From NCBI GenBank assembly GCA_021234155.1, contig JAJEKV010000225.1, positions 622,001 through 686,000 of the forward strand: a DNA stretch of 64,000 nucleotides. Reading direction: 5' to 3'. Origin of the DNA: Isoetes taiwanensis. Its lineage: Eukaryota; Streptophyta; Lycopodiopsida; Isoetales; Isoetaceae. The position numbers were made by a program, and so were the translations under genes. Shown here in pieces: positions 1 to 64,000 of the stretch (position 1 is the stretch's first letter; every line of letters begins with the position of its first letter). Under the pieces are notes generated by a model, which saw only the letters and a list, made by a program, of their open reading frames with translations, did not search any database and was not told where the DNA came from.

Positions 1-690
1 GCAATAGGGACGGGGAAAAGGGGAAGAGGGTAAGGAAAGGCGGAAGAAAAGGCAAGTAAAAAAAAGTGGAAAAAAGGGAATGGAAAAATACATGGGAAAA
101 AGGGAAAAGGAAAGGGAAAGGAAAAGGGAAAGGGAAAGGGAAAAGGGAAAGGGAAAGGGAAAGGGAAAGGGAAAGGGGAAGGAAAGAGGAAAAGAGCACG
201 GGAAAAATAGAAAGGGTGGGGAAATGATGAAAAAAGAAGGAAAAGTAAAAGGAAAAATGGAGGCGAAGGGGGGGGGAAGGAAAAGAAAAAAAAGCATGAA
301 AAAAAAAAAAAAGAAGAAAATGGGAAAAAAGAGACATGAGATAAAGAAGAAGAGGGTGAGGAGAGGAAGAAAAACATTAAAAAAAAGGGTGGGGAAAAGG
401 GAATGCAAAAAGGGCATGAGAAAAGGGAAGGGAAAAGAGAAAAGCAAAAGGAATGGGAAAAGGAAAGGGAAAAAAGAGCATGAGAAAAATGGGAAGGGTG
501 GAGAAAGGTGAAAAGGGAAGGAAAAACGCCGTCAAAAAAAGGGAAAGGGAAAGGGAAAAATGAGAAGGAGAAAAGGAAGAAAAAGAGAGAGAAGGAGAAA
601 AGTAAATGTGCAGGGAAAATAAGAAAAGGGAAAAAAGAAAGTGTGTAAGAAAATGAGGAAAAAAGGATATGCAGGATAGAGCAAAGGGAA
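1..690. repeat. Polypurine (GGGAAA)-type low-complexity tract
   Basis: The plus strand is almost entirely G and A, with short GGGAAA and GGAAAA iterations and only scattered C or T. Open frames here encode only Lys/Glu/Gly/Arg runs and are composition artefacts. The tract is Helitron cargo, matched by a longer tract at 12200-13560. Confidence 0.9.
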
Positions 691-841
691 GGTTATCAAA
701 TGCACAAAAACCTCTTATAGCCTAGCAATGATGGACTTGGTTTCTATTATATTAGATGTATAAAAATGAGTCTGAGCTGAATAGGTTTCCATCCACAAAT
801 GTTCCCAATATTTGCCCAGCAACGCTGGGCACCATTACTAG
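1..841 (+). mobile_element. Helitron H1, 3' portion (cut by window edge)
   Basis: The right end is a textbook Helitron 3' terminus: a perfect 7 bp hairpin (GCCCAGC, loop AAC, GCTGGGC) at 814-830, then ACCATTA, then CTAG at 838-841, followed by T at 842. The same hairpin and tail recur at four other places in this window. The interior up to about 690 is a purine-only strand tract like the cargo of the Helitron at 12076-13686. The 5' end lies outside the window. No Rep/helicase gene is visible, so it is presumably non-autonomous. Confidence 0.8.
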
Positions 842-1080
842 TGCATTAGAATGTTATGCTAATATTGCTCTATTAAGATGTTCCTGGGCATGGTTTCTAG
901 TTGTGGACATCTTGCAATTGACTTCACATTTTCAAGTAGTGTCACCCAAAAGATTTATGCTAATAGGCATGAAGGAATGTTAGTTTGTGGGGAATGCACA
1001 GCTTTAATTCCCAAAAACTAAATAAATGTGTAAAGTGGTGCCTCACAATATCTAATGCCTCTTACTGATGATAAAAATCA
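842..1080. other. Flank between Helitron H1 and tandem array, no gene seen
   Basis: AT-rich sequence without a convincing coding frame or repeat. It is the 3' flank of the Helitron insertion. Confidence 0.4.
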
Positions 1081-2290
1081 GCCTATTCTATTCTTTCGAG
1101 ATGGCTCGCAACAAGCTAGACATCGTGCGACTGGACGTGCAAGGAAGGCACAAAACGAAGGTTCGACTGTGCAGTTGCATCCAGAAGGCCAGAGTTACCC
1201 CATGACACATGTTTGAGGGGCAAACAATTGATCAAACATTCGGATACATGCTATGTCTAGACTAGCACGCTAGCCAAGGAGTGCATTGGGTGGAAGGTCG
1301 AATAGTTTCCCATATTAAGCCGGTCATAATAATTGGTCCTTAAAGTAAAAGGAATGCTCTGGACTCATGCATGAAGTCAAAATTGCATTTCGAGCTCACT
1401 AGAGAGGCTTAACTATGGGAAGACGCCATTTCCCCCTCGTGGCCTTACGTCAGAGGGGAAATTTGGGGGTTAGCACATCCGTGCAGTGGATGTCCATCTT
1501 TTCTTTTTAGAGACATTTCATAGGATATAAGCTACCATTTGAACAATGGGATTAGGAGATGACGCGATTTTGATGCCCTGACACCTAAACCCTACTAAAT
1601 CATTAGGGTTTAGGTTTTGGCAGCCTTCCCTGCCTCAGAAGTGGTCAAGAGCTTGCGTGTAGGGTTTTCTCGAGGGTCGAAGAGAGAACCCAAGAGAGAG
1701 AACAAAAAAATCCTCCTTGGGCACTAGTTTCAAACTTGCCCCCTCGCGATTGATCAAAAGTTCAGATACATGCTATGTCTAGACTAGCATGCTAGCCAAT
1801 GAGTGCATTGGATGGAAGGTCGAATAATTTCCCATATCAAGCCGAGTTTGGTTATAGATGGTCATAATTATTGGTTCCTAAAGTAAAATGGATGCTATGG
1901 ACTCATGCGTGAAGTCAAAATTGCATTTCAAGCTTGCTAGAGAGGTTTAACTGTGGCAACACGCCATTTTCCCATCGTGCCCTTACGTTAGAAAGGGGAA
2001 AATTTGGGGGTTAGCACATCCGTGCAGTGGATGTCCATTTTTGCTTTTTGAAGACATTTCATGGGACATGAGCTACCATTTGAATGGTGGGATTAGGAGA
2101 TGCTGCGGTTTTGGTGCCCTGACATCTAAACCCTACTAAATTTGTAGGGTTTAGGTTTTGACAGGCTTTCCTGCCTCAGAAGCGGTCAAAAGCTTGCGTT
2201 CAGGGTTTTATCAAAGGTCCGAAGAGAGTGCCCAAGAGAGAGAACAAGAAAACCCTCTTTGGGCACCGATTTCAAACTTGCCCTTTCGCG

Positions 2291-2455
2291 ATGGCTCGCA
2301 ACAACCTAGACATCGTGCGACTGGACATGCAAGGAAGGCACAGAACGATGGTTCGACTGTGCAATTGCATCCAGAAGGCCAGAGTTACCCCAAAATACAT
2401 GTTTGAGGGGCAGACAATTGATCAAACATTCGGATACATGCTATGTCTATACTAG
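2291..2455 (+). CDS. Short repeat-unit ORF, 54 aa, unknown
   Basis: Starts MARNNLDIVRLDMQGRH and ends FGYMLCLY. The same frame is kept in the unit at 3573 and, with mutations, in those at 1101 and 2914. The unit at 1101 has a stop soon after the shared RVTP motif. I recognise no domain. It may be a first exon or a chance frame carried by the repeat. Conservation of the start and of the MVRLC-CIQK block across units is the only argument that it was once coding. Confidence 0.3.
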   Translation: MARNNLDIVRLDMQGRHRTMVRLCNCIQKARVTPKYMFEGQTIDQTFGYMLCLY

Positions 2456-3410
2456 CACGCTAACCAAGGAGTGCCTATAGATGGTCATAATAATTGGTCC
2501 CTAAAGTAAAAGGGATGCTCTGGACTCATGTGCGAAGTCAAAATTGCATTTCGAGCTCGCTAGAGAGGCTTAACTGTGGGAACACACCATTTCCCCTTCG
2601 TGCCCCTACGTCAGAAAGGGGAAAATTTGGTGGTTAGCACATTCGTGCAGTGGATGTCCATTTTTTCTTTCTAGAGAAGTTTCATAGGATATGAGCTACC
2701 ATTTGAATGGTGGGATTAGGAGATGATGTGGTTTTGATGCTCTGACACATAAACCCTACTAAATCTATAGAGTTTATGTTTTGGCAACCTTCCCTGCCTC
2801 GGAAGTGGTCAAGAGCCTGCGTGCAGTGTTTTCTCGAGGGTCCGAAGAGAGAGCCCAAGAGAGAGAACAAAAAAACCCTCCTTGGGCACTAGTTTCAAAC
2901 TTGCCCCCTCGCGATGGCTCGTAACAAGCTAGACATCGTGTGTCTGGGCATGCAAGAGAAGCACGCAACGGTAGTTCGACCGTTCAATTGCATGCAGAAG
3001 ACCAGAATTACCTTAGAACACATGTTTGAGGGGCAGACGATTGATCAAACATTCGGATACATGCTATGTCTAGACTAGCACGCTATAGCCAAGGAGTGTG
3101 GAAGGTCGAATAGTTTCCCATATCAAGCCTAGTTTGGTTATAGATGGTTATAAGAATTGGTCCCTAAAATAAAATGGATCTCTGGACTTATGCATGAAGT
3201 CAAAATTGCATTTCAAGCTCGCTAGAGAGGCTTAACTATGGGAACATACCATTTCCCCGTTGTGCCCTTACGTCTGAAAGGGGAAAATTTGTGGGTTAGC
3301 ACATCCGTGCAATGGATGTCCATTTTTTTCTTTTTGGAGACGTTTGATGGGACATGAGCTACCACTTGGACGGTGGGATTAGGAGATGGTGCGATTTTGG
3401 TGCCCTGACA

Positions 3411-3437
3411 CCTAAACCCTACTTAATAGGGTTTAGG
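3411..3437. promoter_or_regulatory. Telo-box inverted repeat (perfect 11 bp arms)
   Basis: CCTAAACCCTA at 3411-3421 and TAGGGTTTAGG at 3427-3437 with a 5 base loop. Each arm holds the plant telo-box AAACCCTA. A perfect 11 bp version with a longer loop is in the unit near 1590; those near 2130 and 2750 are degraded. In plants telo-boxes are bound by TRB/Myb-type factors and sit near start sites of translation-related genes; that role here is inference. Confidence 0.6.
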
Positions 3438-3572
3438 TTTTGGCAAGCTTTCCTGCCTCGGAAGTGGTCAAGAGCTTGCGCGCAAGGTTTTATCGAAGGT
3501 CCGAAGAGAGAGCCCAGGAGAGAGAACAAAAAAACCCTCATTGGACACCGATTTCGAACTTGCTCCGTCGCG

Positions 3573-3719
3573 ATGGCTCGTAGTAAGCTAGACATCATCC
3601 GATCGGACATGAAAGGAAGGCACGGAACGATGGTTCGACTATGCAGTTGCATCCAGAAGGATGGAGTTACCCCTAGACACATGCGTCGGATTGCCAGGTA
3701 CATGCTATATCTAGACTAG
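3573..3719 (+). CDS. Short repeat-unit ORF, 48 aa, unknown
   Basis: Counterpart of the 2291 ORF in the last array unit. It starts MARSKLDIIRSDMKGRHG and keeps the MVRLCSCIQK block, but has lost the MFEGQTIDQ segment by a small deletion and rejoins the frame at YMLYLD. No known domain; function unknown. Confidence 0.28.
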   Translation: MARSKLDIIRSDMKGRHGTMVRLCSCIQKDGVTPRHMRRIARYMLYLD

Positions 3720-3760
3720 CACACTAGCTAAGGAGTGCATTGGGTGGAAGGTCGAATAGT

Positions 3761-5490
3761 TTTTGATATCAAGTCCGAGTTTGGTTTGATTGTGCAATTG
3801 CGTCCAACTCTCAAATTCATATGTATACAACACAAGTTTTGGAATTGCAAGTTTGTGCAAGGGAATAGTTGGCTCATTGTTTACATTAGCCTGAGCAACT
3901 CGATATTGCGAGAAGGGTTAGGCAATTACATATTGTGTGGCGCCATTTTACATGCTTGTCGATGTTTGTGGGGATTAAAGTAAGTTTATGAATTCCATAA
4001 GACACAAAGTAAATAGTGGTTCTCCCTAATAGATCAATGGTAAACACAACCTAGATATTTCCAAACACAAGAAACTAGCCATCCATTTTTAGCATTATAC
4101 TTTTTGTGAATTTGAACTGTAAATCCATTGTTTGTGTCATGCAAACAAATAATACGAGTTTTCATTCAGAAAAGAATCATTGAAACTATCATTAGAGTAG
4201 GAATTATTATGTGCAAGCAACTTTTAAATCCCTCCCCAAACCCATTCTACCCTTTGCTCCAAGCCTCTACTGCTAGTTGTCCCCAAGTTTTCACCACACC
4301 ATGGCTAAACACTCAAATTGGCCACTCAATTAGTCATGATCGAGGGGCACCTGCAGATGATCTAACCGAATTTGTGAAACTGAATATAAAAATATGGTAA
4401 GGGATCTAGTTGAATTTAAATAATTAATTGTACAAATATGGTAGGGGATTTAGAGGAATTTATAGAAAAAAGTGTATGTATGGTAGAGGGTGTATCTAGA
4501 GTTTCAAAAAAAATCCTATAAGGGTTTTTTTTTCTAGTTTTTTTTTTACTATATAAGGGTCGTTTTCTTTAACTCCGTGCATGCACATGCCATTTGGGCT
4601 TTACATTAGCTACATCCTCTAGGTACAAACTGCAGGGTGCAAAAATGGGAATTAGTTATTAAATAGCATGGTTCAAAAGCAATAATTGAGGTTTTAGAGT
4701 AGTTATACTACATTTTGAAGCAGTATGAGAAAGGACACAAGGTTTTTGAACTTGTGAACTCTCTAGAAGGCCTTGTACCTAAAGCCGGTCCACTAAATTT
4801 TGCTTCCTGGTGGCAGGTAATGTGCTTTATTTTTTGCCCCAACTATTCTTTTCTATTCTAAAGTATTGGACTAGGCTTGCAAATTTTGTTGACAATGTAT
4901 GGCTGTTATATGTCAAAAAATATGGACTTTTGAATGATCAAAGAAAAAAAGATATTGTTTTTATTCATGGTTCTTGAACATAGTAAACTTCTTTAAATTT
5001 TGCCATTATTCATCTAGGGACTATAACAAACCATTACTATTTTTTATAAGCTGGCAATAGTTTTTATAAACCACAATGGTACACAAGTCTTGTAATAAAA
5101 ACATCTCATTAACTATGACCAGTTTTAGCAAACCACTGTAACATTAGAACTAGCATTATTAACCATGTTCTAAGCCACTGTAAGTTTTGACAGGCCACTA
5201 TAGGATGTGGTTTTCTTCTATCAAATAAATTGCCGTATAAAAAACTACATCTATCATGGTTTCTAGATGGTTTGTTAATGCTTTTATATGGTAGTTCATT
5301 TTTGGGGGCCTTCTCTCCTTCAATTTCCTTATGCAATCAGGTTTCAGATACTCGAACTGTCGAAGGCGAATTTTGGTATCAGGATTCTGATATACAAACT
5401 GTTGATAAAGCTCAGACTGCAATAACAAAAGCATTAAAGACCATGTTAGCAAAATGATGTTGGCAACCAGATGCCAAAAGAGTATTGAAC
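3761..5490. other. AT-rich stretch, no gene supported
   Basis: A few frames of 80-90 codons occur but show no domain, repeated pattern or splice logic. Homopolymer A and T runs are common. I see no terminal repeats that delimit an element. Confidence 0.4.
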
Positions 5491-5509
5491 TATACTATTG
5501 TACAATTAA

Positions 5510-5725
5510 TGTATGTTCTATGTACATAAAATGTCCATCCAACAGTTCCAGCGATCATTCTTTGTACATCTAATGTACATCTAATGTACATCAATTACAT
5601 CTAATGTACGATAGCAGTTCTTCGATGCATTCATTGTACATCCAATGTACATCTAATGTACATCTAATTAATGTTCAATATTAGTACATCACATTAATGT
5701 TACAATATTAGTACAACTAATGTAC
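5510..5725. repeat. Cluster of ATGTACAT motifs
   Basis: Many closely spaced copies of (A/T)TGTACATCTA, centred on the palindrome TGTACA. Similar clusters occur at 6890-6960, 55765-55835 and 62320-62710. They lie beside transposase-like genes, as subterminal repeats of DNA transposons do. Confidence 0.7.
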
Positions 5726-6042
5726 ATATGTATGATTTGTTTGGCTTCATTACGAAAAGTACACTAAAATGTAAAATGATGTAATTTTGATATTCAAGTA
5801 CATGTAAATGCATTTTGCATGGACATGTAAGTGTTAATGGATGTACATCTAAAAAGTACCTAATAGCACATCTTTGCAAGATTTCTGCTACTATGTAAAC
5901 AATGTAAACAATGTAAAATGCAATACATTTCATGAAAACCATGTGTATTCATTAACAAGTCACTCGGAACAGAACTAGAATGTACAGAAGAAAGTCATGA
6001 AAGAATTTTGGAAGAAAACATAATCTCCAAAACTGAATTGAT

Positions 6043-6709
6043 TCAATTACAAGAGCAAACCTGTGAGATATCAAGGTATTGTATTGCTTGTGTTCTCCTC
6101 TTCATGACATCTCTAACCTTTGGTGAAACTTTGGTATTGTCAAGCCAAAATTCATTTAACACGATATTTGATTGAATCATCGATTCTATTTGATCTTGGC
6201 ATCCTTCCTGCCAAAGCCCATACATTTGCTCCACTTAATGACATTATCTTTCTTCTTGCTGCAGCTTTGGATAAATTTCTTGGCTGTATCTTTAGCAATT
6301 TTGAAGAAACATTCTTGTTTATATCTCCTTTTTTTCCAACAATCATTGATAAAAGTGAATGTTTTGCAGCCATTTTATCTTTGCTATTAGCAGACTTTAC
6401 TTCTTGAAGTCTATCTTTCAAGTTTCTGATCATTGATTTCATAACAATAACTTCGGAAGGATTTCCAATTACGGGTTCGAAAAAAGAAAAAAGCCTGTCA
6501 TCTTGCAACAAACGAGCACAAAAAACTAATCTTTGATCCGGGACGATGGCGTTTGCCCGGCAACACCGACCTGTCAACATTTGCTTTATTTGTTTTGTGG
6601 CATAACACTGGCCAATGTCGGCATACTTGCGCTTAGAACTATCACTTCCATTGGAATTCTTACCCTCCATGAACAGATTGAAATTGATTTGTATTTCTTG
6701 TAGATTCAA
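6043..6709 (-). pseudogene. Transposase-like protein, N-terminal half, frameshifted
   Basis: Two overlapping minus-strand frames (6709-6152 and 6234-6043) make one protein if a single frameshift near 6150-6234 is allowed. The first frame holds a charged segment with GKKGDINKNVSSKLLK and ends near NVWALAGRMP; the second holds EFWLDNTKVSPKVRDVMKRR. The FW-x-x-N-T-K-V-S-P...KDV/RDV block resembles a motif I recall from large plant transposase-like proteins that also carry a 'DFAENY ... SDG-x-x-SQFK' region, and such a region is present at 54320-54800. ATGTACAT clusters lie on both sides (5510-5725, 6890-6960). Family name not certain; remnant only. Confidence 0.5.
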
Positions 6710-6889
6710 TTGGCATGTGTTTGCTTCTAGAATTCGTTCGGTGTTCGTCCTGTGAAAGGTGGGAATTTCGGAAAGGGAGGGATGGATCCATTCGAATTGG
6801 TTCGGTGGTTAACCAAGAATTTTGGGGGGAATGTCAGGGATGATCTTGCAATCATTGCATATCTGACACAAAACGACAAACCATAGTAT

Positions 6890-6960
6890 CTTGATGTACA
6901 TCTAAAATGTACCCCAAAAAAGCACAAATTCGTCCTTCAATTCAGTACGGTGTACGTACA
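6890..6960. repeat. Short ATGTACAT/GTACGTAC cluster
   Basis: Contains TGATGTACATCTAAAATGTACC and GTGTACGTACACC. With the 5510-5725 cluster it brackets the transposase remnant, suggesting subterminal repeats at the two ends of one element of about 1.5 kb. Confidence 0.5.
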
Positions 6961-7700
6961 CCCTTTCATGCTTTTACCCTAAAATGGCCAGCAGACTTGG
7001 AGCATCTCTACTTAGTGCTATTGATGAATGTGATGCAGCTGGAAATAGAAGGTTCAAGAGGTGTTAGAAATTGAAAGATTGTGGGATATGGTTATAGGAG
7101 AAGGGCAATCAACTCTTAAACAGGAGATGTCCTAATAAAGGCAAAACCTATACTATTGCAGCTAAATGAGGCAGTTCAATTGGGGAGGCAGTTGGAGGAG
7201 AGGCATCTAGTATCTTTGAATGTACTAGTTACTGAAGTAAAGAAGTGTCTATGAGATCACGCTTGTTGGAGGCTAGACATGTGATAGTAGTAAGATAAGC
7301 TCTATCATTCTACTTCAGCTAAGGGGAATGACTCCAAAGCAAATGCGAGAGGTTGTGATGAAGAAAGGGCATAAGAAACTCAGACATGCTTATTCAATTT
7401 TTTATTTCTTAAACATCTCTAGTATATTGTCTTACTTAACATGTCCCGTGAACATAATAATGGGGAGAAATTTATCTGTACTGAAGGAATATTATCCCTT
7501 GCATAAATGATACAACGTATAGCATTTGTGTTGGAAGTATTGATTGTTTTGCACGTACGAAATCAACACCATATAGTATTCCAGTTGAAATCTTATAGTA
7601 TTTTGCAAATCTTGTTATACAGTATAGCAAATCTTGTACTTGCATACCCCACAAATGAGGAACTTTACGTATGGTGTAGATTAAGGAATAAGGGGCGAAT
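6961..7700. other. No gene supported
   Basis: Short frames only, no domain recognised and no terminal repeats seen. Confidence 0.35.
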
Positions 7701-7728
7701 ATGCCAATCCGACAGCTCTCGATGCCCG

Positions 7729-7890
7729 GAGTCACCCCCCGTGTGAATATGCACCCAAACCAAAGGGGGTTTAAGGGGGATTTTAATTTAATTGTGTTGG
7801 ATTCAATGGTTATATTAATTAATGTCAATGGTAGTTATGTGTTGGTTATTATACTAAAAAAAATTTTTGGCCCTTCGGGCCATAAAAGAC
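7729..7890 (+). mobile_element. MITE-like repeat, truncated copy
   Basis: The block from GAGTCACCCCCCGTGTGAAT through CCAAAGGGGG and ATGTCAATGGTAG to TTTTTGGCCC is found in reverse orientation at 49940-50190. This copy ends in GGCCCTTCGGGCC, a perfect palindrome, and appears truncated. No coding capacity. Confidence 0.6.
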
Positions 7891-7899
7891 ATCTAAAAC

Positions 7900-8180
7900 A
7901 TGTAGGAATATGTGTTATGTAATATGCAGCATTAAGAAAAAAAAGGGAATATAGTAAAATGAAACATGACTAACTATAATATCAAAGCATAATGTAATAT
8001 AATTATATATGCTATAAAAGCATTTTATTTAGAAATTTATTGAGTTATTGAAAATAGCCAAGGTATTATAATAGCTTTGGAGCACTTAAAGTGGATAGTG
8101 GTTTAAGATACGATACAAATCTTGGTTGCTTTGTCTATCAAATAGTCAAAGAGCGGTTAGCCTTTATTTGGCGCATCGTA
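7900..8180. other. AT-rich, no gene seen
   Basis: No supported frame, no repeats recognised. Confidence 0.35.
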
Positions 8181-8189
8181 ATTGCCTTT

Positions 8190-8654
8190 ATGATCTATGT
8201 TCAAGCGGATATGTGCATCAAGCATGAAGTTCTCAATTGATTCGATGCGTTACGGATTTGTTGCATAGACGATATGTCATTGATGTATCCAACTATCCAT
8301 AACGACATAACGTCAATAGGATCCTCGCCATGTGGAGGTGGTGGTTGTCTTGATGATGGAGGAACTAAGCGAACTTGAACTTCAGTGGTTTGTTGGGCTT
8401 TCTGGTACTACGATAATTTCGGGCTCCACATTATTGCTTATTTCAGGAATGATTACGGTGTGAAGTGGAGGCGATTCATTCGGGGCTTCTATAACCTGCA
8501 TGTTAACCAAACAATTTCATGAGGTTGAGCAAGTAAGAATGTAATGCAGGATGGTTTATCTCGTACGTGATGCCTTCTGCTTGTATAACTCCCATTCGTG
8601 ATGTTGAGGTTGAGCCTCGTCTATTTCGTGCCATTCGTCTCATTGTAATAGCTG
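8190..8654 (-). CDS. Possible two-exon remnant of an unknown protein
   Basis: Reading the minus strand from about 8654, a frame opens MRRMARNRRGSTSTSRMG and runs to LLNLMKLFG before a stop at about 8506. Just downstream, an ACATGCAG acceptor-like site precedes a second open frame rich in Pro/Ser with an acidic NNVEPEIIV segment. The pattern looks like coding sequence of a transposon accessory gene, but I recognise no domain. It may equally be chance. Confidence 0.25.
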
Positions 8655-9109
8655 CGACCATTAAAAAAACAACACAAGGTTAAAAGTTTTATATAGCATT
8701 ATAATAAGAATAACACAAGCTTGTAATTGTAATTGGATATTAACCTAAGCAATGGTCAGCATGCACAAAAGGTCAATGTAGAGGTCAGTGGCGGCAACTC
8801 TTACCTTTCCCTAGCCCTACTAACTTAGTTCTTAACTTTAACAATTGCTAATGGTTACCAATATTTCTTATCCTAATTATATTATTTCGTTTCAAACTAT
8901 TGGCTTTTTGTTATTTAACCCTAACGTTCATCTACAGAAACGGGCTTCAACTGCGGTTCCGGACCAGACTTCCAAGCCATCGATTTAGCATGAAGACCCA
9001 CCCAAGCTTCCGGATTTTGCTAGGAGGGAGGTTTTCTGGCCATTTCGGCCAGCTTATGGCACAAATCGGATGATTGCAGCTTCGGATTCACGCTGCCATG
9101 CAGGTTTAT

Positions 9110-9745
9110 GCGGGGTTTGGATTCAAGAAAATAATGCAAGGTCCCGGTTTTGGCTCTGCCATGCAGACTTTCGCTCTCCCGGATTGAATTGTGCAACAAG
9201 ATTGGGTCTGGCATGCAGAATCTGGGCTGCAGATCCGTACTAAGGCACAAATGGTAAGCAGAGGGGGAGTTGAGGATGTTTTAGCCAGATCTTTTTCCAT
9301 CTCCACTTTACCATTTTAGAAATCTCCCTGCACGTTTGAATCCTGTGAACCAAGAGCAAATAACACAAGACTTTCTGTAAAATGTTTAAAGAAGATGAAT
9401 ACAGTGCGAATGTTTTGGATTCAAGGAAAGGATTCGGCCTGGCATGCAGATTCTAATGCTAGGTGTATTGCTAGGTTTCGGATTTGGCCCTGCCATGCAG
9501 GTTTTCGGATTAAACAGTGCAACAGGTTTGGGTTTGGCATGCGGTTCGGGCTTGATTCGCACTAAAGGCGCAGATGCTAAGCGAGGGGAAGTTGCGGTTG
9601 TTACCTGATCTTTTTCCATCTCCACTTCACCATGCTAGAAATCTCCCTGCACGTTACAATCTTGTGAACCAAAACCAAATAACACAACACTTTCTGCGGA
9701 ATGTTTAAAAAAGATGAATGCAATATGTAGCATAAAAAGCAAAAA
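9110..9745. repeat. 319 bp tandem duplication
   Basis: Two diverged copies in direct repeat: the block CTTTTTCCATCTCCACTT occurs at 9291 and 9610, followed in both by AGAAATCTCCCTGCACGTT, then GTGAACC, AAATAACACAA and AAGATGAAT. Upstream both carry GCCATGCAG and GGCATGC motifs. Minus-strand frames across it repeat the same peptide pattern; I recognise no protein. Confidence 0.8.
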
Positions 9746-10140
9746 ACAGCAAAAACACAATAACACCGTATCATGCATTGTTCCAATCTCTGTCATGGAA
9801 GATTGTCTGTCATGAAAAAGCACAAACTTCCATACCACAACTGCTGGATGAGGATAGAAGACGGATCGGATAGGAGCGACGGCACGACGGATAAAACCAC
9901 CACAAGAGCTTCTGAGAGAACAGAGCTTTGCTGGGTTCATGCATATGAATAAGGAGCTCGGCATAAGAACCGTTAGATTGTTAAAGCTAATCCACATCAA
10001 CGCTCCAGAAAAGCTGCACTCTAGAAATACTATTTAGTATGGCCCAATGAATACAGCACCGAAATCATAGGAAAACCATGCCAAAAAGCGTACAAAAACA
10101 CAAAAAAAACCCCCTGTTATAATGCTACATATTTTGTTGT
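9746..10140. other. No gene supported
   Basis: Contains frames without recognisable domains, and a short A-rich stretch before the MITE at 10146. Confidence 0.3.
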
Positions 10141-10145
10141 GTTAA

Positions 10146-10396
10146 CACAAGGGGGGTTCACAATTTTGGGCATATAACCCATCTGCATGCACGGGAAGGG
10201 GGTTTTTTGGACCCATTTTCGTACATATACGGTCGGCAGGGGGTCATTTTTCTGGTATTTTTTGCACTATCCTAGGTAATTTTTATTCGAAAGGGGTCAA
10301 AATTTGCTTTTAAAGATCCGTATACAGGGGGGTTTTTTGCCACCCCATGCACGCAGATGGCATACCCCCCTTATACATGAGTGAATCCCCCTTGTG
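10146..10396. mobile_element. TTAA-flanked MITE (piggyBac-like target)
   Basis: Ends are CACAAGGGGGGTTCAC and GAATCCCCCTTGTG, imperfect inverted repeats that extend inward (ATCTGCATGCACGGGAAGGGGG pairs with the region CCCCATGCACGCAGAT). Both ends abut TTAA (10142-10145 and 10397-10400). TTAA duplication is the signature of the piggyBac superfamily. It is 251 bp with no coding capacity. Confidence 0.6.
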
Positions 10397-10400
10397 TTAA

Positions 10401-11030
10401 CAATTGCAGGCGGCTTGCATTTAGTGCTTTTCATGTGTATCCCACAATTTTGCTTGTGCAATTTGTGTCGGGTTTGTTTGATAAATTTAGGGGAGATAAT
10501 CCGACATATGCTAACAATACCAACCAAATAGCCAATAGCATTGTCATTGTGAGGTAAAATTCAAGAATGTGAGGTCAAATGCAAGAATGCTGCGCAAAAA
10601 CTAATAACAACACCAACGCCTAAATTTGTCTTAACCTACTTTTACGTATCTTAAATCATAGTGCAACACTTTGTTCATTGTGCCTGTTCTATATCTCAAG
10701 TATATCTGTAAATCAAAGAGTTATTCGTTACACAATATCATGTATATGTAAATTACCTGAAGTATAATTTTCTCCTTCCTCGGTTCTATAAATTGACCTG
10801 CACAGCTTTGTTAACAAAAGTCCTGGCCTAAGAAAAAGACACCCGTGTTCACACAAAAAAGAGCCGACAAAAACAACGAAATAGAAACCATGAAAACACA
10901 CTTCCGCGCCATCGGAGGGCAACCCCTCGTGCACAGCACCTTGTTTTCTTTTTCCTCATATTTCAAACTTTGGCACCCAATATTGAACTCCAATCCAATA
11001 ATTCTCTAGTCCAGGTTTATCATCATCCTT
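10401..11030. other. No gene supported
   Basis: AT-rich sequence with scattered short frames; nothing recognised before the Copia fragment starts. Confidence 0.3.
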
Positions 11031-11099
11031 GATAGGTGCACATATAACCTCATCTAACCAAACTGGCTATATATCCAGATTTTCAGGTTTAATAAGAAC

Positions 11100-11720
11100 A
11101 AAATACCCTTTGTCCCAAGTCTTCACCAAATCTCAAGTGTTTAAAAGTATGGTGGAGACTCAGACTGACAAAGTGATTAAGAGATTACGTACTGATAATG
11201 TTGGGGAATTTATCTCTACTCAATTCAAGTGTTTTTATGAAGAGCATGGTATAGCTTGTGAGCTTCCCCTCATCAAAATGGTATTGCTGAGTGTCAGAAT
11301 CATATGATAATCAATGATGTTCGATGTATGCTAATTCATGCTGGTTTGGATAAGTCATTTTGGGTAGAAGCTATGGCTACTGCTGTTTATGTGTAGAATC
11401 GAACAGTAACTTCTTCTCTGAAAGGTGTAACTCCTTTGCAATTATGGACAGGAGTCAAACCAAATGTTCAAAATTTGTGAGTTTTTGGTTGTCCAGCCTA
11501 TGTTCATATTCCAAAAGAGAACAGAAAGAAGCTTGATCCAGTCGGCCTCAAAGCCATATTTATTGGCTATGCTGTGAAGGCACAGGGATACCGATTTTAT
11601 GATATTGCTACGTGAAGAATCATTATTAGTCGTGATGCAGTGTTTGATGAGTGTACTATGGCTGACATGGCCACTCCTCGTCATGACTGTAATATTTTGA
11701 GATACTTGATAGCGACCTAA
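11100..11720 (+). pseudogene. Copia copy A: integrase core to domain after integrase
   Basis: Reads as Ty1/Copia integrase: SQVFKSMVETQTDKVIKRL then LRTDNVGEF (second Asp of the DDE core), then a decayed stretch, then KGVTPLQLWTG and FGCPAYVHIPKENRKKLDP with FIGYAVKAQGYRFYD, which is the conserved Copia region after integrase. In-frame stops and a shifted segment near 11270 break it. It is a paralogue of copy B (31950-32667). The first catalytic Asp region is missing. Confidence 0.8.
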
Positions 11721-11728
11721 TTCCTAAT

Positions 11729-11932
11729 GTGGATAATGGATCTTTACATCCTCATGTTGAGAATGAGCTTGTAAATGGGTCTTTACATCCTCATGTTGGG
11801 AACGAGCTTGTAAATGGGTCCTTACATCTTCATGTTGGGAATGAGCTTGTAAATGGGTCTTTGCATCCTCATGTTGGGAATGAGCTTGTAAATGGGTTTT
11901 CACATCCTCATGTTGGGAAAGAGCTTCTAAAT
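11729..11932 (+). repeat. 39 bp coding minisatellite (13 aa x5) in Copia A
   Basis: Five in-frame copies of a 13-residue unit, consensus NGSLHPHVGNELV, between integrase and reverse transcriptase. The same place in Copia copy B (about 32700-32755) has one unit, so the array expanded in copy A only. It then continues NPKV and FVGKGYL as in copy B. Confidence 0.85.
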
Positions 11933-12075
11933 CCTAAAGTGGAAGATGACAAAGTGTTTGTTGGAAAAGGATATTTGTGAGTGCATCTTACAAGATTAGA
12001 CAAAGCCTCTAGAGACTAGTATGTCAAAATGAACTCTTATTTTTCTGATGGATTTCTAAGTTTTGCAGATTCCAA

Positions 12076-13686
12076 TCTTATATTATAATGTTTTAGCGTG
12101 TTGTATCAAGCCCTAATTTGAATAGTTGAGATCATTTGAGTGCATCCAAAGGCTGAGATTTGTCACACGGCTTCCCGCCACCGTGAATGGTCAAAGCTTT
12201 AATCTCTTAAGGGGAAAGGGAAAAAGAAATGGAGGAAAAGGAAAAGGGAGAAGGAAAGGAGGAATGTGAAGGGCAAAAAGGCAAGAGGAAAAGGAAAAAG
12301 GGGGGGGGAGAGAAAGGGGAAAAGGGACGGAAAAAAGGGCATGGGTAAAAGGGAATAAGAGAAATGGTGAGGAAAGAGAAAAAGAAAGGAAAAAGTGGCA
12401 GGGGAAATGGGAACGGAAAAAAGAAATGAAAAAGGGAGAGGGAATGGGAAGGGACAAAGGGCATGGGGAAAGGTGAAGAGGGAAAGGGTGGTAAAAGGAG
12501 AAAGAATGAAGGGAAAAAAGGTGACTAGGAAAAGGGCAGGGAGAAGATAAGCAAAAAAGGGCATGGGAAAAGAAAAAGGAAAAAGAAAAAAGAAAAGGGG
12601 ACAAGGAAAGGGAGAAAGGAAACCAGGGAAAAAGAGCATGGGAAAAAGGGGTAGAGGGAAAGAGGAAAAGAGAAAGGGGAAAGGGCGCGTGAAAAGGGGG
12701 AGATGGAAAGGGTGGAGAAAGGGAAAAAGGAAGAAAAAAAAGCATGAGAAAAGGGAGGGAAAAAGGAGAAGAGGGGAAGGGTGAGGAAAAGGAAAAAGGG
12801 ATGGAAAAAATGACATGGGAAAAGGAAAAAGGAAAGAAAAAGGGGGAAAGGGAAAGGGGAAAAGGGTACCGGGAAAGGGGAAGAGAAAAGGATGGAGAGA
12901 GGAGAAAAAGGGAAGAGAAGAAGGGGAACATGAAAGGAATGGGGGGAAAGGTAGGGAAAAAGGGAACAGGAAAAGGAAGGAAAGAAGGAAAGGGAAAGGG
13001 AAAGGCAAAAGAAAGGGGAGGGGAGAAGGATGAAAGGGAATCTAGGAAAAAGGGCACGAGGAAAAGGGGAAGAGAGAAATGGGAAAAGGGAAGGGGGAAA
13101 GGGCACGGGGAAGAGGGAATCGGGAAAAGGAAAGGAGGAAAAGGTCTGGGAAAAGGGGAGGATGGAAAGGGTAATGAAAGGGGAAAAGGAAACCAAAAAA
13201 GAGAATGGGAAAAGGGGAAAGGGAAAAGGGTGCGAAAAAGAGAAAAAAGGGTACAGGAAAAAAGAGAAGGGGAAGAATGTATTGAAAAGGGCATGGGAAA
13301 GGGAAAAATCAAGAGGAAATGAAGGGGGAAGGAAAGAGAAAAGAGCACGCCAAAATAGAAAGAGTGAAAGGATGGGGAAGGGATGGAAAGAGAAAGGAAA
13401 AAGTTCATCAGGAGAATGGAAAGTGAAAAAGGGTGTGAAGAAAAGGAAAAAAAAAATAAAAGAAAAGGAAATATTTAAGAAAAACAAAAAAAAAAGGAAA
13501 AAAAAGAAAATGGGCAATGTGTAGGGAAACAGAGGAAAAGGAAAAAGAAGAAAGGGTAAAAGCGGAGTAGAGCAAATGGCAAAGGGAAAGAGTAACAGTG
13601 TCGAATACTTTAACAATGGTCATTACTACAGTGTATCATTTACAGGTTCTCAGCTTATGCCCAGCAACGCTGGGCACCGTTCCTAT
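12076..13686 (+). mobile_element. Helitron H2 inserted in Copia A
   Basis: Starts TCTTATATTATAATGTT at 12076, preceded by A, and ends with the hairpin GCCCAGC-AAC-GCTGGGC at 13659-13675 followed by ACCGTTCCTAT, a mutated form of ACCATTACTAG. Copia sequence breaks at 12075 (GTTTTGCAGATTCCAA) and resumes at about 13687 (ATAAGACGCTCTCAAGAA). The related uninterrupted Copia piece at 29838-29880 reads GTTTTGCAGATTTCATTGTG then TATATAAGACACTCCC, so the insertion replaced only a few bases. Interior is the polypurine tract; no genes. Confidence 0.85.
12200..13560. repeat. 1.36 kb polypurine strand tract
   Basis: The plus strand is nearly pure G and A with GGGAAA, GGAAAA and GAGAAG iterations and repeated GGGCATGGGAAA islands. 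Long minus-strand frames here read only Phe/Pro/Leu/Ser and long plus-strand frames only Lys/Gly/Glu/Arg: both are composition artefacts. Such tracts favour triplex and R-loop structures. Confidence 0.9.
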
Positions 13687-13840
13687 ATAAGACGCTCTCA
13701 AGAACATTTTGTGGTGATTGCGCTTCATGTGGATGATACTATTTTGGCAATCAAGAGAAGATTATCTCCTGCATTTAGAATTACTACCAAATTGCTAGAT
13801 GAAAATTGGCATCAACATAATGTTCGAGAATAAGAATAGA
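13687..13840 (+). pseudogene. Copia copy A: reverse transcriptase fragment
   Basis: Reads RRSQEHFVVIALHVDDTILA, which matches the Copia reverse-transcriptase active-site block (normally YVDD; here HVDD). It continues the reading interrupted by Helitron H2 and is related to the fragment at 29830-30010. The rest of RT and RNase H are missing. Confidence 0.75.
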
Positions 13841-14025
13841 TATTAGAAAATTGTAGCACTCGGGTTTTTTTCTTTGTGGTTACCAAAGGGTTTTTTCATG
13901 CAAGTGCGAGACCAAATTTTCAGGTGGGGAGATTATCTATGAGTTGCAATATTTGGTCTTCTTTCTTTTACAGACACGATATTTTCTATATCTAATTTGA
14001 TGAAAGTCTAAAGTCGCAGGTGGGG

Positions 14026-14220
14026 TGTTAGCGGAGCTGCCTTTATTGGGAAGGCAGCGTGCCTTTATGAAAAGGCAACATGAGTGCCTTTACCTTTCGC
14101 CTTTACCTTTTACCTTTATGGTATTATATATTGTAACATATATCATTCAATATACGTGTCTTCTATTGTAGTGCATATCTATTCCTCTTGTGTTTTCTTA
14201 GTAAACTAGCAAGTTCAACA
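14026..14220 (+). mobile_element. Candidate Copia LTR (195 bp)
   Basis: Begins TGTTAG and ends TTCAACA, giving TGTT...AACA terminal inverted bases. It is preceded by AAGTCGCAGGTGGGG, a plausible polypurine tract of plant Copia type. It contains runs of CCTTTACCTTT and a TATTATATATTG TATA-like segment. It would be the 3' LTR of Copia A. No second LTR copy was located in the window, so the call rests on its ends and position. Confidence 0.5.
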
Positions 14221-14224
14221 TACT

Positions 14225-14690
14225 TTGAATGTGGACCCCACATTGGTATCTCAGAAAGGCACACATAAATGGAACATGTATTGATGTCTAAATGTGGTAA
14301 TGACAAATGAGAAGGGCAACATATAGTCATGTACGACACGTCATAGAGAGTAAAGTGTCATATGTCTCTAATGTTTGTGTTCTCCCACAAATCCTTCATG
14401 CCATATTTAATGGAACATAAAGCAAAGTTTAGGAGTGTCGCAAAGCTTTGATCAATCAATATTGATACAAGACCCACCTCTGTTACCTATTGTTATGAAC
14501 AGCAAGTTGGATCAGGTTAAGTCCGCACAAGATCATAAGAGAAGTATGGCCACAACCAAAAGGACAGCAGAAATGGTGATTAATTCGCCATCCAACCTAT
14601 GAACTCAGATTAATCCGAGCTCCACACCAAGCTGAGAGCTAGCATACACAAGATGACTATGTGATCTCAAGATTCCGCCCTCCCAAATCC
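14225..14690 (+). repeat. Dispersed repeat, inverted partner at 30100-30560
   Basis: Blocks such as GATCAATCAATATTGATACAAG, GGATCAGGTTAAGTCC and CATTTCTGCTGTCC (reverse complement) are shared with 30100-30560 in opposite orientation. Both copies lie beside Copia fragments. No frame; may be Copia LTR/untranslated sequence or an independent repeat. Confidence 0.7.
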
Positions 14691-14914
14691 ATGTAACTAT
14701 CACTCTTATATCGCTAATTCTCCCTTCACCTTTCCCCAACACCCTTCCAAAAGATGACTTGGCATATAAGACATACACCTTATATGGCTGCTTTCCCCTT
14801 TCTAGCCTCTATGGGCTAAGCCCAAGAAGGCCGCACCTAAGCGACTGCTACAGATTCCAAGATCCAAACTCAGAATCGTAACAGCCCACCGGGGTAAAAG
14901 ACAATTGACCTCTA

Positions 14915-15180
14915 CACAAGTCCCTCGACCACACAGGTCATTGACCACACAGGTCCCTCTTTCGACCACACAAGTCATTGACTACACAAGTTCCCTGACT
15001 ATGCAAGTCACTATTTCGACCACACAGATCTTTATTTCGACCACATAGGTCTACCACACAGGTCCAACATAGAGCTTATTAACCACATAGGTTCCACACA
15101 AACCACGTAGCTTATTAACCACACAAGTTCCAGACAAACCACATAGCTTATTAACCACATAGGTTCCACAAGACGACACA
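14915..15180. repeat. ACCACACAGGT minisatellite-like region
   Basis: Irregular iterations of GACCACACAGGTC and TTAACCACATAGGTTCCAC. Spacing varies from about 20 to 50 bp. It lies upstream of the Copia primer-binding site and could be part of a long LTR. Confidence 0.7.
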
Positions 15181-15578
15181 GTTCCACTAGACAAGTCCCT
15201 TGATCTATCTCAGTCGTTGGGACCTCCAGCAGTGTTAGACAAACCAGCCTCAAATTTGGCCTCCCATGTTTGCTAGGTTTCACCAAGCTTCCAAAGAACT
15301 CCTCTTTATGCCATTCAACTTCACTACATAGACTAATACCAAATATGCATTGCATTAGTTCAACTAATGCCTCCATTAGCCAAGCTAATGGTTGATTCAT
15401 CTTGAGGGCACACGGCTCACCCAAGGTTTGGAGTAACACCTATATCCATGATTATCTACATATAATCCCTCTGGAGGCACAAAGCCCTTGCATGAGTAAC
15501 CACACTATCTATATCACGTTTCAACTCCCTCACTTGCTATTGTAAATAAAACAATGACCTCTCAGGGAAAGCACCACA

Positions 15579-15590
15579 TGGTATCAGAGC
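15579..15590 (+). other. Copia primer-binding site
   Basis: TGGTATCAGAGC matches the plant initiator-methionine tRNA 3' end used by Copia elements, directly after ...GCACCACA, a plausible LTR end. The gag-like remnant begins downstream. Confidence 0.75.
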
Positions 15591-15593
15591 TTG

Positions 15594-16350
15594 CATCTGG
15601 TTCTGGGGCGGTTGTGAATTTTTGAGAGCTCACTGGGATGAAAACTTTGTATGTTTTCTCTGAAGCTGGATATCTAGCCTAGAAGGTTAAGATGGAGTAC
15701 ATTCTACACAAAGTGAAAAGCTCTTTGGAATTGTGACTAAGAGGGTGAAAGCATGCTAGGGTGTACCATCTAAAGTACTTTTTAGGGAGTGCAAAACTAT
15801 CCAGAAAAGTACCCAACACTGGGTACTGGGAACTTGCATAAATGCCACAATAAATAATAAGTTTGAGAGTTAATTCATTTATTTTAGTCTCTAATAGTAT
15901 TGTTATCCTCTAGTACTATAGATTGGCATGTTACTGACCTTCAATTCAAAACATTTCGATCGATTTTAATGGAAAGAAAAAACAGAAAGTACCAGTTTTA
16001 AAAGTACCCAGTGTAGGTACTTTTGAGGGTTCCAAAAGTGGTACACCGTAGCATGCTTTTACCCAAGAATAACCTGCTCCAGCACATCCTATTGATGCAA
16101 CTACTGGCAATTTTGTATTGAATGGTGCTGCATATGATGCTTGGGTTAAAAATATAGATGACTAGCGCTCATTCTCTATGCTCTCATTCTCTATGCTCTC
16201 AAAGAATCCATTTTAATGGATGCTAAGGATTTTATTACTTCCAGTGAAGTTTGGAAGTATTTGGAAAAAAACGTACATGAAGAAGACTATGCATGAAGTG
16301 ATTAGTCTTTGCAAAGATCTTACATCATTGAATAAGAATGAGAATGATTT
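15594..16350 (+). pseudogene. Copia gag remnant, split by a small element
   Basis: After the primer-binding site the leader runs to 15757, is interrupted by a 292 bp element, and resumes at 16058. From 16079 it reads PAHPIDATTGNFVLNGAAY then DAWVKNIDD and a stop, followed by ESILMDAKDFITSSEVWKYL, which is typical Copia gag (UBN2-type). A CTCATTCTCTATG duplication and stops break it. It ends where the LINE 3' end begins. Confidence 0.65.
15758..16049. mobile_element. Small TIR element with 8 bp TSD (hAT-like)
   Basis: Terminal repeats A(G/C)GGTGTACCA at both ends, flanked by a perfect 8 bp duplication AGCATGCT (15750-15757 and 16050-16057). Subterminal AAAGTAC and GTACTTTT motifs are mirrored. 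An 8 bp duplication fits hAT or P-type elements. No coding capacity; inserted in Copia gag leader. Confidence 0.8.
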
Positions 16351-16364
16351 TTTATCATCCACTG

Positions 16365-17690
16365 AGACCACGGCCTATGGGACCCAGAAGGAGCGCAGCA
16401 AACTTATTACTGTCCGGGTTAAAAAAAACCCCGCCCCGAAGGGTTTTCGAGGGAAAAACTGTGGCAGTAATAAGAATGCTGTCAAACTGTACAAGTATAC
16501 ATCATCATGAAATAAATGTATAACATGTCAAGTGTGTGCCCGAGGACATAGCTGATCTCGCATGTCCATAACCTCCTGAAGGTATGATCCCAGCACCCGT
16601 ACGGATGCTGTGCTCAATGTCACATGTAACGGCTGGCCAGGCCTGACCAACTCAGTATAGCGCGTCCGGATTTGATCATATGATGGGCAACTTTGAAGAG
16701 TATGAGATTCATCTTCAATGACCCCCATTTGGCAGCATTGACAGAGCCTGTCCTGACGTGGCTCACCAATTCATCTGCCCGTCTCAATTTGAAGATGACG
16801 TACCCATGTGCGAATGGAGGCAATGAGTCTGCGCCTTTTCATGGGCAAGTGGACGCAGGCTAGCATTGCGGGCCTCGTTCCATTGTGGGATTTATGTGGC
16901 GCTCGTAGTGTGCTGTCTTGACATGTTCAAGGGCATTGGCATTCCAAAGCTTTCTGAGGAAGCAAACGTCAAGCTATTGCCTCAAGCTATGGCGATCTAC
17001 CTCTGTTTACACATGTATGCACATGTACTCCTGCATATTCCATCTAGCCAACCACTGAGCTCTCTTTTCCCTCCATCAGGCCTTAAGGCACTGCGGCCCC
17101 GTTGCCATGATATAAGCTAGTTTAGGGAGACGAGCATCGTCCATATTGACCACCTTTTGAAAATAGACAATGTGGCGATCAAGGGCCGCCCTCTAAAGAG
17201 GCAAGAATCCTATCTCCTGCAGTAGAATTTGATATGGGACTGTGGACTTCACCCCTAGTGCTCGTACTAAGAAGGCTTTCTGCACCTGCTCCGAGTCATT
17301 CCACGTAGCGAGGGATACTATTGGGCTCCATACTTCAACCCCGTATAAAAGGACAGGCTCCACTAAGATCTTGAACAAGTGTGACTGGTGGGCCCAATCA
17401 TACAACTCCGCTCTATGACTCTTGTTTTGCATTGCATATAGTGCCTTCCAGCCCGCCGTCACTCGTAGCCGTATGGATATGTCCCAGTACATAGTAGAAG
17501 GAAACTCCACTCCCAAATATTTGTATGTGGATGCTACTTCCACATTCTGCCCTTGGTAATTGAAGGAGGAGATCCTCGGCTGATAAGAAGATGATATGAA
17601 AACCACCTTAGTCTTGGCCAGGTTGACGCGCATATCATTCGCTTGGCAGAATGTGTCCAGGGCATCGAGATGTCGTTGCATGTCATTGTC
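16365..17690 (-). pseudogene. LINE copy 1: RT C-terminal half, zinc knuckle, 3' UTR
   Basis: Minus strand, from 17681 down: NLAKTKVVFISSS then YKYLGVEFPS and VEPVLLYGVEVWSP, then EQVQKAFLVRALGVKSTVPY. These are the thumb/C-terminal region of a plant L1/RTE-like non-LTR reverse transcriptase. Near 16730 it reads MGVIEDESHTLQSCP, the end of a C-x2-C...H...C knuckle. The 3' UTR (16365-16530) matches that of LINE copy 2 at 35600-35790, including the CGAA/TTCG hairpin. Frames are broken between 16830 and 17190. The 5' half (endonuclease, RT core) is absent. Confidence 0.85.
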
Positions 17691-17691
17691 A

Positions 17692-18624
17692 GATGTGAGG
17701 TGTGGGGGCCAGGACTATCTCTAGAACTATGGCAAAAGATTGAGAAGATACAAAAGAAATTTCTACACATTGAGCTTGGAGTCAAAGTACAAACACCATA
17801 TGAGATGATGATGGCGGAATGTGGCATGATGCCCTTAGAATGTGAGGCCCTGTGCCGATATTTGGTGTATTTAAGTAAGCTCGGAGGTCTAGAAGAAAAC
17901 AGTTATCCAAGGTTAGCATTGAGGGAAACGTTCGAGAAAGGGTGGTATGCGGAGGGGTTGACCTGGATGCACAAATGGGGGCTTAAGATAGAAGACCTCG
18001 GTGTTAACAAAAACAGAATCTATGAATGGGTTAAGGAGATAGCACTGACAAGGATCTGGCATAGCCCTGGAGTGAAAATGTTTCACTATAGGGAGAAGAT
18101 GAACCCGTCCTTGCAAGAAATGAGCTACCTCAATGAGAGCATCTCCATGAGCAAAAGACATGCAATATGTAGAATGCGGTTAAGTGCACATCACCTGGGG
18201 GTAGAAGTAGGACGATGGTACAATATACCACGGGAATACCGAACATGTCGGATGTGTGGAGCAGATCAGGTAGAAGATGAAGAACATGCAATCATTCATT
18301 GCCCAACATACCAAACTCTGAGGGATGCCCTTGGCATACACATAAGTAGCATGCAACAGTTTTTTGATTTGCCAGCTACAATAGCGGGTAGCTTCCTGAT
18401 TGATATGATGCAGATGAGAGAGGCAGGAATTAAGGCTATAGAAATGTACTTGACAGACGAGAAAAGAGAGGAAAGTGATGACGATCCCCATGAGGGTTTG
18501 TCAGATGATAATTAGGAATCTATATTATGTAATTGGTCTTATAGACTTGATGGTCTCAAAAAAGACGCAATAAAATACGTCACGTCACTTCACTTCACTT
18601 CACTTCTCTCTCTCTCTCTCTCTG
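17692..18624 (+). pseudogene. LINE copy 3: RT C-terminal region, divergent family
   Basis: An open frame to 18515. It reads RCEVWGPGLSLELWQKIEKI, then QKKFLHIELGVKVQTPYEMM, later YRTCRMCGADQVEDEEHAII followed by HCP: the C-x2-C-x8-H-x4-C-like knuckle of LINE ORF2 C termini. It lies head to head with LINE copy 1 at about 17690. An AATAAA at about 18569 and a tail of (CACTT)n then (CT)n at 18584-18622 mark the 3' end. 5'-truncated, as most LINE copies are, but the reading frame is intact over 270 codons. Confidence 0.85.
18584..18622. repeat. (CACTT)n(CT)n tail
   Basis: Simple repeat at the LINE 3' end; such tails form during target-primed reverse transcription. Confidence 0.85.
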
Positions 18625-19610
18625 AGTAAACTAGCAAGTTTAACTAATAGCCCATTGGGTCTATACAATGGGCTAGTACAACTATTACTACTGAGATAAA
18701 AAAAACCTATGCCTTGAAAGCCATTATAAATGTCCATTTGTGCAAAACTACTCAGAATATCAGCTATTATAATTATCTTCTAATTCAACCATGACTATTA
18801 GAGCTAACCAAACTAGATTACACAAGTTTGTCCTTTACATTAAGAATTAGGAAAAGAAAAATTTGCATATGCCAATACTGAAATACATACCTCAAGAGTT
18901 CCAACCAAAACCCACCGATTAAAAAGATTCTGAACGCCAAAATTGTAAAAAATTTGTGGCGTCCAACTTTTTCATTTGTTGGCATGCAATTAATTATAGA
19001 TAGATAGTATTTTTCGAGTCATACAAGACAAAAAAGAGGCGGTCGGGGGCCAATCCACAACTCTCCAATCATATTGCATTTGGGGTGTCGCTATTTCTTG
19101 TCATGAAAATCGAGCAAAATCCGATCCTACTAAGCCCATTTTGGGTCCCTGTCTTCAAGATTTGCAGAGTTGGTTGGAAACCCGACAAGCAAGATTTAGA
19201 GCAATTTCGGATCTAATTGCCTCTTCTTGGATAAATTCATAGTGCATTGCTCTGTTCTAGCTGCGTGGAAAGATTTAGCTTGTGGGCGTTTGCATTCTCG
19301 ATCAAGCAATGTTTTGTCCTACAAGTCTTGCCAAAATTTTGCCAGCAAGTCCAAAAAAGCCCATCGCCAAACTTATCGGTTCAAATCGATATGTTGTGTG
19401 GATGGATATTGGCGTTACCTTGCTCGGGTTTCTTCAGCAGCGTGATTGGTAAGATTCTCAACAACAATTTCATCTCAATAATGCTTCTATTTTTAGGAAT
19501 TCACCGAGCGAGCACAATGCCTTGGAAAGAATATTCACCAACCCCGTCTCAAGATAATTATCATTTGCAAAGAGCACCGTTTCAGATTGTGCAATTAACA
19601 CTCTTTATCC
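18625..19610. other. No gene supported; possible LTR scrap at its start
   Basis: GAGTAAACTAGCAAGTTTAACT at 18624 resembles the end of the candidate LTR at 14200-14220. The rest is non-coding as far as I can see. It may be 5' flank of the captured COBRA-like fragment. Confidence 0.35.
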
Positions 19611-19618
19611 CTGTGCAG

Positions 19619-20190
19619 AGGCATTTGATCCTTTAGATCCAAATGGAAATATCACAGTAAAATGGGATATAATCAGCTGGACCGGTGATGGATACACGGT
19701 AAGATCAGACTTCCATACAGCCAACAAGTAGCAAATTGTTGCAGAGGAGGAGTTTTATCTTCTATGGGCCAGGATCCAAAGCGTGCAGTTGGAGCTTTTC
19801 AGGTCAATTTTGGCAGATCCGGTACCACTAATAAAACTGTGGTTCCTCCAAAAAATTTTACTATTATGACCCCAGCTCCTGGATATACCTGTGCCCCGGC
19901 TTATATAGTGAAGAATACGTTATTTCCTACCCCAGATGGTCGTCGTTTTACTCAAGCCTTAAGTAAACACCCACTCATTTCCTGTTCTGGATTCATGGTT
20001 TCGTAGAGTGTATTCATACTAATTTAGTTTTTAATTTATTTATCATTCTAGTGACATGGAATTATACTTGCGTTTATTCACAAAGTAGTTGCTGTGTCTT
20101 CCCTTTCGTCTTTTTATGATGAAGATATTATATCCTGCCCCAAATGCTCTTGCGGTTGCCAATCGAATATGACACGGCAGATTTTAGCAC
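19619..20190 (+). pseudogene. COBRA-like (COBL) GPI-anchored protein gene fragment
   Basis: Three exon pieces. Exon a (19619-19698): AFDPLDPNGNITVKWDIISW then TGDGY, the CBM-like COBRA N-terminal region, after a CTGTGCAG acceptor and before GTAAG. Exon b (19709-19962): LPYSQQVANCCRGGVLSSMG, GRSGTTNKTV, PPKNFTIMTPAPGYTCAPAY. Exon c from 20052: joining b to c across GTAAAC...TTCTAG gives QALMTWNYTC in frame, then SLSSFYDEDIISCPKCSCGC. These are COBRA-family hallmarks, with the Cys-rich segment last. Exons between a and b are deleted to a 10 bp GT...AG relic, and one frameshift lies near 20098. COBRA proteins guide cellulose microfibril deposition at the cell surface. Retained introns mean DNA-level capture or a decayed host gene, not a retrocopy. 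Confidence 0.88.
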
Positions 20191-20349
20191 AGAAGAAATC
20201 TGAAACTCAGCCCCCGTACAGATTCGTAAGTAAATCTTGGCCCTTGATCTTACATTGCAACTGGATTTTGGATCAAAGAAAAGTGCTGAGAGATCTAGAT
20301 CCAAGACTAATTTGATCTAAAATTGACCTTTTGGAATTTTTTCGCTTAT

Positions 20350-20903
20350 AGGTCAGATGCATATATAGCCATAATGGCTTTAGCTAAACTTGCCTAAAAC
20401 TAATCCCAAAACTTTCTGTGATTTAGCTAAACTCTTCAAAGTTTTCCTCTTGTACTTTCTAGTGTTTGGCTAAACTAACCCAAAATTCATCCCAAAAATT
20501 TATGAGATGTGGGGGCAAAAAACTTCAAGCTAAAATTATTATACTTTTTTCCAATTGTTTCCATTTACTTTAATCATTTCTTGTGTGGAAATATGCTAAC
20601 AAAATGCCAACTAGCTAAGTTTAGGCCTCAAATTATTCCATAGATGTTAAGAAATAAATATTAATCATATATTCTCTTATTATCTAGAATTATTTTAGCT
20701 AAACTAGCCCGAAACTCATTCCAAAATTTTCTATGGCTTAGCTAAATAGTACAAATTTCCAATCTTACTTTCTAGCATTTGGATAAAGCGCTCAAAGGTT
20801 GGGATAGGCGCGACCATTTTTTCCATTTACTTTAGTCAACATTTTTTGAAAATGTGCTAAAAAATCATCAAATTGCTAAATTTAGCCCTTAAATTATTCC
20901 ATG
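20350..20903 (-). mobile_element. MITE with TTAGCTAAA repeats, copy 1
   Basis: Reverse-oriented sibling of 31346-31949. The right end (reverse complement CATGGAATAATTTAAGGG) is the same terminus as in that copy, and the interior repeats TTAGCTAAA and CCCAAAA(C/T)TTTCTGTG. It cuts into the gag gene at about 20904. The left end near 20350 is less certain and no target duplication is visible, so this insertion may be rearranged. Confidence 0.75.
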
Positions 20904-20918
20904 TTTGAAGTTGACCTG

Positions 20919-22017
20919 CTACTTGTCCTGCTTGCCGAAATTTGCGTTGCCTTGCTTTCCATAGCTTGCGTTGTACTGAGGTCTGGTAGCTGCTGGGCTG
21001 TAACTTCCTGTAGCCTTCCCCTTGTCTTGATAGTATTGTTGCCTCGGTCCACTCCCTTGAGGTCCTTTTCCTTGCAAGCTCACTGCCTTGGATTCTGCTT
21101 CTGCCACTGTTCTGGGGTTTATTGCTCTCACCAGCTTCTTGATCTCTTCGTTCAAGCCTTCAATGTACCTCTCCACTACATGTCTTTCACTCAATTTTGG
21201 CACATAGAGCCTCAGCCTCATGAACTCTTCTGTGTACTTCTGGACTGTCTTATTGCCCTGCTCCAGCCTTTAGAACTATTGCATCATATGGCACTTGTGT
21301 TCCCTTGGCACATAGTGACGCTTGAATGCTTTGGCGGCTTTGGCGAACTTCTTTAACCTGCAGCTATCTCTGCTTAACCCATGGGCTTTGGCATAGCCTT
21401 TCCACCAAATCCTGACTGCTCCCTTGAGGTTGGTTGTTGCTACCCTGCCCTTGTCCTTATCCTTCATGCTATAAGCATTCCCATACTCCCTCATTTCATC
21501 CAACCATGCCTCGGCTTCCATTCCAGACCTGTTGTCCCATGAGAACTGTTCCAACTTCCTGGCTTTCCACACGTTGCTCAGTGCCGAATCGACTTTCTTC
21601 TGATAGTCTGCTTCCATTCTGCCTCTATCACGGTTGGGTGGGACCCTCCCGACGGTCCTGTCGATCGTTCTCCTGCTCTTCAGATTCAGAGTTGGAGTCG
21701 AAACTAGAGTTGGAGGAATCCGTGCTTGGTGATCTCCTTCTCCGGCTTCTCTTCTTTGCTTTGTCTGCTCTGCCAGCTGGTGTTTCATGTAGTTTGACAT
21801 TTTGGTCTGGTCCCATTGCTGCCGCTCCTGCCAGCAAGGCTCTTATTTCATGGATGTCCGATCTTATCTGCGATATTTCTTCTTCTGGGGTTGGTGCCTC
21901 AAACTCCTTGAACAGGTTCCTTGGCTGAAATTGCCTTGCGGGTGTTTGGTCTTCTAGAGGTTGTCTATCTTGTTCCACATTCCTGGATGCTCTAGCTGCA
22001 TATACATTAGATTGCAC
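20919..22017 (-). pseudogene. Ty3/Gypsy-type gag, frameshifted and 3'-truncated
   Basis: Three minus-strand frames join: 22017-21628 (RNVEQDRQPLEDQ, an acidic/Ser-rich segment), 21700-21276 (SALSNVWKARKLEQF, AEAWLDEMREYGNAY, AVRIWWKGYAKAHG, FKRHYVPREHK) and 21250-20919 (FMRLRLYVPKLSERHVVERY, IEGLNEEIKKLVRAI). The A-x-x-WW...F...F...Y-x-P pattern and the following EF..LR...P...E....F..GL are the retrotransposon gag core. The Gln/Gly-rich tail ends at a MITE before any zinc knuckle. Frame breaks lie near 21640 and 21270. Confidence 0.8.
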
Positions 22018-22040
22018 TCTGATGATTAGCTTTTTGTTTG

Positions 22041-23297
22041 TTATTGCATTTTTTTGTTTGATGATATAGTTGTGGGGACAAAATATATCAAAAGAACATA
22101 CATAATACCATCACTTATATTCATAAGATATAATATTTTTACGTTCAATAATAGAGATAGAGAATTAAAAAGTTTAATTCTATTCCTGAAATCTTCTATA
22201 AGTGGGTTGTCCTCCAAGAATTTCTTCACTTGGGCTGTGCCGACTGTTCGCTCCAAGTTCCTAAGGATGTTGGTGGTTGTGCCTCCTTGGAGTGCTGTCG
22301 CCAAGTCTTCGACCATCCTTTCCGATATGTAGGCTGCGGTGACAGCCAATTTACCCTGTTGCCTATAAGGGACCGCAAAGGCGAAGATGCTTAGAGCTAT
22401 TGTCCTCTTGACCAGGATGACATGGTCGATGTTTGGGGCCATCCGGGCATGTCTTCCGAATCCTGAGAGGGCAATCAGCATAAAAACCTCTTCTTCTCCA
22501 CGTGGGCTGAATTGGCGGTGTATGACTGCTACCCTTCCATTAGTGAGCAGTGGCAAGTAGAACCTGAGGGCTTTGTCGTACCCTGCCTCCCCGGCCTCCT
22601 CTCCGGTTCTGATTGCACCCCTGTGTCTTTCGGAGTATTCGTCCACCGGTACTGCTATCATCTCCCTGTAGTCGCCGAACATGGACCTAGAAGAGGTCAA
22701 GTTGATACCGCCTCTTTCCTGTCCGACTGGTGCTACTGCAGAGGTGCTGGATAGGAGTGCACTCGTTGCTTTCCCTCTGATTCCCATCCGCACTTGGATC
22801 GCTATGAACTCCTCCTCTGAGGGTAGCTCCTGCTGAGCCATCTTCTGCGTAATGCCGGTGTATGTTTCAATATCTGTTGATGACTGGCTAGTGTACGGCT
22901 GGGCCTCCCTTATACTGATGGAGAAGTCTTGAGTCCTCCAGTCGATGAAGTCATCGAGGTCGGGCTGCTGGCATAGGAGGTGTAGGAGCTCGTCTATCCT
23001 GTAACCCCTGTCCCTGCACTCGAGGAGGTTCTTGATGTCGTGTAGGGTCAGGTATGCTTCTCCTTGAATGATAATCAGGGTTAGACTCGTGATGCCTAGC
23101 CCAAGTGGTGGAGTTGTCCTTGTCGCTCTTAACCCTTCTTCGAAGCTCGGGAGGTCTTCTTCGGCTTGCTGCCTTTCTTGTGTGGGGTCGATGTCGATGA
23201 TGTCTTCCACGTCAGACCCACGTCCTTCCTCTTCCTCCACCTCCGCCTCTTCGTACTCCAGAATCATCTGCTCCTCTTCACCTGCTTCCATGGCCAT
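22041..23297 (-). CDS. Unrecognised 418 aa protein upstream of gag
   Basis: The longest natural-looking frame in the window. It starts MAMEAGEEEQMILEYEEAEV with an acidic N terminus, followed by an ordered-looking region (YREMIAVPVDEYSERHRG, KALRFYLPLLTNGRVAVIHR, EEVFMLIALSGFGRHARM, VKRTIALSIFAFAVPYRQQG, YISERMVEDLATALQGGTTT). The last ~50 residues come from AT-rich DNA and may be intron or non-coding sequence. It ends 23 bp before the gag frame on the same strand. I recognise no domain. An all-helical structural or nucleocapsid-like protein is conceivable but unproven. Same-strand packing with gag and the H3-like ORF suggests one element. Confidence 0.55.
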   Translation of the reverse strand: MAMEAGEEEQMILEYEEAEVEEEEGRGSDVEDIIDIDPTQERQQAEEDLPSFEEGLRATRTTPPLGLGITSLTLIIIQGEAYLTLHDIKNLLECRDRGYRIDELLHLLCQQPDLDDFIDWRTQDFSISIREAQPYTSQSSTDIETYTGITQKMAQQELPSEEEFIAIQVRMGIRGKATSALLSSTSAVAPVGQERGGINLTSSRSMFGDYREMIAVPVDEYSERHRGAIRTGEEAGEAGYDKALRFYLPLLTNGRVAVIHRQFSPRGEEEVFMLIALSGFGRHARMAPNIDHVILVKRTIALSIFAFAVPYRQQGKLAVTAAYISERMVEDLATALQGGTTTNILRNLERTVGTAQVKKFLEDNPLIEDFRNRIKLFNSLSLLLNVKILYLMNISDGIMYVLLIYFVPTTISSNKKMQ

Positions 23298-23362
23298 GGG
23301 CTCAAGCTCTAGGGATTAGGGTTCTCCTATCTGGGTTTGGGTTCTTTGGGACAAGAATATAG

Positions 23363-23830
23363 CTACAGCTGCAGTGTAGGAGAAATATCTCCTTCTATTA
23401 CAGCTACAGACATGTAGTTGGGCATGCGAGTAGCCTTATTTTCTAGGTACTTGTCTGTCTTTGGAATGTTCTGCAGAGCTGCACGAAGAGCCAGCATGGG
23501 TGCAAAGTATCCTATGCAAGGGGAAAGTTCTACAAAAGAGGGCCCTATCTTGGCATGGAACTCGGTCATGATCTCTTGGTAGTAAGGAGTAGCATTGATG
23601 GTGGCATCCACATCGATCTCCTTCTGAAAAACAACGAAGACCGAGTCAATGTCAGCTTCAGCCACATGAGCAGTGGCATTGTACCATCGCCTGAATGCAG
23701 AGGTTGCCATGATGCTAGAGCTGCTAGGGTTATCAAACAGATATGGAAGTGCCTCTGGGAGCTGAAAAATTGCCTCGAAGTGAGGAGCAATAGAATAGGG
23801 TGCAAATGAGGGTTTGGGGATGTCTATCAC
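23363..23830 (-). CDS. Unrecognised 155 aa protein, same strand module
   Basis: Reads MIDIPKPSFAPYSIAPHFEA, with AFRRWYNATAHVAEADIDSV, YYQEIMTEFHAKIGPSFVEL and YFAPMLALRAALQNIPKTDK. It lies 65 bp upstream of the 418 aa ORF in the same direction. No domain recognised; the composition looks like a folded helical protein rather than chance. It may be one exon or ORF of the same element. Confidence 0.45.
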   Translation of the reverse strand: MIDIPKPSFAPYSIAPHFEAIFQLPEALPYLFDNPSSSSIMATSAFRRWYNATAHVAEADIDSVFVVFQKEIDVDATINATPYYQEIMTEFHAKIGPSFVELSPCIGYFAPMLALRAALQNIPKTDKYLENKATRMPNYMSVAVIEGDISPTLQL

Positions 23831-23950
23831 TTTGAGGTGCTACTATGCAATTTCTAGTAATCTAGGTTAAAGAATGCACCCTAAGGATCCTATTGCAACA
23901 AATTTCATCTAATTTGGAGGTAGTTGGGATGAGTTAGGGCCATTGGTCTG

Positions 23951-24226
23951 ACCACTCACACAATGCGCGAGAGCCATTTTCAAAAGGTTTGGAAGTGCTC
24001 CTGGCGCACTCTGTGAGGGGTGGGCTCCTGTTGGGTCCAAGATAGCTCAAAATGTACAATCTAAGGGTAGAATCCTACCTATCTCGGCGAGTTAGGGCAG
24101 GTTGTGTCCTTACTTTCTACATTTGGCCAAGTCTGGGCAGAGATCAATGGCCGACCACTCACACAGTGCACGAGAGCCATTTTCAAAAAGTTTGGAAATG
24201 CTCCTGGTGCACTCTGTGAGGGGTGG
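23951..24226 (+). repeat. Two copies of a ~205 bp repeat with hairpin arms
   Basis: Copies start at 23951 and 24155. Each holds CCACTCACACAATGCGC and, about 35 bp on, GCGCACTCTGTGAGGGG, which pair as a 17 bp inverted repeat with 3 mismatches. Two further copies lie at 26393 and 26606 in the same orientation, on the other side of the H3-like ORF. Confidence 0.85.
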
Positions 24227-24270
24227 GGTCAAAAACATTGACTTTTTGTCCAAATTAGTCAATTCCAAAT

Positions 24271-24947
24271 CAGGGATAGGTTCAATACGCTGGACGTTTT
24301 ATACGGAATATGTATGAATTGTATGATACGGCAGATATTTGTCGTATAAAACGTATAAAATATGGCAAAAAAAAATTCCGGCGTCGGAAGATTTTTGCGT
24401 ACGCGCAAACATCTAATTCACGTATGCGAACGCAAATTTTTTTTTCCTTTTTCCGCGAAACCTTCTGTTTTGCATACGCGAAAGTTTTTTTGCGTACACA
24501 AAACAGAAGGTTTCGCGTACACGGGCCCGCGTACGAATTTGAAATTTTAATTTCGCGTACGCGAAATACTATAAACCGCGTACGCAAAACGTTTTTCGCG
24601 TACGCGAAACTGTATAAAGCGGGTAGCAAAAAAAAAGTTTTTTTTTTTACGAATTTGAAATTTGAAAACCGCCGCAAACGCGAAATCTTCTGTTTCGCGT
24701 ATGCGAAAGTTTTTTCGCATACGCAAAACAGAAGGTTTCGCATACGTGAACGCCCCGAAAGGAAAAAAATAATTTTTTTTTTCACGTACGCGGTTTTTAC
24801 TGGTTCGCGTACGCGGAAAAACTTCCGCATACGCAAAAAAAAATTTTTTCGGCCGGCGAACTTTTAATACGTTAAATACGTAATACGTATTTTTTTTTAT
24901 TTTATACATCAGGAATTTGAATTTTGTACGTACAGAACCTATCCCTG
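24271..24947. mobile_element. hAT-type MITE full of ACGCGAAA palindromes
   Basis: Terminal inverted repeats CAGGGATAGGTTC / GAACCTATCCCTG start with CAGGG as in hAT elements. They are flanked by an 8 bp duplication with one mismatch (TTCCAAAT at 24263-24270, TACCAAAT at 24948-24955). The interior is built of TTCGCGTACGCGAAA-like palindromes repeated in both orientations and separated by A or T runs, so the whole element can fold back on itself. Frames across it read repeated FAYAK/RTRN patterns and are not genes. Confidence 0.85.
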
Positions 24948-25092
24948 TACCAAATGCACATGTCATTAATACAACCTTAATACTTTTGGTCAAAACATAT
25001 TTTTATATTTACAAAAGGTTCTGTAGTTACAATAAGTTAGCAATCTTCCTTTTTAATAAACCTAGCTAATTTCATATCTCTAGGCATACAAG

Positions 25093-26173
25093 TTATTCTC
25101 TTTGCATGGAGAGCAATGCTAGAGAGTCTTCGAAGTGTTGGACTAGTCTTTGCTTTGCTGCCTCCTGCAACGCGAGTAACATATCATCTGTCACACTCTT
25201 GGTTTTGTCGAATTATTGCAGGATGTCGCGGGTCAATCTTGCGAAGGCAGCTCTAGGTATCAGTAGTCCGTAGCTCCTCTGAGAATGACGGATCTCCCGA
25301 GCAGCTCTCGCAAAATAGGAGTCCGCCTTTCTCTTCATCGGCTCTTCGGGGGTACGGGTCTTTCTGGGGGTGGCTTCAACGTGTTCTTCTTGGATGGCCT
25401 TCCTCCCTCCACGTACTTTACCTTGTGTTCCTCATAGTATTTGGAGTACTCCTCGTATATTTTCATGTACTCGTTTTACTCCTTCAGCTTCTTTCTGTAC
25501 TCTCGCTCATGCTTGAGTACACAAGACTCTCGTGCCGGCCTGCCCTTCTTCGGATCTGTTGTTGGCTTCGGCCACTTGGGGTATGGGGGAGCTGTTGCGG
25601 ACTCTTCCTCCTCGTCATCTACATTCGAGGGTCCCGAGCCTTCTGTTGGGCGTGGAACCCCTGACTCATCCTCATTTAACTCAGTGTCCGATGACGACGG
25701 CGGTCTGTCGGGCTCCTCCTCCCTTATGCTTACCCCTTTCGCTGGTCTCGACTTTATCTTGCGTCGGGGTTTCTTGGGCACCTTTGAATCCTTCCCTTTG
25801 TCTTCCCTCAACTTTTGGCATCTCCCCGCAATCTCTTCTGCTCCAGCTTCTCTTCAATCCTCTTTCTCTTTATCGCTCTCTTCCTCTTTGCCATCCTCTT
25901 CAACTTACTTACCAGCTCCTTGGGTAGTACTTCGTCCTCGTCATCCTCGTCCTCTCCTCCATCGCCCTGATTCTCGGGGTTTTCCTGCTCTTCAGGGTTC
26001 TGGGGGTTTTCTTCCTAGTCCTACTGCTCTTGATCCTCCTCCTCAACATCAGGATTCGTGCCGGGGTTCTCTTCTTGCCTGGCTCGCTCCTGAGTCTGTT
26101 GAGCTGCGAGGACCTGGGCGCTGATATAATCGTCTGGTACTACCATTCGAGCAGTTTGTTTGGTGCGGGCCAT
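25093..26173 (-). pseudogene. Histone H3-like ORF: H3 tail with K9M, long insert, H3 fold lacking helix 3
   Basis: From the ATG at 26173 it reads MARTKQTARMVVPDDY. Residues 1-8 after Met equal the H3 tail; residue 9 is Met, not Lys. An acidic Gln/Glu-rich tract follows, then a basic LKRMAKRKRAIKRK segment, PKKPRRKIKSRP, an acidic Ser-rich tract, a charged Tyr-rich helix and TPRKTRTPEEPMKRKAD. The C terminus aligns without gaps to the H3 fold: REIRHSQRSYGLLIPRAAF, ARLTRDILQ-stop-FDKTK, LLALQEAAKQRLVQHFED. It stops at MQRE, where H3 would continue into loop 2 and helix 3. Defects in this copy: TAG at two codons near 26020, a 1 bp loss in an A run near 25812, TAA near 25473, a frameshift near 25400, and TAA near 25215. 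About 360 codons. No host histone resembles this. Function is inference. Confidence 0.8.
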
Positions 26174-26392
26174 GTTTTAAAATAAGTTGATCGCCTTCCG
26201 AGCGCCTAAAAATCGCCTTGTTGGACAGAGAGCAGCTAGCTGGAGAAGGAAAGTGGAAATGAAGAACCCTAATGGTCTATATATATGTCTGGGGATTTTA
26301 GGGTTTGGACCTGCAATTTCATGTCGTACCATTCTGCAAAGCATTAGTGTTTGTAGAATCAATACATTGGGTTTGTTTAGGCAAAAAGTGCC

Positions 26393-26678
26393 CACCACTC
26401 ACACAATGCGCGAGAAGCATTCTCAAAAGTTTTGGAAATGCCCAGGGCGCACTCTGTGAGGGGTCACCTCTTTTTTACTCAAACTTTCATTTTATAAACA
26501 GGTTCTTAGTGTTATAACATACATTTCTAGCTCAAATTCAAGGTTTAAACTGCCCTGCACTATCAGATTGCTCTAATTATGCATCTATCTAGGTCAAAGT
26601 GGGTCCACCAATCACATAGTACGCGAGAAGCATTCTCAAAAGTTTTGGAAATGCCCAGGGCGCACTCTGTGAGGGGTC
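26393..26678 (+). repeat. Two more copies of the ~205 bp hairpin repeat
   Basis: Copies at 26393-26465 and 26606-26678 match those at 23951 and 24155 (CACAATGCGCGAGA(A/G)(G/C)CATT(C/T)TCAAAA, GCGCACTCTGTGAGGGGT). They lie just upstream of the H3-like ORF start, so the ORF is bracketed by direct repeats. Confidence 0.85.
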
Positions 26679-26699
26679 ACACCTTTTTTGCTATAATTT

Positions 26700-28400
26700 T
26701 TCAGGGTTTTCCTATTTTTCTTCTTAACTTAGCATTATTCTATTTTGCTGCTCTAAGGATTGGAATTTTTTTTCCCAATTTTCGAGGTTCATGCCTGGGT
26801 TGCTATTTCCAAGACTGGAAGTCTACTGTTAGTTCTAACAGGGAATGGTCAGTGCTCGATCTTGGTCTACCAAGATCATGCTCTATTACCACTATGACGT
26901 CCCCTACTTCCTCTACAATACTCCCATCGTATCAAAAGGCGGAGTTCATCCCCCTGGTAGCCAACCTGATAAGGGCCATCCACCTGACACCAATCCTTGA
27001 CAATGGATCAATGAGGAAGAATGGATGGGGCATTTGCCCCATCTTCCCTCGGGGTCATCCTAGTTGCGGAAGCGTAAGTAAACATAAGCACATGACATCA
27101 ATATACATCAACAAAGTCACCTCGACGGGTGACCACATCATAACATACCTGTTATAGCATATCAATAACATCATCATCACATGGGTGATCCTACCAAAGG
27201 GCTTAGACTCCAAAGGTATGGACTGATGGCTTGGGCCTCCAGAAGTCAATGCAGACAGAATTCATGGCAAATGGGTTGGGCTGGTATAGGAACATGGCTG
27301 TTGGTTAGTCCACTCCATCCTCCCATCCCTTGCACACTTTGCAGAGTAGGTTGAAGAGTCTTGGGACTGGACCGTAGCCTACGGGGTGCATAGCCAAAGG
27401 GGCTACTGCTGGGTTGCATCTCCCCCGTCCCGATGAGGCAGGAGGAGAGTCTTCTCTCCTCCAGAGGCATGCAGCCCATCACAGGTGGCTAGAGAGCCAC
27501 TGCCCGTATTCGACTTGAACCTCATTGAAGGTGCGCATCACCCAAGAGGTGTCGAGCTCATGCCTTGCCTACATATAGTGGCCAGCTGAGATCCCCGGTA
27601 GGCTTTACACACCAGAGGGATCAATCAGTGATGGGACAAGTCCTCCTTATTCCACTGGTCTAGCCCCGCCACCCATAACCAGACGGGCTCTTATACACGG
27701 GCCGCATTAATTGGGAATTAATTAACTAGGATCATCTGCTACTAAAGGTTTCAAGGTCTCTACCCCCCTTTCCACATACACAGGAAAGCATAGAATGGAC
27801 ACCACCACATCAAAGATCAACATCAAAGACTGAAATACTGAATAAGATCTAATCTATCTTACCTAATCATATCTTTCATTACGGCTGGTGATCTTAGGAT
27901 CTACAAGGCTGATATGACTGATCTAACATGCTATCCTGACTCATTGCCGGGCTAAGAGGCGGCTTTGCCCAATAGAATTGCAAGTTACCTGATCCTTGGC
28001 TAGCTCCAGCTCCCCGGATTGCGTCCATGCCTTCATTCTTGCTGAAGACTGCTGCTCCTGATGAATCTAATGTGCAAAGGCGGCTCAGCGGCACCTGGCA
28101 ATGCGAAATGACAGCTTGCCTTAGCCGAAATGGCTCAGAGAAGCCCAAAATGCGAAAGAAGAAAGGTTTAGAGTTTTCCCCTTGGTTCCTTATATGTGAT
28201 CTTTTAGGGTTAGGTTAGAAGGGACCAAAAGGGGTATTGCCACTTGGTAAGGGGGTTTTAATTGCATATGTTTAATATACATGCGCAACATACGAGGTTG
28301 CCCCCCCAGGTGCAACCTTTTACGGCTCTCAAGTACTTGTCGTGGTGATATGTACGTGTGATGTGGCAGTATAATATACGTATTCGGATTGTATGTTATG
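26700..28400. other. No gene supported; possible retroelement untranslated/LTR sequence
   Basis: No convincing frame. A GC-rich 27.2-27.7 kb stretch (CTCCTCCAGAGG, TCCCCCGTCCCGATGAGGCA) looks like LTR or leader sequence, but I cannot pair it with a second copy. Confidence 0.3.
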
Positions 28401-28408
28401 CTGGAACG

Positions 28409-29254
28409 TCACAAGTAATCAGACACAGTTTCTCCATCATCCTGCTTAACAAGATCCCACTCCTTTTGTAATATTCTATGATAATTTGCAGGCAAATAAT
28501 GGGCTTCGAATGCACTACAGAATACTGTCCATGAGTTAACCTCAGGCTGCATTAATATGCGGCCTTGCCACCAAACTTGTGCTTGTTCATCCAGATAAGT
28601 GTCCATGGCTTGCAGTTTCTCTTGTTCAGTCGCGTTAACTCTCTCAAAGAACTTCTCCCAAATTCCTAGAAAACTTATCACCTGCATCAGCTTAAAAGCT
28701 ACTCTGCCACTAAAGTATGGCAAATCCACTTTTTCGAACCATTTAGGAGCCTTGTCCTTCTTATTTTGGGAGTCAGTTTTTGCAGTAATCATAAGATCTG
28801 GATTGGCGTTAATTGGTGCTGGATTTACTGGTAGCGGAGTTTTAGATGGTGGCGGATTGCAGGTGGGGGGTCTCTGGGTAATGGAGGTTGCTGAACATCA
28901 CTGGGTAAAAATCCATAAAGTAGAGCAATCTGCTCTAGTTTTCATGCTGATAATCTTCTGGAGATGTAGGTGGTGGCAGTGCTATCTGATTAGCAATTTC
29001 TTTGCTATAAAATCAGCAGTTCTTAATGCATGCTGATACTGGCTTTCAGAGATATTGAAATGATGAGCCATTAGCACAGATTCTAGGAAAACTGGGCTTG
29101 ATACCAAAATTGATGCAAAAACAAGTAAACTTGGAAAATATAGAGAAACAAAGTTGACAAAGTCAATATTCCAGTCTGTAGGAGTAGTATTACCACCCAA
29201 CCAGCTCAACTTTACGCAAGAACTGTTATCTTGCCTTCTCAACTTAAGCATCAA
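28409..29254 (-). pseudogene. Second Gypsy-type gag remnant
   Basis: The best part (28792-28409) reads APKWFEKVDLPYFSGR, LDEQAQVWWQGRILMQPEV, NSWTVFCSAFEAHYLPANY, EWDLVKQDDGETVSDYL: the Ty3/Gypsy gag core (P.F.G...A..W......F......W..F...F...Y.P). A further frame at 29254-28982 (MLKLRRQDNSSCVKLSWLGG) may be the preceding part. It is clearly diverged from the gag at 20919-22017, so a different family. Protease and later domains are absent. Confidence 0.75.
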
Positions 29255-29259
29255 ACTAT

Positions 29260-29777
29260 CTTAAGACTTAACTGAAATAAAACTTGAACTGAGGTGCAGC
29301 AGAGATAGACAAGAACTCCAAAATCAAAATCAGAGATAAAGAGGCTTCAGAAAGATTCAGACCCGAGTTGATTCCCAAAGATAGAAGCAGTAGTTTAATT
29401 ATATAGTAAGAAATCGGCCCTTTCTTGGATCATCCTTTTTTGGATTGCAAATAGCGAAGTAAAAGGCAAGTAGGAATGGATAATAATGGTGTTGCTAAGA
29501 TTAGAGGAAGATTCGGTCTTTTTCAAGATCAAGTCGACCTTTTTCTTCAGCAGATCCGGAGATCCGACAAGGTTTCGTCGCCTGATACGAATTTGGCTTT
29601 AACAGACAACCCGTTATCAGCCAATATATTATTTTTAAAGAATTGATTTCCTTAGCTTACTTATTAAGTGTTTACCCCAAGAGGGATTCATATAACTATT
29701 TCCTAAATTCACAAAGTAAGCTGTCTAAATACGTTGAGCCTGAGCCGCTCCCCCGAGCCGGCATTTAAGCCGTAACA
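29260..29777 (-). mobile_element. Candidate Gypsy LTR/leader
   Basis: Read on the minus strand it would begin TGTTACGGCTTAAATGCCGG at 29777, exactly where Copia B sequence (CTCTAGAGCCTGGTATGTC) stops. It lies upstream of the second gag. TG start and position suggest a 5' LTR; the other end is not delimited. Confidence 0.35.
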
Positions 29778-29789
29778 CTCTAGAGCCTG

Positions 29790-30015
29790 GTATGTCAATA
29801 TGAACTTTTTTTTTTCTGATGGATTTCTACGTTTTGCAGATTTCATTGTGTATATAAGACACTCCCAAGAATATTTTGTGGTGATTGCGATTTATGTGAA
29901 TGACTCTCCTCTTGACAATCAAGAGGAGATTCTCTTCTGCATTTAGAATTTTTACCACATCAACATAATGTTCGAGAACAAGAATAGATATAAGAAAATT
30001 GTAGCACTATGAAGC
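29790..30015 (+). pseudogene. Copia copy B: reverse transcriptase fragment
   Basis: Shares GATGGATTTCTA(C/A)GTTTTGCAGATT, ATATAAGAC(A/G)CTC(C/T)CAAGAA and TTTTGTGGTGATTGCG with Copia A, but without the Helitron. It gives the paralogous empty site for Helitron H2. Stops and frameshifts abound; the catalytic block is degraded (YVND). Confidence 0.75.
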
Positions 30016-30099
30016 TACAAAGAATCCATTTTGCCAAGTCACCTTTTAAAAATTTCTTGGGGAAAGGTGAAGGCAGACTTAGCTATATAAGAACAACAG

Positions 30100-30560
30100 T
30101 TACATGGATGTGGAAGGCAGGAATCCTAAGATCACATTGGCGTCTTGTGTATGCTATCCCTTAGCTCAGTGGGGAGCTCGGATTGGTATGGGTTCATAGA
30201 TTGGGTGGTGAGTTAATCACCATTTCTGCTGTCCTTTTGGTTGTGGCCATACTTCTCGTATGATCTTGCGTGGACTTAACCTGATCCAACTTGCGGTTCG
30301 TAACAATAGATAATAGAGGGGGTCTTGTATCAATATTGATTGATCAAAGCTTTGCGACGCTCCTAGTCTTTGCTTTATGTTCTATTAAATATGGCATGAA
30401 GAATTTGCAAGCGAACACAAATGTTAGAGATATATGACACTTTACTCTCTATGATGTGTCATACATGACTATATATGTCATGTTTTTCTCATTTGTCATT
30501 ATCACATTTAGACATCAATACATGTGCCATTTATTTGAGATACCAATGACAAACGAGGTC
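30100..30560 (-). repeat. Inverted partner of the 14225-14690 repeat
   Basis: Reverse-complement match to 14225-14690 over most of its length, including CATCAATACATGTGCCATTTAT-type blocks. It separates the Copia B RT piece from the Copia B gag/protease part, so the element is rearranged. Confidence 0.7.
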
Positions 30561-31345
30561 GAGAAGATGAAAAGGCCTTTGTTGCTGATACAAACCGCAC
30601 TCGCGGTCATGATAGAAGCTGGGGCCGTGGTGGTGATAGTCAGCAAGTGGCTAGACTTGAGCAACCTAAGTCAGAGACTGTTTGTGCCAATTGTAAAAAG
30701 ATGAATCTTACTGAAAGAGAATGTTATTATAAATGCTTTGTTAATGAGCATAAAACTTTACTCCAGGCAATCCAAAATATTCTAGATGAACATGCAAGTG
30801 TTGCATGTGATGAAGCTTCTTAAGCTGCCTTTTCTATAGGAACTGTTGTTTCCATGACTGTTGATTCTGGTGCAACATAGCACATGACTTTTCATAAGCA
30901 TTGGTTGAAGTTAGGGACTTGTGTTTCTTGGTGATAACATGACCCATGAGGTCAAAGGCATTGGAGATCTTCTTGTTAATACTCCCAGTGATGTGCAAGT
31001 CTTGCGTTGCATTTTACATGTACCTGGTTTACGTCGAAATCTTATTTCTATGTTTAGTCTTGCTGATCTTAGTCTATCCATATACTTTGATAGACAAACA
31101 GATGTGTATTTGGAGTTGCCCCGAGAAAAGGTCAGTGGAGACGAATCAAGTGCACTTTGGCATCATCATTTTGTACATGTTAACTTTCAATATTTATTGG
31201 ATATGGCCTCTGATAGAATCATGGATGGTCTATTATTGAGTAGCACTGCATCAATGGGTGTATGTGAGGTGTGTGCTGTTGGGAAGCAACTCCGCCGTCC
31301 TTTCAATGTAAAAGGAAAATGCACAACACAGCTTTTGGAGCTTGT
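30561..31345 (+). pseudogene. Copia copy B: gag end, protease, pre-integrase
   Basis: Reads FVADTNRTRGHDRSWGRGG (gag tail), CANCKKMNLTERECYYKC (decayed zinc knuckle), then TVDSGAT-stop-HMTFHKHW, the Copia protease active site DSGATxHM with a stop. From 30921, FLGDNMTHEVKGIGDLLVN leads into the GAG-pre-integrase HHFVHVNFQYLLDMASD and VCEVCAVGKQLRRPF. A frameshift lies near 30915. The frame ends at a MITE insertion. Confidence 0.85.
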
Positions 31346-31949
31346 CATGGAATAATTTAAGGGCTAAACTTAGCTATTTGGCGATTTTTTAGCAGATTTT
31401 CAAAAAAAAATTGGCTAAAGTAAATGGAAAAAATTGGGAAAAAAATTATATTTTTAGCTTAACTTTTTTCGGGACTGTGCCAACCCTGGAGCTCTTTAGC
31501 CAAATGCTAGAAAGTAAGAGAGTGAAATTTTGTATTGTTTAGCTAAACCATAGAAACTTTTGGAATGGATTTCGGGCTAGTTTAGCTAACATCATTCTAG
31601 TTTATGTGAAATATATGATTAGTAGTTTAGTTTCTTGCATTATGAATTAATTTGAGTCCTAGATTTTGCTAATTAGTATTGTTTTAGAATGTTTTCACAA
31701 AGAAAATGACTAAAATAAGTGGGATATATTAAAAAACAAGGTATAGTAATTCGGCTTAATATTTTCTGTTGTCTGCACCATAGAAATTTTTGGGATGATG
31801 TTTGGGTTAGTTTAGCTAAACGCTAGAAAGTATGAGAGGAAAAATGTGTACAATTTAGCTAAACGACAGAAAGTTTTGGGATTAAAATCGAGCAAGTTTA
31901 GCTAAAGTCATTCTGGCTAATAAGAAATACGCGATTAGTAATTTATTCC
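31346..31949 (+). mobile_element. MITE with TTAGCTAAA repeats, copy 2, 11 bp TSD
   Basis: Starts CATGGAATAATTTAAGGG and ends AGTAATTTATTCC. It is flanked by TTGGAGCTTGT at 31335-31345 and 31950-31960. Removing the element with one copy of the duplication restores the Copia frame (...QLLELVCADIYGP). A 9-11 bp duplication suggests a Mutator-like element. Interior TTAGCTAAA repeats; no genes. Confidence 0.88.
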
Positions 31950-32816
31950 TTGGAGCTTGTGTGTGCTGATATATATGGTCCACTACCTTGTGCTTTGAGT
32001 GGTGCACGATATTGCATCTTGTTTGTGGATGGATTTTCCCATACAGCTTTTATATATTTTATCTCTATGAAGTCCCAAGTCTTCACCAAATTCCAAGTGT
32101 TTAAAAGTATGGTGGAGACTCAAACTCACAAAGTGATCAGTTGATTACGTACTGACAATGGTGGAGAATTTACCTCTGCTCAATTCAAGTGTTTTCGTGA
32201 AGAGCACGGTATAGCTTATGAGCCTACCATTACCTATTCCCCTCAGCAAAATGGTACTGTTGAGTGTCAGAATCATACAATAATAAATGTTGTTCGATGT
32301 ATGCTTGTTCAAGCTGGTTTGGATAATTTGTTTTGGGCAAAACCTGTGGCTATTGTTGTTTATGTGCAAAATTGAACAGTAACTTCTTCTCTGAAAGGCG
32401 TAACTCCTTTGCAATTATGGACAGGACTCAAATCAAATGTTCAAAATTTGCGAGTTTTTTGTTGTCTAGCCTACGTTCATATTCCAAAAGAGAAGAAAAA
32501 GAAGCTTGATCCAGTCGGTCTCAAAACCGTATTTTTTGGCTATGCTGTGGAGGCACAGGGATCCCGATTTTATGGTATTACTACGCGAAGAATCACTATT
32601 AGTCGAGATGCAGTCTTTGATGAGTCTACTATGGCTGACTTGGTTACTCCTCATCATGACCATTAGCGATTTTGAGATACTTGATAGCGACCTAATTTCT
32701 AATGTGGATAATGGGTCTTTACATCCTCATGTTGGGAATGAGCTTGTAAATCCTAAAGTGAAAGATGTCGAGGTGTTTCTTGGAAAAATATACTTGCAAG
32801 TGCATCTTAGAAGCTA
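31950..32816 (+). pseudogene. Copia copy B: integrase core
   Basis: Reads LELVCADIYGPLPC (first catalytic Asp), LFVDGFSHTAFIYF, LRTDNGGEFTSAQFKCF (second Asp), YSPQQNGTVECQNHT (Glu): the DDE triad is present. Then GVTPLQLWTG, LAYVHIPKEKKKKLDPVGLK and FGYAVEAQGSRFYGITTRR. One TGA (32145) and one at about 32373 interrupt it. A single copy of the NGSLHPHVGNELV unit lies near 32710, then NPKV; sequence ends at about 32820. Confidence 0.88.
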
Positions 32817-32825
32817 AAGACAAGC

Positions 32826-33500
32826 ATTAGGGCGGATTTGGGGTCTCAAAATGGCCTCCTATCAGCCATTCCACGTCATATTTCCGCTCCTTTTTTCCCA
32901 TTCCACCTAGGATACCAAACTCTCATAATTACAGATTTGTTTGGAATATTCTTCTGGAATAAGGGGGATTGCACATTCATGGCGCCATATGTATTCAATT
33001 CTGTTGGTTGTCAGACAGACTGATGCAACACGTGGCGCTTCTAAAATGCCACTTGCATTATAGCATATCGGCAACTCATGACGGTGTCTCTTGGTTTGTC
33101 AGATACCAAGCGTGCGCGTCAACGCCTTTTGCATTTCAAAATTTGAATGTGTAGGTTGAAGCTTTGTATCAGATCAGACTTTCATTTCGAGGCGCTGCAG
33201 CTGCGCCTTAACCGATCTTCACTTCATCCTAATACAGGCTTCCCGCCCCCTACAATTCGAAATTTGAATTTGCTTAATATATAAAAGCATGGATTGTAGG
33301 AGCATGGACTTTTCGATTTCCATATGCACGTTGCAAATTTCAAAAGCGAGGTTAGTATGCAGACGTAGGCTCACCTCACGGGTTTAATTGTGTTGGGGCA
33401 TAAAATTGTACACCTTCATTTCGCGGCCGCGCGATCTACGAGTATGGAAGTTGCTTGTTGTCAAATTAAACTTAAACACAAGTGAGGTCGGCACTTACGT
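32826..33500 (+). repeat. Dispersed repeat R, uninterrupted copy (Helitron empty site)
   Basis: From GGGTCTCAAAATGGCCTCC to about 33480 it matches 36285-36437 plus 38879-39425. At 32981-32990 it reads GGCGCCATAT, which is the pre-insertion state of the site holding Helitron H3. No protein recognised. Confidence 0.85.
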
Positions 33501-33645
33501 GGTTTTCTCGAGGAGGGTTTGGAGTGTTTTTTTTTTAAATCCCAATTATCGACATAGTGTGACGTAGCATCTTGGTATTAAATAGTATGTTAAATTCGAA
33601 TTATATCGGTGTTCATTTTCAGGTTAAACTCAAATCATATAGGTT

Positions 33646-33753
33646 TAGGAATAAGGTTAAAAAAGGAAGATATTGGATATTTAGGAATAAGGTTAAAAAA
33701 GGAAGATATTGGATATTTAGGAATAAGGTTAAAAAAGGAAGATATTGGATATG
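33646..33753 (+). repeat. 36 bp tandem repeat x3
   Basis: Three near-identical copies; in one frame each reads FRNKVKKGRYWI. Upstream and downstream sequence is not coding, so a minisatellite is likelier than a protein repeat. Confidence 0.85.
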
Positions 33754-33799
33754 GCTCAAATTTCGAGATATGCACATAATGGCATGTAATGATGGTTGA

Positions 33800-34380
33800 T
33801 AGGACTGGAATACGAATCATTCCTACGATTTTCACGTCTAATCCAGCCTATATCTATTCCAGCCTAGATTGGCGCCCATTCTCCCCCCAATCTCCACCCA
33901 ATCTTCGCTAGATCCTCCGCCCAATTTCGCTAGTCCATCGCCATGAAGAGATCAGCTAAGAGAAGAGGTGTCCTCCAAGAGGCCTATCACGGCTGGAAGA
34001 GGTGTTCCTCCCAGATTCCCTCTGCTGCCCACGGTTCTTGCTCACGAATGCCTCGATTCCTCGGCGAGGAATCGAGAGAATGAGGAATCGGAGGAAATTT
34101 GAAGCAGGAGTTCATCCGTGTGTTCGAAGGTCGGATAGGAGATTCTTCGAGAGAATGAGTGGTCTACCAAGGAGAAGAAGAAGAAGATGATGAAGAAGAT
34201 GAAGAAGTTGAAGACCTAATCATTGACTTGAGGGAGCTCATGGCGTTAGTTCATGGTACATGCATGTTTTCTTTCTTCTCTTAAGCATTCAACTAACGGT
34301 TATTTCTTATTTTTTTGTTTTGCAGATGGTGAAGTAGATGAATGAAATTTGTTAGGGCAGAGCACCTCCTTTTTTTTTCC
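33800..34380. other. No gene supported
   Basis: A short frame opens near 33943 (MKRSAKRRGVLQEAYHGWKR) in CT/GA-rich sequence and ends within about 47 codons. No domain, no paralogue seen. Confidence 0.3.
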
Positions 34381-34387
34381 TTGTTCT

Positions 34388-34436
34388 TAGCCTCCAGCTT
34401 GCCTCCAGCTTAGCCTCCAGCTTGCCTCCAGCTTCT
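34388..34436. repeat. CCTCCAGCTTG minisatellite
   Basis: Four tandem (A)GCCTCCAGCTT units of 11-12 bp. Confidence 0.8.
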
Positions 34437-34799
34437 TACCATATGACTGCAAGCCTCCAAGCTTTTTTGTTGTGAATAGTTGAAGCCTCCGGGCATTTAA
34501 ATTTACAAAATGATATGTAAAGCCATACGGCCATAAAAAATTTTGAATGTAAAAAGTTTTTGCTTCTAATTCCATTTGAATACTTAACTTGTTTTTTTAC
34601 TGTAAATGTGTTACCACTCTTAAGTACATAAGTCATTATCCCTTTCCAAAGAGCATATTATTTTTCAAGAAGGATCACACCAAGCGAATAGTACATATGC
34701 AACAAAAATGGAACACACTAAATTCGCATCGTGTGATCCACTTTCTTATTTGTTGTCAAATTAAAATTAAATACAGGTACCCCTTCTCATTTAAACAAC

Positions 34800-35835
34800 A
34801 GTCACAAGGCAGAGCTGTATGCATGGGGTCACCAGGCACACTTGTTCAGGGCCTTGGTTGAACCGGTCCTCCTCTATGGGGCAGAAGTGTGGGGGCCAGT
34901 GATATCCCTCACCACTTGGAACGATCTAGAGCAGGTACAGAAGGCCTTCTTGGCCCGGGCACTGGGAGTGAAGTCCACGGTCCCATATCAGATCTTGCTC
35001 CAGGAGACAAGCTTCCTTCCATTACAGAGGGCTGCGCTAAAACGTCACATTATTTACTTCCAGAAGGTGGTGGCTATGGATGAAGCCCGGCTGCCCAACC
35101 TTGCTTTGGCAAAGGACGATGGGCCCGCGGCTGACTCAAAGCCTCTTTGGAAAGACAAGCAAGCCCGGTGGTTCTCGCTATCAAATGTACAAAGGCACCA
35201 CGTGATGTGGACCCGGTGCATACACCGGAAGGAACGCGCTGCCTTGAAGTATTTGGATGCTTGCTTCATGGCCAAGATTTGGGATCTGAGGCCCCATCAC
35301 ATGTCAAGGTGGCAAATTATCGACAACGGGTTAATCCCATGCTCACGAGGGGCCCACACCACTACCTGCGCACCTATCTACCCATGAAAAAGCGTTGTCA
35401 GTGCTGTCAACAGGGCGCCATTGAGGATGAAAGTCACGCCCTCCATGCCTGTCCCACAGCGTACCAAAGATATTCTGCCTCGGTATGCTCGGTTAGTTGT
35501 GCCCCATCGGGCCTTGCATGAGCTAATCGAGCCACGGCCTCTGTAGGCTTGTTGGGATGTGACTCAGGGAGGTAATGGATACGCCAGACTTCGGTTATGC
35601 CCCCGTCCGACATTAACCTCATTTGTACTTGTGATTATGTATATAACTGTGCAGTATGTCAGCATCCTTATTGCTACTAAGGTTTTTCCCCCGAAAACCC
35701 TTCGAGGTGGGGGTTTTTTAATCCTGGTAGTAATACGCCTGCTGCTCTCTCTTTGTACTTGGGTCCCATAGGTCAGTTGGTCTCCGTGGACGATAAAATC
35801 ATATTCTAATCTATTCTATTCTATTCTATTACCAC
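34800..35835 (+). pseudogene. LINE copy 2: RT C-terminal region, zinc knuckle and 3' UTR
   Basis: Reads FRALVEPVLLYGAEVWGPVI then EQVQKAFLARALGVKSTVPY, close to LINE copy 1. At 35150-35360 KDKQARWFSLSNVQRHHV and YLDACFMAKIWDLRPHH. After a 1 bp shift near 35350, RCQCCQQGAIEDESHALHACP, the C-x2-C...H...C knuckle. The 3' UTR has the CCCCC/GGGGG hairpin (35688-35713) and ends in (TATTC)n at 35800-35830. Flanks on both sides share CCAAAGAGCATAT and AAGAAGGATCACA, so it sits in an older repeat. Confidence 0.87.
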
Positions 35836-36284
35836 CCTAAGTGCATAAAGCTATTAGTCCTTTTCAAAGAGCATATCTTTTTTTAAGAAGGATCACATCA
35901 AGCATGCCATTTGCATCTAAAATACTTTACCAACTCTAGTAGTACATAAAGTTATTAGCCTTTTTCAAAAAGCAAACACTTTATCAATAAATGAGCACGT
36001 CACATATCCACACTTAACTTCAAATAAGACACATATATATTTCTTTTATTAAAAGATAATCAAAGTCATTTTACTATAGGAAGTCATCTTTTTCCAAAAA
36101 GATCACACCAAGCGAATTTTGTATAAGCTAAAAGGTTGGAATATACTAAATTCGCATGGTGTGATCCACTTTCTTGTTTGTTGTCAATAGATAATAACAC
36201 CAAGTCCCTCATCAATAGTCTCCCATTTGCATATAAAATATGTATCATTCCAAGTTATATTATGTTTTATGAACTAAAATGACC
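35836..36284. repeat. Iterated AAGAAGGATCACACCAAG repeat, no gene
   Basis: The block ...AAAGAGCATAT...AAGAAGGATCACA(C/T)CAAG recurs at 34630, 35865 and 36085 with variations. It is the sequence into which LINE copy 2 inserted. Confidence 0.6.
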
Positions 36285-36437
36285 TCCTATCAGCCATTCC
36301 ACGTCATATTTCCGCTCCTGGGGTCTCAAAATGGCCTCCTATAAGCCATTCCACGTCATATTTCCGCTCCTTTTTTCCCGTCAGATTTGCTTAGAATATT
36401 CTCCCGGAATAAGGGGAATCGCACATTTATGGCGCCA
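36285..36437 (+). repeat. Dispersed repeat R, left part (with internal duplication)
   Basis: Matches 32840-32987. The 55-60 bp block CCTCCTATCAGCCATTCCAC...TTTCCGCTCC is duplicated in tandem here. It stops at GGCGCCA where Helitron H3 begins. Confidence 0.8.
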
Positions 36438-38878
36438 TCCTATATTATAATGTTTTAACGTGTTGAATCCAGCCCTAAATCGAAGGGCGAGGATTTGATT
36501 GCCTAATTGGACGATCAAGATTCAAGACAAAAGGGGCAGCATCGTTGACGAATTAAGGCTTTATGGCAATAGAGCAACAGACGCGGAAACCACAGAGGGC
36601 GTGGCGTGGGAGCAGAGCGAGAGAAAGGGTCGACCCACGTGGATCGAAAGGTAGGCATTCGATGATTTTTGCTGAAACAATGGGCAAGGCTCCGATTTCT
36701 AGCTCCGATTTGTCTACTTTTTATTCTTCTTCGAATTTTTCAATATATGATACTCTGCCTCAATCTGGCAACGCCGTGAGAAGGAGCTTCTAGGTCTTAG
36801 CTCTGGGTTCGATGGCTATGGCCGCCACTCCTTAGGGCAAAAATAGGCTTCGATGGCTATGCTGCCACTTCTTAGAGCAAAAATGGGCCGCTCTGCAGCT
36901 TCAGAGGAACTTGAGGTGGTCTTTAGGACGACTCTCTTGAAGCTTTTCTTATTTTTCTTCTTTCATCCCCTTCTCTGATACTGTATATCTTCTTAATGCA
37001 GGAGAGTAACATGTGTTAGCAGCATCATATAAGGATATTTGTGGGCTATTCATGGGCTGTGAATACGATATAACTAAACTGCTGTGAAGATGATTTATCA
37101 GGAATACATAAAGCTGCACTAACATGGTAAGGATTTGGTAAACCTTATTTCGAGTTATAATTTAAAGGCAGCATGGCCAGAGTTTTGAATCATTTTTTGC
37201 AGTAACTTTCTTGATTTTAGCCATAGCATCTCTGACTGGAAATAAATACACATACGATGTATGCTAACACAGAAATAGACGTTTCATATTTCTTTTATAT
37301 CCAACTTCTTGGTTATTTTCCACTGATTTGGAACATGTATCTAACTAAGAGGAAAATAGTTAGAGGCCACATATAACCTTCCCTGCATCAATTTTGTCTT
37401 TGATTTCATCTTCTTCAGATTTAAACAGGCGTAAGAACTAGAACTTCATAAAATTTTGATCCTGCTGCGATCAGCCATTGCAGCACACAAACATCCTTTT
37501 TCCCATTAAATCAAACTTGAGTTTTGATACAAAATATACCAGATGGGCCCTTGATAAATTGAGATATCCAGATAATAATAAGACTGTGCAGTTGTTCCTG
37601 GATCAAGCATCTAGAGCTGGTTTTGAATCCAAGGACAATTTTTTATTTGGGCACTTCGATGAAGATCAAATTGGTTTTCGGAGAATTTCTTTGAGATAGT
37701 GACTTCCCACTATGTATGGCCTATTTAATTCTTTTTCTGGGCTAATTTGAAATTTTATTTTATGGTTTTAAGCACATCTAATGTATTTCTTTGCTCATAA
37801 TTCAAGAGATATGTTCAGAAACAGACAACCATGATGAGCTGCTAACTCAGCCCATGGGGGTTTATTCTAGGCTTTGAAATGCAGATGATTGGGCAACCAG
37901 AAATGGCCTTAAGAAGATCAAGTGGAGTTTTGCTCCCTTTAATGCTTCCTACAGACATTGATGCGTGCAAATGCACCAGTGACTGTATAGGTGTTTGCAG
38001 CAATTCGACATGAGATTGGTGGAGACAGGATGCTTATCAGGTGACAAGTTCAACAATATTTAACAGACTTAAATGGGGTAGGAGCAATCACTTGATTTAT
38101 GATTATTGCAAAGATTCCTCCCGATTTGCTTCTACAAACATGCCCCCTGAGCGCACAAAGGCTTTGAAACAATCTAAATTCTTTGCTTCTTGGATTTCAA
38201 GAGGCCAATTTTCATTTGTAAATAATATTGTATAATGATTGAAAGAATATTTGCACAAGTTCGTAATGTTAAAGCATTATTTAATCACATATAATAAAAG
38301 CACACTTTGTTGCAACAAGTGTGCCATATGCTAGCACTTCCCAATTTATACTTATAATAATGTGGAAAATTTATAACTAACCTCCAGCTCTGAAAGCTTA
38401 AATCATGATAAAAACACATAAAGCCCAGAAATAAATAAACATAATTGTGAGCAAATGATTATGAAATCAAGCAAGTAGGGAACAAAAACTGTCGCAAAAA
38501 TCAATAAGCGAAGTATGATCCCAATAAACTACAAGTAAAAACCATAATATTGACAACACAAATTGGCAATTCCTTACCACCCCTTACAAAAGTAGGTGGT
38601 ACTCTAGAAATTCAAAGAAATTGATAAGCACACATGGTACGATCAATGTATTAATTCCAATAATATTACAATGATGCTAGAAGAAGAAAACTTCTTCCTT
38701 TATCTGTCTATCATGATGATTGGCACAATGAAGACTATGGGTAGAGAAGCAAATCCATGTTTTCCCATAATGAGAACTATAGATAGAGAAGTAAATCCAT
38801 AGTTTCCAAAGTGAATTCGTAGGATTATCATTTACAGGTTACCAACTTCTGCCCAGCAACGCTGGGCACCATTACTAG
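36438..38878 (+). mobile_element. Helitron H3 carrying an XTH pseudogene
   Basis: Starts TCCTATATTATAATG after A, ends with the hairpin GCCCAGC-AAC-GCTGGGC (38851-38867), ACCATTA and CTAG (38875-38878) before T. Flanks GGCGCCA and TATGTATT join to the uninterrupted sequence GGCGCCATATGTATT at 32981, so insertion was exactly between A and T without duplication, the Helitron hallmark. It is 2441 bp with no Rep/helicase, so non-autonomous. Cargo: XTH exons (37478-38235) and unrecognised sequence at 36500-37000. Confidence 0.93.
37478..38235 (+). pseudogene. Captured XTH (xyloglucan endotransglucosylase/hydrolase) gene
   Basis: Exon pieces: KTVQLFLDQASRAGFESKDN then FLFGHFDEDQ (37590-37670), the GH16 start; QPMGVYSRL-stop-NADDWATRN then GLKKIKWSFAPFNASY (37848-37952); IDACKCTSDCIGVCSNST-stop (37957-38013) with DWWRQDAYQ; FNRLKWGRSNHLIYDYCKDS then SRFASTNMPPER (38058-38155), the XTH C-terminal domain. 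The exon with the catalytic DEIDFEFLG block is missing or unrecognisable in 37700-37840. Two TGG tryptophans are TGA stops and a short deletion shifts the frame near 37955. XTH enzymes cut and rejoin xyloglucan in cell walls; this copy cannot make an enzyme. Intron-like gaps show DNA-level capture. Confidence 0.9.
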
Positions 38879-39430
38879 TATGTATTTAATTCTGTTGGTT
38901 GTCAGACAGATTGATGCAATACGTGGCGCTTCTAAAAAGCCACTTGCATTATAGCATACCGGCAACTCATGACGGTGTCTCTTGGTTTGTCAGATACCAA
39001 GCATGCGCATCACCGATTCTTGTCTTGCGCTATTTTCATTTAGAGGCCATGGCCATACAAGCTTCCCGCCTTCTACATTTCAAAATTTGAATGTGTAGGT
39101 TGAAGCTTTGTTTCAGACTTTCGTTTCGAGGCGCTGCGATTGCGCCTTAAAAGTTCGTAACCGGGATCTTTACTTCATCCCAATACAGGCTTCCTGCCCC
39201 CCTACAATTCGAATTTTGAATTTGCTTATGTATAAAAGCATGGATTGTAGGAGAATGGACTTTTCAATTTCCATATGCACGTTGCAAATTTCAAAAACGA
39301 GGTTAGAAACGGACGTTCGGCTCGCCTCACACGGCTTAATTGTCTTTGGGGCATACAAATTGTACACCTTCATTTCGCGCCGTGAGATCCACGCGGTATG
39401 GAAGCTTCAAATGATGTGTGGATAAGGATC
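38879..39430 (+). repeat. Dispersed repeat R, right part
   Basis: Continues repeat R after Helitron H3, matching 32988-33480 (TTCTGTTGGTTGTCAGACAGA, CTCTTGGTTTGTCAGATACC, CATATGCACGTTGCAAATTTC). No coding function recognised. Confidence 0.85.
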
Positions 39431-39499
39431 CAACTGACTCACGAATATGCTCCAGTCTTCAATCGCAAAAAGGAGGTCTAAAAATAAGAACTTAGACCT

Positions 39500-40430
39500 C
39501 GACATGTTTGCGCCTTGCGTGCTCAAAAAAGTGTCGACATCCGGGCGGATGGCAATTTATATCCATTGGATCCGTTGAGTGGCAAGAAACCGTCATTTTG
39601 GGACGTTTCAAGTTTAGTCCGATTTTGTGGTGACGGTAACTCTGGCCTCTTGGGATATTGTGAGAGATTGAGAGAGGATGAAGGCATTCGAATCGAATCT
39701 AAGTTCCTTGAGATGAGCCGCTTCGATTGTCACAATAGAATTATAACTTAAACCAGCAGCTCTTTTTCTCTCGCTTCATTACTCCAATCGTGATGGAGGA
39801 AAGGAATGACGGCTTGGGGAGGGAAACTTCTTTGAGATCTGAAGTGGACAAGTCCAAATTGGTGATAGGGCAGCTGCAAGAAAAGATCCAAGAGCTCGAA
39901 AAGAGCAAACTTTGGGCTTCAATGTAGGTTAAAGAATTTGAAGAAAACACCCCTTGGCTTGTGAGAAAGGAAGAAGCACTATCGACCAATAGGAACTGAA
40001 GTTTGGATCAGCTGATTCGGGCAGTGGTCGCGACCACAAGGTCCATTTACAACACTAGCAAAGGCCAATTAAGATCCGGGGAAACTAGAAGCAATCTTGG
40101 TTACGTAGTGAAGAACTTAGCGACAAAGCAGGGAGATAGTGGACATGATTTGTCGACCCTACAACTCTTCTCTCAAGAAGATGGTATTGGAAATGGTACT
40201 AGGAGAGATCTACAAGAAGTTAGAAGCGGCGGATGTACTGATTTTTGTGATGATGTAGGCATCAGTAGGCTTGGTTACCGTTCTCTATTCAAGCCATTCC
40301 GCAAGCGTTGAAAAAGAATGGGCACAAAAAGTATTCGCTCCCGTCCACAAATTGTCGAGAATACAAGGGTTACTAGGACAAAGATGGTGTATGCCATATT
40401 AGGAGAGATGCACCACGTTGAATGTGCTGG
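39500..40430 (+). pseudogene. Unrecognised element protein, broken frames
   Basis: Partial frames in a row on the plus strand: 39515-39751 (LYPLDPLSGKKPSFWDVSSL, RFCGDGNSGLLGYCERL), then sequence reading as a coiled-coil-like segment (39800-39990) and 40003-40311 (LGYVVKNLATKQGDSGHDL). Codon-like composition and charged helices suggest a former gene. No domain recognised. It may be the 5' part of the element whose next piece is at 40609-41318. Confidence 0.35.
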
Positions 40431-40608
40431 TCCCGCCATAGCCATAAAAAGATAAGAATGGCAAGGATTGTTGTGATATAGTTGGAATGAATGAACATAA
40501 TAATCTTTGGGTTGACACAGTTTACTCTCTTACAATTCCTTGTCAAATATTATGACTTAACAATTCTTGAGTAAACTAATGGTGAGATTGAAGTTTGCAT
40601 AAAATTGG

Positions 40609-41318
40609 ATGAAATGGAACCCGACCAAGTTTGAGAAGTATGAGAGGGTATCCATTGTCCTCATGAATAGACCAATGAGAATGCAATTGCACATGCTAAA
40701 TCAAGGAGCAACAAGAATAATAAAAAGATGTAGAGGTGACAGGCGAGAGGAGAAGAAGCGTGCCAAAAAAATGGTTCTCATGCCAATCAAGATGACACCT
40801 GGTGGTTAGGTCTCTTTAAAGTTGAGAAAAGAAACCCACGAGGTATTGAAATGGGTGTTCAATCAAACCGACATCCCGAGTCTAATATCTAGATTCGAGG
40901 GAGGGAAAAATTGCAAGTAGATCACTATGGATCTTACAAAGTAATTTTTCACTTGGCGTCTGATTTAAAAACTGAGAAAGCAATGTACAACATAAGTGGA
41001 GGAGGACAAGGAACATGCAAAAGTTGTCTGTACTGCAATCATGCAAGGAAGTCAAGTACTAAGAAGACTGTTTCAACCTTGTCCCTTAACCAAGGAAATG
41101 CTCCTAATAGAGGAGAAGAAGATCCCAAGTTCCATGGCATTTTCCCCATTCCATTAGAGAGGGTTCATATCTGCACTTTGCACGGCTTTGTGAGAATCAT
41201 CGACAAGATGATATTTTTGAGCTGCAGATTCGTGTGGAACATTTCAGACAAGAAGAGAAGAGAGGAAGGAATTCGTAGAGTTGAACATGTTCTATCAGAA
41301 GCAAGTTTGCAAGATTAG
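40609..41318 (+). pseudogene. Transposase-like fragment, unknown family
   Basis: Two frames: KWNPTKFEKYERVSIVLMNR (40609) and, from 40911, FHLASDLKTEKAMYNISGGG then GTCKSCLYCNHARK, a C-x2-C motif, then GIFPIPLERVHICTLHGFVR. The pattern 'C-x2-C ... P-x-ERVH-x-CTLH-x-x-VRI' resembles large transposon-encoded proteins I have seen in plants, but I cannot name the family. Stop at 40807 and a frame change separate the pieces. Confidence 0.45.
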
Positions 41319-41599
41319 AGCTCGATGAGAAACGGGTAGGAAGAACAAGTGTGCCTCGTAAGGTGTCAATTGGAGGGGTGAAAGCTCGACGCTTCATAAA
41401 AAGCATGATTTCATTAATTGGATAAAATAACACAATTTTGAGAATTTTGAGCACACCTTATTTGCTCAAGCACGAATACTTTCACCTAGTTCTCGAGCCC
41501 AACAAACATGAGGTAATTAACATACACCTATACATACAAATTTTGTGTTATACTTATGCGTGTACATGACACTTTCGTATATAAGCTCAATAATGGCCC

Positions 41600-43150
41600 T
41601 ACATTGTGCGCCAATAATTCACATCAATAATTTTACTTCACTATAAAACGGCTTCACGAGGGGTAGAGGCCATTCATCTTCCATGGCTTCCTCGATGCCT
41701 CGCCCGTCGAGCACATCCGGCTCTTTCAAGTGTTACTTGAGCTACAACGACCGGGCGAAAGCGCTAGAAATGGCGTTAAGCTTGATCCATGGCTCTTATC
41801 TAAAGCTGATGGACCTGCTAGTGCTTGCAGGAAGCTCACTCGCATTAAAGTCCATATTTACGGCTTTCCGAGGAGATCTATGATTTGAATGGCATCCACG
41901 AGCTTTGATGTTGATGACGAGTGAATCTCGCTTTTGCTAATAATGTAATAATGACATGGGTACCTAATAACTAAGTAAGGATGTAATAGCATTCTGATTA
42001 AGGATGTAATATCACGTACCTTAACTGAGTATATTGTAACGATGTGCTATTCCACCTCCACTTATTCTGCAAGCTGTCATTGAATTCAATCATAGCTAAA
42101 TTCGTCAAGCAAACATGTTTTCAAACATACGCATATTAGTATGAAATAAGTATTATTCTTGTACGTATACAACAGTCTGATACACGTTCAGACTTTTGGT
42201 GGTGTAGTATACCCCAATAATTCACCTCAATCATTCCACTTCACTATAAAGGCTTCTCGCCGGGCTTAATTTCATTTCATCCCCATGGATTTTTCGCCTT
42301 CTTCAGTTCACCACATTGAGGCGATCAAGTGCTCAATGAGCCACTCAGATCTTGTTGGTTGCCTGGACAGGCATCTTCTTCTTGATCCCTACCTGCGAAG
42401 AAAAGCTTTAAGGTGAGATTCATTGCCCCGTCAATTAATTCGTTACGATCGATCGACGGCTTCTCGGCGAATGAGCTATGAGATATCGGGGATCACTACT
42501 ACAGATCCTGAAGATGAATGAATCACTTGTTTAGCATTGTATAGTGTAAGAGCTATGTAAGGAAATAATATCACAATGAATATTGTTTGATGTATCATAC
42601 CTGAATGTAGTGTAAGGGTGTGCTATTCGACTTCAAGATATATCTGCAAGCAGTTCCTAATTTCAACCACACCTGAATTACTCAAGCACACGTTTTAAAA
42701 GCATACATATATCCATATGAAAGATGTATTATACTTGTATTTATACAACGGTCTTATACACGAGCAATAATGGCGCCGAAGTCAAGCCCAATAATTCACC
42801 TCAATCATTCTACTTCACTATAAAAGCTTCTCACTTCGGGCTAAAGTTCACTCTTCTCCCATGGATTTTTCGCCTTCATCGAGTTCACCACATCGAGCGA
42901 TCAAGTGCTCAATGAGCCACTCGATCTTGTTGGTTGCCTAGACAGGGCATCTTCTTCTTGATCCCTACCGCGAAGAAAAGCTTTTACCGAGATTCGTTGC
43001 CACAGCGTCAATTCGTGTAATGATCCATCTGATTTGGCTTCCTGAGCGAATGAGCTATGAGATATCAGGGATCACTACTACAGATCCCGAAGATGAATGA
43101 ATCACCTGTTTAGCATTGTATAGTGTAAGAGCTCTTGTGTTGAGATGAAA
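41600..43150 (+). repeat. Three tandem ~570-600 bp units with TATA box and short ATG frame
   Basis: Units share CCAATAATTCAC(A/C)TCAAT, then CTTCACTATAAAA(A/G)CGGCTTC-like TATA boxes at 41640, 42240 and 42815, then CCATGG 45-50 bp downstream. The last two continue ATGGATTTTTCGCCTTC and share GATATC(A/G)GGGATCACTACTACAGATCC and CATTGTATAGTGTAAGAG. The layout is that of a repeated promoter plus 5' end. No complete protein follows in any unit. Confidence 0.75.
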
Positions 43151-43336
43151 ACGCAGAGCGTAATAAATAATAACTAGTCTATTGTAACTTTCTATGTTAT
43201 GAATGATATAGTAATTATGTAAAGAGCATTGCATACCTCAAGAGTTCTCATCATCGTCCTTAGCTTCTTTAGCCACTAATTCTTGTAAATCGAGCCCAAC
43301 ACTACTTGGGGATCACCACCGACAATGGCCTGGTCT

Positions 43337-44316
43337 CTACGCCCAACCATAGTCTATTGTTTTCAAAGGTTGGTAGCGTGTATGGTCATTAGGATTGGGT
43401 CTCCAATTCTTGCTCCAGCAATCCCTATACTGCATTGCATATGAGGTTCCCTTTCTGGCAACAGGTTCAAACCAAGAGACAAACACCTCTTCGTAATGTG
43501 GGAGATTAGGGTCCTCTATTGGGTCCTCTTCGGCAAAAGCCATCCATGTCGGGCAGTTATCATGTGGTCTGATTAGCAAGAGCATTCCCTTCTTGACATC
43601 TTGGTAGGGGTCGAATATTTCAACTGGGTTCTTGGGTCTACCCGAGAAAGGCCCAACGTAATGAGATGCTTCAATGTGCTCATCCACAAACACTCTTTCG
43701 GGTTCTTCCAATGCACTTTGCCCGGTTTGGGCCGAAATCCTGAATGACAAATCTCTACCGGCTGCACGTCACCAAGCACTCGCAACAAGGTGGACCAAGA
43801 GTCAATAACTTCATTCATATATGTGTTGGACCATGACTTATCGCCAAACTCTAGAAATAGCTGCCCAAAGGCATCATGTACTTTGCAATAGAAGCTCTTA
43901 ATGCACCTATATCTTTCAAGCTCCCATATGGCTGCGGGACCTTAGGTGACCCTCTCGGAATCATAGGTAAACCTTGGGCATCCTCCTTCCACATTCCGAT
44001 TCCCTTCGAGGAGCCACTCCCTATGCCCCCGCCTCATCTTGTAGAACATTAGTGGCCATCCATCCTTCATGCAAAACTTGAAGAGTAGAGGTTCCAAGTG
44101 ACCACATAAACGGTCCTTCTTATCGGGGATAAAACCTTTCACGAATTCCTTCCAATGGGGAACCTCTGTCACAAGGTAAGGTGAAGGAGCCTTTGAACTA
44201 CACCGCCCTGAAGAGTTGCATAAGCTCCGAATAGTCAATGCATCTGATCTTCTCATTAGAGTAGAGTAGTTTCCAAATAGGGCATCTATGTCATCGTGGG
44301 TGTGTCCAACCATCAT
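43337..44316 (-). pseudogene. DUF7869-type transposon protein, C-terminal part
   Basis: Minus strand from 44316: MMVGHTHDDIDALFGNYSTL, the VGHTH(E/D)DID block typical of the DUF7869 transposon-associated family, then VPHWKEFVKGFIPDKK and LEPLLFKFCMKDGWPLMFYK. After a frameshift or intron near 43900, 43750-43337 reads HIEASHYVGPFSGRPK, LIRPHDNCPTWMAFAEEDP, EEVFVSWFEPVARKG, YRDCWSKNWRPNPNDH: the usual C-terminal module of these proteins. The N-terminal half is absent or beyond recognition. Related to, but not the same lineage as, the gene at 51170-54290. Confidence 0.7.
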
Positions 44317-44804
44317 GAATCCCGGTGCACTTGATCAAATACACCTAACCAAACCAAGTATGACAAGTAAGAGAAAAGATATCTATTCTTATTCGACCTC
44401 GAAAGCAATTATCTAGTCGCAAGTAAAGCCTCCTAGGCAACTTGTTTGCTACCATGGGGCCTTTGATAGGAGGCATAAAATCATTTCTACCGCCATTCAT
44501 CATTTTTGTCCTAAGGTTATCTGTGTTTAAAATTGCCGCACCCCACCGCCGTGATCGATCAATCTCTCAAATGGCCCCAATTATCCTCAGATTTATTCTC
44601 CGGTGTCTTCAAGGTATGATTCAAGGATCCCACATGAAAATTAGAATCATCGGGCCAGAGGTCCAAAGGAGAAGTGGCCCAAGGCACCTATACCATGGCC
44701 GCGGCATGAGAGCACTGTAACACCGACCTTGATCGTTCACCCTCCATACGACTTTGCTAGCTTCTCTAGGCGAGGGACCATGGTCTTATTCTCGATCCAT
44801 CTTA

Positions 44805-45203
44805 TCATGTATAATGGTTAAAGCGTGCTCGGGGAGATCTATGCGACAAAGCTCTCCAGACCGATAAAGGCTCCCCGCATGAAATCTGGGCCGCCATATG
44901 CATTTTCTCTCTATTGCAAGTACCCTTCTTTCGCTTGGATCTCTGGGTCTTAGCAAGCTTTTCCTTTATGACAATGGTGTTACACTTGGAAAATGCTATC
45001 CTCTTAGCTATTGCTACCTCTGAATGATTCTCTTTCCAAGCGCATTTAAATGACGAAGGAGAAATATGCTTGCCCTCGCCATCATCTCTGAGAACGGAAA
45101 TATCTACTTCTTGGTGTATATCCTTCTTAGTCAAGACCTGAAGGTAGCCTCTTAACATTTTGTCTACTACCCTCGCCGTAATTTTCGAGCTTGTGTGTGG
45201 CAT
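44805..45203 (-). CDS. Unrecognised 132 aa frame, possibly element-derived
   Basis: Reads MPHTSSKITARVVDKMLRGY then LTKKDIHQEVDISVL and a basic RSKRKKGTCNREK segment. Same strand as, and upstream of, the DUF7869-type remnant. No domain seen; it may be the N-terminal region of the same gene or chance. Confidence 0.3.
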   Translation of the reverse strand: MPHTSSKITARVVDKMLRGYLQVLTKKDIHQEVDISVLRDDGEGKHISPSSFKCAWKENHSEVAIAKRIAFSKCNTIVIKEKLAKTQRSKRKKGTCNREKMHMAAQISCGEPLSVWRALSHRSPRARFNHYT

Positions 45204-45798
45204 CGTCTCTCGTTTTCATCTATGAACATGGATAGCACAAGATTGCCACCAAAGTATGAGACCTTGGCTTCTTTAGACCCAAGATTTATTTCCGCGGCTC
45301 AGCAATTGCGGGTCGTCATTGAAGAGCTTCTTCCACTTGTAAAAGTGGAAATGGGAATGCCATAGGCTTTATGCCATGCTTTCACGCAAAGATCTAGCAT
45401 GTTATATGGTTTGCGGACTACACCATTTTCAGAGCAAAGATCTAGCATGTTATATGCAAAAGTTGTGCGCTCCGAGGACTTCATGTTCCAGTAAAAGGTT
45501 CTCATGCAAGCTATCTCCTAGGATGTAAAATTTGCACAGCATCGTTTCATGCAGCACAGTGATGACCTGAAGTCTAGAATAGCCTCAGCACTAGTTTTTC
45601 TTTCACATTTAGTCTGTGCTGGGCGTGTTCTGGGTCTCCGATTGACCATGCTGTAAGGTCTCTTTTTGGTGATGCCAATTTCAGGTCTAATGGAGTAAGG
45701 TTCATTCTCCACATCCTTCTCCTTCACCGCAACCACAAGAGTAGAAATTGGAATGTTATCAACGAGCACGAGGGCTATGGGCCATCTCACAAGGTCAT
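45204..45798. other. Helitron H4 3' flank, no gene supported
   Basis: Contains a 40 bp-scale direct duplication of AAAGATCTAGCATGTTATATG (45389 and 45437). No protein recognised. Confidence 0.4.
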
Positions 45799-45800
45799 GC

Positions 45801-48686
45801 AGTTATGGTGCCCAGCGTTGCTGGGCACAATTTGATAACTTGTAAATTAACTTGTTGGAAGTATACTTCATGTTGTCTTCAATTTTGAGAGCATATGTTA
45901 TGGTGTCTTCAATATGCATCCCAGGAAAACTTGTTGGGAACATATTTTATGTTCTCTTCAATTTGTGTCCCAACTTATTTCTTGAACTTAAGCAAATGTT
46001 TTCCACCTAGCTATTTGCATGTCTTTTGATTCATCAGCAACATATACATAATAAATAATCAGCACTCAAATAATTGCATTTCTTGATACCACTGAAGGGC
46101 CTTTGGCCTTCTCCAAGTTTGGCATATGCCGTTACGATGGCAAACCCTATATGTTCATTGGGTTTATCAGCATTTAAAATATTGTCAAAGATCATTGAAA
46201 AATGTTATCAAAGATGAGCATTTAAAATATTGTCAAAGATGGTTGAAAAATGTTGTCAAATATGGTTGAAACAATTACTGTATGCTTGATGTATGCAGTA
46301 ACCATCTTTGACATTGTTTTTGCACAACATTCCATATAACGCTAGTTTTGTTAGCTGAAATTGGAGGTTTTCTAGTTTTTCAACATGTTTGAATATAATA
46401 TATATTCGTTTAACAATTCAAGACATCTTTGAAAATGATATAACATAAATACCGATTTTGTTAACAATTCAACATTATATCGTGTATATCCTTAAGGGAC
46501 TTGACAAATAATCCTTAAGGAAATTGACATTTTACAGTTGAAAAAGACATGAATTACAATTCTAAATTACAATTTTATGTTTACTCTTTGGAAAGACCTT
46601 CAATCTACTTATATTATAAAGTACATGTAATGTAGATCTAGACAAATACATATTTAATTTGGCACATCTTCTGTACCACATATCATTATATCAAGAACAT
46701 CTTGACATCATAGTTCAAACATATTGGTTCTTGCAAATGACTCATGGAGGAGCTGCACATCTGTATTTTGTTGCTACCTGTATTTTGTTGCTACCGTAGA
46801 AGGTAAACATCTATAAGTGGGATCGAAATACCATCTCAAACTTGCATGTTCGAATATTAGCTGAGCAGCATCCCTCATGATTCTTGACATGGATGGAATA
46901 GTCTTGTGCAGGTAGGACACAGGTAGTCAAATAGGATTTTTGTTGCACACAGGTCTCTTGAGTACTGCGCAAGGAAATAAAAAATGCACTCCCCCCAACT
47001 ATTGTAGCATTCCAAAAATCAATTCTTGCCAAATCCAAAGCAAATGCATAGATTCTTTATTGAACCCAACATATTGTTTATTGAATAAAAATAATCAGAA
47101 TTTTTATTTCGTAATATACCCTTGGTGGATGCTGTAGACATAGCTCGTTATCCTTAGCTTGACATGAATGATCTTTGTCCCAAAGCATGTCACCTGCCAT
47201 GACGTTCTGATGGAAGACTAAACATGCTTCCAATGAGCCATAATTGTGCCATTACATCAAAGAAGAAAAGAAAACCATGAAGGCAGTAGTTGTAGCAATT
47301 ACCTGATTTATTGATCAAAAAATCTTATACATTTTCAAGTTCCCACCTCTCAATACTTACCCAAGGGTGCATTCCAATTTCCAAAACTGTAGGGTTAACA
47401 GTCATGTCAATCCAATACTCCAGCAAACAATGAGAATTTGTTTTCTTCCCAAAATCAAGAATGCAGAATATTTTGAATGTGTTCTTCTTGCACAGTTCTG
47501 CAAACATATATGCCCATTCAACACATAATAAGAAATGCAATGGGGACCTGAAATGCAGTCAAGACCCAATATCCAACTCCACATGGTTCTAGATTCAGCA
47601 CGCTCTGATTTAAGAAACAGACAACTTAATGTTAGTTTCTTTATTATCTTAACAATTTATTATCTTAACAAACACTTTCGTTTTAAATCCTATGGTATCC
47701 TATGAAGATCAAATCAAATTCATAGATTAACATATGTCTTAAACCAACAAAGAATTTTAGATTTACCTTGTTATTCTATCCCTTCAATACCTGAACCGTA
47801 AAAAAAAGCAAGCCAAACCAACAAAAAGACCGAGAGTTTGCACCAAGCAGCCCTGAAACAATACCCCTTGTTTTCCTGAATGGTGCTGTCCTTGTTTGAA
47901 CATCTCTCGTTCTGCAACTTTGTGTACTCCACAGAATCAATGTTCAACTCATGTGCCAAAAAAAAAGGGGACTCGCTCTTCTACAATTTCAATCTGGTCC
48001 TGCAAGTCCTCATTGTTACATAAAACATTACGATGTTCAAAAGCAGGGATCACAGCCAAACCATAGACCCTCCTTCCTATGGATAACGCCAGCAAACCAC
48101 AGCCGAACCATAAACGCTGTTTCCTATGGATAATGCCATGAAACCGTTCAAATCTTGGACCCAACTCCTTAAAGCATGAAATGAGCTATCCAACTGCTTA
48201 TGTTTTCCATAGCTGATTGCAAATCCTTGCCCTAGCTCGCATAGTCTGCTGCCTTTTGCTCTGATGACAGTCTAATTGACCCCGAGATTCCATATGCTGT
48301 CCCGGATTTTCCACTGCCCTGTATATTCGTTGAACCTAGTAGAACCCAGCTGCCCCAGTTCTGCACAACATCACAACTGACGCACCCAATCCATATCCAT
48401 AAATCAAAAGCAAAACAAAGCTTTCGAACTGTTGTTTACTGTGGCAGGCCCTTCAGATGGTTGGTCGCCGCTTTTTGTAAGAGCTATCGACCACCGTAGC
48501 CCTAAACTCAACAACATCAAATCTCAACCATAGAATTAGTGATCAAATCTCAGTCGTTGGATTTAGGGCGTGGTCCATTACTTGCACTAAAACATTCAAA
48601 TCTCAACCATAGAATTAGTGATCAAATCTCAGCCGTTGGATTTAGGGCGTGGTCCATTACTTGCACTAAAACATTATAATAGAGGA
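45801..48686 (-). mobile_element. Helitron H4 (minus orientation)
   Basis: On the minus strand it starts TCCTCTATTATAATG at 48686 after A, continues GGACCACGCCCTAAATCC as in Helitron H5, and ends with the hairpin GCCCAGC-AAC-GCTGGGC (45826-45810) followed by ACCATAACTGC, a mutated ACCATTACTAG. The length is about 2.9 kb. The interior (46800-48160) has several minus-strand exon-like frames (DFWNATIVGGSAFFISLRST; EWAYMFAELCKKNTFKIF) that look like captured gene pieces, but I cannot identify them. Confidence 0.8.
48517..48675. repeat. 79 bp tandem duplication at Helitron H4 5' end
   Basis: AATCTCAACCATAGAATTAG...GGATTTAGGGCGTGG...CTTGCACTAAAACATT occurs twice; CTTGCACTAA starts at 48581 and 48660. 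The second copy runs into the 5' terminus. Confidence 0.85.
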
Positions 48687-49065
48687 TCATAGAGAGGCTC
48701 TGAATGGAAACCAGATGGGAGAAAAGGTCTATGAATTTGGAAAATTGCTGGTTGATGCAGAGCAGGACCGCACAGATGGCGTTCGTTCGGCATTGAGGAA
48801 AAAAAAAACATGGGATGCATTGTCTGAATTGTTCCCATACATTCAGAGAATGGACCTCACAAGAGAAGATGCAGAAATGTTCGTGCAAGCGAATATGTAG
48901 CACAATAACAGGGGGTTACTTTTAGATTTTTATACGCTTTTTCACATGGTTTTTCTATGATTTCGTTGTTGTATTCGTTGAGGTGTACTAAATAGTATTT
49001 CTAGAGTGCACCATTTATGGGCCGTTGATTTTCGTTGGTGGGAACAATCCGAGGGTTGTTGTCTT
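48687..49065. other. Helitron H4 5' flank, no gene supported
   Basis: A 62-codon plus-strand frame (YEFGKLLVDAEQDRTDGV) is open at 48715-48900, without recognised domain. It could be host or element coding sequence interrupted by the Helitron. Confidence 0.3.
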
Positions 49066-49069
49066 TCTC

Positions 49070-49240
49070 TGCATGTGTTTGTGCATGAACACTGCGCATG
49101 TGTATGCATGTGCATGTGCACATGCATGTGCATGTGTGTGCATGTGCATGTGTATTGTGCATGTGCAAGTGCAAGAGCAAGTGCAAGTACATGTGCATGT
49201 GTGCATGTATGTGCATGTGTGCATATGCATGTGTACTTGC
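49070..49240. repeat. (CATGTG)n microsatellite
   Basis: Imperfect CATGTGCATGTG/CAAGTG iterations. The His/Met/Cys/Thr-rich frames on both strands are artefacts of the repeat. Confidence 0.9.
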
Positions 49241-49939
49241 CCTCTTGGATTCTTATTGCCGGAGTGGATTTTACTACCACGAGATGGATTTTTTGCTCAC
49301 ACTTACAAAGGTATTTGTTTTTTAATGTTTCTTCAGTTAGCATAATGTTTTTTTTGGTTTCCTGATTCTACAATGTAGTGCGCGAAAACCCCTTTTGTTT
49401 CCTTCCTAAGATTTGTCCGCAGATTCAAGTTTAGGCCCTCTGTTTTGCTTCCAACTCTTGGATATTCCCCGCTGCCGGATTGTTCATAGTAGCCAGCCTT
49501 TAGCTTCAATCAACAAATGGATTCTTATGCACACAACAAAGGATTATTCTACGCCTTTTCTATGTCACGAGATCAGTCCAAACAAAGGGCCACAAGAATG
49601 CATTTATATTGTAGGTTTGGAACTTTAATCAAACCGTAAGGTGAATCATGCATTACCTTTAAGCTAGAGATGGAGCATCCAAAATCATATGGATTGATAA
49701 ACAATGGTGTCATTGTGAAAGAGAAATAGTTGTAGCGAAGTAACAATATGTAGCATAATAAAGGGGGGTTTTCTTTGTGTTGCAAACTTTATGATTTTTA
49801 GAATAAGGGATCAATGCTTCTATCTTTATGGTAAATTTTACTTATGTTCTATTTGTTTTATTGTGATCAAATTCAAAAGCTGTGTGATGAAAGCCTCAAA
49901 TGAATTCTAGTTTTTTCGGTTTGAATTCTAAAGTTTTTG

Positions 49940-50190
49940 TCACACCTGGGGGGCCCTTTGGGGCCAAAAAATTTTTTTGCAACACAAACCATTAACATCC
50001 AACATATAAAAATTAAATCCCCCAACACATAACAACCAACACATAACAACCAACACATAACAACCATTGACATTAACAATCAACACATAACTACCATTGA
50101 CATTAATTAAGGGTCCAACACATTTAAATTAAAATCCCCCTTAAACCCCCTTTGGTTTGGGTGCATATTCACACGGGGGGTGACGTAGGG
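49940..50190 (-). mobile_element. MITE-like repeat, fuller copy of 7729-7890
   Basis: Ends are GTCACACCTGGGGGGCCC and, on the other side, CACGGGGGGTGAC, forming imperfect inverted repeats. The interior has five CCAACACATAACAA iterations and the AAATCCCCCTTAAACCCCC block shared with 7740-7790. About 250 bp, no genes; target duplication not clear. Confidence 0.65.
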
Positions 50191-51160
50191 GGATTTTAAA
50201 TGTGAATAACAAATTTATTAAAGCTTTCATATATGCATGGGGAGAGTGTGAAGTCACGCACTACTTGCACATCTTTTGGGCTCATGCACCTTGGTTTTTT
50301 AGGAAGTATGGAAGCCTAGCAGTGTGGAGTGCACAAGGCATGGAGAAGTCGCATAAACAAGCTAAAATAGCCTTTAACAAGGTGACGGATCAAACACACT
50401 AATGACCTGCAATTGCACTAATAAAAAGCATCTTTTGTAGATTCCCTAAGATTCCCTTAAATTCGACCACTTTTGGGGGGTCACTTAAAAAAATAGACTA
50501 CAAATTTAGTTAACAGGTGCTCTTGTTGGCGTCTAATTATTAAAAAATGCTGTTCTTTTTACTTTCCGTGCACCATTTTTGGGTGTCCTAAAAACAAAAA
50601 AAAAACTTGGGGAAGTTAGCACGGACAAGAAATCAACAAAAAAAAAAGTTGGAATCTTAGCTAGTACAACTTTTAAAAAGCTAGCAAAAAAGGAAAAATA
50701 CAGTTTTCGTTAGTAGTCCTAGAAAAACACAGGAGACAAGGTGCTATCTTGCGCCAAGATAGACGGCCCCATTAGAAATTTTTGGTATACCAAAAAAATA
50801 ATACAAATCACTCGAAAAAAAGTCAGATGAGCTTGAATCTCTTTCACTTAAGATCTAAAAAGCTTGCAAAGAAGGCACAATACAGGTTCATTCACCAAGC
50901 CTAGAACAAACTTTAAGATAAAATGTCTATGCGCGCATAGACAGTCCAAGACAAAAAAAATTATTTCAGCAAATGAAAATAAAAAAAAGTACTCCAAAAG
51001 GTCTTTTTGTTTAATATTCAACATCATTACAAAGTTTACACAAGCTTTGCACGCAAAGCAAGAGTGTATCACAACAAATACTAAAAGTCTTGCTTGCTTT
51101 TCAAACAACTTACGTACAAAAATATTAAAGCCTCTGCGTGCATAGCAGGCAATGTAACTA
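50191..51160. other. No gene supported; 3' flank of the DUF7869-type gene
   Basis: AT-rich. It holds the palindrome TCTATGCGCGCATAGA near 50930 and a related GCGTGCATAGC near 51137, motifs that recur at 52960-53105. Possibly subterminal sequence of the element. Confidence 0.4.
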
Positions 51161-51169
51161 CAAATTTAC

Positions 51170-54100
51170 ACCTTTACAATAGCAGCTTCTTGCCGTGGTT
51201 AGCGCTACGCCAATCGGCGAGAGTGGCTTCATCAAGAACGTCGTCATACTCATCGATTCCTTCTTCATCTCCACTACTAGGACCCTCTGTTGGTTCGCCT
51301 GAAGAATTGGACGAAGTAGGCTCCTCAGTTTCTTCAGTGTCGTCCGAGCTGTCCTCGATTTGTTCCTTCAACAATGTAACTGTTGTGCTGCGAAGTTTAT
51401 TATCAACCCTCAAAGTAAAGTCGTAGGCAATGACAATTTGTTTCATTCAAGTCGACATCATCCACGTGATTCTTGTTCATTGTTTTCCTTCCCTTCCCCG
51501 ACAGAACGACTTGAGGATTATATCTACCAAGATATGGATCAGAGCCTTAGTGGCATACCGGTGAACCTTTACAACCGGAAGGAAGGTTATCTTTGTAGGT
51601 AATATCTTTGACCCTTGCAATCCGTAAAGGACGCTCCTCATCGTCATTATCGTTGAAGGGACCGCTATTAACATGTCCTTTTGTAAGTCCGCAAGCTTTT
51701 CCGAGTTTGACCGACTTTCTTTTTTTGCTTTTCGCCCCTAAATACATTTGACATCGGGTTCTTTGTTGTTCACTGAAGGGGAGTGCAGTCCCAAATTTGC
51801 ACTTTCCTCCTCGAATTTGAACAGTTGTGACGACCGACTACAAGGCCATCTAAAGGGAACCTCTAAGACATGTGCTCTTCAAGATCTTTGTTAAATCTGT
51901 CATGACCTCAAACCAGTCTTCCCACCGGCGTTTGTCACGCCATCAAGTACCTAAATCCCAACCGTATGTTTTTCTCCATGTTGGCCAATGAGACAAAGGG
52001 ATCCTTGGCTGGATTCTTTTGGTGTAGTCAATGGAACTTTTTAGGGCTGCCGCAAAGCTCTTTTCATTTACAGAACGCGTCTGGGATAAACTTAAGGTAC
52101 TCAATCCCCGTTCAAAGTGCAGCCGGGACTTGGAGGTTACAAAGTATTTACCTTGAAGACAAGCTTTCCCGTTGTGAATTTTGAATTTGACATGATGCTG
52201 AAATGTCAAATTATTTAGCGGGTGGATGGCAGGACCTGAAGTAGACTGTTTTTGAAAAACAAATTCACGGAAATCGATAGTCTCGGCTAAGACCTCGATA
52301 ACCGGTTCTGGATTGTAAGATTGTTCAATCACTTCCAACAAGGAGTCAAGATGTAAAGCTTTTTTTCTCATGAGTCTCACCAAAAAAGTTTAATCGAACA
52401 TCCGGGTCGATCCGGTCATGTGTGTGACCCACTAGAAGAAAGCCCACTTTAACCTTCCTAAATATGCCAAGCTCTACCAAAGATAGCAAAGTAAGCAAAG
52501 AATACCCGGTTTTGTTTCTCTCGGTGGTATTGTCCAAATTGTACATAAAGCACCGGAGGTAGCTTTTCTTTTGCCATCAATATCTTGTTAAGAATTGTCA
52601 CAGTAAGGTTAGGATCACCATGAATGTTTGGGTAAGTCAAGTAAACTCTGCAGTCCACCACACCATTAAAAATCAGGGCGCCAACTAAATGCAACCTCAA
52701 AAAATCCGCTTAGGTAACTCTTTAGGAACATTCACAAAGTGAGGCAGTTTGTCTTTTTCTCGTCCATGCCATCAATCACAATGCACATATATCGTGAATG
52801 GCTTCTCCAGTGATTTTTTTTGATGCTTCGCAAGTTTCCTTCTCTCTAAAGCCCGAGCCTCTCTCAGCTCTTTTGAGTCCGCTAAATTTGATCCGAACAA
52901 AATGAGAAGCTTTGTCAGTTTTACTTAAACAGACTGCCAAAACTGTGTCCTATGCTTATGCGCCCATAGACACGACACTTTGCTCGAGTGGACATGAAGA
53001 TCAACTGGTGCAAACCTTGTTTCTTTGCCCATGCACGCATAGACAAAAAACACTCTTCCCTCTGCGCGCATAGGCAAGATTGATTTTTGACTAAGCGCGC
53101 ATGATCAGTGAAAACATTGATTGTGCACGTGTAGGTAAACATGAACGTATGCAGGAACCTTAGTCAGAGATCTCTTCTCCTTCAAAAGAGAACAGGTTGC
53201 GCAGACGGAAAACCTGTGTCTCTTCGGAATCCTAACGAGGTTAAATTCCTGCTTCCACAACCGAAGGAAGTAGGAGTAAGAAATGAACTTCTGTCCCGAA
53301 GCAAGAGATCTTTGTACAAGGAATAGACCTCTTTCTTGCAAAAGCTATCCATTAGATGATAAACTGGACTGTTTGGCAACCTTTCGCAATTACTGTCAAA
53401 GAAATCCACAAGCCAAACCTTCGCTTCTAAATAGTACATGCCAACTGTTTTTTTTGGGTGACAATAGTCATCAATACGTGGATTCAAATCCAAGCGTTTC
53501 TGCACTCTAGCCATTCGCCGGCTACCTAAGGCATGTATGCTTTTGAAAGCTAGTTGACAAACAATTTTCCTCATCATGTAGTAAGAAAAGTTGTCTGCGT
53601 CTTCTGGCCTGACGTTAATAGCCAGGTAAGCTTCCTGGTCACCCCTGGTCATTGACAGAAAGCTATGCCTTGCGTTCCTTATGGCAGAAAATGTGAAGGA
53701 CTGCAAACATTTTTTTTCGACAAAGCAGTTAGCCTCCTTAAAGGCCTCGTGTATTTCAAGCCCATGAGCTTGTTCCAGAACTTGTCGCATTTTTTTTTTT
53801 TTGAAGGATCCCTTTTAAATCTCTTCGCGCTGCTGTAGGGATTCTTAAAAGCTAGATCTTGCAAAGGAGGGCTCTCTTGTGGTACTCTGCTTGTTATGAC
53901 AGCTGGTGGTGTCTGAACCTCGACGTCACTTAATTCCGGTTGAGCTGCAGTGGAGAATGACTGTGGAAATAGTGTCCTTGATTTTCTTCTCAACGTGGAG
54001 ATATCTTCCTCTTCAACCCTCTCTGCCAGAGAAGGTCCCTTACTTCGTTGTGGAATCTGCCTAGCGTAACGCGAAATATCCTCCAGTGTTTGTTCGAGCT

Positions 54101-54290
54101 CCTTAAAAGGAGAAGGTGTATCAAAAAGAGAAGGACCTCCCATTTTCAGTGCCTGCGATGAAGGAGATGGAGAATATTTGCCTTGGTGAAAAGTTACAGG
54201 CGAAGGAGTTCTAAATTTACACGAGCGACGTATTAATCTGTCCAAACGAGGAAGATGGAATTTAGAATGTGGACTGGCAAGTATATGCAT
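51170..54290 (-). pseudogene. DUF7869-type transposon protein, near full length, frameshifted
   Basis: Minus strand in order: 54290-53679 N-terminal Ser/Pro-rich region; 53790-53182 FSAIRNARHSFLSMTRGDQE, GMYYLEAKVWLVDFFDSNCE; 53300-53105 SYSYFLRLWKQEF and IPKRHRFSVCATCSLLKEKR; 52700-52458 DCRVYLTYPNIHGDPN, LPPVLYVQFGQYHREKQNR; 52520-52400 LLSLVELGIFRKVKVGFLLV then GHTHDRID; 52383-51943 C-terminal module ending WPTWRKTYGWDL; 51446-51174 an acidic tail. The order SYSYF..W...F..V.IPK..RF..C / VGHTH-x-x-ID is the DUF7869 family layout. The first two pieces are out of frame across a 13-base A run at about 53790. About 900 codons if intact. Confidence 0.75.
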
Positions 54291-54319
54291 ATGTCAATGA
54301 GCCATCCAAAAAAAGTACA

Positions 54320-55581
54320 TCCAGAAGGCTTAGATTAGTTGATCAGAATGACAAAGCATCTGTTTTGTTAAAGAACATGAAAAATCAGCTTGCTAAGTTT
54401 ACAGATCATAACTTTACAGCACACTGGCAGAGCAAACAGTTTAAAAGATGTGTTGAGAAACTCCCGGATAATAGTGTGTTGTCTGTTGTTGACTTTGCAG
54501 AGAACTACACATTGAAACCGAGGGGACGAAGTGCAATCCGAGCATTGGAATCGATCAAATTAGTATTTTGGTCCATATTTCAATGATGAAAATAGAAGGT
54601 AAGCTTAAAAAAACAGTGCATTTCTTCTATGTTTCAGATGACAGGAAGCATGACACTCATTTTGTGCAACATGGTTTTAAATTACATTTGGGGTGGCTTA
54701 AGAATAATGGAGGTGGACACATAAACCTTCATTCTATGTGGTCGGATGGTTTCGCATCTCAATTCAAATCAAGACGGGCATGGTATGGAATCAGAGATAC
54801 CATGTTGAAAATAAAATTCGAAAGTGATATGGAATTTCTTTGGATCCGCCATGGGAAAGGCACACGGATGGCGAGGCTGGTATAGCAAAGTTGTGGCTTG
54901 AGAGGCGGCAGAGAAAACAAAATGGCATGCCGCTGATAGGTGCGTAAACGGCTTGTGCAGTTTTAAGGGCCAAGGAATCGGATTGTGAAAGGGTGTTTTG
55001 GGAGGTTGGAAAAACAGATGTGAACAGCAAGCAAGCATTCAATTGCAAGACTTTACCTGCTACTCAGCCAGATACATTTCGTCTATAAACCCAGCCAGAT
55101 CCAACAAAGTTGCTATCTGAGACCACTCGTGCTTTTGTGATGCTTGCATGAACTTCAATTGGTTGAATTGTGAGAACATTAAACATTGTGGAGAATGGTC
55201 TCTAAAAAGTTTGGAGCCCACAGATCATATTGCCTCTCGTGTTGAAGCTGAAAATGATGTGGATGTTTTGTATGCAGAGGACGAGGCTGGTTTAGATGAC
55301 ATTGTAGTCAATTTTCGGATGTATTTGTGTCTTTTGCAGCACCGCACAATGTGGAAGGTGTTTCATACTATGTTCTCATGTGCACCGGGGAAAAGCATGC
55401 ATTGGAAGAAGATTCAATTGATGACTATGGAAATGAATACTCTGCTGGTACTAGTGTCATTGAAGGACAATATTATGAACTAATCCCGTGCCGCCACAAT
55501 AAGTATAAACCGCTTCCTACTAAGAATGTTTTGGTACTGCGTAGAATCGTGATTGGGGTTGAATCCCATTCAAGAAAGTAA
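54320..55581 (+). pseudogene. Transposase-like protein, C-terminal half (DFAENY/SDG-SQFK family)
   Basis: Reads SVVDFAENYTLKPRG, FFYVSDDRKHDTHFVQHGFK, MWSDGFASQFKSRRAWYGIR, FLWIRHGKGT. In such elements the DFAENY Asp, the SDG Asp and a later acidic residue are plausible DDE-type catalytic sites. From 55200 acidic frames (VEAENDVDVLYAEDEAGLD) lead to VEGVSYYVLMCTGEKHALEE and VIEGQYYELIPCRHNKY, a usual C-terminal module. Frameshifts near 54575, 54900 and 55330. It is head to head with the DUF7869-type gene. The N-terminal half of this family may be what is seen at 6043-6709. Confidence 0.65.
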
Positions 55582-55764
55582 AACACAAATTTGAAGGGGC
55601 AAGCACAAAGCATTTCACTTGCCGGATGAAGTCCATGAGACATTGTTATCACAACTTCAAAGAATTGTAGATGACATGGACTAAGTCGATCTGTAGTACT
55701 TTCGAAATATTGTAATACTTTGTTCATATAAAAGATAAGAACTGAAGAACCGGACTACTTGTAT

Positions 55765-55835
55765 GCATTATGTACATCAATGTACATAAGATGTACAACT
55801 AATGTACATCTTATGTACATCCGTTCTACATTCCA
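55765..55835. repeat. ATGTACAT cluster
   Basis: Six TGTACA-centred motifs within 70 bp (ATTATGTACATC, AATGTACATAAG, GATGTACAACT, ATGTACATC twice). It follows the stop of the 54320-55581 gene, as a subterminal repeat block would. Confidence 0.75.
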
Positions 55836-56900
55836 AAAATATTATAAAAATTTGTTAAGTGTAAGTTGATTAGAATTGAACACAAGAAAGTTGAATTGCA
55901 TAAACATTAAAAATAGTTTCAGTCATGGCAAAGATAAGAAATGGACGGGTTTTCATGTACAAATGGTTGATATATTTATATTGTGGACATAAATACAACA
56001 CACCGAAAAATGAGCATGGCTCATAATTCATGACCAAGCTTCAAAATGTCGTTAGGAGCCCTGATATCTTATGACTATTGCATCATGTCGTCCAGCCCAC
56101 CGAAAGAGGTCAAGAGATATCCTCTAAAGCAAAGAGTCCATGCGGTTTCTATAGCACGCGCCATCGGCAAACCTTTCCATCCTACATGGCCTCGCATCTT
56201 CCAGACACGTGCCTTCCCCAAGGGTTGTGCAACAAGTGATTTGTTGCCAATATTCCTTTCATGGTTGCTCGTTCCTCATAATTTTCAATTTGCTCAACAT
56301 TTTCCCAAAGTTCAGAATGAACAAAGAAGATAGAGGCGATAATCGGTCCCCAACCCTATGTACTTGCGGCTTGTGTTGGTTTGTATTACCTCTACGGGTG
56401 CACCAGAACTCTATCTCTTAGTTTCTTAATAGTCTTTTTGTGTTTCAGTCCATTCATCTACAAAGCAAATGAAGATCACTTAATTATGTATACACACTCA
56501 TAATTGTACCAATAAGAAAGACAAGAAAAACAGAGTACTCAAGTGCAATGAACAAAAACTTTGATACATATATTCATAACATTTGAATTTGTACATCAGT
56601 CAAAAGTCTGTACCAACAATGGGCGGTCGAGAGGCCAATAACATGATGGCGTTTCTCCATTCCTTGCTCCGTATATTGACTAAATTTAGGCAAATGAGAG
56701 CACCCAAGTTGCTGCCATAGTTTGCCAAAGCAAAATCTGTTCCACCGCCTTCGATATGCCATCCGTTGCATTAGTCATTGGATGCTTTTTCACATAAACT
56801 ATACCATCTTCGCCATTTTGAATCCATTAAGCCATGGAATGAGCTCCATGACAAGCAATCTGTCACCGGCTAATATCTCGTGTCCAAGAGAAAGGACATA
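55836..56900. other. No gene supported
   Basis: Short frames only. It could contain 3' exons or untranslated sequence of the minus-strand gene at 56919-57377. Confidence 0.3.
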
Positions 56901-56918
56901 TGTAGCTTCCTACGTGAT

Positions 56919-57377
56919 TCAAAGTGGATTTGTATCTTCGTCGCCGTCGTAACTGTATGTCCATAGTACCGGGTACTCTTTCCATACCACGGCTAATGGT
57001 TTCACAAACAACCCCTTTTGAGGTTCAGTAGGGTGTTTGTGTGGCAGAGTCAAACACTGCTCCTGGCTGTAAACAAACTTCAGCTTTATGGAAAAAGCAT
57101 CACAAATATGTTCCACAATTGGGTGAAGATTTTTAGAAGTGAGTGAAGACCAGATGGCAACATTAAACCCTTCTCTTACAAATGCTAACAAAGTTGATAC
57201 TAACCCCGCCCGCAAAAAAAAAAATCTGTTTCCTATATTAAATTGAAGCTCATCTTTCTGGATCTGTTGGTATCTTGAGTTAATATTTTCATTCTTGTGC
57301 ACACTCTTGCCCAACACAGAATTTAAGTCAAAGATAATGAGCTTTCTCCCTGAATTAGATGATTCACCTGTCAGCAA
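56919..57377 (-). pseudogene. FCP1/NIF-like HAD phosphatase domain
   Basis: Reads KLIIFDLNSVLGKSVHKN, FLRAGLVSTLLAFVREGFNV, AIWSSLTSKNLHPIVEHICD, FVYSQEQCLTLPHKHP and GLFVKPLAVVWKEYPVLW. This follows the FCP1/SCP homology domain: hhhDLDxTL motif, R-P-x-x-x-x-FL, hhWTS/SS, the Cys/Asp segment, and K-x-L-x-x-hW. The nucleophile motif is DLNSVL instead of DxDxT/V, so the second Asp is Asn and catalysis is doubtful. The frame ends before the last motif. It sits in an element with ATGTACAT clusters; related phosphatase domains occur as accessory genes of plant transposons (my recollection, not checked). Confidence 0.65.
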
Positions 57378-58080
57378 GAAAACACTTGAGACTCACAATT
57401 TATAATTACATTTCAGATCACACAATTGAGAAAACACATTGATAATTACACGATTGTTATTTGCACGGTGTAAGTGAGACAAATAAATTAATTTTTCATT
57501 ACTTATTGAGTACAAAGAAGCTCTGAGCATGGCTCATACAAAAACTGTAATTTACAAACAAGTCAAAGGGACTATCTACCCCTGTGTAGGAACAATCGCT
57601 TGTATATTCATCTCGCCTTCTACAATTAATGCCTCCATTAGATGATCCCTCCGTGACTTGGCATAGGCATCGCTGAACCAACCGGGTGTCATCTACATGG
57701 TGCACAAGTATTAGAGGACTATACCAACAAATAACTAATAGGAAAATAACATGTTCTACTTACAAAAATGGAGCTTGGTCATTGCATCAACCACCAGCAT
57801 CTATGAATTTGTGCATGTAAGCCACAATGTACATGCAAGGGTTCTTTGGTACTAGTTTTCTCGCATTTTAGGACGTAACACAAGAGCATCAAAGTTCTTC
57901 CTACCATGGTTTAAATTTGTTGGATCCGAAAGCATCATGTTATTGATCACAAGCTTATGAAACCCGCAAAATTGCAATGTGAGAATAAATCAAGCATAAG
58001 AAATTGCAATATGAGAATAATCAAATCATAAAAACAAAAGCAAACTCATACTTACTTCTAGACCACTTTAGCATCGGGTA
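57378..58080. other. No gene supported; possible introns of the minus-strand gene
   Basis: Between the FCP1-like and possible Ulp1-like pieces. Short frames without recognisable domains. Confidence 0.3.
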
Positions 58081-58089
58081 CATAGCCTT

Positions 58090-58610
58090 TGACAGAGAGA
58101 GGATCTCAGATACTTGGGCTAGCTATAGATGGAAAAGAGCTTTTCACTGGACCAGCAAGCACAAGTATTGCCAATGCCACATTTGGGCCTTGCAGAATTG
58201 GAACAAATATGTATTGGCATCTTGCAATCAAAATGCCATCCAGCCCTTCCTTTATGTTAGTGTTACGTGCATCCCCCCTCTCCCTCTCGTTCTTGAGGGA
58301 ATTCACAAAAATTCGGAAGGTGTCCGGTCGAACCGTAAAAAACTTGTGTTTTCAATCAGATGGAAGACCGCTACAAAGGTACCTGCACACAAATCCAGAA
58401 TACATATTAATACATAAGATGAGTGACTTAGGGAATGAAATAACATAAATATGTTGAAATGCTAGCCTACCTCCCATAGACATCTACCATCTTAGAGGTC
58501 AAGTCCAGCTTCAGTAACTCGTCAACATCACTTTGAAAGATAGAGGGTGCAGGCTTAGGAGGACAGTCCCTATAAGGAGTGAATGGAACCAACCTTTTCA
58601 GTTGGTTCAC
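58090..58610 (-). pseudogene. Possible Ulp1-like (C48) protease fragment
   Basis: Minus strand: LKRLVPFTPYRDCPPKPAPS (58600-58480), then FFTVRPDTFRIFVNSLKNER and ARCQYIFVPILQGPN-VALAILVL followed after a stop by DPLSVKGYVP. The IFVPI...(H)W-x-L-x-hhhL ... DSL layout suggests a Ulp1/SENP cysteine protease, common in plant DNA transposons. The catalytic His-Trp is not preserved in this frame, though an adjacent frame reads MWHWQYL. Weak call; the Cys region was not found. Confidence 0.33.
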
Positions 58611-58860
58611 TAAACTGTACAAGGAAACAACAGCATTAGCAAAATAATATATCTATTGTAATCAATTGTATATTACTCACCTTGTAAATTCATCACCTGC
58701 TTCAGCATCTTCTGTGGACTGCTGCACCTTATTTGTTATCACATCAATATTTGCTTGTAGATCCTCTTCCTCTTTTCGGTTCGACTCGGCCGGGATCGAG
58801 GATCGGCTTCCTTCACTTTGTAATGTCGTGTCCTATGTACAAAAAAAATGTGGTTAATTA

Positions 58861-61577
58861 TCTTATATTATAATGTTGTGTAATGGACCACGCCCTAATT
58901 TGGGCGGCTCAGATTAATCGATGCCACGTGGCATCATCTTGCACCTGTCTCCTAACCTCATCTTTCTTTTAGGGTTTTTCATTACCGATGGTCAAAAAAA
59001 GCTCCAAAGATCAAACCCGATTCTGCTCCTCTTCTTCTTCTTCTTCTCCATCATTGCACAATAGCGGCATGCAAAGTTTATGGCGACCGCTTGCCTATCT
59101 TTGATCAAAAACTCTTTGGGTTAAGGAGCGACCAGTTCGTTAGGCGATGCAGGGGATGGCGGTGCGGTGTATGGCGATGCCCGATACCGCGTGATATGTC
59201 CTTAGGGTAGAGATGATGCGGCTCTTCTTGGGCTACCGAGCTTGCTTTAATTTCTATTCCAAATTATAGGGCCATTCCAGCAACCTCAATCTTAAGCACG
59301 GTTGTGGTAAAGCTCCACGAAATGATGACAGCAGAATGGCAGCAAGTGGGAATGCCAACTCTGGCAAGCCTCAACCTTGAATCAAGACCAAATCGACCTT
59401 CTTAGGATAGTAGGTTCTGGTGCATATCTCTGCCTAGAGTGGTCCAAAGGGAAGGGCAATGCTGGTTATGGGATTTTCAATTCTGACACTAGCTTCCAGC
59501 AACACCATTAAACATTTTCTAAGGTATGGTTCTAGATTAGTTTTAATCTCTGTAGCTAATGCAAGATATCATTTTCAACCCACACGGCACAGGCAAACAT
59601 AATACATCAGACTGGATTGTGCTTAGGTAGAGGTAAAACGAAGTTCAAGCTTCCATTTTACAAAGAGCCGTATTCTTATTAAACTTTTCGAACCGCGGAA
59701 GGTTAGCAACATATGCCTTATTTTGTTTTGTGTACTTGCATTGTCTATTCTCCTCCAAGTTCTGCTGTTTCCTATATAGGGAACGATTGTTGTGAGGCAT
59801 TACAATGTTTATTGTAACATTATAATATAAGATAGCAAACCAGGCAATTGGTGATGCATTGAGTGAAACTTTGATGGTAGAGGACATCCTTGCACATCTA
59901 GACATGACTGGTCCTCCATATATATTGTTCTCGTGATTTTTCTTTTCGTTGGGAGTTAAACACGTGTTAGCGCACGGCTTTTAGGGGGACTCGGATGTAG
60001 CATAGTTGTATTTCGGAGAAAATTGCGAGACATGAAGCGGTTTGCTAGATAAAGAACAAAATACATAGGCTTAGTTAAAACCGATCTTCTATTGTCCTTG
60101 CTTTTACCGATATTCCTTATTTTATTATGATGTGCGAGATGGTGTGAATGGTGGATAATTTTACGTGGTTACGCTTCACAGCCTATGTGATTTTCATTCC
60201 AAAAGAAGATTGCCAGTTATTAATACCAGGTCATTTCAACATGAAGGTTTAGATCATGTTCTCTCGCACTCACATAATACAAAAACACACATGCTATTCG
60301 CAGATTCTTCGTTCATCGGCATCAAGCAAGTGTTAACAGCAGCTTAGGGCAAAGCAAATGTAGCAAAGTTGTTCCATATGTCTTTTCAAATTCAGAGCTC
60401 ATGGCCTTAGAGCAAAGCACCATCACCATTGTAGCAACTATGGATTTTGCTGCATTCTCACATGCCTGAATTTAGGTCCCTCATTCGTCTACTTTCCTGT
60501 TCTTTTACTTTCTGAAGGCGGTGGTTTAGAAGCTAACGTGTTTTAGCTTTTGTTTTGAACATCCAGCACTTGCTTGCATTAGAACGATGGATCCACCAAA
60601 GCTTTTGCCTCAGCTAGCTAACTTTTATTTATAAACCTTTGTGCATGCCTTTCTATCCTTTTCCCTTATTTTCTGTTTTGGGTTCATCGCATCTTCTTTG
60701 ATACTTGGTTTTGAGTCTTGTGCCCATGTTTCAAATATGCACACTTAAATAATGTTGTTTTTTGTAGATGTATATGGCCAGGGTTGCAGATTCAATCAGT
60801 CAGTTTTATGAAAGCTCTCTTAGAGCGTTGTGTAAAAATATTGCAACAATTACATAGGCTTTTGCCATAAAGAACAGAAAGATTCTTTGCAAGAACAAAA
60901 GCTGTAAAAGCCCCTGGTATTTCATTACTTTCTGTGTCCATGGAAATGAGCTTAAATGAGCTTTTTATGTGTACAACTGTCAACATGATTCTAATGGAAA
61001 GCTCTTTTGTCTAACATAATAAAAAGTGGGTTAGTTCTAGGTCTAGCTCAAGGGTACTTTTCTATTATTTGGAGCACTTACATATGGTTTACTATCTACG
61101 TGCTATAATAACATGTTCATAATTTCATATGTCTAAACATTGCATGTCAATGTTGATTAACAATGTTGTGAATGATATTCAATCAAATTAACTCTATCTC
61201 TGATCACACTTAAAGACAACGACATATTTTCATTGTTAGATTTTATGTTATTTTCAGCATTATGAAATGGCAAAGAAGAATGAAGCAATTATTGTTTCAT
61301 CATTCTCAAATAATACAGAAGAATGAAACAATCATGTGGAAACAAAACATGTCCATCGTCTTCACATATAGTTATCTGAAATTTGTTTGTATTATACATG
61401 ACACAATGGTTAAACAAAAAACATGATATTGCCCAACCTATACCCACCAACATTTGGCAGCATAACTTTTATATCGTTCTTAACATGTAAAATATCAAAC
61501 ACACGCATCCCACATGTCTACAAGTTTCATTGACAGGTTTCAAACGTTTGCCCAGCAACGCTGGGCACTATTACTAG
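58861..61577 (+). mobile_element. Helitron H5
   Basis: Starts TCTTATATTATAATGTTG after A (58860), with GGACCACGCCCTAATTT as in H4. It ends with hairpin GCCCAGC-AAC-GCTGGGC (61550-61566), ACTATTA and CTAG (61574-61577), then T. It is 2717 bp. No Rep/helicase. The cargo has exon-like but unidentified pieces (60165-60347 DFHSKRRLPVINTRSFQHEG; about 60770 MYMARVADSISQFYESSL). It interrupts the minus-strand accessory gene region of the surrounding element. Confidence 0.88.
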
Positions 61578-62258
61578 TCATAAATCTGAGATGTTTAACA
61601 AAATTAGTTCATCTTGAACATACCTCTTTCTTGGTGGTGGTGGCACTTTTTTACCTGGAGATTTTCTTTTCAGAGGACATTTTTTTGTTGCTGGAGATTT
61701 TGCCTGTTTTTTTCCTCTTGGAGTGCCATCACCAGCATTCTTTTGCCTCCTCTTTGGAGTGGAATCAACTACCAACTCAACTTCCTCTTCCCTGGTATCT
61801 CTTGGGATAAAATCTGGATCTGTGTCCTTTGTAGCTTCTTCTGTAACAGATCCAGGCGCACCCGCAGATGATCTTTGACGTAGTTTGAATCTTTCTTAGG
61901 AGCTTCTCAATTACTAATTTAGCACTTGGTGATGAAAGAGTTTTACATGTTGCCATCATTGAAGGCTCGCACCGCGAATCGCTGCTTTAGCTTTCTCAAG
62001 TGCCATCCTCTCAATTTCCTCAACTTCACTTTGCCATGTTTGAGGAGGCACATTGTGGATGGTTCTATTATGGGCAATCGTAAATGTCATTGGTGATCTG
62101 GAGCTGGAAGGTTGAGGGTCTACAGATTCGGGCTGCTTATTATGCTCAGTAAAATCTGTAAAGAGAGTCGACGCAGATGGTTCAAGAACATCAGCCATTA
62201 AAGCCGCTCGGGATAGGAACAACCTCATCCGCAAACAAACAAATGATCTAAATTTCAA
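61578..62258 (-). pseudogene. Basic/low-complexity accessory protein of the surrounding element
   Basis: Frames on the minus strand: 62258-61956 (LMADVLEPSASTLFTDFTEH, WQSEVEEIERMALEKAKAAI) and 61775-61578 (KKQAKSPATKKCPLKRKSPG, Lys/Pro-rich). They read as an N-terminal exon and a basic linker. They lie on the far side of Helitron H5 from the Ulp1-like and FCP1-like pieces and on the same strand, so may be the start of that gene. No domain recognised. Confidence 0.4.
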
Positions 62259-62289
62259 TAGACATAAAAGAACATGAAAACAGAACTAA

Positions 62290-62730
62290 TGAGAAATATC
62301 CGGGTACATTCTCGCCAAGCATGTACATTTCATGTACATAAAATGTACCAAAATGCGTAACTACATTTAACTATAGCCAAATGTACATGTACATGTTCCT
62401 CAATGTACATAGAGGTACCTCAATGCACCCGGATGTACCCGGATGTACCTGTGTATCCGGTTAGGGAATGTAGATCTATGCCAAAAAAAGCACATATATG
62501 TAAAAAATGCACATACTTATGAATCCATCTCTGGATGCACTCTAAAGATAAATGCATGTACATCTATTTGCAGATGTAGACTCCATTAGAGACATGTACA
62601 AACCGATACAATCAAGCGGTCCAAGCTCAAAAATAAAAGCATCAATAAACAAGCAAATATATGCCTATGTACCTCGCTACATGGATGTACACTAAAAAGT
62701 TATACATGTACGAGGAATAGCAATGCAATC
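62290..62730. repeat. ATGTACAT cluster, longest
   Basis: More than a dozen TGTACA-type motifs (CATGTACATTTCATGTACAT, ATGTACATGTACATG, GGATGTACCCGGATGTACC). With 55765-55835 it brackets the FCP1-like gene region. Confidence 0.75.
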
Positions 62731-62999
62731 GAAAAGCCATACATGTAGAACTATGCGATTACAATAACAAATATGAATTAAGAGAAATATAAGTTTAAAT
62801 TGGTTGAGAGCAATGCATACCTTTCACAAAGACCCGGGGAAACCAAGCTGAATTCGAATGCCCTCATTCCGGATGCAACCTTTTATGCAATTCCGTCTTT
62901 CATGGACGGATAACACAAGCGTAAGAGGCAATAAGCATCTGCATGGAGCTAGCAGCAACAAACCAGTTTTGCCAAAGCCTTGACCACAACAGGTACATG

Positions 63000-63720
63000 A
63001 ACTGAATGTGATGAATCAAGCTATAGAAGTAGCTCCTCTGAGGGTAGGGCCTCGGGTGAGAACAATAGGTCCCGCTCTCCCCATGAAATCCAAAATCATG
63101 GAATGCCTTTGCTGAACCAATTCAATGCAATTAAGTTTTTCCTTTGCTTGTTCAATTGAGATTTCATGCCTTTCAATTTCTTTAGTTGCTTCCCCGCAAA
63201 CCAATTTCTAGCTTAGAAGAGTCTTTGCTCTTTATCATGTCTACTCATAACCAAGTCTTCCAACTTGTACTTCAACACTCCAAGATAACTTGATTTCAAA
63301 GGGATCCCGGGACAATTTGTCAAATTCTGTTTTGTCTCATCTATTTTTTCGGCAGATCTGCTGCCAGATCTTTGGATAGCATATCCTTTCTACCCTCAAT
63401 CCGGCTGATGACCTTCAATGCATCCCTCCTTTTTCTTCCAAAGGTTTCTACTTCATTCAATAGGTTAGTTTTCTCCTCCAACCCATGCTTAAGTAAATCG
63501 CTTTATTGTGTCAACATCTTATCTAGAATAAACGAAGGCTCTAATATTCTCTTTGCAATAACGATGTCCTATTTGATAGTTGAGGATTTTGTTGTAGGGT
63601 CCTCTGAACGCCCTGAAATGAGGGTTTTGGCAAGATCTTTGGCGGTCCTAGCCACGCCCATCCAATCAACAAGCCGTCCCTTCAAGTGAAGAGCAAATGC
63701 TCGCAAAATAGGTAGAAATA
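63000..63720 (-). pseudogene. Coiled-coil protein remnant
   Basis: A continuous minus-strand frame from about 63710 reads ILRAFALHLKGRLVDWMGVA, KDLAKTLISGRSEDPTTKSS, stop, DIVIAKRILEPSFILDKMLT, stop, LLKHGLEEKTNLLNEVETFG, RRDALKVISRIEGRKDMLSK, stop. Farther on (63204-63016) a second frame reads IERHEISIEQAKEKLNCIEL. Heptad-like charged helices suggest a coiled coil; three in-frame stops show decay. Family unknown; it continues toward the window edge. Confidence 0.4.
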
Positions 63721-64000
63721 TAATGGTTTGTAACTTTGTTTCTTGCCATAAACCAATTCATAATATTTAAAAAATCATCTTTCCATGCGTTCTGGATTCT
63801 CCCTTCCTTGAATCCTCATCTGTTTTTTGGAGCTTCACCCCATACCTCGTTCATAACCATCTTTAGGTTGGGTATGTGGGCCTCTGCATGTTTATCACGG
63901 AGGTCTTTGGCTTGGATCACATCAGAACCCAAATGTAAACTCCTTGGAGGTAAAATTCCACTGCCGGAAGCACTGGCTTCTTGCTTGGGCTGTGGTGATG
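63721..64000. other. Window edge, no separate gene supported
   Basis: Probably upstream part of the coiled-coil remnant on the minus strand; no clear frame chosen. Confidence 0.3.

Follow-up and report, generated by a model that had tools for sequence, protein, structure and literature searches.

A Ty3/gypsy chromovirus gene of Isoetes taiwanensis as a candidate mimic of histone H3 with lysine 9 replaced

Why should a reading frame in the genome of the lycophyte Isoetes taiwanensis open with the tail of histone H3 and then carry methionine in place of lysine 9, the residue whose methylation silences plant transposons? The frame lies in a stretch of 64,000 nucleotides of contig JAJEKV010000225.1 (the window, whose own coordinates are used throughout), and a preliminary description of its letters had proposed that it starts a gene of a mobile element that might interfere with silencing. 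Here we consider what the gene is, what its relatives keep and lose, and which functions are consistent with both.

The window gene and its element

The frame opens on the minus strand with the ATG at 26173–26171 (MARTKQTARMVVPDDYISAQVLAAQQ..., also written MARTKQTARMVVPDDYISAQ), as sequence and ORF reading agree, and what had been described as its beginning holds: the initiator and H3 residues 1–8 (MARTKQTAR) occupy 26147..26173 exactly, and the residue-9 codon at 26144..26146 is ATG, placing Met where H3 has Lys9. A linker of ~280 residues with abundant Glu, Asp, Lys and Arg separates the tail from the histone fold, its first part (25811..26143, frame 0) interrupted by stops and its second (25476..25810) read in frame 2. 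The fold itself, also on the minus strand, falls into three pieces: alpha-N and alpha-1 in frame 1 (25216..25335), alpha-2 in frame 1 (25096..25212, placed by tblastn with the L001 fold and the L033 ORF, from two other copies of the gene) and alpha-3 (ALHAKRITCMPRDMKLARFIKKEDC) in frame 0 (25040..25114, matching L033 at 92%). The final codon is thus at 25040, followed by a stop at 25039–25037, and of the span 25093..26173 first assigned to the gene the start stands and the end does not. Two pieces match the Pfam Histone profile PF00125, at 26.3 bits (E 9.3e-6, over 25216–25428) and, for alpha-3, at 18.5 bits (E 0.0025), both below the curated cut-off of 26.4 bits, and the alpha-2 piece (25096–25212) alone had no Pfam match. 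Because the reading from tail to fold shifts frame and meets stops, the window copy is broken, as the preliminary description had it.

Two trivial origins can be set aside. Under a uniform model the exact eight-residue tail is expected ~1e-7 times after any of the 2976 ATGs in the window, and this expectation, together with the recurrence of the tail in the other copies read, rules out chance. A host H3 pseudogene is ruled out by the tail and linker common to other copies and by the position of the gene behind a long terminal repeat (LTR); the 15 host H3 loci detected at 96–98% with a canonical H3 query are separate genomic places.

This 5' LTR (TGTGACGTTCCAG...CGTCATA, ~1.52 kb, minus strand, 26893..28413), upstream of the gene, is recognised as such because it matches the 3' LTR of a relative, the C1056 element (658 of 919 columns identical, 72%), and it bears out the assignment of the gene to a mobile element. 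As a query (26890–28413) it returned 41 genome matches including itself, with 40 of 7491 first-look candidates scored; 28 of the 41 span at least 1480 of the 1524 bases, the others standing at 84–90%. The LTR apparently sits in the end of the gag ORF of another element (28412–28897; PF03732, 8.4e-8), which ends at the LTR. Just inside it, sequence reading finds a degenerate primer-binding-site-like sequence, GTGGTAATAGAGC (26880..26892, minus strand), which we take to resemble a PBS of the tRNA-Met type.

A repeat search on the same strand found two direct repeats of ~106 nt in the leader (26382–26487 and 26595–26700, spanning 26382..26700) and, beyond the H3 ORF on its downstream side, a second pair (23939..24247) that is 70–73% identical to the leader pair, such that pairs with a spacing of ~203–213 nt flank the ORF on both sides. 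A divergent copy, L003, has a pair, perhaps of a different sequence, spaced 203 nt after its H3 ORF (L003:599–901); these ~100-nt pairs are possibly regulatory. Palindromic short repeats of CGCGTACGCGAAA-like units lie between the H3 ORF and ORF2 (24280–24870).

Further along the minus strand follow ORF2 (~150 aa, 23366..23839, from ORF reading) and ORF3 (~410 aa, 22044..23297), both without a Pfam match, and an interrupted gag region (20989..22110) identified by blastn to L003, for which Retrotrans_gag reached only E 0.14. ORF3 is conserved in the C1056 element, where pieces in the divergent copy are 52–62% identical to it; its predicted structure was uninformative (mean pLDDT 33.8), and its candidacy as a viral nucleocapsid was dropped for lack of support from profile searches. 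By blastn, window 20989–23810 is 67.5% identical to L003 (C1056), and since this similarity stops at 20989, pol and the 3' LTR are missing or displaced in the window copy. Elsewhere in the window are a Copia-type gag-pre-integrase fragment (30915–31352) and a direct-repeat array with spacings of ~540–660 bp (1093–3786).

The gene order of the C1056 element, which has breaks, is the H3-like gene, ORF2/ORF3/gag-like sequence, protease, RT, RNase H, integrase and chromodomain, so that here too the gene stands ahead of gag-pol. ORF domains in L003 comprise RVP_2 (5.3e-10), RVT_1 (8.2e-23), RT_RNaseH_2, Integrase_H2C2, rve, SH3_Tf2-1 and Chromo (PF00385, 3.3e-10). Its 3' LTR (C1056:5540458–5541834, borders drawn by eye) follows a purine tract, the PPT-like AAGGTGGGGAGAA, and no 5' LTR was found within 9.2 kb upstream. 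We classify the family as a Ty3/gypsy chromovirus, with the pol order taken from one relative (L003) and the window copy ending after gag. With Ty3/gypsy chromoviruses and aORF LTR retrotransposons it has in common LTRs, gag, PR, RT, RNase H and an integrase with a C-terminal chromodomain; it differs from the chromoviruses in extra ORFs before gag, the first of which is the putative H3 mimic. One LTR pair, in C1026, is identical in 1253 of 1328 columns (94.4%, K2P 0.059), the second LTR being partial. From LTR end to H3 ATG the distance is ~714–718 nt in C1044, C1086, C922 and C1080, ~599 nt in C1026, ~630 in C1067 and larger in C994 and C1038, and some LTR matches lie downstream of the gene or have no tail match nearby. 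The family is apparently very abundant in the genome and looks like thousands of copies.

Residue 9 and selection across copies

Searching the genome with the 50-residue window tail gave 688 first-look candidates, 150 of which were scored, all at E≤3.1e-7. The window's set comprises 91 of these loci: the 30 best, 60 of the other 120 (mostly with stop-free frames) and L001; L083 is misframed, and residue-9 counts therefore rest on 90 tails, nearly all from the window's subfamily. K4 is kept in 91/91 and the exact MARTKQTAR in 51/91. The preliminary description had asked whether Met9 is conserved: it is the commonest residue in the 90 tails (61), accompanied by Ile in 15 (codons ATC 8, ATA 6, ATT 1) and Val in 14 (GTG 12, GTA 1, GTT 1), and hence not universal. 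Residue 10 is Val in 86, Ile in 3 and Pro in 1, and the residues after position 9 read VVPDDY, or PRED in L001, as against STGGKAP in H3.

The L001 tail as query yielded 921 first-look candidates, with 150 scored (E≤1.1e-7), at places that differ, as judged by eye, from those of the window-tail set. Seventeen tails of this sister subfamily, picked for long frames, have Val (13), Ile (1), Leu (1) or Lys (2) at residue 9; all 17 keep K4 and R8, and 12 are exact for MARTKQTAR. Lysine at position 9 in related copies had been named beforehand as evidence against the proposal, and it was encountered in part, in those two sister tails and in none of the 90 of the window's set, so that loss of K9 is frequent without being universal. 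Of the 107 tails read, drawn from some 1600 candidates by a similarity-ranked search that favours conserved, query-like tails, 105 have an aliphatic residue (M, I, V or L) at position 9.

Uninterrupted copies, which the preliminary description had suggested looking for by tblastn, do exist: seven of the 91 loci (L010, L033, L041, L042, L046, L047 and L071) read through from tail to fold, six with Met9 and one with Val9, and three of them have local damage. In alignments L010 is without five fold residues and linker stretches of L041 and L071 look frame-shifted; L042 has Trp in place of R8, and L046 resembles L047 at 97.6% in the stretch compared. Tail and fold also travel together as had been supposed, a fold being detected at E<0.01, marginally in a few cases, in 75 of the 91 loci that have the tail. 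Open linkers of this class of gene (class A), such as that of the L046 ORF, contain a segment, KSTPAKGV, that resembles the K27 region of H3, KSAPATGGV.

Among six open copies (L047, a near copy, was excluded) dN/dS was 0.106 for the fold, 0.25 for the linker and 0.29 for the first 16 codons. This is a real gene that exists in many copies, some of them uninterrupted, and it evolves under purifying selection. Changes in the tail were mapped on a phylogeny of the 90 copies built from DNA outside the tail, in which several long branches with an unlike downstream part make local placements weak. Codons 1–8 underwent 71 synonymous and 46 non-synonymous changes, and 44 of the latter fall on terminal branches, as expected because the copies are dead, and 2 on internal ones. 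Codon 4 had zero non-synonymous changes, and T6, A7 and R8 had 16, 10 and 17 synonymous changes with 5, 5 and 8 non-synonymous ones, all terminal and none internal. Decay as the cause of the altered tail is ruled out by the dN/dS values and these tree-mapped codon changes. Codon 9 saw nine non-synonymous changes, four of them internal; each is reconstructed as Met giving way to Ile or Val, and parsimony places 8 steps at this residue with I or V at the root. Given that a change from ATG yields I or V with a frequency of 0.54 in the spectrum measured in the linker, nine such changes in a row have a probability of ~0.004, a crude value in that the direction of change is uncertain and the search favours query-like tails.

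The H3 fold in two classes of gene

The L001 fold matches PDB H3 at E 4.8e-24 and PF00125 at 1.9e-26, and class A folds are identical to H3 at 45–46 of 88 positions in a gap-free alignment. The alignment keeps many H3 positions, which serve contacts with H4 and DNA. The contiguous H3 tail ARTKQTARKS is absent in class A, in which residues 1–8 are exact, K9 and S10 are replaced and ~280 aa precede the fold. CENH3 is marked by a lengthened loop 1, and this identity is rejected on loop length, since loop 1 is gap-free against H3 and not lengthened. For class A, a Foldseek search with the AF2 model, whose mean pLDDT is 55.5, found no match at E≤0.001, and the model therefore lends the fold no structural support.

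With 150 of 9022 candidates scored, the canonical H3 query found, besides the 15 host genes, 135 further matches at 71–86%; in a count made by eye, about fifty of these lie within frames of at least 400 residues. Class B was defined by reading four of these 135 (L095, L096, L097 and L098), the fourth stretch being too short to tell. In the three copies read, the ORF starts MA[I/N]TK and continues through an unknown domain of ~290 aa to a C-terminal H3 fold, and the K9 tail of H3 is absent. The fold is identical to H3 at 75 of 88 positions in L095, and that of L096 matches PDB H3 at 2.8e-53. The N-terminus of L097, AITKSAPDPST, shares A1, T3, K4, S10 and T11 with H3, and may perhaps be a decayed H3 tail. 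Downstream of one class B ORF, visual comparison finds an ORF3-like ORF and a related gag, and because class B adjoins such related ORFs and gag, H3-fold genes can be placed, by their neighbours, in a like slot in two element classes. A BLASTP comparison of the class B protein with class A ORF3 found no likeness.

A control query with H4 gave 69 first-look candidates (9022 with H3) and 43 matches, comprising 16 full host genes and fragments; repeated H4-like fragments (residues 36–79, 59–61%) lie in short frames in C1036, C667, C1077 and C1049. Among IMG/VR viral contigs, 62 pattern matches included zero relatives by tblastn.

A possible anti-silencing role and its alternatives

We give about an even chance to the reading in which this Ty3/gypsy chromovirus gene encodes an H3 mimic that cannot be methylated at K9 and whose Met9 and Ile9 copies may trap H3K9 methyltransferases. 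The H3-like fold would pair with H4 and bring the protein into nucleosomes, or the protein could stay soluble; either way the tail would show the QTAR motif read by H3K9 methyltransferases while offering no methylatable lysine, and the chromatin of the element would become refractory to H3K9 methylation. In Met and Ile copies the tail would, in addition, trap SUVH-type enzymes in the presence of SAM, as happens to Clr4 and G9a with H3K9M, and the peptide ARTKQTARMVVPDDY is a predicted binder or inhibitor of plant SUVH SET domains. The anti-silencing action that we infer would result in a period for element transcription before silencing.

One study reports that H3K9M acts dominantly in yeast, where its presence in a single one of the three H3 genes blocks H3K9 methylation throughout the genome, that the peptide ARTKQTARM... 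binds the SET domains of Clr4 and G9a SAM-dependently and inhibits Clr4 in vitro, that residues 3–12 of the H3K9M peptide are seen in a G9a crystal with SAM, and that S10 phosphorylation weakens binding of the tail by Clr4 (PMC5030085). At K27, M and to a lesser degree I are described as lowering H3K27me3 via PRC2 (PMC6562757, PMC6061380), and in the relevant part of one of these reports M and I were the only residues that lowered methylation (PMC6562757). In favour of an inhibitor, the window's set retains TKQTAR, has S10 replaced and carries Met or Ile in the pocket position in 76/90 tails; in the sister set the proportion is 1/17. We know of no inhibitor with Val or Leu at residue 9, which are found in 27/107 and 1/107 tails of the two subfamilies, and because Val is without known action, the Val9 copies, together with those having Lys9, count against a simple inhibitor for the whole family. 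Standing against the mimic are also the two Lys9 sister tails, class B without a K9 tail, the non-H3 residues after position 9 and Trp8 in L042.

A natural 'oncohistone', in which H3 would have been captured, K9 changed to Met or Ile and S10 to a non-phosphorylatable residue, the product imposing a dominant block on H3K9 methylation that aids amplification, is a tentative proposition with somewhat less than an even chance. It would share with the oncohistones (H3K9M, H3K27M/I) an H3 tail with K9 changed to M or I; unlike them it is natural and element-encoded, has other residues after position 9, a long linker and a fold matching H3 at 45–46 of 88 positions, and its activity is putative.

Less probable, although still to be reckoned with, is an unmethylatable H3 variant that traps no enzyme, replacing H3 on the chromatin of the element itself or of new cDNA, where any residue 9 other than lysine would keep H3K9me readers and their feedback away. 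Such a variant would accommodate the finding of M, I, V and L alike at residue 9 and the many H3 positions kept in a gap-free fold; yet neutral change from M should also have given T, L, R and others, whereas the window's set has only I and V, and the two K9 copies and a ~280-aa linker unlike that of ordinary H3 are likewise difficult for it. No H3 with a linker of ~280 aa is known to us. Val would be tolerated by the variant, and inhibitor and variant both fit an anti-silencing purpose.

We think it unlikely that the tail functions as a peptide to which readers or writers of H3K4 or H3R2 dock, serving transcription or integration near active genes, with residue 9 drifting among hydrophobics. 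K4 in 91/91 and 17/17 tails, well-kept A1–T3 and the presence of K9 in some copies would be expected of such a peptide, but T6, A7 and R8, which lie outside the usual footprint of K4 readers (A1–K4), had no non-synonymous change on internal branches, and a K4-reader role alone is therefore insufficient.

Quite improbable is a structural role within particles or the pre-integration complex, where the H3-like protein would condense cDNA and its tail would be proof against modification that attracts the chromodomain of the element or host readers. The position of the gene upstream of gag, the chromodomain of the integrase (PF00385, 3.3e-10) and the class B fold without a tail are in keeping with this role, which leaves the exact tail unexplained. 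In a manual alignment to HP1, moreover, the L003 chromodomain keeps 1/3 cage aromatics, so its binding of H3K9me is doubtful. A review assigns the cage and H3K9me binding to group I chromodomains, the prevalent kind in non-seed plants, and describes group II as lacking the cage (PMC12786077); if this chromodomain is of group II, the tail does not serve to dodge the element's own chromodomain. Passive hitch-hiking of a non-functional H3 fragment captured and amplified with the element is scarcely credible, for all that 84 of 91 loci cannot be read through from tail to fold and three of the other seven are locally damaged, given the fold dN/dS of 0.106 and the near-absence of non-synonymous change in the tail codons along internal branches.

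Parasites that use histone or histone-tail sequence include influenza (the NS1 tail), bracoviruses (H4) and giant viruses (histones); we know of no viral histone or mimic that represents an H3 of an LTR retrotransposon with another residue in place of Lys9. The VANC proteins of VANDAL transposons are likewise transposon-encoded and are reported to counter silencing in a sequence-specific manner, and geminivirus TrAP is a parasite-encoded inhibitor of a plant H3K9 methyltransferase. We know of no histone likeness in VANC, nor, to our knowledge, is TrAP a histone mimic in sequence. For TrAP the enzyme inhibited is reported to be SUVH4/KYP (PMC4606454). The word 'histone' is absent from the main text of an aORF review (PMC7264820) and, by term search, from the main texts of the genome papers of I. 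taiwanensis (PMC8566536) and I. sinensis (PMC10541799), and among the open-access papers listed on element-encoded histones and anti-silencing, judged by title and the opening of the abstract, no description of a retrotransposon-encoded H3 came up.

A retrotransposon that encodes an H3 of its own, the tail of which is under selection, thus appears to be undescribed, even without the inhibitor step. If the mimic is true, a transposon has turned the K-to-M trick of cancer histones against the silencing mark that controls it; chromatin mimicry by retrotransposons would then have a case open to testing, the copies would provide naturally sampled residues at H3 position 9 (M, I, V, L and K), and the abundance of this class of element in a lycophyte genome might be explained.
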